Source: a virus
Length of the DNA: 38,182 nt
Virus record (IMG/VR): IMGVR_UViG_3300044641_000708
Coordinates: 1 to 38,182 of that record
Reading direction: 5' to 3' (one strand)
This document shows positions 1 to 38,182 of the stretch, piece after piece (within the stretch, counting starts at the first letter, position 1; each line of letters starts with the position of its first letter). A program made the position numbers and the translations under genes. Below the pieces are notes generated by a model, which saw nothing but the letters and a program-made list of their open reading frames with translations, ran no database searches and was not told the DNA's origin.

Positions 1-2
1 CT

Positions 3-1754
3 AATGCGCCTCGTGGCGGCAATTCTGTAATGGCACAAACTGGTTCTATGGTAATGGGAACTGAAGCCGCTTCCAATCTGCTTTTTATTACAAACGCAAC
101 AGAAGCCGCCCGCCTCGACAGCACAGGCAATCTAGGCTTGGGAGTTACTCCTAGTGCTTGGTCATCGTCATTCAAGGCTTTGCAAGTATCACCAAGAGCG
201 GCACTTTGGGGTGACACTTCTCAGACAATTTTGTCGCACAATATTTACGCTACTAGTGGTGGTGACCTTTACATTGCAAACGGAAATGCAACGCTGTTCA
301 CACAACAAAATGGTGCATACAAGTGGCTGACATCTGCATCAGGCACAGCAGGAAACGCCATTACCTTTACTCAGGCAATGACTCTGGATGCTAGTGGGAA
401 TTTGGGATTGGGTACTACAAGCCCATCGGCTAGATTAAGTGTAAGTAATTCAGCAGGCGGTAATGTCGCTAGTTTTACAGATACAACAAGCGCTGATTTG
501 CAGATTAACTTAACTTCTGGTGTTTCTTTACTAACACCATCAACAGGTATATTGGCGTTTGGTACAAGTTCTACAGAACGTGCCCGTATAGACTCAAGCG
601 GTAACTTTGGTATTGGTACAAGTAGTCCAAGTACTTATGGTAAGTTAGTTTCTTATAACGTAGGGGGCGGTGCGTACGCAATAGCCGTAGTTGGCAATGA
701 CCAATCAAATAATCGTATACGCCTTAAAAATATAGGTGGGGGTGGGGGTGATTTTACGATTGTTGGCGGCACACCCGGTATAAGCAACGCTGGTTTAGCT
801 ATCTTTGACGAAACTAATGGCGTAACCAGAATGCTTATCGACTCAAGCGGTAATATGTCGCTTGGTAATACTGCGGCAGGATATGTTCAATTGCAACCCG
901 CAGGGAATATTCGTGGTGTAAACGCAAGTGGTGTTGGTGGTGACACACTTATTGCCGCAATCAATGGCGTAAGTAACGGCTATCAAATTACTACCACAAC
1001 TGGAAATGTGCAGACCTATAAATGGAACACTGGCGGCACTCAGACAATGACTCTGGATGCTAGTGGGAATTTGTTGGTCGGCATTACAAGCGGTTCATAT
1101 AAATTCATGGTTGGCGATGGCACAAGAGATATGTGCATTAACCCAAACAGCGCTCTTGATGCAATTTTCTTAGGCACCACCACAAACAAACCTCTTGTTT
1201 TTGGTACTAACAACGCAGAGCGTGCCCGTATAGACTCAAGCGGTAACTTGCTGGTGGGGGCTACAAGTGTAATTAGCGCAGGAAAATACTCATCGTCTTT
1301 TGCTGGTGCTACTGAAAATGGAATAATTTTACAAACAACACTTGCTTCTACTGGAAGTACATATATTGGGTTTGTAAATTCATCAAGTTCTATTATTGGT
1401 AGTGTTACACAAAATGGCGCTTCAACTGTAGCCTACAACACATCATCCGACTATCGCCTGAAGAACACCATTGCGCCAATGACAGGCGCATTGGCAAAGG
1501 TGGCATTGCTCAAGCCTTGCACATACAAGTGGAACGCTGACGGCTCTGATGGAGAAGGCTTTATTGCTCACGAGTTGGCTGAAGTTGTTCCTGAGTGTGT
1601 AACTGGTGAAAAAGATGCTGTTGATGCTGATGGTAATCCTAAGTACCAAGGCATTGACACATCGTTCTTGGTGGCTACATTAACTGCGGCTATTCAAGAA
1701 CAACAAGCAATCATTGAATCACTCAAGGCACGTTTGGATGCCGCAAATCTTTAA
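3..1754 (+). CDS. Tail fibre/spike with C-terminal S74 chaperone domain (5' truncated)
   Basis: The frame is open to the left window edge, so the ATG at 30 is probably internal and the N-terminal virion-attachment part is missing. The visible body contains repeats of the type TLDASGNLGLG / ERARIDSSGNxxxG, which are common in beta-rich phage fibre shafts. The C-terminus matches the peptidase S74 (endosialidase-type intramolecular chaperone) family: SDYRLKN at nt 1446-1466, then GFIAHELAEVVPE, then a terminal coiled-coil-like helix (AAIQEQQAIIESLKARL). In this family the chaperone drives trimerisation and cleaves itself off just before the Ser of the SD-x-R-x-K motif; Ser (1446-1448) and Lys (1461-1463) are both present. 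The likely role is host receptor binding at the tail tip. The domain call is strong; the receptor is unknown. Confidence 0.9.
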   Translation, partial: NAPRGGNSVMAQTGSMVMGTEAASNLLFITNATEAARLDSTGNLGLGVTPSAWSSSFKALQVSPRAALWGDTSQTILSHNIYATSGGDLYIANGNATLFTQQNGAYKWLTSASGTAGNAITFTQAMTLDASGNLGLGTTSPSARLSVSNSAGGNVASFTDTTSADLQINLTSGVSLLTPSTGILAFGTSSTERARIDSSGNFGIGTSSPSTYGKLVSYNVGGGAYAIAVVGNDQSNNRIRLKNIGGGGGDFTIVGGTPGISNAGLAIFDETNGVTRMLIDSSGNMSLGNTAAGYVQLQPAGNIRGVNASGVGGDTLIAAINGVSNGYQITTTTGNVQTYKWNTGGTQTMTLDASGNLLVGITSGSYKFMVGDGTRDMCINPNSALDAIFLGTTTNKPLVFGTNNAERARIDSSGNLLVGATSVISAGKYSSSFAGATENGIILQTTLASTGSTYIGFVNSSSSIIGSVTQNGASTVAYNTSSDYRLKNTIAPMTGALAKVALLKPCTYKWNADGSDGEGFIAHELAEVVPECVTGEKDAVDADGNPKYQGIDTSFLVATLTAAIQEQQAIIESLKARLDAANL

Positions 1755-1771
1755 TCACTGAAAGGTAAATC

Positions 1772-2080
1772 ATGGCTATCGTTAACACTTGGACAATCAC
1801 ACAAACTGACTACTTGGTTGCTGATGGTTTCATCACCACAGCCCACTGGACTTGCACAGCAGTTGATGGCACTTATACAGCATCTGCATATTCAACTTGC
1901 AGTTTTGCTTTGGCTACACCATCTATCCCCTACGCAAGCGTTACCCAACAAGAAGTTCTTGATTGGTGCTGGGCGAATGGCGTAGACAAGGACGCTACAG
2001 AGGCTTCTTTGGCGGCTCAGATTGAGTTAAAGAAAAACCCTGTGACTGCCACAGGTACGCCTTGGGCAACAGCACCGTAA
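1772..2080 (+). CDS. Small conserved tail-locus protein, function unknown
   Basis: This 102-residue protein starts at ATG 1772 after an AAAGG-like ribosome site, 17 bases behind the fibre gene. The N-terminus (MAIVNTWTITQ) and a beta-rich first half resemble a small protein family I have seen beside tail-fibre genes in other phages. A helical second half (VTQQEVLDWCW, then SLAAQIELKKNP) ends in a short Pro/Ala-rich tail. It could be a tail-fibre assembly or attachment factor, but that rests on position alone. No signal peptide or membrane segment is seen. Confidence 0.75.
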   Translation: MAIVNTWTITQTDYLVADGFITTAHWTCTAVDGTYTASAYSTCSFALATPSIPYASVTQQEVLDWCWANGVDKDATEASLAAQIELKKNPVTATGTPWATAP

Positions 2081-2096
2081 TTTAACGGGAGGAAGA

Positions 2097-2576
2097 ATGT
2101 TAACTAAACAGGAAGCAAATGAATTGTTTGAATACCAAGACGGGATGCTTTATTGGAAAATTAGCAAACGTGGTGTTAAAGCAGGTTCAAAAGCCGGAAG
2201 TGTAACCCACGAAGGATATATGCGGGTTATGGTTAATGGCAAAGAATACAAAATTCACAGGCTTGTTTTTTTAATGCATCACGGATATTTTCCTGAAATG
2301 ATTGACCACATAAACGGCAATCGTTCAGATAATAAAATTGAAAATTTAAGACCTGCAACAAATCAACAAAACCAGCATAATGTTCTTGCACCAAAAACAA
2401 ATACATCTGGCGTTAAAAATGTAACTTGGTCTAAACGTAACAAAAAATGGTGCGTTGAGTTGCGAGTAAATGGGAGACATAAAAATTTTGGTCAGTATCA
2501 TGATATTGATTATGCAAAATTTGTAGCGAATGCTATGCGCTATAAATACCACGGCAATTTCGCCAATCACACATAG
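2097..2576 (+). CDS. HNH homing-type endonuclease with AP2-like C-terminus
   Basis: This 159-residue protein is preceded by a strong GGGAGGA site. Residues about 52-95 carry an HNH_3-type nuclease core: IHRLVFLMHH, then IDHINGNRSDNKIENLRP, with D70/H71 and the following Asn residues as the expected metal/catalytic positions. Residues about 103-155 (TSGVKNVTWSKRNKKW ... NFGQYHDIDYA) resemble an AP2 DNA-binding domain. The HNH plus AP2 arrangement is typical of free-standing phage homing endonucleases, which cut intron-less or allele-variant DNA and spread themselves. The gene looks more AT-rich and lysine/asparagine-rich than its neighbours and separates two unrelated small genes, consistent with a recent insertion. 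Confidence 0.9.
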   Translation: MLTKQEANELFEYQDGMLYWKISKRGVKAGSKAGSVTHEGYMRVMVNGKEYKIHRLVFLMHHGYFPEMIDHINGNRSDNKIENLRPATNQQNQHNVLAPKTNTSGVKNVTWSKRNKKWCVELRVNGRHKNFGQYHDIDYAKFVANAMRYKYHGNFANHT

Positions 2577-2592
2577 CATTAAAGGAAACATC

Positions 2593-2820
2593 ATGGGAAA
2601 AAATGAAAAGACCCCTGTGACAATCGATGGCGTTGAGCACCAGTTTGAAGACCTGACACCCCAGCAGCAAGTGCTGTTGAACCATGTCGCAGATTTGGAT
2701 CGCAAACTAGACTCAGCAAGATTCAATGTAGATCAACTCACCGTGGGCCGCAACGCCTTCTTTGAGTTACTGAAGCAAGCTCTGGCCGAACCCAAGGTGT
2801 CGGACGTAGAACCTAAGTAA
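2593..2820 (+). CDS. DUF6447-like small protein
   Basis: This 75-residue protein is read from ATG 2593. The site AAAGGA at 2581 and the end of the HNH gene at 2576 favour this start over an upstream in-frame codon inside the HNH gene. The sequence VTIDGVEHQFEDLTPQQQVLLNHV followed by a helical DLDRKLDSARFNVDQL segment matches the general form of DUF6447-type phage proteins: a short beta hairpin, then a two-helix coiled coil. The function is unknown. It is followed by an intrinsic-terminator-like hairpin and so probably closes a transcription unit. Confidence 0.75.
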   Translation: MGKNEKTPVTIDGVEHQFEDLTPQQQVLLNHVADLDRKLDSARFNVDQLTVGRNAFFELLKQALAEPKVSDVEPK

Positions 2821-2828
2821 CCTTGTCT

Positions 2829-2854
2829 GGGGGCTTCGGCCCCCGCTGTTTGGT
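2829..2854 (+). terminator. UUCG-capped hairpin, probable intrinsic terminator
   Basis: GGGGGC (2829-2834) pairs with GCCCCC (2839-2844) around a TTCG loop, giving the very stable C(UUCG)G tetraloop. The following tract (GCTGTTTGG) is only weakly U-rich, so termination may be partial. It lies between the small gene ending at 2820 and the membrane-protein cluster starting at 2882. Confidence 0.6.
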
Positions 2855-2881
2855 TACTGGAATTTGTTTTGAGTTGTACCT

Positions 2882-3382
2882 ATGATTCCAATAGACCCAA
2901 TAACAGCGTTAGAAGGACTACAGACTGCAATCAGCGTAGTCAAAAAGGCAAGCAAGGTCGCAAGTGATCTGGCGGGATTAGCTCCATCCATTGCGCGGCT
3001 TTTTGATGCCAAGAGCACCGCTACCAAGGCGATGCTTCAGGCCAAGCGTACGGGTGGTAAATCCAACCTTGGTGCGGCGTTACAGATTGAGATGGCCTTG
3101 GATGAGGCCAAGCGGTTTGAAGAACAGCTAAAGATGCTGTTCATGCAAGCGGGGCGCATAGACGTATGGAATGCGACCAAGGCCCGGCAAGCTGAGATGG
3201 ACAGAGATGATGCCAGAGAAATGGCAGAGCTAAAGGCTGAAGAGAAGCGCCGCAAAGAAGAAGAGCAAGAGCAGATGGCGTGGGCGATTGGGGTTGTTGT
3301 GATTGTGATGCTCCTTGGTGCAGTTGGTTGGGGCATTGCTGAGATACAAGACTACTGTGCCAAGACAAGGTGTGGTCGGTGA
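2882..3382 (+). CDS. Phage protein with long helical domain and C-terminal membrane anchor
   Basis: This 166-residue protein has an N-terminal Ala/Lys-rich helical region. A highly charged Glu/Lys/Arg helix (about residues 95-130, DRDDAREMAELKAEEKRRKEE) leads into one clear transmembrane segment (about 132-153, WAIGVVVIVMLLGAVGWGIA) and a short Cys-containing tail. The stop codon overlaps the GTG start of the next small gene. Position just upstream of the holin suggests membrane or lysis work, but no lipobox or known spanin signature is visible. The start at ATG 2882 has only a weak ribosome site. Confidence 0.75.
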   Translation: MIPIDPITALEGLQTAISVVKKASKVASDLAGLAPSIARLFDAKSTATKAMLQAKRTGGKSNLGAALQIEMALDEAKRFEEQLKMLFMQAGRIDVWNATKARQAEMDRDDAREMAELKAEEKRRKEEEQEQMAWAIGVVVIVMLLGAVGWGIAEIQDYCAKTRCGR

Positions 3383-3516
3383 ATGAGTACCAGAAACAGT
3401 TTGACCTTTTCCTCAAAGTCTTTGTCAGGCTGTGCGTGGCGTGGTGGGTGCTTGGACTGCTCCGCTTCTTGCCAGATGATGTTGCTAAAAAAGTATTGGG
3501 AATGTTTGGACTATGA
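3379..3516 (+). CDS. 45-aa single-span membrane protein, GTG start
   Basis: The short frame begins with GTG at 3379 and gives NEYQKQFDLFLKVFVRLCV followed by AWWVLGLLRFLPDDVAKK, one amphipathic-to-transmembrane helix with a charged C-terminus. Support comes from a tight layout: GTGA overlaps the stop of the upstream gene, an AAGG site lies at 3367-3370, and the frame ends in an ATGA overlap (3513-3516) with the next gene. Such double stop-start overlaps are unlikely for a chance frame. The competing ATG at 3383 gives a Ser/Cys-rich sequence with no such fit. Function is unknown; a small holin-related or antiholin role is possible from location only. Confidence 0.65.
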   Translation: MNEYQKQFDLFLKVFVRLCVAWWVLGLLRFLPDDVAKKVLGMFGL

Positions 3517-4124
3517 GTGACGAAAAGCCAGCAGATGTATTAAGCAAGGTGCTGTCCTATGTGGATAGCCCGTTCAAGCTGTTTGCTCTGTTGCTCATGG
3601 CGGTGTTTGCTTTTGCTGGGTACTTTGTTTGGCAGAACCAAGAGCTTCTGATGGGCGCGTACAAAGAGTCTAAGAGAATGCCAAGCATTGTTGAGGACAG
3701 GGTAGAAGATGCTGCCGCCCACTTGTTTAAAACAACCAACGCTACCATTGTGGCTGTATTTAAAGTAAACCCTATGTTTGGAACCAGAGTGCTGCATCGT
3801 GCTTACACCAAAGAGGGTAGAGACAAAACCAATGATGGGCTTGATGTTGGGCTGTTTACTCAAAACCAAGCTAACAACGCTGATGTGATTAAACTGATGG
3901 CAAGTGAGATTCCTTGTGGCGAGTACAAGTCAGCGCAATCTGAAATGGGTTTATGGTATATCGCCAAGGGGATTTCCTACACTTGCCGAGTCAGCATCCC
4001 ACCTGATCCAAGCCGGTTTGTTGGACAAATCACTGTAGGCTGGGATAATGAACCCGATGACATTCAAGTAACAAGAACCATGATGGAAATTGCAGCAACC
4101 ATGCTCAGTAAAAGCAAACAGTAA
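3513..4124 (+). CDS. Membrane-anchored phage protein with soluble C-terminal domain
   Basis: This 203-residue protein has a hydrophobic span at about residues 23-42 (LFALLLMAVFAFAGYFVW) and a mixed alpha/beta soluble domain after it. The domain has alternating strands (ATIVAVFKVNP, WYIAKGISYTCRVSI, QITVGWDNEP) and two cysteines that could form a disulfide if it faces the periplasm. The strand-helix pattern is vaguely like a GAF-type sensor fold, but I cannot confirm that. It overlaps the preceding small gene by ATGA and lies 9 bases before the holin, so it is probably co-translated with the lysis cassette. It is not a recognised spanin. Confidence 0.75.
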   Translation: MSDEKPADVLSKVLSYVDSPFKLFALLLMAVFAFAGYFVWQNQELLMGAYKESKRMPSIVEDRVEDAAAHLFKTTNATIVAVFKVNPMFGTRVLHRAYTKEGRDKTNDGLDVGLFTQNQANNADVIKLMASEIPCGEYKSAQSEMGLWYIAKGISYTCRVSIPPDPSRFVGQITVGWDNEPDDIQVTRTMMEIAATMLSKSKQ

Positions 4125-4133
4125 AGGATTTTT

Positions 4134-4649
4134 ATGCTAACCCTACTCTCAACCTTAATCTCATTTCTGATGGGCGGTTTGCCCAAGATTTTGGAATTCT
4201 TTCAAGACCGGGCAGATAAGAAGCACGAGCTAAACCTTGCCCAAATGCAGATCACCCGTGAATTAGAGCTTCGTAAAGCAGGCTTTGAAGCCCAAGAGCG
4301 GATTGAGCATATCAAGTCAGAACAGCTTGAAACAGAGAGCGCGGCTAACACTAAGCAGATTCTGATCGGTGCTCAACAAGCTGAGATGCAAGCCATCTAT
4401 GCCCACGATACGGCTTTGAACGAGGGTACTAGCGAGTGGATGAAGAACCTTCGCGCCTCTGTTCGCCCAGTTATTACTTACGGCTTTTTCTTCCTGTTAG
4501 TGTTTGTGGATGTAGGTCTGTTTGCCTATGGCTGGAGCCGTGGTGTGCCGTTCTCCGAGTTAGCCGAGATGCTGTGGGACTCTGACACCCAAGCCTTGTT
4601 TGCTTCCATCATTGCTTTCCACTTTGGTGGCCGGGCGTTTGGCAAATGA
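4134..4649 (+). CDS. Three-TM holin (GTA_holin_3TM-like)
   Basis: This 171-residue protein has a first hydrophobic segment at about 2-22, a charged helical linker at 25-105, a second span at about 113-134 (VITYGFFFLLVFVDVGLFAYGW) and a third short hydrophobic segment ending AFHFGGRAFGK. The RASVRPVITY motif before the second span and the terminal FGGRA match the 3-TM holin family found in phages and gene-transfer agents. It would form the inner-membrane lesion that releases the endolysin. The stop overlaps the endolysin start (ATGA), the usual holin-endolysin coupling. The ribosome site is AAAGGA. Confidence 0.85.
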   Translation: MLTLLSTLISFLMGGLPKILEFFQDRADKKHELNLAQMQITRELELRKAGFEAQERIEHIKSEQLETESAANTKQILIGAQQAEMQAIYAHDTALNEGTSEWMKNLRASVRPVITYGFFFLLVFVDVGLFAYGWSRGVPFSELAEMLWDSDTQALFASIIAFHFGGRAFGK

Positions 4650-5122
4650 AGATCTCAGCCAAGTGCCTGCACATGATTCGTCATCACGAGGGCGTGAGGC
4701 AGAATCCCTATAAATGCCCAGCAAAGCTGTGGACTGTGGGAGTTGGGCACGTTATGTTCCCAGAGCAGGGCAAGCTCAAGATAGACCAGCGGGATGCTTT
4801 TGTGCCACCGCCAGAGGCTATGCGTAAACACTCAATGGAGGAAGTAGATGCAATACTTAGGGCAGACCTTGCTCGGTTTGAGAAAGGCGTGGCTACTTAT
4901 TGTCCTGTGCCTCTTACTCAAGGACAGTTTGACGCACTGGTATCTTTTGCTTTCAATGTAGGTTTGGGCACTCTTCAGCGTTCAACTCTGCGTCAAAAGG
5001 TACTGCGTGGTGATATGGAAGGTGCAGCAGAAGAGTTGTTGAAATATTGCATGGCGGGGGGTAAAATTCTCAAAGGGCTACAGAATCGCCGTATTGACGA
5101 GCGGGCCGTGTTTTTATCCTAG
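4646..5122 (+). CDS. Endolysin, GH24 lysozyme (T4/P1 type)
   Basis: This 158-residue protein hydrolyses the MurNAc-GlcNAc bond of peptidoglycan. It carries the GH24 catalytic signature E-8aa-C/D-5aa-T: Glu15 (HHEGVRQNPY), Cys24 and Thr30 (LWTVGVGH). The middle position is Cys, as in the P1/P21-type lysozymes, rather than Asp as in T4. The substrate-side motif QGQFDALVSFAFNVG is also present. No signal or SAR segment is visible at the N-terminus, so export depends on the upstream holin. Confidence 0.93.
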   Translation: MKISAKCLHMIRHHEGVRQNPYKCPAKLWTVGVGHVMFPEQGKLKIDQRDAFVPPPEAMRKHSMEEVDAILRADLARFEKGVATYCPVPLTQGQFDALVSFAFNVGLGTLQRSTLRQKVLRGDMEGAAEELLKYCMAGGKILKGLQNRRIDERAVFLS

Positions 5123-5130
5123 GACTGCCC

Positions 5131-6996
5131 ATGCTTAAGAAACTTCAACAGAAAGCCGGTGTAAACAGAGAAAACACTCGATACACAAACGAGAACGGCT
5201 ATTATGTTTCCGATAAGATAAGGTTTCGTCAGGGTACGCCAGAGAAAATTGGTGGATGGCAACGCATTTCTTCTACGATATTCCAAGGAATCTGCCGGTC
5301 TTTGTGGAACTGGATAACTCTTGGTGGCCAGAATCTACTTGCTGTAGGCACTAATTTAAAGTACTACATCGAGTCTGGTGGCGCGTATAACGACATTACT
5401 CCCTTACGCAAAGCCCCAGCAACGCTTGTTAACAACCCGTTTGCAACAGTATCTGGCTCTACCACTGTTACTGTGACCGATGCTACGGGCGGTTATATCA
5501 ATGGTGACTTTGTAACCTTTAGCGGCGCAACAGCTGTTGCTGGGCTAACCCTTAATGGGGAATATCAACTCTCTACTATCGGTGCGTCTACAACAACATA
5601 TGAAATTACAGCGGCGTCTGCGGCTAATGCAACAACTACGGGCGGTGGGGCAGCTGTCGTAGCGGCATACCAAGTTAATGTTGGTACGGCGTTTGCCATT
5701 CCTTTAGTTGGATGGGGTGCTGGTGCTTGGGGTGCTGGTACGTGGGGTATTGGTTCGGCATCAACCAACCAGATGCGTATCTGGAGTCAATCTAACTTTG
5801 GTGATGATTTAATCTTTGCGCCTAATGGCGGCCAGATCTACATCTGGCAGGCCAGTACATCACTGACAACCAGAGGTGTTTTGATTTCTAGTTTGGTAGG
5901 AGCCAACTCTGTTCCTACAGTCCAGAACTTAATTCTGATCTCTGACTCATCTCGGTTTGTGTTTGCGTTTGGTGCAAACGACTACGGCTCGGCTCAACAA
6001 AACCCAATGCTCATTCGCTGGTCTGATCAAGAGGATTACCTTGAGTGGTTTCCATCCGCAACCAATCAGGCCAGTAGCTTACAGCTGTCTAGCGGGTCTA
6101 AGATCGTAACGGCCTTACAGTCTCGTCAAGAGATATTGGTTTGGACAGATTCTGCTTTGTATTCTATGCAGTACCAAGGCCCACCAGCTGTATGGGGCGC
6201 TCAGTTATTGGCTGATAACTTGTCTATTGCCGGTCCAAATGCGGCGGCTATTGCGTCTGGTGTGACGTACTGGATGGGTATTGATAAGTTCTACAAATAC
6301 GATGGCCGTACACAGACGTTGCGTTGTGACTTGAGGCAGTTTATCTTCCAAGACATTAACTTAGAGCAGGCCGCACAGATCTTTGCGTCTACCAACGAAG
6401 GTTTTAACGAAGTCTGGTTCTTCTACTGCTCGGCCAACTCATTTACGATTGATAGGTACGTCACCTATAACTACGCTGAAGATGTGTGGGCGTATGGAAC
6501 AATGGCCCGAACAGCGTGGCTTGACTCTGCTTTGCGCCAGCACCCAATGGCGGCCACTTACAGCTACAACATTGTTTTCCATGAGCAGGGCACCGATGAC
6601 AACGAAACAGCTACAACTCTGCCAATTAACGCAGTGATTGAGACTACCGAGTTTGACATTGATGACGGCGATCACTTTGGGTTTGTTTGGCGTATCGTGC
6701 CTGATATTACATTCAGGGGATCCACTGCGGCCTCTCCCCAGGTCACGATGACGTTGATCCCGATGCAAAACTCAGGTTCAGGCTTTAACGATCCCATTTC
6801 TTTGGGAGGTAACTCAAACGCTACTGTGATTCGTACAGCTACTGTGCCAATTGAGCAGTTCACGGGTCAGGTATACGTCAGGGTGCGTGGCCGTCAGATG
6901 ATTATGAAGGTGGAGTCTAACCAGCTGGGATGTGCGTGGCAGCTGGGTTCTCCTCGTATTGACATTCGCCAAGACGGCCGCAGAGGTAACTCATGA
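5131..6996 (+). CDS. Large structural protein, probable tail/neck component
   Basis: This 621-residue, beta-rich protein starts MLKKLQQKAGVNRENTRYTNENG, followed by KIRFRQGTPEKIGGWQRI. A Thr/Ala/Gly-rich insert lies at about residues 110-190 (VTVTDATGGYINGDFVTFSGAT, an Ig-like or ubiquitin-activating-type repeat common in virions). Repeated bladed segments follow, such as ILIRWSDQEDYLEWFP and EILVWTDSALYSMQYQGPPAVWGAQLL. The N-terminal pattern and repeated blades resemble stabilisation/tail-hub proteins of podoviruses (P22 gp10-like class), but the match is by general pattern only. It overlaps the next gene (ATGA). Confidence 0.7.
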   Translation: MLKKLQQKAGVNRENTRYTNENGYYVSDKIRFRQGTPEKIGGWQRISSTIFQGICRSLWNWITLGGQNLLAVGTNLKYYIESGGAYNDITPLRKAPATLVNNPFATVSGSTTVTVTDATGGYINGDFVTFSGATAVAGLTLNGEYQLSTIGASTTTYEITAASAANATTTGGGAAVVAAYQVNVGTAFAIPLVGWGAGAWGAGTWGIGSASTNQMRIWSQSNFGDDLIFAPNGGQIYIWQASTSLTTRGVLISSLVGANSVPTVQNLILISDSSRFVFAFGANDYGSAQQNPMLIRWSDQEDYLEWFPSATNQASSLQLSSGSKIVTALQSRQEILVWTDSALYSMQYQGPPAVWGAQLLADNLSIAGPNAAAIASGVTYWMGIDKFYKYDGRTQTLRCDLRQFIFQDINLEQAAQIFASTNEGFNEVWFFYCSANSFTIDRYVTYNYAEDVWAYGTMARTAWLDSALRQHPMAATYSYNIVFHEQGTDDNETATTLPINAVIETTEFDIDDGDHFGFVWRIVPDITFRGSTAASPQVTMTLIPMQNSGSGFNDPISLGGNSNATVIRTATVPIEQFTGQVYVRVRGRQMIMKVESNQLGCAWQLGSPRIDIRQDGRRGNS

Positions 6997-7340
6997 GTGT
7001 CATCATCACATCAGAGTTCGAGCTTCAGCGGGTGCAACCCCCTGCCCTGCCGTTTGCTACGCCGGTATATAACGAGCAGTACCAGAACCAACTCAATAAC
7101 ATTTTGCGTCTGTACTTTAACCGGTTAGAGAGCATACTTAACCAGCTTGACTCAGGCGCTTTCCAGCCGCCTTTGACTAACTACACAGTGGCTACGCTAC
7201 CCAGTGCGGCCACATCTGGTAAGGGTGCTCGGGCGTTTGTAACTGATGCTCTGGCCCCCTCGTTTGGGGCTACTGTAGCGACTGGCGGAGCGGTAGCCGT
7301 GCCTGTATATTCTGACGGTACTAATTGGAAGGTCGGATAA
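6993..7340 (+). CDS. Small tail/virion protein with common fibre-type C-terminal motif
   Basis: This 115-residue protein has an N-terminal helical region (YNEQYQNQLNNILRLYFNRLESILNQL) followed by a module ending VATLPSAATSGKGARAFVTD, then APSFGATVATGG and a terminal VPVYSDGTNWKVG. This terminal module recurs in many phage tail and fibre proteins. It overlaps the upstream structural gene (ATGA) and the downstream gene (TAATG). It is probably a minor tail or neck component; no enzymatic motif is seen. Confidence 0.75.
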   Translation: MSVIITSEFELQRVQPPALPFATPVYNEQYQNQLNNILRLYFNRLESILNQLDSGAFQPPLTNYTVATLPSAATSGKGARAFVTDALAPSFGATVATGGAVAVPVYSDGTNWKVG

Positions 7341-10300
7341 TGATATTCCCAAGAGATAGAATGAATAACTACCGCCTGGCCTATGAGGATTCCGATGGGT
7401 TTGGTAACAACTTTCAGGAAGATTCAATTGGTGCTGGAATAACGTCTTTACCTATTAGGCAACCACAGCCTGTAGAACAGCCACAACCAATATATCAGCC
7501 AATAGCACAACCAGTAGCTCAGCCGGCCGCTCAGCCAATGCCGCCTGAAACTGATTACTACGCTCAGCAGTTTGGAAATGACTTTGCACCACAGCCGGCT
7601 CAGCCAGTAGCACAGCCATTAGCGTTGCCAGCTCTTCAGCCTGCTGCTGAACCAGCGCCTTTTAATAGTTCAAGTGGCATCATTGAAGACGTTGAAGAGC
7701 CATTTAACTATGGTAAATACCTTAACAGTGGCTCAGAACCCCTTACTGAAAAATTAGTTCAGGATGTTACTGAGGCGACTCCACTCGTGCAGGGTGAAAA
7801 TTTGGTGCAAAATGAGTCGCCTCCACCAGAGCAGCCTACTACGGGTGTCTTTGGTCTACCTATTACGCCCGATCAAGCGCCAGAACAAGCTCAGCCTGCT
7901 CAGCCTGCGCAACCAGCAGGGCCAGATCCAAAAACAATTGAGTCAATTACAAATCAGATCTTAGGCCAAGGCTTAACAAGCAAGTGGTCTGGTGCTGGTC
8001 ACGGCTCGGCCGAAAAGAATGCCGAAGACATGGCCAAGATTCTGGCTGGTATTGGCATTACTGACATCAAGCAGTTTGGTAAATTTACCAAGACTGGTAT
8101 CAATGAAACTGTTACTCCAGATGGTAAGGGTGGCTTTGTAGATCAAAATGGAAAAGCCGTAGACCCTAGCATAGTCACCTCTCAAATGGCGGGCGAAAGT
8201 GAAGGCGGTTATTACACCGAATACCTTGCTCCTATTGGAAGCCAAGAGGTTTTTGGAAATAAAGTAACCAAACAAGAAGTACCTCTAACATACAGCGGTC
8301 GCCAGACTGGCAACTTCTTTGGCGGTACATATGCTGGTAAAGGCAACACTGGCTACGGCGTACAGTTTGATTCTCAGGGCAATCCTATCTTTTACACGCA
8401 AGGTGCGTCATCCAATACTCTTGCCAACCTGATGAAAGATATGGGTCCATTGGGTCAGATTGCGATTGCGGCCGCTACTGGTGGATTGTCTTTGCCAGCT
8501 CAGTTAGCCGCTAATGCAGGCATCCAGTTGCTGGCTGGTGGTAATCTCAAGGATATTGCCAAGGGGACTGCTCTGTCTTACCTTGGTGGACAAGCTGGTA
8601 ACTTGATCTCTGGGTCTAGTGGTATTACAGATTTGTTAGGAAAAACAGGTTCTGACATTGCTGCAAGAACCGCTCAGCAGTTTGTAGGTAGCGGAGGTAA
8701 GGCTGACCTTGAGCAAGCGTTGCTGGGTAATGTACTTAGTTCTGGCGTTAACAGCGCGATTGGTGCAGTGCCGGGGTTAGACAACCTGTCGCCTGTAGAC
8801 AAGAACATGACGTCAAACTTGATTACAGCCATCGCTACTGGTACGCCTATTGATCAAGCTATTCAAAATGCTCTTGTGGGTAAAGCGTCTTATGAGGCCT
8901 CAAATGCTGTAGCCCAAGCGCGCAATGCCCCGCCAAGCTCATTTGATCAACCACAGACTTACGAAGACATGATGGCCGGCATCATGCCTAAGACGCCTGA
9001 TCAGCCAAGTACAGACACAGGGCCAAGCAACGATGATATCTTGAAGCAGATTGGTTATGAGCCAGAGCCAACCACTGTTCAGCAAGAGCCAGCAAATCTA
9101 GATCAGTTGTTGCGTTCATTACAGCCATACGCTGAGCCAACTTTAGAAGGTAGAACGCTGCCTCAAGAAAGGACTCAGATAACTCAAGATCCTTCAGAAG
9201 CACAAGTGTCATTTAACATTGATGACTTGCTTAAGCAATTGCCAACTGATAACGAAAAGCCGCCTGTTGATAACTTGATAAACCAAGCTGTCACAGATAC
9301 ACTTGGAACTAAGAATGCGGATGAGCCCGCCACTGGAAAAGGAAAAACCATGGATGAAATTGACTACAGCCAAATTCCTGGCGACTTTGGCGGAAACATA
9401 GCAGATTTAATTGCTAATGCCGGAAGCTCTGGTAATGCGTCATCCATCTTCTCTGGTGATGGTGGTATTGACTTATCAGCGTTTGCAACTAATGCAGGCG
9501 ATGAAGATCAAGCTACACGTACAGCAAACATAGCTGACTTGCTTAGAAACGTCACAACTGGCGGTGAAGGCGGCTCAGATATAACAACTCGTTCGTTAAC
9601 TTCAGATGGAGTAGATGAAAGTTATTTAAGCAATCTTTCTCCTGATGAGTTAAAAAGATATCTTGCAATGCAGCAAGAAGGCTATAAAGCTCCTGAATAC
9701 GGTGTCCAAGATCTTGGTATTTCCCAAGCCATGATTGATGAGTTCAATAAGAACTATCAACCAGCTGGCGGTTTTGGTAGCCAGTGGCAGACTTATGGTT
9801 CTGACCGCATCATGATTAACGATGACGGTACAGGTATTGGTGTTAACACCGAAACAGGCAACCAGTATTCTTTGAGCCCAAGGGAGGTTCAATCCATGGT
9901 TGCCAACAAGATGCTTAACACCAAAGCTTCTGGTTATGTTGGTGCTACTGGCGGCACTGGCTCAAGACCCGGCGGCTCTAGGCCTGCTGCGGCATCTACC
10001 GCTAAGAAAACAACTAAACCAGCGGCTTCAGGTGGCAACAATGCCAACATGATCATGGCTTTGATGGCAATGATGGCCATGATGAACGACAGAGGAAAAG
10101 GCGGATCATCTGGAGCGTTTATTCCGTCCTTGCAGGCTAACCGTACACAACTTCCATATTCTCGGCCTTCGCGTCCCGGAGCTGGTGGACAGAACTACTT
10201 CTCACCAACAACCTACACAGCCAAAGCGGCAGAGGGCGGTCTGATGGGATTGGCCGGCGGTGGTATGTCTCACCTTGGTGGATATTCTGATGGAGGCCGC

Positions 10301-10546
10301 TTACTTCGTGGTCCCGGTGATGGTGTATCTGATTCAATTCCTGCGACAATTGGTGGTAAACAACCGGCTCGTTTAGCAGAGGGTGAGTTCGTTGTACCAG
10401 CAAGAATCGTTTCTGAACTAGGTAACGGCTCTACAAATGCAGGCGCTAATAAGCTTTACGACATGATGGATCGCGTCCAGAAGAAGCGCCAAAAAACAAA
10501 GAACGTTGCGGCTGACACAAAAGCGCACAAGTATTTACCATCTTAA
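7340..10546 (+). CDS. Large low-complexity virion protein, probable ejection/internal protein
   Basis: I place the start at ATG 7340 (MIFPRDRM), which overlaps the upstream stop as TAATG and has GGAAGG at 7327-7332; an in-frame TTG at 7325 is less likely. The protein has 1068 residues: a Gln/Pro/Ala-rich N-terminus of QPxAQP repeats (about 35-110), a middle with a hydrophobic Gly/Ala-rich stretch (GQIAIAAATGGLSLPAQLAANAG), a Met-rich run (MIMALMAMMAMM) and a C-terminal module GPGDGVSDSIPATIGGKQPARL, then AEGEFVVPA. That terminal module is frequent at the ends of large podovirus internal or tail-length-type proteins. Position before two other repeat-rich proteins and the giant protein suggests an ejectosome component. 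Exact role unknown. Confidence 0.75.
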   Translation: MIFPRDRMNNYRLAYEDSDGFGNNFQEDSIGAGITSLPIRQPQPVEQPQPIYQPIAQPVAQPAAQPMPPETDYYAQQFGNDFAPQPAQPVAQPLALPALQPAAEPAPFNSSSGIIEDVEEPFNYGKYLNSGSEPLTEKLVQDVTEATPLVQGENLVQNESPPPEQPTTGVFGLPITPDQAPEQAQPAQPAQPAGPDPKTIESITNQILGQGLTSKWSGAGHGSAEKNAEDMAKILAGIGITDIKQFGKFTKTGINETVTPDGKGGFVDQNGKAVDPSIVTSQMAGESEGGYYTEYLAPIGSQEVFGNKVTKQEVPLTYSGRQTGNFFGGTYAGKGNTGYGVQFDSQGNPIFYTQGASSNTLANLMKDMGPLGQIAIAAATGGLSLPAQLAANAGIQLLAGGNLKDIAKGTALSYLGGQAGNLISGSSGITDLLGKTGSDIAARTAQQFVGSGGKADLEQALLGNVLSSGVNSAIGAVPGLDNLSPVDKNMTSNLITAIATGTPIDQAIQNALVGKASYEASNAVAQARNAPPSSFDQPQTYEDMMAGIMPKTPDQPSTDTGPSNDDILKQIGYEPEPTTVQQEPANLDQLLRSLQPYAEPTLEGRTLPQERTQITQDPSEAQVSFNIDDLLKQLPTDNEKPPVDNLINQAVTDTLGTKNADEPATGKGKTMDEIDYSQIPGDFGGNIADLIANAGSSGNASSIFSGDGGIDLSAFATNAGDEDQATRTANIADLLRNVTTGGEGGSDITTRSLTSDGVDESYLSNLSPDELKRYLAMQQEGYKAPEYGVQDLGISQAMIDEFNKNYQPAGGFGSQWQTYGSDRIMINDDGTGIGVNTETGNQYSLSPREVQSMVANKMLNTKASGYVGATGGTGSRPGGSRPAAASTAKKTTKPAASGGNNANMIMALMAMMAMMNDRGKGGSSGAFIPSLQANRTQLPYSRPSRPGAGGQNYFSPTTYTAKAAEGGLMGLAGGGMSHLGGYSDGGRLLRGPGDGVSDSIPATIGGKQPARLAEGEFVVPARIVSELGNGSTNAGANKLYDMMDRVQKKRQKTKNVAADTKAHKYLPS

Positions 10547-10555
10547 GGAGCTATT

Positions 10556-12202
10556 ATGGCTGGAGCAGTTCTACCAACAGGATCGACAAACACCCAAGGC
10601 CTAGCCGACTGGGCAGCGCCTTACATCACCAATTACCTTGGCAAGGCTCAAGGTTTGGCTGAAAAAGGTTATGAGAAATTTCCAGACGCACTTACAGCTG
10701 GTCCTTCTGATTTACAAAATAAAGCATTTCAAGGCATTGGTTCTTTGACTGTTCCAGCTAGTATTGGTCAAGCGGCCACTACGGCTGGCGACATTGCAAC
10801 CAAAGCTCAGAACATGGGGTACACACCAACCCAGTTTACAAGCCAGTTTAATGCGCCCGGTGCATACACACCTTCTAGCGGGCCTCAATATAACCAGCTA
10901 ACTGCCAATACTGTATCTTCGCAGTTCAATGCTCCAAGCGCTTATCAGGGTGCCACATTTGGCAATCAGTTCAAAGCACCAGAACAGTCTGAAGCTACTA
11001 AGTTTCAGAACCAATTCCAAGCTCCAGGTCAGTATCAAAACACAGCGTTTACGTCTGGCACGTTTGGTGGAGAGCAAGCTCAGCAGTACATGAACCCGTA
11101 CTTGCAAGCATCTCTAAATCCCCAGCTGGAAGAAGCCCGCCGTCAAGCACAGATTACTGAGCAAGCAAACAAGGCTGCGTTGACACGGGCTGGTGCTTAT
11201 GGCGGTGGCCGTAGTGCTGTCTTGGCCGCTGAGAACCAGCGTAACCTTGCTTCTAACCTAGCGAATATCACTGGTAAGGGTTACGACACAGCGTTTCAAA
11301 ACGCTATGGCTCAGTACAACCAAGACCAAGCCCGTAATATGCAGGCTCAACAGGCCTCCGAGCAGTCTAAACAGTTCGGTGCTGGTCAGTCTATGACTGC
11401 GGCTGACATGATGGCTAGGTACGGTATGTCTGCCCAGCAAGCTCAAGAAGCGGCTCGTCAGTTCAACCAACAGCAAGCCATGACAGGTGCTCAGTCTGCG
11501 GCCCAGTATGGTCTTGCAGGACAGCAAGCTAGTGAGGCTTCCCGTCAGTTTGGTGCAAACCTTGGATTACAAGCGGCTACGACAGCTGGTGCGCAGGGTC
11601 TACAGGCGGCTTTGGCCAACCAATCTGCTGGTCTTACTGCTGGTCAGGGCAACATCAATGCGGCCATGGAAGCGGCTCGTCAGGCTGAAGCTTCACGCCA
11701 GTTCGGTGCTCAGCAGGGCATGACAGCGGCACAGCAAGCGGCTCAGTATGGCCAAGCGGCACAAGCGGCTTCTGAGCAGTCTAGACAATTTGGCGCTCAA
11801 CAAGGTCTGGCTGGTTTGGATACAGCTCTTCGGGGTGCTCAGCTTCAAGGTAACTTGGGCGCTACTGAGAATAGAACCGCCCTTGACAACCTTAACACTC
11901 AGCTGGCCGCAGGAGCTACACAGCGCGGCATTACTTCTGAAGGTATTGCAGCTGATAGAGCTGAGTTTGAAGCAGAGCGTCAGCTTCCATATCAACAAGT
12001 TCAGTTCATGCGCGACATGATCTCTGGACTACCAACTGGATCGGTCACAAATACACCAGCAAACATTACTGGAGTTGGAGCTCTGTTGTCTGCTTTGGGT
12101 GGTGGTACAGCGGCCGCCTCTGCGTTAGGGTATAAAAACGTTGGTGAATTATTAAAATCACTTGGTCTTGATTTAGGACCAAAAGAACCTGTTGACGAGT
12201 AA
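10556..12202 (+). CDS. Gln/Ala-rich repeat virion protein, probable DNA-ejection protein
   Basis: This 548-residue protein starts after AAGGAG. The N-terminal third has four QF[NKQ]AP repeats (about residues 97-160). A conserved core follows (YMNPYLQASLNPQLEEARRQ, ANKAALTRAGAYGGGRSAVLAA), which is common in phage virion proteins next to tail genes. From residue 271 a 29-residue repeat appears ([SA][KR]QF..Q..MT.A...A.YG....A.E), with copies starting at about 271, 300, 329 (expanded), 380 and 409. These predict long alpha-helices, as in internal proteins that form a trans-periplasmic conduit. The last 60 residues are Gly/Ala-rich. No enzyme motif is seen. Confidence 0.75.
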   Translation: MAGAVLPTGSTNTQGLADWAAPYITNYLGKAQGLAEKGYEKFPDALTAGPSDLQNKAFQGIGSLTVPASIGQAATTAGDIATKAQNMGYTPTQFTSQFNAPGAYTPSSGPQYNQLTANTVSSQFNAPSAYQGATFGNQFKAPEQSEATKFQNQFQAPGQYQNTAFTSGTFGGEQAQQYMNPYLQASLNPQLEEARRQAQITEQANKAALTRAGAYGGGRSAVLAAENQRNLASNLANITGKGYDTAFQNAMAQYNQDQARNMQAQQASEQSKQFGAGQSMTAADMMARYGMSAQQAQEAARQFNQQQAMTGAQSAAQYGLAGQQASEASRQFGANLGLQAATTAGAQGLQAALANQSAGLTAGQGNINAAMEAARQAEASRQFGAQQGMTAAQQAAQYGQAAQAASEQSRQFGAQQGLAGLDTALRGAQLQGNLGATENRTALDNLNTQLAAGATQRGITSEGIAADRAEFEAERQLPYQQVQFMRDMISGLPTGSVTNTPANITGVGALLSALGGGTAAASALGYKNVGELLKSLGLDLGPKEPVDE

Positions 12203-12207
12203 ATAAA

Positions 12208-13773
12208 ATGAACCTCATCCAAATTCAAGAACATCTAAAGGATTTGCCTACACAGGCAATCATGGCGTATGCCAATGGGCAAAACCCACAGGTGCCGCCG
12301 TACATGGCTTTGGGTGAGATGAACAGACGAAAGAACATGGAGCAACGAGCGGCGCAAGCTCCTAACTCTTCTGTTAAAGAGAAGCTAGAGGGTGAGCTGG
12401 CTCAGCAAGTAGGCTTGCCGGGTATTGGTCAGGGCATGAACATGAGGATGAACCCAGAAGGTATGCCTGAACCCATGCCGGCCGCACAGCCTCAGATGGC
12501 TCCTCAGATGCCTAAGATGCAGAACCCTCCTCTGGCTCAGAAGACGCCTCCCCAGCAGATGTCCCAGCCCGGCAGTATCCCTGCTGGCGCACCCGGAATG
12601 GCTGATGGTGGACTGGCTACTTTGCCTGTTGATCCTGATATGTTTAGCTACGCACCCGGCGGCATCGTTGCCTTTGCTGATGAAGACAATGAACAGTTAG
12701 TTCCTGCCGCAGACTCTGAGGCCGTAGCATCTGGCGGTGCGGCTTCGGGAGATCAAGGTTTGCCAGTGTCTTTGGCTAATCAAATATTAAGAGATCGACT
12801 GATGGGTAGATCTAATCTGCCACAGCCTGTTGATAGAGATAAGGTTAGAGCAGAGGTGCTCGCTAAGAGGCCAGAGCTTGCCGGTATTCTTAACAAGTTA
12901 CCCGGTGAGGCTTTAGGCAAACTGGCTACAGAGCTTGAGTCACAGAATAAAACTCAGCGTGAGAGATTCCAAGAGGGAGAAGGCCGGCAAGGTCTTGCCG
13001 CTTTGTCTAACGCTTTGATTGCCGCTGGTGAAGCTACCCGTGGTCAGAAGGGCTTTGGAGGCATTGGTGCGGCTTTTGGTGGCTTTGGTAAGGCTTATAA
13101 CGCATCTACTGCTGAAGCTGAGCAACGCGCCTCTAGACAGCAAGCACTTGAACGCGCTCAGACCATTGAGACAATGAAGCTCCAGTCAGACATTGAGCAG
13201 ATGCAACGCGCGTTTGCTGAAGGTGACATTGATAAAGCCATGAAGTTTAAAGAGCAGATTGCTGCTCGTGAGGCTAAGATTGAAGAGATCAAAGGCACAG
13301 CCGCTAAAGACACTATTAGTAACTACATGACTCAACAGCAACGTGATGAGCAAGTTCGTCACAACAAAAAGGTTGAGGAGTATCAACTGGCACAGAAAAA
13401 TATTGCCGCTGAACGTGCCAAGTATGAGCGTGAGAACCGTCCTTCAAGTGAAGATAAGTTGCTTGGTAAGATCCAATCTAACGTTACTTCTGATAGAGCC
13501 TACCAAACTTTGGCTAAGAAACTGCAGGATGCTGAAGTTGGTAGTCAAGAGTATTACAAGATTCTTGACGCTATGCGTGACATTGCCATAACTTACTATC
13601 CAAAAGATGCAAAAGGCAATTACAGAATTGCTCCGCCACCATTGGTAACTCGACCTGCTGCCGGTGAAGCGCCAGAAGAAGCTCAAGGATTCTGGAATAA
13701 ATTTTTATATGGACCTAAACCTACTAGCCCTGCGAAGCCAACTGCTGTACCATTTGATCAGCTTCCAAAATAA
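12208..13773 (+). CDS. Virion-associated protein with ADGG/GGIVAFA modules
   Basis: This 521-residue protein begins MNLIQIQEHLKDLPTQAIMA, with a Met/Pro/Gln-rich linker (about 70-130). Modules MADGGLATLPVDPDMFSY and APGGIVAFADEDNEQL follow, a combination I recognise from many phage virion proteins. A long helical, Glu/Arg/Lys-rich coiled-coil region lies at about 300-430 and the tail is Pro-rich. It lies 5 bases after the previous gene, with only a weak ribosome site, so it may be translationally coupled. Probably the third member of an internal/ejection protein set directly before the giant protein. Function not demonstrated. Confidence 0.72.
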   Translation: MNLIQIQEHLKDLPTQAIMAYANGQNPQVPPYMALGEMNRRKNMEQRAAQAPNSSVKEKLEGELAQQVGLPGIGQGMNMRMNPEGMPEPMPAAQPQMAPQMPKMQNPPLAQKTPPQQMSQPGSIPAGAPGMADGGLATLPVDPDMFSYAPGGIVAFADEDNEQLVPAADSEAVASGGAASGDQGLPVSLANQILRDRLMGRSNLPQPVDRDKVRAEVLAKRPELAGILNKLPGEALGKLATELESQNKTQRERFQEGEGRQGLAALSNALIAAGEATRGQKGFGGIGAAFGGFGKAYNASTAEAEQRASRQQALERAQTIETMKLQSDIEQMQRAFAEGDIDKAMKFKEQIAAREAKIEEIKGTAAKDTISNYMTQQQRDEQVRHNKKVEEYQLAQKNIAAERAKYERENRPSSEDKLLGKIQSNVTSDRAYQTLAKKLQDAEVGSQEYYKILDAMRDIAITYYPKDAKGNYRIAPPPLVTRPAAGEAPEEAQGFWNKFLYGPKPTSPAKPTAVPFDQLPK

Positions 13774-13782
13774 GGGGTAAAT

Positions 13783-16700
13783 ATGGATGTCTTGATGCCA
13801 GATGGCACCACGATTACTGGTGTTCCAGAGGGAATTACGCAAGCTGAATTGCTTGCTCGATATAACAGATTTTCAGCACCAAAGGCTCCGGAAGCTCCTG
13901 CCGGCCTTGCATCTATTGCACCACGCGCACCTAACACCATGACTGCGGATGAATACCGCGCTCAAGTTGCCGCTAGGGATGCACAGGGATACGAAAGAAC
14001 CGCAGGCGGTACAGCCAAGGATGTCGGTATAACATTGTTAAAGGGCGCTATTGGTTTGCCTGAAGCAATGGTTGGTATACTTGATCTACCAACAATGGGT
14101 TATGCCGGTAAGCTCCTTGAGCAAGCTGGGTTTAAACCTAAAGAAGCTAAAGAAGTTCTTGACACATATCTGTCTGAAGCTCAACAAGCGGCTAATCGCA
14201 AGGTTAGAGAATCCCAAGGTTTCTTGCCAACAGCGGCGGCCGCTCTTCAAAACCCAAGCACGATCCTTACAACAGCTGGCGAGTCATTGCCACAAATGAT
14301 TGGCGGTGCTGGTATTGCTCGAGGATTACTAAAAGTTGCTCCTGGAATGGGATTTGTTGGAGCTGGTGCCGCAGGCGAAGGCTTGATTGGTGCTGGTTCT
14401 GCTGCAGAACAAATTCGTCAGGAATCCAAAGACAAGTTGTTGTCTGGTAAACAAGTTATATCTGCTGTTGGCTCTGGCGTTGGTACAGCCGCCTTTGGTG
14501 CCGCTGGCGGTAAGTTAGCTAACAAGCTTGGACTTGATGACATCGATACACTGTTAGCCGGCGGTGCCAGCCAAGCCGCTGGACAGGCCAAGCAGGGCGT
14601 TGGTAAATCAGTAAGAGACTTTGCTTTGAAGGCCACAGGATCAGGCATCTCTGAGGGCGTGTTTGAAGAGTTACCACAGTCAGCGCAAGAGCAGATGTGG
14701 ATGAACTACGCCTTGGATAGGCCACTCATGGACGGTGTTGCTGAAGCATCTGCCATGGGCATGTTGGCTGGCTTGGGAATGGGTGCTGTCGGTGGTGGTA
14801 TTGGTAGCCTGCGTAAGACTGGCAAACCACAAAGCGGCCTTGAGAGTTTGCTTGCTGAGAACAAACAAATACTTGGAGTTCCTCCAGATGAAGGAGCACC
14901 GGCGGGAATAGCTCCAGCACCTACAACTCCCCCGTCTGACAGCCCAGTTGTTGGCACTACCACTGTTAATGTCGATGGAACGCCTGTTACCAAAATCACC
15001 CGACTAGATGGCAGTGTAGATATTGATGGTGTACAGGTTTCACCTCCAACTGTAGTTGCGGAGCCAGTAGTAGCCGAACCAGTTGCTGAAGACCAACCCC
15101 CAAGCACTGAGTTGATCCAGCAAGTTTTGGATGAAAGCCAAGACATAGGCCAGATGATGGGTGAGCTTGAGGGTAAACCCGCAGAGCCAGCTGTAACAAC
15201 ACCTGTAGCACCTGTTGCCCCTGTAGTAACTGGTGGCCCAACTGCGCCTAGAGTAACTAAACCAGAGGAGCCTGCGCCAGTTACTCCTGTTGAACCAGAA
15301 AAAGTTGGTGCTATTGAGAAAGCTCCAGAAGTTGCAGTTCCCGAAGTCACAACCCCAGAAGTGACAGCTCCCGAAATTACGGGTGGTCCAAAAGCTCCTA
15401 CTGGCGGTCCATCTACGCCTACAGTAACCAAGCCAGAAGAGCCTGCAAAAGTAGCAGAGCCGGAGGTTGCTACAGTAACACCTGTTACGCCAGAAAACCC
15501 AGTTCCTGCTGGATTTAGATATACGTTGTTAGAAAGCCCAGCTTACGAGGGTCTTGAGCCATTGTCTTTAGAAGACGCAGACTTTGAGTTGGAAGCTTTA
15601 GAAGATAGCGCCAATAAAGGCAGGATGACTCCAGAGCGATTTGCTCAGTCTGAAATTGGCAAAAGGCTAGACACTCCACAGATAATGAAAATTAATCAGG
15701 GTTTAAAAACCGACCCTGTTGGAACCATTAAAGCATTGCGTATTAGTCTTGCGCCAGCGCAAGCTCCTGCGGCACCAGAAGTTACGGGCGGTCCTACACT
15801 ACCAGTGGTAGAGAAAGCTCCAGAAGAAGTAACGGCAGAAGAGCCTGCTCCAGAAGTTACTGAGACAGTTCAAAAACCAATTGCCTTTACTACATCTAAA
15901 GGCAGTGAGTACGTTGTTGATGACGAAGGCAGAACGTCAAGGACCAAGAAGTCTGAAGGTAAAGGCCAAGGAACAACATATCCTCCACATACAGTTTTGT
16001 ATGTAAATCCTGGTGATAACACATCGATTCTGAGCGATATGCAAGGCGGCATGGGTGATAACTCAGTGCGTCTTGGCTACATCAGTGATAACAAGTTTGT
16101 ACCAATTCAAAGAATTGCTGAGATACCAAAGTCTGTTACGCCTGTAGTTGGTGTATTCAACAAGAAAACCAATCAACAAGTTGGTCTGTATCAAGCTAAA
16201 GCAGAACCAGAAGTTGGTTTGCATCCAGTTGAAAAGCTGTACAACGATGATGGCACAGCAAGCACACACATTGGTAATGCAATTGTAGATATCAAGCGCA
16301 AAGAGCCTGACACTACCACTGTTAAGGAGCCATCAGGAGAAAAGCCCTCAGAGGAGAAACCTACTGAAGGTGAGGCCAAGCCTACAGGCGGTCCTTCTGC
16401 GCCCGCTGGAGGCCCATCTAAGCCAGTTGGCGAGGCTCCTACTGGCGGTGCAAAAGAGCCCAAAGCTCCCAAGCCACCCAAAGTAGAGCTGACTGAAGAA
16501 GAAAAGAAAAAGGCCGAGGAAGATAAAGCCAAGGCTGCAGAAGAGAAGGCAAAAGCCGAAGAGCAAAAGAAGAAGCTTGAGGAATTTAACAAGCAGCCTA
16601 TGAAGGTTGCCATGGAAGAGGGTAATGCCGATCAGGTTTCAACTCTGCTGTACGGCAACGCTGTAGCAGAAGACCTTTTCCCAATCATCTTCCCTGCAGA

Positions 16701-19700
16701 AGGTTTGTTGCGTATCCCTGTTGACTTGGCCAATGTTTCTAAGATTGAAGAGGCGCTAACTAAGTTTGGCTTCAGGATCACTGATCGTTCTATACCTGCC
16801 ACTACGGATGATCCATCCTACACAGGCCCAGAGCGCGTCACTATATCAGCGTTATACAAGCCTGAGAAAATAAGTATTCAAGGTGGTGGTGCTGAGTTTG
16901 TGAAGAACCGCAAAGGTAAGGTTACAGCACCCCCAGCTCCTAAAGACGCTACAGACAGTCAGATCTCTAAGATGTTGTCGGCTGTTGCCAAAGACACGTT
17001 ACTTGACATTGACTCAAACAAAGACAATTCGTTTGGTGCAATGATGTACAAAGAGGGCATCGTAAGCTACGTCATGCCGGCGTCTGATTACCTGCTAAAG
17101 GCTATTAAAGAAAACAGAATAGTTCGTGTATCGGACAGGACTGGTAGCCGTCAAGCCATTAAGATGGCCTTGGAAGAGGGTAAGCAAGAGGAAATACAGA
17201 AGCTCTTGCAGAGTTATGTTGATGCACTTCAGGGCTTGCAGGCGGTCTTTGACTCCCATGCCCGTGTTGGCGAACTAGATAAAGCGCTAAGAGCAAAATA
17301 CATCAAGGATGCGGAAGCATCTAGTTCGTCTTCAAAGTACACCGAAGATGGATTAAATCTACGTAATAAGTTATCAGCAAATGCTTTAGTTAATCTGTTT
17401 AACAAAATGGATAACTTGTTTGCGGCTAATGAAGATTCAACCGATCAAACAAATCGTATCGTCAAGAAAGAAACCGAAGTACCACCAGAGCTTGGCAATA
17501 TTGTTCGCCGTGGTATGCGTGACCACCGACAAGGTCGTGACGTTGATACAAATGATTTTGTAACTACGTTTGGGTTCTTTCCAGGCGGTATTGACTTTGG
17601 TAACTGGGTTAATCAGACTGAGCGAGCAGCTCACCTTAACGCCATCTATGACGCCATGTATGACTTGGCCGATGTCTCTGGCATCAATCCAAAGATGTTG
17701 GGATTGGGCGAGAAGCTCAAGATGGCTATCGGAGCGCAAGGTCGTGGCGGCAAAACTGCAGCTCATTACTTCCCCAAGCTTAACGAGATCAACCTGACCA
17801 AAACCAAAGGTGATGGATCACTTGGACATGAGTGGCAGCACGGTTTAGATTGGAACCTTCAACAGACGCCAAACGGCAAATTGTTAATGTCGGGCACAGT
17901 CTCACGCCTTAAGAAACAGATTGAGATTGAGACAGTAGAGAACTACCTAAAGGGTGTTCTGCGTGATACAGCTGGTAGCACAGACAACCGTAACCTTCCT
18001 CCAAAGAAAGCATTTTTTGCTGCCATAACAAATCAAGGTTATTGGGGTATAGCCCCAGTTATCCGAGATTCAGATAAGCAAACGCAATACTTTAAAGATG
18101 CACAGCAATTAGACCAAGATGAAGGCAGAGAGCCACGCTATTGGGGCACAGACGTAGAGCTGTTGTCTCGCGCGTTTGAGGCCATGCTGTTTGACGCATC
18201 GAAGGGTGGTAGCCCATACCTTGTTGGACCTACCGTTGCTGATGGATACATCTCTAAAAAGAATGGTTATGGCGGCACCATTTACCCACTAGGTAAAGAG
18301 CGTCCAAAGCTAAATGAGGTCTATAAGCAGATGCTTACCCAGATTGACCCAGAGACTCTGGCAGTCAAGACCTACAAGATGGACACCAAGATTGTCGAAA
18401 TTGAAGAGCTGGGATATGCAGTTCTAGATCAGTACAACTTGGATTCAGGTACGGCTGGTGGTCTAGTTTGGTTTAAGACTGAAGAAGAAGCTAAACGTAT
18501 CAAGACAGCGCGTGATGGTCAAGAGCGAGTCTTAACGCCAACTGACATGCAGATGAGCAAGGTCAACCAACACATCATTGACATGGCCAAGCGCATTGAC
18601 GGCATCATGGAAGAAATGGGTCTGTTCAAGTGGCCTGAAATTAAGAACGGCTCAATGGCTGAGTCCATGTTCTATCACATGCGTCAAGGCTGGTGGCCAA
18701 AAAACAACCGCGAGTTGGCTGAGTACGGCATTAAAGCTTACTTACAGAAGCCAGAGTTGCTTGGCTTTAACCCTGCCAAAGACCAACGTGAGATTGAGAA
18801 GTACAAGATTGCTGACTTTGAAGGTGATCGCGTTAAGCTTAAGCAAACTCAAGAAGACTTTGAAGCTGCAGCCACACGTTACATCAGCCAAGTCATTACT
18901 GATATGCGGGCGCAAGGTTCAGATACAAAGGCTATTTACGAATCCATTGTTAACCTGTATCAGAACCAACCCACACTGGATGTACAGTCTGTACTGAGTA
19001 AGAGTAACAACGCCTACTCTACGCCCTTACCTATTGGCTTCTTGGCCGGTATGCTGGCGCGTGTTAAGTCCACTACAACAGTGTTAGACCCAACTGGTGG
19101 TAACGGCATGTTGGTGGTGGCGGCTAACCCGCAGAACGTCACAACGATAGAGTTAGACCCACACCGCGCCGAGAACATGCGTTTGATGCAGATCGGTAAC
19201 GTGATCAATGGCGATGTTTTTGAAAAATTAAAAGACCTAAGAGATCAAGAAGTTGATGTTGTCTTGGCGAATCCTCCGTTTGGAGCTTTGTCAACCCCTG
19301 ATAACGTCCCGTCTTGGAATGGTCAGACCTATAAGATTGGCACTCTGGATCAAGCGATTGCTGCCAAGTCTTTGCGCGCAATGGCTAACAATGGCCGTGC
19401 CGTCTTGATTCTTGGAGCTCACCCTAAACCTGGAACAATTACATCCACAGATCGGGTGTTCTTAAACTGGTTATATGGCAACTACAACGTAGCGGATCAC
19501 TATGAAATTGCTGGTAACTTGTATCGTAAACAAGGCGCGAATTGGCCGTTGCGCGTCTTAGTTATTGCCGGCAGAAACCAAACGGACAACGTTTATCCAA
19601 TTGACTCAACAGTTGATCGGATAACTACATTTGATGAACTTTGGAGCAGATATGTTCAAACCAGTGATCGTAGCGAACAAGTCGTGGTGGGTACCGGAAA

Positions 19701-22700
19701 GAAACAGCCAGCTACTGGCGGTGCAGATCGACCAGCCGGAGGAGTACCAACAGGCGATACGGTGGAAGATGGAGACACTGGCGCAGGAGTGGGGACTACA
19801 GAGGGCGGTGGAGTCGGCGAACAACTACCTAAAACAGGACGGGGCGCTGGAACTACCGCTGGCGGAGGACGAGGAACAGCTGGTGGAGCTGGTACTACTG
19901 AACAGCAGCCGGATATCGGAAAAGGTAAACGAGGGGGACCCAGCGGTGTCGAAGCCGGCGGAGCCCAAACTGGCGGAGTTAGCGGCGAAGGATCAGGAGG
20001 TGAACTGGGAGGACTTTCTGACCTAGACCTAGACAACATCTTTGATGATTTAGGTAAGCCAGAGAAAGTTAAAGGCGGTCCACGGGCACCCAAAGGTCCA
20101 ACTAAAGGCGCACCAAGAGCACCCAAGGGTCCTGCAACCAAAGGTCCAACAGTCATTCCAAAAGAGTTGGAAGGATTGGGACTAGAGTCATTGTTGGATG
20201 AGTTGGACGCTGCTCTAAACGGCAAGCCTACTGAAGTGCCTAAAGAAGTCACGCCAGAGGACAGCCCAGAACGTTTGGACAAGCAGGCTGATGAAGCGCT
20301 GAACCGTATTGCCCAAGATACAAAGAACACCAGTGATGACCCTAACAGTGGGATGTTCTCACGCAAGGGTGATCAAGATTACGCCAACGTACAGCCAATC
20401 ATTGAGAAGGTATGGAAAGCTGTCGGTGAAAAGATTACTGATGTAGCACAGCGTATTAAACAAGTGTATGCGTTGCTTGTTACTAAGTTTGGTGAACCCA
20501 TCAAGGCACACTTACGCACGTTTGTGGAAAGCCTACGCACCGTAATACAAAAGCGCCCCAAGAACCAGACCCCTGTCCAAGCTGAACCTATTGATACAGA
20601 GTCACGAGTTGTCTACCTTGGTAAGTCACGGTTTGCCAGCGATGGTATTTACTTACCACGCGCGCAGTCTCAACATGCTTACTCTGCACTTGAGAACCTA
20701 GAAGCACAAGTTGGCAACATTGATGAGTTTGTTGCTAGTGAGTTGGGATACCCATCAGTAGAGAAGATGGCCAAAGGATTGGCGGGCTACCAGATTGATG
20801 GCTTGGCTCTGGCTATTCAGGCTAACAAGCTAGGTAAAGGCTTCATCATTGGTGATGACACGGGCGTAGGTAAAGGCCGTGCAGCTGCTGCAATGATTGT
20901 CTGGGCTAAGAAGAACGGGAAGATCCCAATCTTCGTGACTGTTAATGATTCAATGTACACATCCATGTACGAGGACTTGATTAACATTGGCCACGAAGAG
21001 TTCAAGATTGGCATGACCAATAACAACGCCATCATTCAACGCAATATGGGTGGTGGCAAGATTAAGACTGTGTTTGAGAACAAAGGTAAGGCCGGTCCTG
21101 AGTTGATGGCTTACATCAAAAAGAACGGCGAATTGCCAAAGGGCATGGATGTTCTGTTCACAGCTTATTCACAGCTTAACGGTGGTGCTGGCTCGCCTCA
21201 ACGTCAAGACGCTATTGCATCTTTGGTTGCCCAAGGCAAAGCTGTTTTGATTATGGATGAAGCCCATAACGCAGCTGGTATTCCGTCTGATTCGGACTCT
21301 AGGGGTCAGAACGCATTCTTTATGTCATTGCTAACGGGCATAGATTTGCTTGGTAAAGATGTAGAGACTCCAGAGGACTGGGTACCACCACCAGCGGTTT
21401 ATTTGTCTGCTACGTTTGCAAAGCGCCCAGACAACATGCCTCTGTACATCCATACCAACTTGCGGTATGCGGCCAACACTCCAGAAGAGCTGACCAATTT
21501 GTTTGGTAAGGGCGTTAAGACTGACGTCCTGCAACAGGTTTCCTCTGAGATGTTGGTAGAGTCCGGCTCCATGCTACGCCGCGAGAGATCTTATGAAGGC
21601 GTGAAGATGGACTTCGTCACAGACGATGCAAACGCACCACGCGATATTCGTGAGGTTGACAAAGTTACAACCATTCTTAGGGCCTTGGTTAACGCTGACC
21701 GTGCTCTTAAAGAGTGGTCAAAGGATCCTTCCAATCAAGCTTTGATCATTAACACGCTTGGCCCACCTGGCTCCATGATGGGTAAAGAAGGACCAACTGC
21801 TTTTGCTGAAGCTAAAGGCAATCCATTCACCTCTGTAGTCCACAACTACATTGGTACGCTGCTCCTGTCTGCTAAGACTCAGACTGCCGTAGACATGGTC
21901 ATTGACAAAATGAACAACGGCGAAAAGGTTGTTGTTGGCTTGCAGAATACCAATGGTAGTGCGCTAGATGACTTTGTTGCAAAGAACGGCATAAAGATAG
22001 GCGATGAGATCCCTAACTTTGGTTGGCAGACTTTGCTTCAGCGAGCGATTGATTCGACTAGAAAGATCACGCTGAAGTCTGCTACTGGCAATCCAAAAGA
22101 CAATGTCAAGGTAGATATTCCATACTCTTTGATGCCTCCGTCAGTCAGGGCAGGCTACGACAATTTGGCAGACATGGTCAAAGACTTCCAGTCTGATCTA
22201 CCTGTAGCGCCTATTGACTACATGCGTACACAGCTAGAAGGCAAGTATGTGTGGACAGCTGACGGCAAGACTAACGTTGGTGATGCACCTCCGCCCGGAG
22301 TTAAAGCTAGACGTTTGGTGGTCAAAGAGATTACTGGTCGTAACACAGCTGTAGATTACAGCGGTGATAAACCCAAGTACATGGCTCTAAGCAATCCAGA
22401 GCGCACCGAAATGATCTCTTCATTCCAGAACGGTGAAGAGTCAGAGAACGGACCGATTGATGTATTGATCATTAACTCAGCTGGTGCAACTGGTATTTCG
22501 TTACACGCATCTACCGAAGCTTTTGATCAGCGTCCACGCCACATGGTTGTGCTCCAGCCTCATGGAGACATCAGCGTATTCATCCAGTTGTTGGGTCGTA
22601 TCCACCGCACAGGTCAAGTCGAGTGGCCTTCCTTCACGATGTTGGCTACCGGCATTCCAGCCGAGCGCCGCATCTTGGCTATGCTTCGTAAGAAGTTGTC

Positions 22701-25700
22701 AAGCTTGAAGTCCAACACATCGGGTGGCTCTAGCAGTACCAAGGTGAACGGCGTTGACTTTATCAATAGATATGGTGACGTTGCTACTGCCGAGTACTTG
22801 AACGAACACGCTGACATCCGTGCATTCTTAGCCCAGCCTTCGTTTGCAGATCCCGCAGAAGCCGCTGGTACAGACTTGGCTCACAAAGCTTCTGGCACAG
22901 CTGGTTTATTGTCTTCTGCAGATCAGCAAGAGTTCTTTGATTCTATTGAAGCTAGTTACTTGGCCGAGATTGAACTGCGTAATGCCACAGGAACAAACGC
23001 CTTAGAGCGCCGTGTTCTGCCGCTTAACGCTGAGATGATCAAAGAGAACCTGATCGAGGAAGGCTTAGACAGTACTAACCCGTTCTTGTCTGATGTGGTG
23101 ATGGCTCAGTTCAATGTGGATGTGATTGGCTCAATCCCAACACAGCAGAACATTGAAGATGATATTGCCAAGGCTTTGAATGGTCGTACAGCGCAACAAG
23201 TTGTAGAAGAGATTGATACTGATCTCAACACAATTTTTGTTGAAGTACGTAACCAGATCATTCTAAAACAGCAGGCTTTGAGTGCGTCTATTGCTGCGCC
23301 CGGAGCTACTGAGAAAGATATTGCAGAGTTAACAAAGCAAAAAGAAGCTTTGGACATACAGTTTGCCACTCTTGGTGAGCGCAGAGAAAAAACTTTAAGT
23401 GCCTTAAGGAGTCAGTTTGCCATCGGTACTGGCTTTGATTCATTCATGATTAACAACGTGCCAGCAGCTGCTGTTGTGATCGGTGTTAAGGTGGACAAGG
23501 CTAGGATTGGTAAGTCAAAGACTGGCAACCCATACTCACCTTCTAACTTCCAAATCATCCTTAAGCGCAACATCCCAGAGGGCCGTGTTGCTCCTACGTT
23601 GGCTACCCTTGAAGGACCAAGCATTGAGCGAAGTATTCCAATGCGTAGACCTCCACTGGATGAATGGTTTGCTCTGAAGTCAGTGACTGGCGGTCGCACT
23701 ACTCGTTACATTGCGCTTGGTAACATCCTGAGAGCAGCTCAGTTGTTTGACAAAGATGGTGGAGAGATCGCCAAGTTCACACTGCAGAATCAAACAGAAG
23801 AAGTCTCTGGCGTGATCATGCCTGTGAAGTACCAGCCTGTTGCTATCAGTGATCAGCCTGTGCGTATGCGTAACGCTAATGCTGCAGTGCAATTTGCATT
23901 TGCTGCTTGGCGTGAAATTGTAAGCAAAAAGTATGACGCCACTCAGATGGAAGAGTACAAAGATCGTGCAGACATTTTGCAACAGTTCCTGCTTCCAAAC
24001 CTGCCAAGCTTTGCGCCATATGCAGAAAACACAAAGAACTCTTACACCACTAAAGTTCTCCGTGGTGCAAATAATATTTGGACATTGACGTTGGACAACT
24101 ACAGGCCGACTGGCTTTAGGTTGTCTATCTCTGGTGATGCACCAAAGAAGTTTGTAACGTCTATTAAGGGTGCTACGTTAGCCAAGAAGAAGGGTGGCCC
24201 TTATGAAATGTCACCACGGGATTTTATTGCCGACCCAGTAATTCTCACTAACCTGATTAAAAACCTGCACAAGCAGTACCCTGCCACAGTGGAAGCTGAC
24301 GCTGGTCAACTTGCCCGTGAGGTAATGAAAGTTGAGTTCGATGATTCCGAGTCCAAGAAGGGTATGTTCTCTCGCGCTATACCCGAAGGCGGCCAGAGCG
24401 TTGAGGATGTAGAAGCTCAGATCAAACCCATCAAGGGTATCAATGTTAGAGTGGTTCAGTCTGCTGACAACTTGCCTGATGCAGCTGCTCCCGCTGATGT
24501 GGAGGGCGCTTGGTTCTCAGGTAATGTTGTTTACTTGGTGGCTGATAACCTACCAAACGCCCAGCGTGTTCAAGAAGTGCTGGCGCATGAAGCAATTGGT
24601 CATGCCGCATTAGAAGGAATGCTTGGCAAAGACTTGATGGACGTCATGGTCAAGAACGTTCAAGAGTTGGAGAAGACCTCTAAGGTTGTTCAGGGTATTG
24701 CTGCACAAGTAGACCGCACACAACCAGGCTTATCACCCGAGCGCCGTGCTAAAGAGATCGTGGCCATGATGGCAGAGCGCGGAATGCAAAACAGCATCAT
24801 CCAGCGAATCATCAAAGCTGTGCGTGGTTGGTTGAGAAACTCTGGATTTACTCTGCAGTTCTCTGACAACGACATTTTGGCGTTGCTTAAGAACGCTGAA
24901 ACGTTCTCTGGTGAGATGGCAGACGCTACAGGCGAAGCTTTGTACTCCAGAAACTTCAAAGGTGGACCCGGTGCGTTGTCTACATGGGAAGCGGCTGACG
25001 ATCTGAAGTTGACAGACACACTTGTTTACAAGTTTATTGATAAGCACATTGACACTAAACGTGTTATAGAGGCCATCAAGAATGAAGCTGGCCGTATTGA
25101 AGATGCGTGGAACCCGTACCAGAAAGAAGAGTTGTTCCACAGCAGAACGGCCAAGCAGACCAAAGACTTCCTAATAAAAGACTTGCGTCCTCTGCTTGAG
25201 GATATGGATAAGCGTGGGGTTACGTTACAAAACCTTAATGATTATCTTTATAACCGACATGCAAAAGCTCGTAACGCATTCATCCTTAAGCGTGATCCCA
25301 CTAATCCTTCTGGATCAGGCCTCACCGAAGATGAGATAAATACTTACATGGATGCTTTGGATAAAAACCCAAAGTTAAAAAAGACTTACGAAGAGATTGC
25401 GGAAAAGATTGACAAGATTGTTAAAGAGACACAAGAACTGTTAGTGTCATCTGGCTTGGAAAAGCAAAGCACCATTGATAAATGGCGTGAAAGCTTGCCG
25501 TTCTATGTGCCTTTGAACCGTGAGCCTGATGAGCTTGACTTTGTTAATGCAAGCAGTGGCATGGGTCAGGGCTTTGGCGTTAGAGGTTCATTCACCAAAG
25601 CCGCAGTAGGTTCGTTTAAAACTGTTAGTGACATCGTTGGAAGCCTTGCACTTGCGCGCGAACGTGCCATTGTCCGTGCAGAGAAGGTGCGTGTTGGCCG

Positions 25701-27678
25701 TGCGCTGTATGCGTTGGCCATCCAGAATCCTAATCCTAACTTCTGGAAGCCCATCAACCCTGACGCTATCAAGAACAAGACCAAGTTGATTGAGGAGTTG
25801 GTTAGCATGGGGATGAGCCCCAATGATGCAAACAACATCTTCCAAGAGCCCAAGACTGGTTCTATTGACTCGAAGACTGGTTTGGTTAAGTACCAAGTCA
25901 ATCCAAACATGCGTAACTCGCCTAACGTGTTGGCGTTGCGTATCAATGGTGAAGACCGCTATGTGTTCTTTAACCCGGGCAACCCAAGCGCCAAGCGCAT
26001 GGTGGAAACCTTAAAGAACGTTGGCATCAATGACTTAGACGAAGTACTTGGTAGCGTTGCTGAGATCACTCGCTTCATGGCGGCGGTTAATACCCAGTAC
26101 AACCCTGTGTTCGGTGCGTGGAACTTTACGCGAGACTTACAAGGTGCGGCGATTAACCTTTCAAGTACGCCTCTTGCGAATAAAAAGGGTCAGGTCATTG
26201 CTGACTCCATGATAGCTGTTAGAGCCATCTATCGCACTTTGCGCGGTAAGCCAGCCACAACTCCAGAGATGCAGAAGTGGATGGACCTGTTCGAGAGATT
26301 CCAGCTGGCTGGTGGCCAGACGGGATTCCGCGAGCAGTTTAGCCGTGGTCAGGGCAAAGATACGATTGTTGCCCGTGAGATGGCGCGTTTGAGCCGTAGC
26401 AACGTTAAAAAAGCCGCCTATGCTGTTTTTGATTGGCTGTCTGACTATAACGATGCACTAGAGAATGCCGTCCGTCTGTCTGCATTTAAAGCTGCGTTAG
26501 ATATAAAAATGTCTGAAGATCAGGCAGCAAGTTTAGCTAAGAACTTAACTGTTAACTTTAACCGTAAGGGTGCAAGCACTACAACGATTGCCGCCTTGTA
26601 TGCGTTCTTTAACGCTGCTGTCCAAGGTACAAAGCGTTTGGCTGAGACACTGTTCACAAAAGACAAGACTGGCAAGATCAAGTTAAGCTCCCTCGGTAAG
26701 AAGATCGTTGCTGGCGGTATGTTCATTGGCGTTATGCAGGCCGCTATTTTGGCGATGGCTGGCCTTGGTGCAGATGAGCCTCCTGAGTGGGTGAAGTCTA
26801 AGAACTTGGTCATCCCAGTAGGCGATGGTAAGTACTTGACCATCCCAATGCCGCTTGGATTTAACGTCTTCCCTAACGTTGGTAGACTGATTGCTGAGTA
26901 CATGCTGGTTCAAGCTGGCGCGATGGATGGTAGACGCGACCTTCAGACAACCATCACAAACATCTTCTCTGCAATACTTGGTTCTGTTAACCCATTGGGA
27001 ACTAGCACGTTTGCTCAGACACTGGCACCAACCATTGTTGATCCATTCGTTGCGATTGCTGAGAACAGGGATGCCTTTGGACGTCCTATCTCAAGAGAAG
27101 ACAAAGCTCTTGCTCCTTCGCCTGGATATGAGCGTAGCCGTGAGAGTGCAAACTTTGTGTCCCAAGGCTTGGCTTACGCGCTTAACTTCATCACTGGTGG
27201 TGGCGAAAAGGGCATAGGCTTGGTTAGTCCTACTGCAGATCAGATCAGTTATGTGGCTGGCCAGTATGCTGGTGGTGTGGGTAAGCTTGCTATTCAGACG
27301 GGCGAATACGTCAAGAGCTTATTCACTGGTGAAGATGTAGAGACTTATCAAATACCAGTAGCAGGCAAGCTCTATGGCGACATCAATACGCCTGCAGCTA
27401 TCTCTGGTGTGTTCTACGAAAACATCAAGGTAATGTCCAACCACGAGCGGATCATTAAAGATATGAAGGGTAAGGGTGTAGAGGATTACTACAAAGAATC
27501 ACCTGAAGCCAGACTATGGCGGCGCGCTAACTACGTTGAGAATGAAGTTGCTCGCCTCAAGAAAGAGAAAAAGGCCTTGAAGGAACGTAATGCCCCCGAG
27601 GCCCAGATTAAACGCAAAGATGAGGCCATCAAAGAAAAGATGGATGCGTTTAACAAACAAGTTAGCAAGGTCCAATAA
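13783..27678 (+). CDS. Giant polyvalent protein: LPD1, adenine methyltransferase, Sno-type helicase, metallopeptidase, LPD38
   Basis: This protein has 4631 residues. Modules in order: N-terminal MPDGTTITGVPEGITQAEL motif and an Ala/Gly-rich, membrane-active-looking region (about 70-350); a Pro/Glu/Thr linker with GGPxAP repeats and a Lys/Glu helix (350-940); LPD1 (about 1235-1470) with GIDFGNWVNQTER, HEWQH at 1349-1353 and ELLSRAFE at 1459-1466; an N6-adenine methyltransferase with DPTGGNGM from D1769 and NPPF at 1830-1833 (motif I before IV); a Gly-rich linker; a Strawberry-notch-type SF2 helicase with DDTGVGKGR (K2364), DEAH 2492-2495, SAT 2542-2544 and QLLGRIHRTGQ 2935-2945; a second metallopeptidase-like segment, HEAIGH 3602-3607; and an LPD38-like end (about 3740-4630) with hydrophobic spans near 4311-4328 and a terminal coiled coil. 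P1 DarB and related proteins are ejected with DNA and counter restriction; the same role is inferred here. The ribosome site AAGGGG lies just upstream. Confidence 0.9.
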   Translation: MDVLMPDGTTITGVPEGITQAELLARYNRFSAPKAPEAPAGLASIAPRAPNTMTADEYRAQVAARDAQGYERTAGGTAKDVGITLLKGAIGLPEAMVGILDLPTMGYAGKLLEQAGFKPKEAKEVLDTYLSEAQQAANRKVRESQGFLPTAAAALQNPSTILTTAGESLPQMIGGAGIARGLLKVAPGMGFVGAGAAGEGLIGAGSAAEQIRQESKDKLLSGKQVISAVGSGVGTAAFGAAGGKLANKLGLDDIDTLLAGGASQAAGQAKQGVGKSVRDFALKATGSGISEGVFEELPQSAQEQMWMNYALDRPLMDGVAEASAMGMLAGLGMGAVGGGIGSLRKTGKPQSGLESLLAENKQILGVPPDEGAPAGIAPAPTTPPSDSPVVGTTTVNVDGTPVTKITRLDGSVDIDGVQVSPPTVVAEPVVAEPVAEDQPPSTELIQQVLDESQDIGQMMGELEGKPAEPAVTTPVAPVAPVVTGGPTAPRVTKPEEPAPVTPVEPEKVGAIEKAPEVAVPEVTTPEVTAPEITGGPKAPTGGPSTPTVTKPEEPAKVAEPEVATVTPVTPENPVPAGFRYTLLESPAYEGLEPLSLEDADFELEALEDSANKGRMTPERFAQSEIGKRLDTPQIMKINQGLKTDPVGTIKALRISLAPAQAPAAPEVTGGPTLPVVEKAPEEVTAEEPAPEVTETVQKPIAFTTSKGSEYVVDDEGRTSRTKKSEGKGQGTTYPPHTVLYVNPGDNTSILSDMQGGMGDNSVRLGYISDNKFVPIQRIAEIPKSVTPVVGVFNKKTNQQVGLYQAKAEPEVGLHPVEKLYNDDGTASTHIGNAIVDIKRKEPDTTTVKEPSGEKPSEEKPTEGEAKPTGGPSAPAGGPSKPVGEAPTGGAKEPKAPKPPKVELTEEEKKKAEEDKAKAAEEKAKAEEQKKKLEEFNKQPMKVAMEEGNADQVSTLLYGNAVAEDLFPIIFPAEGLLRIPVDLANVSKIEEALTKFGFRITDRSIPATTDDPSYTGPERVTISALYKPEKISIQGGGAEFVKNRKGKVTAPPAPKDATDSQISKMLSAVAKDTLLDIDSNKDNSFGAMMYKEGIVSYVMPASDYLLKAIKENRIVRVSDRTGSRQAIKMALEEGKQEEIQKLLQSYVDALQGLQAVFDSHARVGELDKALRAKYIKDAEASSSSSKYTEDGLNLRNKLSANALVNLFNKMDNLFAANEDSTDQTNRIVKKETEVPPELGNIVRRGMRDHRQGRDVDTNDFVTTFGFFPGGIDFGNWVNQTERAAHLNAIYDAMYDLADVSGINPKMLGLGEKLKMAIGAQGRGGKTAAHYFPKLNEINLTKTKGDGSLGHEWQHGLDWNLQQTPNGKLLMSGTVSRLKKQIEIETVENYLKGVLRDTAGSTDNRNLPPKKAFFAAITNQGYWGIAPVIRDSDKQTQYFKDAQQLDQDEGREPRYWGTDVELLSRAFEAMLFDASKGGSPYLVGPTVADGYISKKNGYGGTIYPLGKERPKLNEVYKQMLTQIDPETLAVKTYKMDTKIVEIEELGYAVLDQYNLDSGTAGGLVWFKTEEEAKRIKTARDGQERVLTPTDMQMSKVNQHIIDMAKRIDGIMEEMGLFKWPEIKNGSMAESMFYHMRQGWWPKNNRELAEYGIKAYLQKPELLGFNPAKDQREIEKYKIADFEGDRVKLKQTQEDFEAAATRYISQVITDMRAQGSDTKAIYESIVNLYQNQPTLDVQSVLSKSNNAYSTPLPIGFLAGMLARVKSTTTVLDPTGGNGMLVVAANPQNVTTIELDPHRAENMRLMQIGNVINGDVFEKLKDLRDQEVDVVLANPPFGALSTPDNVPSWNGQTYKIGTLDQAIAAKSLRAMANNGRAVLILGAHPKPGTITSTDRVFLNWLYGNYNVADHYEIAGNLYRKQGANWPLRVLVIAGRNQTDNVYPIDSTVDRITTFDELWSRYVQTSDRSEQVVVGTGKKQPATGGADRPAGGVPTGDTVEDGDTGAGVGTTEGGGVGEQLPKTGRGAGTTAGGGRGTAGGAGTTEQQPDIGKGKRGGPSGVEAGGAQTGGVSGEGSGGELGGLSDLDLDNIFDDLGKPEKVKGGPRAPKGPTKGAPRAPKGPATKGPTVIPKELEGLGLESLLDELDAALNGKPTEVPKEVTPEDSPERLDKQADEALNRIAQDTKNTSDDPNSGMFSRKGDQDYANVQPIIEKVWKAVGEKITDVAQRIKQVYALLVTKFGEPIKAHLRTFVESLRTVIQKRPKNQTPVQAEPIDTESRVVYLGKSRFASDGIYLPRAQSQHAYSALENLEAQVGNIDEFVASELGYPSVEKMAKGLAGYQIDGLALAIQANKLGKGFIIGDDTGVGKGRAAAAMIVWAKKNGKIPIFVTVNDSMYTSMYEDLINIGHEEFKIGMTNNNAIIQRNMGGGKIKTVFENKGKAGPELMAYIKKNGELPKGMDVLFTAYSQLNGGAGSPQRQDAIASLVAQGKAVLIMDEAHNAAGIPSDSDSRGQNAFFMSLLTGIDLLGKDVETPEDWVPPPAVYLSATFAKRPDNMPLYIHTNLRYAANTPEELTNLFGKGVKTDVLQQVSSEMLVESGSMLRRERSYEGVKMDFVTDDANAPRDIREVDKVTTILRALVNADRALKEWSKDPSNQALIINTLGPPGSMMGKEGPTAFAEAKGNPFTSVVHNYIGTLLLSAKTQTAVDMVIDKMNNGEKVVVGLQNTNGSALDDFVAKNGIKIGDEIPNFGWQTLLQRAIDSTRKITLKSATGNPKDNVKVDIPYSLMPPSVRAGYDNLADMVKDFQSDLPVAPIDYMRTQLEGKYVWTADGKTNVGDAPPPGVKARRLVVKEITGRNTAVDYSGDKPKYMALSNPERTEMISSFQNGEESENGPIDVLIINSAGATGISLHASTEAFDQRPRHMVVLQPHGDISVFIQLLGRIHRTGQVEWPSFTMLATGIPAERRILAMLRKKLSSLKSNTSGGSSSTKVNGVDFINRYGDVATAEYLNEHADIRAFLAQPSFADPAEAAGTDLAHKASGTAGLLSSADQQEFFDSIEASYLAEIELRNATGTNALERRVLPLNAEMIKENLIEEGLDSTNPFLSDVVMAQFNVDVIGSIPTQQNIEDDIAKALNGRTAQQVVEEIDTDLNTIFVEVRNQIILKQQALSASIAAPGATEKDIAELTKQKEALDIQFATLGERREKTLSALRSQFAIGTGFDSFMINNVPAAAVVIGVKVDKARIGKSKTGNPYSPSNFQIILKRNIPEGRVAPTLATLEGPSIERSIPMRRPPLDEWFALKSVTGGRTTRYIALGNILRAAQLFDKDGGEIAKFTLQNQTEEVSGVIMPVKYQPVAISDQPVRMRNANAAVQFAFAAWREIVSKKYDATQMEEYKDRADILQQFLLPNLPSFAPYAENTKNSYTTKVLRGANNIWTLTLDNYRPTGFRLSISGDAPKKFVTSIKGATLAKKKGGPYEMSPRDFIADPVILTNLIKNLHKQYPATVEADAGQLAREVMKVEFDDSESKKGMFSRAIPEGGQSVEDVEAQIKPIKGINVRVVQSADNLPDAAAPADVEGAWFSGNVVYLVADNLPNAQRVQEVLAHEAIGHAALEGMLGKDLMDVMVKNVQELEKTSKVVQGIAAQVDRTQPGLSPERRAKEIVAMMAERGMQNSIIQRIIKAVRGWLRNSGFTLQFSDNDILALLKNAETFSGEMADATGEALYSRNFKGGPGALSTWEAADDLKLTDTLVYKFIDKHIDTKRVIEAIKNEAGRIEDAWNPYQKEELFHSRTAKQTKDFLIKDLRPLLEDMDKRGVTLQNLNDYLYNRHAKARNAFILKRDPTNPSGSGLTEDEINTYMDALDKNPKLKKTYEEIAEKIDKIVKETQELLVSSGLEKQSTIDKWRESLPFYVPLNREPDELDFVNASSGMGQGFGVRGSFTKAAVGSFKTVSDIVGSLALARERAIVRAEKVRVGRALYALAIQNPNPNFWKPINPDAIKNKTKLIEELVSMGMSPNDANNIFQEPKTGSIDSKTGLVKYQVNPNMRNSPNVLALRINGEDRYVFFNPGNPSAKRMVETLKNVGINDLDEVLGSVAEITRFMAAVNTQYNPVFGAWNFTRDLQGAAINLSSTPLANKKGQVIADSMIAVRAIYRTLRGKPATTPEMQKWMDLFERFQLAGGQTGFREQFSRGQGKDTIVAREMARLSRSNVKKAAYAVFDWLSDYNDALENAVRLSAFKAALDIKMSEDQAASLAKNLTVNFNRKGASTTTIAALYAFFNAAVQGTKRLAETLFTKDKTGKIKLSSLGKKIVAGGMFIGVMQAAILAMAGLGADEPPEWVKSKNLVIPVGDGKYLTIPMPLGFNVFPNVGRLIAEYMLVQAGAMDGRRDLQTTITNIFSAILGSVNPLGTSTFAQTLAPTIVDPFVAIAENRDAFGRPISREDKALAPSPGYERSRESANFVSQGLAYALNFITGGGEKGIGLVSPTADQISYVAGQYAGGVGKLAIQTGEYVKSLFTGEDVETYQIPVAGKLYGDINTPAAISGVFYENIKVMSNHERIIKDMKGKGVEDYYKESPEARLWRRANYVENEVARLKKEKKALKERNAPEAQIKRKDEAIKEKMDAFNKQVSKVQ

Positions 27679-27949
27679 TCCCCTGCTCAAAGAATAAACC
27701 CAGAGTTTTGCGATGTGCTTCTTCCCACATCTCAACTCTCTGGGCTTTATCCATCTTAGAGCCTTGGTCTAAGTCACTGTGGCACCTAAAACATAAGGAC
27801 GCGATTCGGTAATCGTGAGCCTTGAGTCCTCGGCCTTTGCCATCTCTGAGCTGGTTGCTGTGTGCGGCCACGACAGTACCGTCATTCGCTCCGCAGTGCT
27901 GGCACGGCAGAAGTCTTGCGGCTTTTAGTAGTTTTTCGTTTCGGTACAT
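27662..27949 (-). CDS. YbcO/DUF1364-like phage nuclease
   Basis: This 95-residue protein has CQHCG near the N-terminus, then VVAAHSNQLRDGKGRGLKAHD and LCFRCHSDLDQG, with conserved Cys and His residues expected to bind zinc and form an HNH-like site. This matches the YbcO/DUF1364 family, which sits in lambdoid recombination regions near NinB/NinG-type genes and is thought to process recombination intermediates. The ATG at 27949 has a poor ribosome site and lies inside the upstream zinc-ribbon gene, so translation may be coupled. Its last 17 bases overlap the 3' end of the giant gene on the other strand. Confidence 0.82.
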   Translation of the reverse strand: MYRNEKLLKAARLLPCQHCGANDGTVVAAHSNQLRDGKGRGLKAHDYRIASLCFRCHSDLDQGSKMDKAQRVEMWEEAHRKTLGLFFEQGIIGPC

Positions 27950-28076
27950 TTGGTTTACAGTCGAAGCACACCCAGCGATTGCTCTTTGGATCTACAAGTT
28001 TGCCGTGGTCTAGGGGTTTAGAGTGCTCGCAAGTAGCACAATAGCGTTTACCGTAGATCCTCATGTTTTCTGACAT
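27882..28076 (-). CDS. Small zinc-ribbon protein
   Basis: This 64-residue protein has two CxxC pairs (CATCEHSKPLDHGK ... WVCFDCKPN), a four-cysteine zinc ribbon, followed by a basic tail (PKRKTTKSRKT) suited to nucleic-acid contact. A ribosome site AAGGGA lies 7 bases before ATG 28076. It overlaps the upstream gene by 29 bases and the downstream nuclease gene by 68. The long overlap with the nuclease is unusual, but the cysteine pattern makes chance unlikely. Function unknown. Confidence 0.68.
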   Translation of the reverse strand: MSENMRIYGKRYCATCEHSKPLDHGKLVDPKSNRWVCFDCKPNVPKRKTTKSRKTSAVPALRSE

Positions 28077-28272
28077 TGCGCTTCCCTTTTTTGATCGCAG
28101 CCAAACCTTCTACTGGTTCATCGGCGCGAGCTTCCATCATGGCATCAGCCAAGTCGTAAGCACCGCGCGCAACACTGTGGTTGTCAAGAAGCATCTCAGG
28201 GTCGATTCGTTGAACCAACCCCAACATGGCGAACATGGCGGCCAGATCGCGCAAATTAGAGTCATGCTCCAT
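28048..28272 (-). CDS. Small conserved phage protein with ADAMM-type C-terminal motif
   Basis: I choose ATG 28272, which forms a TGATG junction with the upstream stop and has AGAGG about 7 bases ahead; the longer frame to 28332 would run into the upstream gene. The 74-residue product reads MEHDSNLRDLAAMFAMLGL, then YDLADAMMEARADEP, with a basic end. The motif (A)Y..ADAM..(A)R also occurs in the rightward gene at 34913-35164, so the two may share an ancestral segment. Function unknown. Confidence 0.7.
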   Translation of the reverse strand: MEHDSNLRDLAAMFAMLGLVQRIDPEMLLDNHSVARGAYDLADAMMEARADEPVEGLAAIKKGKRNVRKHEDLR

Positions 28273-28502
28273 CAGTGGACCTCTTTGTCTTGTTCCGCCT
28301 CTAAGACAGATTGATAAGCATGAGTTACGCAAAATGCAAATGCTTGCTCTGGCATTTTCAACTCTAGGGCAATCAAGCTTGCCACATGAGCCAATGCCGA
28401 GATGGCTGCTTCTGGTGCAACATTTTCAGCGTTCATAACAACATCAAGAATGTCATCGGCCAGCTTGCTGGTGCGGGTGATTTCGTCATCGTTAGGTTCC
28501 AT
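28272..28502 (-). CDS. Small helical phage protein, unknown
   Basis: This 76-residue acidic, all-helical-looking protein (MEPNDDEITRTSKLADDILD, then ISALAHVASLIALEL) starts at ATG 28502 in a TAATG overlap with the upstream stop. GGAG lies 6 bases before. No motif is recognised. It is part of the compact leftward operon. Confidence 0.7.
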   Translation of the reverse strand: MEPNDDEITRTSKLADDILDVVMNAENVAPEAAISALAHVASLIALELKMPEQAFAFCVTHAYQSVLEAEQDKEVH

Positions 28503-28774
28503 TACATCTCCAGTTCTTTAATTTGATCGGCCAGCACATCGGCCAAATACTTACCGCGAACGGCAATGTGCTCAATCTCTTTGATAGTGTCAATCTCTTT
28601 GATGCAGTCTTTCAGCGCCTTGTTATACCCAGACTTGAAGGTATCGTCACCATCAACGATCATGCAAATAGCGTCCCGCACCATGGAAGATGCTTTGCGC
28701 TGTTTGGCCAGCTCCTTGATTTTGTCGTGATACTCAACGGGTAAGTAGACGCTGTAAGGGATAAGTTTCTTCAT
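28502..28774 (-). CDS. Ribbon-helix-helix-like small protein
   Basis: The start ATG 28774 (MKKLIPYSVYLP) is chosen because GGAGG lies 6 bases upstream and it overlaps the preceding stop as ATGA; four further residues upstream are possible but less likely. The 90-residue product opens with a short strand (IPYSVYLPVEYHDKIKELAKQR) followed by KASSMVRDAICMIVDGDD, which fits an Arc/CopG-type ribbon-helix-helix fold. A helical, charged C-terminal half follows. It may bind DNA and regulate the operon, but no target is identified. Confidence 0.68.
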   Translation of the reverse strand: MKKLIPYSVYLPVEYHDKIKELAKQRKASSMVRDAICMIVDGDDTFKSGYNKALKDCIKEIDTIKEIEHIAVRGKYLADVLADQIKELEM

Positions 28775-29193
28775 GCTTTCCTCCAAGCTTCGAAGCTAGT
28801 TCGTAATTGGTTAAATAAATGACGGGCTTCTTCGTTGGTTTTCAGCTCTTTGCGAGACTCTATGTCCAAGTAGGACGCTACCCACTCAGCACAAGCCTTC
28901 TCGTTCTTCTCCATCAGCCACTCTTTTTGGTGTAGCCACTCCCAAAAGTCTGGATCACGGCAAAGAATGCCGGCCATCTTCACCGCATGATCGCCTGGAA
29001 ACTCATGTTCGCGGTTCATCGGTTGTTCATCATCACCCAGACGCACCATCACAACAACGTAGCGCGAGCCTACAAAGTCGCGCATGAGGTCGTTGTGGAG
29101 CTCGTCAGGGTGGACGGCCAAAGACAGCATATAGCCGTCCTTGGATTGCTTAAGCCCTGTTTTTATCGCTTCGAACTGTATTGGATCTGGCAA
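28771..29193 (-). CDS. Conserved phage protein, unknown, TTG start
   Basis: This 140-residue protein has no ATG near its N-terminus; TTG 29193, 8 bases after GGAG, is the best start and overlaps the upstream gene by 44 bases. The sequence (KDGYMLSLAVHPDELHNDLMRD, FVGSRYVVVMVRLGDDEQPMN, GDHAVKMAGILCRDPDFWEWL, LKTNEEARHLFNQL) matches a family common in phage replication/recombination operons. No catalytic motif is evident. Its place beside ERF and exonuclease genes suggests a DNA-metabolism role. Confidence 0.75.
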   Translation of the reverse strand: MPDPIQFEAIKTGLKQSKDGYMLSLAVHPDELHNDLMRDFVGSRYVVVMVRLGDDEQPMNREHEFPGDHAVKMAGILCRDPDFWEWLHQKEWLMEKNEKACAEWVASYLDIESRKELKTNEEARHLFNQLRTSFEAWRKA

Positions 29194-29383
29194 TTTGTAA
29201 CTCCAAGTATTTGATAACGCCTACAGACATGGTCAGCTGTTCTTCCAGCTTGCCGACCTGCTCTTCAAGGTTGTCAATGGTTGAGCGAAACTTGGCTTCA
29301 TCTTCAATACATGAATCAAGCGCGTTGTTTAGGCTATTGCAAACCCTCTGCCAGTCTTCAATTGTCTTTGGTTTTTTAGTCAT
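29150..29383 (-). CDS. Small coiled-coil protein
   Basis: This 77-residue protein is mostly a predicted coiled coil (CIEDEAKFRSTIDNLEEQ, then VGKLEEQLTMSVGVIKYLEL). ATG 29383 follows AAGGA and overlaps the upstream stop by 8 bases. Function unknown; possibly an oligomerisation partner. Confidence 0.65.
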   Translation of the reverse strand: MTKKPKTIEDWQRVCNSLNNALDSCIEDEAKFRSTIDNLEEQVGKLEEQLTMSVGVIKYLELQIARSNTVRSDKNRA

Positions 29384-29636
29384 CCCATGGGTCCTTCACT
29401 TTAGCTGCTGGCGCTGCCTTCTGAGATGTGTCAACCATTAAGCTTGCTTTGCGATTGCCATCCTTGTCCTTGCCCAGCCATGCGCTGAGCTTAATCACAA
29501 CATGGTCTGACTCTGCTGTGTCTAACATCTGGCGAAACAAGTCAAGCTCGATCTTGATGTCACCCTTCATGTCTGGTTGGGTGTCTGATTTCTTGTAGCT
29601 GTTAGTCCACAAAGTGCCGCGATTTGGATAGTCCAT
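29376..29636 (-). CDS. Small protein of possible ssDNA-binding type (acidic DPWDD tail)
   Basis: This 86-residue protein follows a good AAGGAG site. The N-terminus NRGTLWTNSYKKSDTQPDMKG, followed by a beta-rich core (IKIELDLF, VIKLSAWLGKD, KASLMVD), resembles small phage proteins with a DUF736-like or OB-like strand order (x-N-x-G-x-L...HPDxxG). A Ala/Lys linker leads to an acidic DPWDD end that recalls the protein-docking tails of SSBs. It lies between the ERF gene and the coiled-coil gene. An SSB-like role is inference; the fold is not proven. Confidence 0.6.
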   Translation of the reverse strand: MDYPNRGTLWTNSYKKSDTQPDMKGDIKIELDLFRQMLDTAESDHVVIKLSAWLGKDKDGNRKASLMVDTSQKAAPAAKVKDPWDD

Positions 29637-29646
29637 TAGTTACTCC

Positions 29647-30354
29647 TTAAAAAAATGATCGTTTAGCGTTTGCAAATGTATCCATGACGTCTGCATAGAC
29701 GGCTGGGTTGAGGTCTTTGAGCTTGCCATACAAAGCTTTGTTTACTTGGAACATCTCTTTGAGTTGGTCGGCACTCTCTGCCATACTGACCTTGAGCTGG
29801 GTGGCTTCAACCAACATATCGATCCACAACTCATCTGTTGGTGCATCAATCAGGATAGTCCACGCAGGCTTTGTCTCTACATACTGAGGTGGGATGGGGT
29901 CTACTCGGCCTTTAACGTGCTTTGTAGGCGGTTTTAGAGGCTGGACAGGGCTTGGCTTGGGTTCTTCCTTTGGAGCTTCTACAGGAGGCGCTGAATCAAT
30001 TGCGTCCCCTTCCACAAGCTCCATGGCTGCCATCCAAAGGTACCTCCGTTGGTAGCTCAAAGTTGCGCCCAAATTTTGTATGGGGTGCGCGCCCTTGAGG
30101 TTGGCCTCTGCCATTGGGCTAGTCACCACAATCACTGTGCCGTCTTCTACATCGGTGATGGTCAGAGAAGCGTAAGTGTTGTCAAACGACACCACACCGC
30201 ACAGGCCAAGCTCGTTAAAGATGGTCTGAACATGAGGGATGAAGTCAGCCAGCTCAAAATATGAGTAGCCGGCAAACTTGTTCTGGCCAGACTTCTTCAT
30301 CTCTACAGACTGAAGCTTGACCCGAGCTTGCATTAGTTTTTTATGAACCGACAT
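29647..30354 (-). CDS. erf: ERF-family single-strand annealing protein
   Basis: This 235-residue protein opens with VHKKLMQARVKLQSVEMKKS and AGYSYFELADFIPHVQTIFNELG, and has the family hallmark LGATLSYQRRYLWMAAMELV at about residues 94-113. These are typical of the ERF (essential recombination function) superfamily, which anneals complementary single strands and forms rings. A Pro/Lys-rich linker separates it from a helical C-terminal region. It probably works with the exonuclease at 30781-31659 in a Red-like recombination pathway. It overlaps the upstream gene by 14 bases. Confidence 0.88.
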   Translation of the reverse strand: MSVHKKLMQARVKLQSVEMKKSGQNKFAGYSYFELADFIPHVQTIFNELGLCGVVSFDNTYASLTITDVEDGTVIVVTSPMAEANLKGAHPIQNLGATLSYQRRYLWMAAMELVEGDAIDSAPPVEAPKEEPKPSPVQPLKPPTKHVKGRVDPIPPQYVETKPAWTILIDAPTDELWIDMLVEATQLKVSMAESADQLKEMFQVNKALYGKLKDLNPAVYADVMDTFANAKRSFF

Positions 30355-30601
30355 TTAACACCTGCTCTCTTTCTTTCTTGCGTTGGTAATATGCTTTTCC
30401 GTAGGCGCGTTTTTGAGCCTTCTTCAGCTCTTCTTTGAGCTCTTCTTCTGTCGGCTTGGGTAGCTTGGGTAAGTTCTTCTCTTCCAAGACTTTGACCTTG
30501 GCCTTCAAGACCAAGTAATCACTCCAAAGCTTGGAAAATTCTCCAAGCAAATATGTGATGCTTCTTTGCATCTCTTCTTTCTCTGTCTTTGATATGAACA
30601 T
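30341..30601 (-). CDS. Small Lys/Glu-rich coiled-coil protein
   Basis: This 86-residue protein starts at ATG 30601, 5 bases after GGAGG. It has a helical coiled-coil core (YLVLKAKVKVLEEKNLP) and a very charged C-terminal half (EELKEELKKAQKRAYGKAYY). No domain is recognised. It lies directly before the ERF gene and overlaps it. Confidence 0.65.
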   Translation of the reverse strand: MFISKTEKEEMQRSITYLLGEFSKLWSDYLVLKAKVKVLEEKNLPKLPKPTEEELKEELKKAQKRAYGKAYYQRKKEREQVLNVGS

Positions 30602-30610
30602 GTGGCCTCC

Positions 30611-30778
30611 TTAAAAAATACCAAACCATATTCCAGTCCCGTGAACCCAAGCTATTGGGAACAGGATGGCCCCGGCAATTAAAAAGCCCCACGATGCAGT
30701 TTGCAGACAAACCACGATATGGGTGATCCAAGATGCAAGCACCCAGACCACTAACAAGATAGGTAGTAAATCGTCCAT
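30611..30778 (-). CDS. 55-aa two-span membrane protein
   Basis: The short frame from ATG 30778 encodes MDDLLPILLVVWVLASWITH, then IVVCLQTASWGFLIAGAILF and PIAWVHGTGIWFGIF: two hydrophobic segments separated by a short polar turn. AAAGGA lies about 7 bases upstream. The frame fits neatly between the exonuclease (ends 30781) and the coiled-coil gene (starts 30601, its GGAGG just after this stop). Small membrane proteins with WGFLIAGAI-type segments occur in many phage early operons; function unknown, superinfection-related roles are possible. Confidence 0.68.
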   Translation of the reverse strand: MDDLLPILLVVWVLASWITHIVVCLQTASWGFLIAGAILFPIAWVHGTGIWFGIF

Positions 30779-30780
30779 GA

Positions 30781-31659
30781 TTATTCCTTTGTTGATAAAT
30801 ACTCTTTGTACTGATTGCAGTAAGCATTAACAGAGCAGAAGTTCGCGCAGCGAGTCCTCTCCCCTGGTCTTACTTCAATGTCGTACCCCTTTCCATACTC
30901 GGCTACTTTGGCCAGAGCTTCTTCTTCGGTAGCGCAAACATTCCTAGCTTTGACGTTACCTGTCTTTTTCACTGCGTATGTCGTTGGCTTCTCCCACATA
31001 TCGTTGGGAGTGCAATACGGCAGTTCATCTCCTGTCTCCAAGTCGAACAATGCGTTGGAGTGCTGTTTAATCTTTCCGCGAATGAATGCTTCGCGTGTTT
31101 CCATTGCCCACAACTGGATCGGAATAACCTTGATCGGTGCATCTGGGTAGTCGGGCTTGAGAGCTGCATCACGGCGTGACCAGTCGCGGATGATGGCAAC
31201 GATCTCTAGCTTGGAAACCTCATCACCCTTGACCTTTTCCACAAGCCAAGCGTAGATGTTGAGCTGTTGCTCCCACTCGATCTTCTCATTCATCACAGAC
31301 CAAGCGCCCGTAGTCTTGTAGTCGTTGATAGTGACTGTGCCGTCCTCATTAACAATCTGAAGATCAATAGCACCAGAGATAGACCAGCCATCAATGTTAG
31401 CGTGTAGGCGTTCTTCGATCAGGTGGTTCTCGTCTTTGCCGTGCTCCAAGACGCCATGGATGGCCGTGCCAAAGATAGACCAGACCATCTCTGTAACGTC
31501 TGTCTCGATCTTGTCTTCGTGTAGCTTGCGTAGCTGTACGATGCGCGGTGAGTTCAGCAGCTCTGTTGCTGAGATGTTTGCCTTACCCTTAGAGTAGGTA
31601 GGCCGCTTCATGATGTTCACGAAGGTCTGTGGTAAGTTGTATTTGTTTGTGATGATCAT
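30781..31659 (-). CDS. PD-(D/E)XK exonuclease (RecB/Cas4-like)
   Basis: This 292-residue protein has the nuclease core: GTAIHGVLEH (H68), GAIDL (D99), NDYKTTG (D113-x-K115) and QLNIYAWL, matching the RecB-type PD-(D/E)XK family with its Q..Y motif. The C-terminus has clustered cysteines (C271, C275, C281) like those that hold an Fe-S cluster in Cas4/AddB-type nucleases. The expected N-terminal cysteine is absent, so the cluster is uncertain. It would resect DNA ends for the ERF annealing protein downstream. Its start overlaps the upstream stop (ATGA). Confidence 0.85.
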   Translation of the reverse strand: MIITNKYNLPQTFVNIMKRPTYSKGKANISATELLNSPRIVQLRKLHEDKIETDVTEMVWSIFGTAIHGVLEHGKDENHLIEERLHANIDGWSISGAIDLQIVNEDGTVTINDYKTTGAWSVMNEKIEWEQQLNIYAWLVEKVKGDEVSKLEIVAIIRDWSRRDAALKPDYPDAPIKVIPIQLWAMETREAFIRGKIKQHSNALFDLETGDELPYCTPNDMWEKPTTYAVKKTGNVKARNVCATEEEALAKVAEYGKGYDIEVRPGERTRCANFCSVNAYCNQYKEYLSTKE

Positions 31660-32135
31660 GGCTGGCCCCTGTCTGCTATGCGTTGAAGCTCGCGCTTCTC
31701 AATGGTCAGCATTCCAGCTAGCTTTGAGATCTTTGCTTGAGCATCAGCGTTTTTCTTACGGCCTTCATCTGTGAGTAGGTCTATCTTGGTAAAGCTCACA
31801 CCCATGGCCATGCGTTTCATCTCTCTGCTAATGGCTTTCACCCCAACATCAACGGCGTGTTGGGTTTGTGACTCGGGCTCGATGATGATGTAGTTGCCGG
31901 CGTGATCGCTGACCATCAGCATACAGTGGGCTGTAAGTAAAATGTCTTTGATCTCGGTAATGCACCGTAGGACATCAAGATCGTATCTGCGAACGTCATC
32001 AATGTCTTTTGGCTTTGGTACCTCGCACAACTCTGAAATGTAACTGCGCTTGAGGACACTTCCATATGTCAAGCCGTTGTCCAATAAAGTTCGGACTGCC
32101 TGCTTCCAAGCTGGGAATAGTTTTGGATCACTCAT
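31656..32135 (-). CDS. Conserved protein of the recombination operon, unknown
   Basis: This 159-residue, mostly helical protein (LFPAWKQAVRTLLDNGLTYGS, LRCITEIKDILLTAHCMLMV, KAISREMKRMAMGV) begins at ATG 32135 after GGAG and overlaps both neighbours by ATGA. The first segment is compatible with a helix-turn-helix-like fold, but I see no clear signature. Co-occurrence with ERF and exonuclease suggests replication/recombination or mating with the operon's first protein. Confidence 0.7.
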   Translation of the reverse strand: MSDPKLFPAWKQAVRTLLDNGLTYGSVLKRSYISELCEVPKPKDIDDVRRYDLDVLRCITEIKDILLTAHCMLMVSDHAGNYIIIEPESQTQHAVDVGVKAISREMKRMAMGVSFTKIDLLTDEGRKKNADAQAKISKLAGMLTIEKRELQRIADRGQP

Positions 32136-32701
32136 GCGAACTCCACATTAAAACGTCCAAAACGTGGGCGATAGTCACCCAAACCAATCAATGAGCCAGC
32201 ATCTACCAAAGCTTTTTTAACTTCGTTAATGTTGACTACATCTTCATTCACAACCACAGTGGCAGAGAGTGACCAGTTGCGAAAGATGGGGCGGTATCGC
32301 ATGATCTTGGCCATGCCGACCTTAACGCCACGGGCATCTACATTCTTTGGGTTTTCCCATAGCTTCTCGGGCGTCATGCTCTTGAAGCCGTCAAGAGGTA
32401 ACTCATCTTCTAAAACTTGTACGCCCTGCTTAAACTTAACGCCCAGCTTCTGAAGCTTGGCCGCAGCGATCAAGCATGAGTCAAGGTTCTGTGCTGGAAT
32501 AAAAAAGCCAGTGTCTTCGTTCCAATAACAGCCGCCGATGAATTCACTCTTGGCGATTGCAATGTGATCATCATCAGTCTTCTTGCGCTTGCTGGTCAGC
32601 TCTTTGTGTGACTTTGTCAGTGGGTCTAGTGGGTTTGCAAACCGATCAGAGTGCATGAGTAAAGCAGCTGAGCCTGAGAGTTTTACTTTTATAGATTTCA
32701 T
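32132..32701 (-). CDS. Conserved protein with RAMP-like C-terminal glycine loop
   Basis: The start ATG 32701 (MKSIKVKLSGSAALLMHSDR) has AAAGGA 7 bases upstream; 14 further residues in frame lack one. The 189-residue protein has basic segments (HKELTSKRKKTDDDH) and a beta-alpha-beta feel: IKVKLSGSAALLMHS, WNLSATVVVNEDVVNI and a terminal IGLGDYRPRFGRFNVEF. The last motif, hydrophobic-G-hG..R...GRF, resembles the glycine-rich loop of RAMP/Cas7-like proteins. This is a resemblance only. First gene of the leftward operon, directly behind the control region. Confidence 0.7.
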   Translation of the reverse strand: MKSIKVKLSGSAALLMHSDRFANPLDPLTKSHKELTSKRKKTDDDHIAIAKSEFIGGCYWNEDTGFFIPAQNLDSCLIAAAKLQKLGVKFKQGVQVLEDELPLDGFKSMTPEKLWENPKNVDARGVKVGMAKIMRYRPIFRNWSLSATVVVNEDVVNINEVKKALVDAGSLIGLGDYRPRFGRFNVEFA

Positions 32702-32720
32702 TTTGTTTCCTTTGTTGTTT

Positions 32721-32757
32721 GATACACACTTTGTATCGGACATAAGACTGTTACCAA
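32721..32757 (-). promoter_or_regulatory. Candidate leftward promoter with overlapping palindromic operator
   Basis: On the minus strand TTGGTA (plus 32752-32757) lies 16 bases before TACAAA (plus 32730-32735), each 4 of 6 to the sigma-70 consensus. The -10 sits inside a palindrome, GATACA (32721-32726) and TGTATC (32732-32737) with a 5-base centre, about 20 bases before the first ATG of the leftward operon. A repressor binding the palindrome would block the promoter. The promoter match is modest. Confidence 0.35.
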
Positions 32758-32775
32758 TCCTATGGCCGCTACATT

Positions 32776-32980
32776 AGCCCTTGCCAGACCCCACCTCTCC
32801 TCGCCGTGTCGAGCCTTTCCCGACCGTTCCTAACCAGTCCGCGCCCTTGCATTCCCAGCCGAACCCTTGCGAGCCGAAACACTCGAAGGAACACTCTTTA
32901 GAATGCTCAATCGGCTGTTGTCAGCCCTTGCCATACCCGACCGGGCCCCGCATCGTCCCGCCATACATTGCCAGAGCACG
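32776..32980. repeat. Pentamer-periodic CC array (GGNNN on minus strand)
   Basis: From 32779 to 32875 a CC dinucleotide falls at every fifth position: 17 of 20 consecutive pentamer slots are CC and the other three are TC or GC. Six in a row run from 32779 to 32805 and seven from 32814 to 32845; the other three bases of each pentamer vary. After a 50-bp gap holding two near-identical 9-mers GRAACACTC (32876-32884, 32888-32896), a second block in a shifted phase has CC at 32926, 32931, 32936, 32941, 32946, 32961 and 32971 (7 of 11 slots). The period is 5, not 3, so this is not coding. It occupies the leader/upstream region of the leftward operon. Confidence 0.85.
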
Positions 32981-33009
32981 TTGTATAAATTCAATTGATC
33001 AGTTATAAT
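32981..33009 (+). promoter_or_regulatory. Candidate promoter for the RuvC-like gene
   Basis: A perfect TATAAT (33004-33009) follows TTGTAT (32981-32986) at 17-bp spacing. It lies about 57 bases before ATG 33067, with GAAAG as a weak ribosome site. The -35 half matches consensus poorly (3 of 6). Confidence 0.5.
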
Positions 33010-33066
33010 CGGCAACACATTGTACCCACAATAATTCATGTCTTGCAATACCTTTGAAAGAAAAAT

Positions 33067-33525
33067 ATGATCAAAATTGGAATAGACCCCGGCCTGTCAG
33101 GTGCAATCGTCATCATGGAGGACAACACTCCAGTTGAGTGGTGCAGGATGCCGACAATGAAAACTGGCTCGGCCAATCGTGTGAATGCTCCTGCGTTGGC
33201 GGCATTCATTCGGCCATCAATCTATGGTGAAGAGATCAAAGCGTATGTGGAGCTGGTGAGCAGTATGCCTGGGCAAGGTGTTGCCTCGATGTTCTCGTTC
33301 GGGCATTCGGCCGGTGTGATCCAAGGTGTGCTGGGTGCGTTTGAGATACCTGTGACGATGGTTACACCCAGTCAATGGAAGAAGCGCGCTGGTCTTGTTG
33401 GTCAGGACAAGGATGCTTCAAGGACATTGGCCATACAGATGTGGCCTAGCTGGCGCGAGTTGGATCAAAAGGGAGCTGGCCAAGCGTTTGCTGATGCAGC
33501 TCTGATTGCAGTCCACGGGGATTAA
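33067..33525 (+). CDS. RuvC-like Holliday junction resolvase
   Basis: This 152-residue protein has the RuvC/RNase H-fold acidic residues: D7 in IGIDPGLSGAI, E62 in AYVELVSSMPGQG and D143 in AFADAALIA, with the K105-K106 pair in QWKKRAG. Length and motif spacing match phage RuvC-family resolvases, which cut four-way junctions produced by recombination. It stands alone between the divergent control region and a terminator, so it is probably transcribed from the promoter at 32981-33009. Confidence 0.88.
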   Translation: MIKIGIDPGLSGAIVIMEDNTPVEWCRMPTMKTGSANRVNAPALAAFIRPSIYGEEIKAYVELVSSMPGQGVASMFSFGHSAGVIQGVLGAFEIPVTMVTPSQWKKRAGLVGQDKDASRTLAIQMWPSWRELDQKGAGQAFADAALIAVHGD

Positions 33526-33574
33526 GTTGTAGAATGGCACCGGCTTCTTTGCAGTTGCCACTCTCCTTTGTTTT

Positions 33575-33607
33575 AAGCCCCGAGCTAACCCCTTGGGGCT
33601 TTTTTTA
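33575..33607 (+). terminator. Intrinsic terminator after the resolvase gene
   Basis: AAGCCCC (33575-33581) pairs with GGGGCTT (33595-33601) around a 13-base loop, followed by an unbroken T run to 33606. It follows the resolvase stop by about 50 bases. Confidence 0.85.
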
Positions 33608-33609
33608 TA

Positions 33610-33622
33610 TTAACAGTGTTAA
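33610..33622. promoter_or_regulatory. 13-bp palindrome, possible operator
   Basis: TTAAC (33610-33614) and GTTAA (33618-33622) flank a 3-base centre (AGT), directly after the resolvase terminator and about 60 bases before the next promoter. It may be a repressor site, but short AT-rich palindromes also occur by chance. Confidence 0.3.
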
Positions 33623-33680
33623 TGTGGAAACCGGCAATAAGTACTTTTTCCCTTGCCAAGTAAAAATAAATGCAGTCTTG

Positions 33681-33710
33681 TTGACATTTGTTGATATTTC
33701 CTGATACAGT
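33681..33710 (+). promoter_or_regulatory. Promoter of the structured RNA
   Basis: A perfect TTGACA (33681-33686) is followed after 18 bases by TACAGT (33705-33710, 4 of 6). Transcription would begin at about 33717, exactly at the 5' hairpin of the structured RNA. No other gene start follows within 600 bases. Confidence 0.6.
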
Positions 33711-33716
33711 TTAACT

Positions 33717-33840
33717 GTTGCTGTCGGAGGCAATGACTTTGAGGCCGTTTACACATGCGTTCCGCTTTACCTAATGCTTTCGTGGTGAGAGATATTAGGC
33801 AAGGCTCCGACCGGACGCAGTTGTAAGCGGCTTTTTTGTT
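33717..33840 (+). ncRNA. Candidate small structured RNA with loop-bulge pseudoknot and own terminator
   Basis: An approximately 120-nt transcript would fold as follows. A 5' hairpin, TTGC (33718-33721) with GCAA (33730-33733), has an 8-base loop. A long stem then forms from GCCGTTTACA (33744-33753) with TGTAAGCGGC (33822-33831), TGCGTTCCG (33756-33764) with CGGACGCA (33812-33819), and an 11-position helix 33765-33775 with 33794-33804 (one A/C mismatch). The only large 3' bulge is CTCCGAC (33805-33811), the exact complement of GTCGGAG (33723-33729) in the 5' hairpin loop, so a 7-bp loop-bulge pseudoknot or an intermolecular kissing contact is possible. The stem ends in TTTTTTGTTTT. I recognise no known family. 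Confidence 0.6.
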
Positions 33841-33841
33841 T
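33822..33841 (+). terminator. Terminator of the structured RNA
   Basis: The 3' strand TGTAAGCGGC (33822-33831) of the basal stem is followed at once by a run of 10 T in 11 bases (TTTTTTGTTTT). It fits an intrinsic terminator ending the RNA at about 33840. Confidence 0.65.
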
Positions 33842-34262
33842 TGAGACTGGGATTGTGTGTCGGGTTAGCGCCGGCATATCTCCTAAAGAGCGAAATGTAA
33901 GTTTTGAAAACACTGCTTCATGTGAGCAGTCCCAGTCTCACCCTCCACACGTAGCCGTCAGAGCGCGTTAGCTAATGGCCTGTATGGGCTGAACTCAAGA
34001 AACACAGAACCTCGGTGTGACCCGCACCTCCTAGTAGAGTAATCGAACGGGATAAACAAGGCTGTCGTAAAGACACATACCCTAGTACGCTGGGAGTTGA
34101 TCGTTAAGGCCGGTGAAAACTGACCTTATCGGGATCTCAGGGGAGGGCGGCTTGGCTGGCCGGTAGCTCACTTAACAACTGGGCATAGCTCCTTGATAAA
34201 GAGACGTTGGTCCTTTAGCCTCCCAGTGGGGGAGGGAGGGTCAACGGGTAAGAGGGAGTTTA
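33842..34262 (+). ncRNA. Structured non-coding region, possible large RNA
   Basis: No convincing gene is present in about 420 bases, but strong hairpins are. An 11-bp perfect inverted repeat TGAGACTGGGA (33842-33852) with TCCCAGTCTCA (33930-33940) encloses a small hairpin at 33913-33929. GTGTG..GGG (33855-33864) can pair with CCC..CACAC (33941-33950), crossing the first helix. Further hairpins lie at 34014-34028, 34063-34075, 34105-34128 (10 bp, one mismatch, GAAA tetraloop) and 34206-34245. Size, phage context and GNRA loop recall large ornate phage RNAs such as GOLLD or ROOL, but no match was tested. No dedicated promoter was found. Confidence 0.4.
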
Positions 34263-34278
34263 GTTGGTAACATAACAG

Positions 34279-34308
34279 TTGACTTGTGATTGATTCATGA
34301 GTTATATT
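34279..34308 (+). promoter_or_regulatory. Promoter of the rightward small-gene operon
   Basis: TTGACT (34279-34284, 5 of 6) and TATATT (34303-34308, 5 of 6) are 18 bases apart. Transcription would start at about 34315, leaving a very short leader with the AGGAGGT site (34317-34323) before ATG 34328. Confidence 0.6.
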
Positions 34309-34327
34309 CTTAACACAGGAGGTAGGT

Positions 34328-34492
34328 ATGAACGATACGACAAAGCGTTTTCCACGCACGATGCATGAAGCGTTTAACTGTGACAGCGACCCCATCAGTG
34401 GACCATATGGTAAAGAGCCATTTTGGCCTGTGGTTGTCATTGCGATACTGGTAGTTATTGTTGGGATTGTTGTAGTCTGGAGTCGCGTATGA
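34328..34492 (+). CDS. 54-aa small membrane protein
   Basis: The short frame begins at ATG 34328, 4 bases after a near-perfect AGGAGGT site. It encodes a charged N-terminus with the FPRTMHEAF motif seen in many small phage proteins, then a single hydrophobic span (WPVVVIAILVVIVGIVVVW) ending in SRV. It overlaps the next gene by ATGA. First gene of the operon; function unknown. Confidence 0.75.
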   Translation: MNDTTKRFPRTMHEAFNCDSDPISGPYGKEPFWPVVVIAILVVIVGIVVVWSRV

Positions 34493-34689
34493 CACAAGAT
34501 GAAATCATTGAGATGACTAGACAAGCGGGCGGATTTGATGCAACGCCAAAATTCTTAGAAGCCTTTGCCAAGCTAGTAGCACAGCATGAGCGTGAGGCGT
34601 GTGCAAAGGTGTGCGAAAAGACACCACCGTGGCCGTTTAAACCATCGATTGAAGCCGCTCACGCCATCCGAGCAAGGGGACAAGCATGA
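34489..34689 (+). CDS. 66-aa conserved small phage protein
   Basis: The start at ATG 34489 is chosen by the ATGA overlap with the membrane-protein gene; an upstream in-frame codon at 34423 lies inside it. The sequence MTQDEIIEMTRQAGGFDA, then LVAQHEREACAKVCEK and AHAIRARG, matches a widespread small phage family of unknown function with an ExCAxxCE-type cysteine pair. Confidence 0.72.
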   Translation: MTQDEIIEMTRQAGGFDATPKFLEAFAKLVAQHEREACAKVCEKTPPWPFKPSIEAAHAIRARGQA

Positions 34690-34916
34690 AAGTTGGCGAC
34701 TTGGTTTACATCCACGATTCATTCGGACCGCTACCCAAAGACTTGTTTGGCATCATCACACGCATCAAGTACAACACTGACCCAAAATATCCACCAGTTG
34801 AAGTTGAACTGTTGACGTTTAAAGAAAAAGAAAAGATTTGTAGCTGGTACCAACCGAAACATTTGATGGTATTGGAGGAGGCGTATGACGCCATTCAGAA
34901 AAGGGGGCAATCATGA
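34686..34916 (+). CDS. Small beta-rich phage protein, unknown
   Basis: This 76-residue protein follows AGGGGA, with ATGA overlaps on both sides. The sequence MKVGDLVYIHDSFGPLPKDLFGIITRIK suggests a small SH3-like or KOW-like beta barrel (GDLVYI...GIITRI), then a charged helix. No specific function is recognised. Confidence 0.7.
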   Translation: MKVGDLVYIHDSFGPLPKDLFGIITRIKYNTDPKYPPVEVELLTFKEKEKICSWYQPKHLMVLEEAYDAIQKRGQS

Positions 34917-35164
34917 AAGCATTTCCAACACCCACATTCAGCATTAACAATGAAGCGCGTGTCACAGCTGTAGGCGGTGAAGGCGGCATGGATCTGCGCG
35001 ATTACTTTGCAGCCAAGGCCATGCAATCGCTGATGATTAATTTTTTGGGAAACGATTTGGATTTAAATGATCCAAATGGTTGGATGGATGGACTTGCAAT
35101 GGATGCCTACTCTATGGCAGACGCTATGCTAAAGGAGAGGAATGATGACTCCTCTATCAAGTGA
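34913..35164 (+). CDS. Small conserved phage protein (MDLRDYFAAKAM type)
   Basis: This 83-residue protein has a core MDLRDYFAAKAMQSLMINFLG, followed by AMDAYSMADAMLKERND, a common arrangement in small phage proteins. The C-terminal ADAM motif resembles that of the leftward gene at 28048-28272. It overlaps the preceding gene by ATGA. Function unknown. Confidence 0.75.
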   Translation: MKAFPTPTFSINNEARVTAVGGEGGMDLRDYFAAKAMQSLMINFLGNDLDLNDPNGWMDGLAMDAYSMADAMLKERNDDSSIK

Positions 35165-35327
35165 ATACACCCGTTGTAAGCCAGTTAGTCCGAGCGACAA
35201 GTGCGAGAACTGCAAGCGCTGGTTAGATCACCCAGAGCAGACGCGCGGTAACGGCGTTGTTAATGTGCAGGACAGCAAGAGCAAAGCTTGTTTTTACATT
35301 CCAATATCACTACAGGAGGAAGCATGA
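35142..35327 (+). CDS. Small Cys-containing protein, unknown
   Basis: This 61-residue protein starts at ATG 35142 (or the adjacent ATG 35145) after GGAGAGG and overlaps the previous gene by 23 bases. Four cysteines (RCKP, KCENCKRW, KACFY) may bind a metal. It ends in an ATGA overlap with the next gene. Function unknown. Confidence 0.65.
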   Translation: MMTPLSSEYTRCKPVSPSDKCENCKRWLDHPEQTRGNGVVNVQDSKSKACFYIPISLQEEA

Positions 35328-35581
35328 TTCACACCGATGAAGATGACGAGTTCGAGCGTTTAGAGCGTGAGATCGAGAGGAAGAAAGGTCAGCCGTATCA
35401 CTTTGAAAAGCGTATGGATGACGATGACATTCAAGACTACGTTCGCCCTTGGGTGGGGCTGACTGATGAGGAGATAGTGGAGTTGCACCACGAAATTAAA
35501 GTACAGCTTATGGGCACATACAAAACCGAAGACATTTACCGCGCCATTGAAGCCAAACTCAAGGAGAAGAACCATGGATAA
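35324..35581 (+). CDS. Small protein with shared GLTDEE...IEAKLKEKN C-terminus (copy 1)
   Basis: ATG 35324 is chosen: AGGAGG lies about 8 bases upstream and it overlaps the previous stop as ATGA. The 85-residue product has an acidic N-terminus (HTDEDDEFERLEREIERKKG), then WVGLTDEEIVELHHEI and RAIEAKLKEKNHG. The C-terminal module recurs in the next two genes. The bases encoding KLKEK provide an AAGGAG-type ribosome site for the following gene. Confidence 0.75.
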   Translation: MIHTDEDDEFERLEREIERKKGQPYHFEKRMDDDDIQDYVRPWVGLTDEEIVELHHEIKVQLMGTYKTEDIYRAIEAKLKEKNHG

Positions 35582-35987
35582 ACCAATAGCATGGTACGAC
35601 CCAAGCAATGGCATGGTAAGTACAGACCAAGATTGCCCTTTGTTTACACCGCTTGGTCAGGTGTGGGGTTTGTATTTAAAGGAAGAAGCGAAGGATGAGC
35701 CTGTGGCGTGGAGGGCATGGGTTTCAAAGTTCCCACAAGGGACAGGTAGCGATTGGGTGTATGTGACTAAACCAATCATGAAAGACAGTGTTCACAACCA
35801 ACCACTCTACACCACCCCACCACAGCGCACATGGGAAGGGCTGACAGCCGATGAGATGCTTGAATGTCTAAAGGCCGTTGATGCTGCTACTGCGGTCAAT
35901 TTGTTAATGAGCCAGTACAAGATGCCTCCGACATTTAAAGTTTATGCGGAAGCCATCGAAGCTAAGTTGAAGGAGAAGAACACATGA
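35574..35987 (+). CDS. Small protein with shared GLTADE...IEAKLKEKN C-terminus (copy 2)
   Basis: ATG 35574 (MDKPIAWYD) overlaps the previous stop by 8 bases and uses the AAGGAG encoded in its tail. The 137-residue product has an N-terminal segment with PVAWRAW, seen in phage proteins with repeated PxAW motifs, then TWEGLTADEMLECLKAVD and EAIEAKLKEKNT. The N-terminal part differs from copy 1 while the C-terminus is shared, so the gene looks like a fusion of a variable head to a common tail. Confidence 0.75.
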   Translation: MDKPIAWYDPSNGMVSTDQDCPLFTPLGQVWGLYLKEEAKDEPVAWRAWVSKFPQGTGSDWVYVTKPIMKDSVHNQPLYTTPPQRTWEGLTADEMLECLKAVDAATAVNLLMSQYKMPPTFKVYAEAIEAKLKEKNT

Positions 35988-36277
35988 TTGATGGGTTTGA
36001 CCATGTAGGAACAGACCATATCTGTAATGTCTGCCAATGTGACTTCACAGATGACGAGGGAGGCATACAAGGCTATCTGGGCATCCTGCCTGTGGCCTTC
36101 TGTCCCACTTGCTTTGCTGGCTTATGCGACATGGTAGAGCAGCTCAATGACCGCGAGTGGGAAGACCTGACTGACAGGGAAATGATGGACGCAATCCATT
36201 TAGATGACACACCTATGGAGATGGGTCGAAAGATCGAGGCCAAGCTAAAGGAAAAGAACTATGAAGATCAGGACTAA
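35984..36277 (+). CDS. Zinc-ribbon protein with shared IEAKLKEKN C-terminus (copy 3)
   Basis: This 97-residue protein overlaps the previous gene by ATGA. Two CxxC pairs (ICNVCQCDF and FCPTCFAG) form a probable zinc ribbon. The C-terminal module DLTDREMMDAIHLDD, then RKIEAKLKEKN, resembles copies 1 and 2, with the first half degenerate. Function unknown; a nucleic-acid or protein-binding zinc module is plausible. Confidence 0.72.
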   Translation: MIDGFDHVGTDHICNVCQCDFTDDEGGIQGYLGILPVAFCPTCFAGLCDMVEQLNDREWEDLTDREMMDAIHLDDTPMEMGRKIEAKLKEKNYEDQD

Positions 36278-36446
36278 CCGCAGGCGTGTGCTGACCAGGA
36301 TCAAAGCCAACAACCAGTACAGATGGATTGTGATGCCAATGATCAAAGCCGCAGAAGAAAAACGAATTATTCGAGAAAGGATTCAAGCAATAGTAGATAA
36401 AGCATTTCCAGAACTGAAAGGAATTCCATGTCCAAGTTGGATTTAA
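36261..36446 (+). CDS. Small basic protein, unknown
   Basis: This 61-residue, strongly basic helical protein (MKIRTNRRRVLTRIKANN, then EEKRIIRERIQAIVDKAF) starts at ATG 36261 after AAAGGA encoded in the previous gene and overlaps it by 17 bases. The arginine-rich N-terminus suggests nucleic-acid contact. No family is recognised. Confidence 0.6.
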   Translation: MKIRTNRRRVLTRIKANNQYRWIVMPMIKAAEEKRIIRERIQAIVDKAFPELKGIPCPSWI

Positions 36447-36640
36447 ACATGTGGGAGAGGGCACTGGTCTGGCGCAAACGTCAGATGGTTGAAACCCAAA
36501 TAGAAAACGAGATATATGTATCACCTTCACAGCGCAACCAAGTGCTAGAGGAGGTGGCTTCAGAGATCCAGAAGATGACAGTCTTCGGACAAGACACAAT
36601 AGACAGCTTCACCGTTTACATAAGGAATATGAAAAAATGA
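36428..36640 (+). CDS. Small helical protein, unknown
   Basis: This 70-residue protein starts at ATG 36428, with AAAGGA 5 bases ahead, and overlaps the previous gene by 19 bases. The helices (MWERALVWRKRQMVETQIEN, RNQVLEEVASEIQKM) lack a known motif. It ends in an ATGA overlap with the ParB-like gene. Confidence 0.65.
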   Translation: MSKLDLNMWERALVWRKRQMVETQIENEIYVSPSQRNQVLEEVASEIQKMTVFGQDTIDSFTVYIRNMKK

Positions 36641-37467
36641 CCGAAAGAATTAAGCTTGAAAAGATCCGCCTTGATGGCGGCACCCAGCCACGCAAAGAGA
36701 TTGATGAGCCACTGGTTCAACACTACACAGAGGTATTACTCGAAGGCAAAACCAAGTTCCCCCCAATTGATTTGTGGTTTGACGGCAAGTCTTACTGGCC
36801 TAGTGATGGCTTCCACAGATTCCACGCACACAAACGCGCAGGGTACAAAGACATTGAGTCTAATGTTTATAAAGGCACAAAGCGTGATGCATTCATAGCC
36901 TGTCTTCCTGCAAATGGTAAGCACGGCAAGCAACGCACCCCAGAGGAGCGCCGTTGGGTTGTGCAGTTGGCGCTTGAAGATATTGAGTTGGGTGAGAAGA
37001 CTGACGCAGAGATTGCAGCGCACTGTGATGTGTCTTCAATGACGGTTGGTCGTGTGCGAAAGGCTTTGGGTCTTGAGAAGACTGTTCGTGTTGACAAAAA
37101 AGGCCGCAAGGTCAATGTCACTAACATTGGTAGAGTGAAGGTGGATACGCCATTCTGGCCTGCTGCTCCCGAGTACACAGAGGCAGACAAGATGGAAGAG
37201 ATGGCCAAAGAGCACACCATCATTGCTGAAGAGAATGCCAAGCTCAAAGACCAGTTGGCAATCAAGTCGTTGCCCGTGTCTGAGACTGCTAAACAGGAGA
37301 TCGAGGAAACCATCGAGTCTCTTCGTGCCGAGGTCAAAGAGCTGGAGTTCCAACTTAGGACCATGACCCAGTCACGCAATGAGTTCCAAAGTAAGAATGC
37401 TGAGATGATCAAGCAGATGAACTACTGGAAAAAGCGGGCTGAAAAGGCAGAAAAATCAACTAAATAA
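36637..37467 (+). CDS. ParB/Srx-domain protein with HTH and coiled coil
   Basis: This 276-residue protein has an N-terminal ParB-like nuclease/CTP-switch fold (DGGTQPRKEIDEP at 13-25, SDGFHRFHAHKRAGY at 56-70), a helix-turn-helix (DAEIAAHCDVSSMTVGRVRKAL, 123-144) and a long C-terminal coiled coil (about 195-276). ParB-type domains in phages serve in partition, regulation or DNA modification; the HTH suggests sequence-specific binding. The KTVRVDKKGRKVNVTNIGR segment after the HTH is typical of phage ParB/HTH proteins. A partner ParA is not in the window, so partition is not supported. Confidence 0.82.
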   Translation: MTERIKLEKIRLDGGTQPRKEIDEPLVQHYTEVLLEGKTKFPPIDLWFDGKSYWPSDGFHRFHAHKRAGYKDIESNVYKGTKRDAFIACLPANGKHGKQRTPEERRWVVQLALEDIELGEKTDAEIAAHCDVSSMTVGRVRKALGLEKTVRVDKKGRKVNVTNIGRVKVDTPFWPAAPEYTEADKMEEMAKEHTIIAEENAKLKDQLAIKSLPVSETAKQEIEETIESLRAEVKELEFQLRTMTQSRNEFQSKNAEMIKQMNYWKKRAEKAEKSTK

Positions 37468-37474
37468 ACCCGAA

Positions 37475-37491
37475 GCTGGGCGTATCCCAGC
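37475..37491 (+). promoter_or_regulatory. Hairpin next to the helicase ribosome site
   Basis: GCTGGG (37475-37480) and CCCAGC (37486-37491) pair around CGTAT, ending one base before the AGGAGA site of the helicase gene. It lies in the 35-base gap after the ParB-like gene. It could tune translation or act as an mRNA-processing site. There is no T run, so it is not an intrinsic terminator. Confidence 0.45.
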
Positions 37492-37502
37492 AGGAGAATC
37501 AA

Positions 37503-38182
37503 ATGCTCAAATTAAGACCGCATCAAGCGGAGGTGGTGGAGAAGCTCGCCCAAGGGTTTCAGGATGGCCACAGAAGTCAGTTGCTTTACGCACCCACAGG
37601 GTTCGGTAAGACAGAGGTTGCGATGGCTGTCATGCTCGAGGAGTCTAGGCAATCCAAGAGTGTGGCCATGGTTCTTGACCGCATTGTGTTGGTCAACCAG
37701 ACAAGTACACGCCTTGGTAACTACAAGATCCCCCATGGGGTTATGCAGGCAGACCATTGGCGGTACAGGCCGTATGAAAAGATACAGGTCTGCAGCGCAC
37801 AGACCTTGGAGAGTCGGGATAACTTTCCCGAAGTCTCGATGCTGATCATTGACGAGTGCCATGTTCAGAGAAAGCAGATCGTCCAGTTCATCAAAGATAG
37901 GCCAGAGATGAAGGTGATTGGGCTGACAGCTACGCCTTTTACGAATGGCCTTGGAGATGTGTACACGAATGTCGTTGGAGCGAAGCCTACTGGTGATCTG
38001 ATTGAGAACAAGTGGTTAACACCATTGAAGATCTACATCGCAAAAGAGATCGACATGAGTGGTGCGAAGAAGGTGGCTGGTGAGTGGTCGCAGGATGAGA
38101 CTACCAAGCGCGGCATGAAGATCACAGGTGACATTGTCCAAGAGTGGATCGACAAAACGATGAAAGTGTTTGGTAAGCCAAG
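37503..38182 (+). CDS. SF2 DEAD/DEAH-type DNA helicase (3' truncated by window)
   Basis: ATG 37503 follows AGGAGA. The 226 visible residues hold a Q-like RPHQAEVVEKL start, Walker A APTGFGKTE (K36), motif II DECH (117-120) and motif III LTATP (141-145), the RecA-like first half of a ResIII/UvsW-type SF2 helicase. The gene continues past the right window edge, where the helicase C-terminal half is expected. It probably serves phage replication or recombination-dependent branch processing, consistent with the resolvase and ERF genes nearby. Confidence 0.88.
   Translation, partial: MLKLRPHQAEVVEKLAQGFQDGHRSQLLYAPTGFGKTEVAMAVMLEESRQSKSVAMVLDRIVLVNQTSTRLGNYKIPHGVMQADHWRYRPYEKIQVCSAQTLESRDNFPEVSMLIIDECHVQRKQIVQFIKDRPEMKVIGLTATPFTNGLGDVYTNVVGAKPTGDLIENKWLTPLKIYIAKEIDMSGAKKVAGEWSQDETTKRGMKITGDIVQEWIDKTMKVFGKP

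Follow-up and report, generated by a model that had tools for sequence, protein, structure and literature searches.

What is encoded in the ~800 non-coding bases that separate a RuvC gene (33067-33525) from a small gene starting at 34328 in a 38,182-base IMG/VR virus record, the whole of which we analyzed and refer to as the window? The record also carries Erf-like, exonuclease, endolysin, and head genes, and about one-third of it is occupied by a single open frame of 4631 codons (13783-27678) in which methyltransferase-like and helicase-like stretches can be recognized by eye. The initial annotation placed an undescribed small RNA in the gap. We find that this RNA is indeed structured and delimited by promoter, fold, and U-tract, but that it is not free-standing: it is the promoter-proximal unit, which we call M1, of a longer modular locus.

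Promoter and fold of the first unit

A sigma-70-type promoter is present on the plus strand at 33681-33710, with TTGACA (33681-33686) and TACAGT (33705-33710) separated by an 18-nt spacer and a TG before the -10 element, and by both direct reading and a promoter scan it matches 10 of the 12 consensus positions. The initial annotation had proposed a consensus -35 element with a start at about 33717, a 5' hairpin with GTCGGAG in an 8-base loop, a complementary 7-base bulge CTCCGAC, a T-rich end, and the absence of an open frame inside the unit, and all of these were recovered. The predicted first base, 33717, is the seventh base downstream of the -10 element, and the open reading frames of at least 40 aa that overlap the unit (33717-33837) are confined to the minus strand. 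The relatives likewise have the promoter at a fixed distance from the first base that marks intrinsically terminated small RNAs: a site matching at least 9 of 12 positions, with its -10 element ending 5 to 9 nt before the first G of the RNA, occurs in 30 of 40 distinct upstream sequences, versus an equally placed site of at least 9 of 12 in 15 of 800 shuffled upstreams.

The stretch from 33717 to 33840 folds at -52.1 kcal/mol (z = -4.48), and none of 200 shuffled versions folds as low; all elements described here lie on the plus strand. The 5' hairpin P1 (33717-33734) begins at the predicted first base with the helix GTTGC/GCAAT (33717-33721 paired with 33730-33734), and its 8-nt loop contains GTCGGAG (33723-33729). 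This word is the exact complement of CTCCGAC (33805-33811), the 7-nt bulge between P3 and P2, which is the sole large bulge of the structure. Fold and alignment together define the inner hairpin P3 (33765-33804) and the outer, terminator-like helix P2 (33742-33764 paired with 33812-33833), which spans about two turns and ends in CTTTTTT (33831-33837), the U-tract TTTTTT being read directly at 33832-33837. A GC-containing stem with a U-tract behind it is thus present in the window, but the loop is very large; the P2 helix encloses 50 to 70 nt, which is unusual for a terminator helix. A terminator scan made no call at the end of M1, because the scanner accepts only loops of 3 to 8 nt.

Because a match between an 8-nt loop and a 7-nt bulge arises at random in only 24 of 200,000 cases at this composition, the single sequence is already suggestive of pairing between the two strands. 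Both can be freed from the nested fold at a cost of 3.3 kcal/mol, compared with -10.7 kcal/mol for the 7-bp duplex.

Covariation of the pseudoknot

An exact search with 28 bases returned four other contigs, and relatives of the RuvC gene led to 22 loci, many with the RNA and others with a different RNA at the same place. A 19-base core pattern retrieved 46 stretches that gave 28 distinct full sequences, the truncated L048 being dropped; we refer to this set as class A (the class names A to D were coined in this analysis). Across the 28-row alignment the drawn structure is paired in 98.2% of 1316 cells. P1 is paired in 100% of its cells, with two-sided changes in one pair, one-sided changes in two, and two pairs invariant, and P2 is paired in 96.3%, with two-sided changes in 8 of 20 pairs. 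In P3, 12 of the 15 pairs are invariant, so covariation hardly tests this hairpin, and classes B and C have different hairpins in its place.

The pseudoknot is paired in all 28 distinct class A RNAs (196 of 196 cells) through seven distinct words, with two-sided changes in five of its seven pairs and 60 cells changed on both sides. Its covariation score is 0.707, compared with 0.228 when shuffled and at most 0.124 with slid partners. Because kinship among the sequences inflates shuffle tests, we also applied parsimony and tests that span the classes. With the pseudoknot columns removed before the tree is built, parsimony counts seven changes of word and 18 pair changes, equally on both sides. 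The clearest example is L013, in which a single base outside the pseudoknot departs from the window and, inside it, one pair shows a compensated change (C-G to A-U). The pseudoknot is real and backed by covariation, and the structure as a whole is well supported; the compensatory changes in homologues that had been named at the outset as a check on the fold are there.

Relatives beyond class A and the fixed arm

The plan of M1 is preserved in relatives almost without sequence similarity. Class B RNAs (88 to 90 nt) keep P1, the pseudoknot, and P2 and have a short P3; when 10 class A rows are combined with 7 of class B and with L082 (MW202484), all 18 sequences can pair the two pseudoknot strands. 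A class A+B model places the RNA in 40 of 46 virus records with one sense-strand copy each, and the six second matches overlap the sense copy on the opposite strand. L023, which lies outside the model's training rows, was recovered by the model and has, by eye, a perfect new word, CGTAGTGGT/ACCACTACG. Class C is distinguished by two inner hairpins, and the commoner class D (44 stretches) has a shorter loop-bulge match plus a different extra pairing by eye. A second long-range pairing in class D loci L091-L134 (e.g., CACTGA with TCAGTG) appears by eye to covary.

An independent entry to the relatives used module 3 of type beta (see below) as the query, which returned 110 viral stretches; the loci listed yielded 67 distinct upstream segments, with duplicates counted once and segments shorter than 200 nt left out. 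A strict descriptor (a hairpin, a loop word that forms at least 6 bp with a strand inside P2, a P2 of at least 8 bp, and a U-rich end) fits 47 of these 67 segments and 0 of 67 shuffled segments. Some of the 20 failures are classes B and D by eye, and at least L108 and L160 seemingly lack M1. The matching segments use 39 distinct words, and when loops are swapped among relatives the pairing reaches its own length in 33 of 2142 combinations. A third entry, through the 54-aa gene downstream of the locus, found the descriptor in 20 of 26 upstreams (after 4 short-flanked loci and 2 duplicates had been set aside) versus 21 of 260 resampled by chance, a null that is higher because the stretch is 800 nt long.

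Since almost no sequence is kept across the classes, shape rather than antisense pairing would be expected to matter. An antisense small RNA with a conserved seed is disfavored, as no unpaired stretch is conserved across classes. We also rejected a pairing partner on a second RNA from the phage, given one sense copy per matching virus record, and a cis target set by the loop word, given that L007 and the window have different loop words but are 99% identical in the element downstream.

In 40 of 40 relatives measured, 21 to 26 nt (mode, 23 nt) separate the end of the pseudoknot from that of P2, although these RNAs are 90 to 134 nt long and have little sequence in common; 7 of the 47 descriptor matches, with class D words or doubtful, were left out of this count. 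Two turns of A-form helix correspond to about 22 bp. By this length estimate, the ~12 bp of P1 and pseudoknot lying along P2 can, with a short linker, let one molecule close. Of 47 relatives, 36 have at least 5 T among the 8 nt that follow the measured end of the helix, and 5 have only two. Judging from poor U-tracts such as those of L053 (TTTGTC), L037 (TTTCTT), and L006 (TTTTCT), termination may be weak or absent in some relatives.

Downstream modules

Nearly always in the relatives, a structured non-coding module follows M1, usually 4 to 36 nt later. Measured from the end of P2 to module 3, the gap is 4 to 36 nt in 40 of 47 cases and 105 to 164 nt in 7, where module 2 or another module lies between; gaps of 4 to 36 nt leave no room for a separate promoter of the following module.

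In the window, M1 is followed on the plus strand by module 2 (33843-33939), a closed stem GAGACTGGGA...TCCCAGTCTC around the hairpins GGGTTAGCGCC and CACTGCTTCATGTG, with a z score of -4.69 in the window and of -3.28 to -5.03 in four examples. A regular expression identified 25 distinct relatives, in which compensated stem changes are visible by eye; an early regular expression for the strand preference of the module matched 3 sequences. By eye, the flanks of the hairpin GGGTTAGCGCC covary and CACTGCTTCATGTG is conserved. Extra copies of the module 2 motif occur upstream of the promoter in L003, L005, L011, and other loci.

Module 3 of the window (type alpha; plus strand, 33954-34278, with approximate ends) is about 320 nt long, non-coding, and conserved in relatives, and it is probably a structured RNA, the region 33835-34330 folding with a z score of -2.07 and 1 of 100 shuffles as low. 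The module occurs in several types, with first letters CCGTACTCCGCACGATAGCAAG (beta) and CGTCAGAGCGCGTTAGCTAATGG (alpha), and further examples include L004:3289, L135:5535, and L034, among others; alignment across types was too loose for folding. Module 3 probably represents a family of large structured RNAs that is absent from Rfam. M1 classes A to D occur in varied combinations with modules of types alpha, beta, gamma, and delta. Regular expressions assigned the type of the module after M1 in 32 of 38 sequences for class A, 5 of 7 for class B, 19 of 20 for class C, and 20 of 43 for class D, and several of the 32 sequences whose following module was unmatched look structured on inspection.

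The first gene after the non-coding locus (34328-34492, plus strand) encodes a 54-aa protein with a hydrophobic C-terminal half and has its own promoter-like site at 34279-34308. The protein has relatives in 32 viral loci and no match in a comparison with PHROGs. On the upstream side, the unit follows tRNA-Pro and tRNA-His genes in L002, and the upstream sequence in L268 resembles a tRNA end. In L006, L011, L014, and L018, the interval between the RuvC terminator and the promoter contains a further interchangeable stem, ACACGCATGGGGATTG...CAGTCCCCAGCCGTGT or a close variant of it, whose interior varies.

Novelty and distribution

Rfam 15 at gathering score gave no match in the window; across 12 relative loci the only matches were two tRNAs in L002, and 15 further loci gave none. 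A scan of 33500-34450 at a lax E value returned only subthreshold matches, none of them over 33717-33829. Across the window, these 27 relative loci, and the lax scan, M1 thus falls in no known family, as the label undescribed had implied. A literature search, with most subscription papers and all preprints outside its coverage, found no description of an M1 RNA, and M1 and its non-coding locus seem undescribed.

The only named phage records with the unit are MW202484 (L082) and MW202545 (L268), both from Manatee Spring, which we take to be a freshwater spring. Most of the sequences come from metagenome contigs. From these two records and the general source of the collection, we infer that the carriers are many uncultured, mostly freshwater bacterial viruses. 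A match in Pseudoalteromonas phage PHS21 was dropped, as the stretch folds weakly (z = -1.69). A bacterial home was suggested by the class A pattern in one genome contig and rejected, since the pattern there lies apparently within coding sequence and the rest of the unit is absent. A model search of 388 genomes of that contig's class at an E value of 1e-4 gave no matches, with no positive control among those genomes, and a search of plasmids with one class A query also gave none.

A proposed mechanism and rival explanations

The promoter match, the fold, the covarying pseudoknot, its fixed distance from the U-tract, and the order of the modules are all observed, and we build on them a reading in which we place about as much confidence as doubt: that M1 is a pseudoknot-clamped terminator unit, which would give rise to a compact phage RNA and to metered read-through into the modular non-coding locus. 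In this proposal, 33717-33837 would be the leading unit of a phage locus for non-coding RNA and would have a sigma-70 promoter of its own from which it is transcribed. During transcription P1 would fold first and P3 next, and the strand 3' of P3 would then pair with the P1 loop to form an intramolecular pseudoknot. By keeping the two halves of P2 close together as the 3' half emerges, the pseudoknot would allow this two-turn helix to close beside the U-tract despite the 50 to 70 nt that it encloses. At the stop-to-read-through ratio that we envisage, most polymerases would stop at the U-tract, releasing during infection a compact RNA with both ends in helices, and those remaining would continue into modules 2 and 3, whose short distance from M1 leaves no room for separate promoters. 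A bolder claim, which strikes us as possible but doubtful, is that M1-M2-M3 represents a new modular class of phage non-coding RNA in which M1 serves as a terminator gated by the pseudoknot and acts on the polymerase that transcribes it.

We consider it unlikely that M1 is instead the 5' domain of one long structured RNA of roughly 560 nt (M1-M2-M3), similar to GOLLD or ROOL, with the U-tract serving as a linker or as a partner of the P2 base. Consecutive modules on the same strand with short linkers, the pairing of M1 classes A to D with several module 3 types, and the position behind tRNA genes in L002 would all suit such an RNA. However, sequence-unrelated classes retain the U-rich tail, as expected of a terminator, and the independent exchange of modules speaks against tight packing between them.

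Distinctly unlikely, in our estimate, is a role of M1 in cis control, either as a conditional terminator or attenuator for modules 2 and 3 (responding to a ligand, a protein, or the state of translation) or as a put-like modifier of polymerase. M1 stands at +1 and directly 5' of the same modules in most relatives, at a constant distance between pseudoknot and U-tract, and there are precedents: fluoride riboswitches join a pseudoknotted aptamer to a terminator (PMC11077080), and the put RNA of HK022 exerts its effect on polymerase in cis (PMC9378689). The pseudoknot and P2 are nevertheless compatible, leaving no evident switching strand, while the conserved unpaired core expected of a ligand pocket is absent and the sequences of the pseudoknot, P1, and P2 are freely variable.

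Pairing of loop and bulge between molecules, giving dimers or rings like those of phi29 pRNA or the ROOL and GOLLD cages, appears improbable to us. The self-matching loop and bulge in every copy would also allow homo-oligomers, and the covariation is equally compatible with an intramolecular and an intermolecular duplex, but the constant two-turn arm and short linker suit fold-back in one molecule and the bulge directly adjoins P2. The fixed arm of 21 to 26 nt together with the single sense copy per virus record favors intramolecular pairing.

A chance match, a DNA-level element, or a protein-coding sequence is almost certainly wrong: both named records carry a hypothetical CDS annotated across the unit (UOF77725.1 in MW202484 and UOF78434.1 in MW202545), but the helices covary on the plus strand, with G-U pairs included, and the rarity of a chance match (24/200,000), the covariation of the pseudoknot, and the descriptor result (47/67 versus 0/67 shuffled) all contradict it. 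The protein-coding reading was rejected on the covariation of the helices, and UOF77725.1 and UOF78434.1 are probably not real genes, illustrating that gene callers put hypothetical genes over such non-coding loci. For M1 as a pseudoknot-clamped terminator unit, the fixed distance between pseudoknot and U-tract leads to the prediction that termination can be driven or gated by RNA as it folds outside the polymerase.

Comparison with known RNAs

Our comparisons with known RNAs draw in part on four papers (PMC12286853, PMC4604425, PMC9378689, and PMC11077080). The self-cleaving pistol ribozyme resembles M1 in having a 5' hairpin, the loop of which takes part in a pseudoknot with the junction of two additional stems. 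In pistol the partner of the loop is the junction at the left (5') shoulders of P2 and P3 (PMC4604425), whereas the M1 partner lies on the 3' side, between the 3' strands of P3 and P2, and on this account of pistol the difference in topology drawn in the initial annotation stands. The helices of M1 moreover show free sequence variation, and we saw no conserved bases that would form a catalytic core.

The HK022 put RNA is located at the start of a phage transcript, a position like that predicted for M1. It is highly structured, as M1 is, and suppresses pausing and termination in cis; it is described as ~70 nt with two stem-loops and bases critical for activity, with no mention of a pseudoknot (PMC9378689), whereas M1 comprises ~120 nt with a covarying pseudoknot and its own U-tract. 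The fluoride riboswitch also has a pseudoknotted domain near an intrinsic terminator, but its pseudoknot and terminator overlap (PMC11077080), whereas the helices of M1 are compatible. M1 is without an Rfam match, which separates it from pistol, the fluoride riboswitch, and phi29 packaging RNA alike.

The packaging RNA of phi29 has an essential domain of ~120 nt and a loop-loop pairing whose sequence varies between phages, and M1 resembles it in its length of ~120 nt and its sequence-variable loop pairing. M1 differs in belonging to an early or recombination gene region and in its fixed arm, which suggests intramolecular folding.

GOLLD and ROOL are known large structured phage RNAs whose role is unexplained. 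The M1 locus is comparable to them in being phage-encoded, structured, and non-coding, sometimes near tRNA genes, with a variable 5' part and pseudoknots. It differs in that neither the window nor the 27 relative loci compared match the GOLLD or ROOL family models, or any other family covering the locus, in Rfam, and in being assembled from interchangeable short modules, the first of which ends in a terminator-like helix. The M1 locus adds to these RNAs another group, found on many contigs of uncultured aquatic phages and headed by a small 5' unit with strong covariation.
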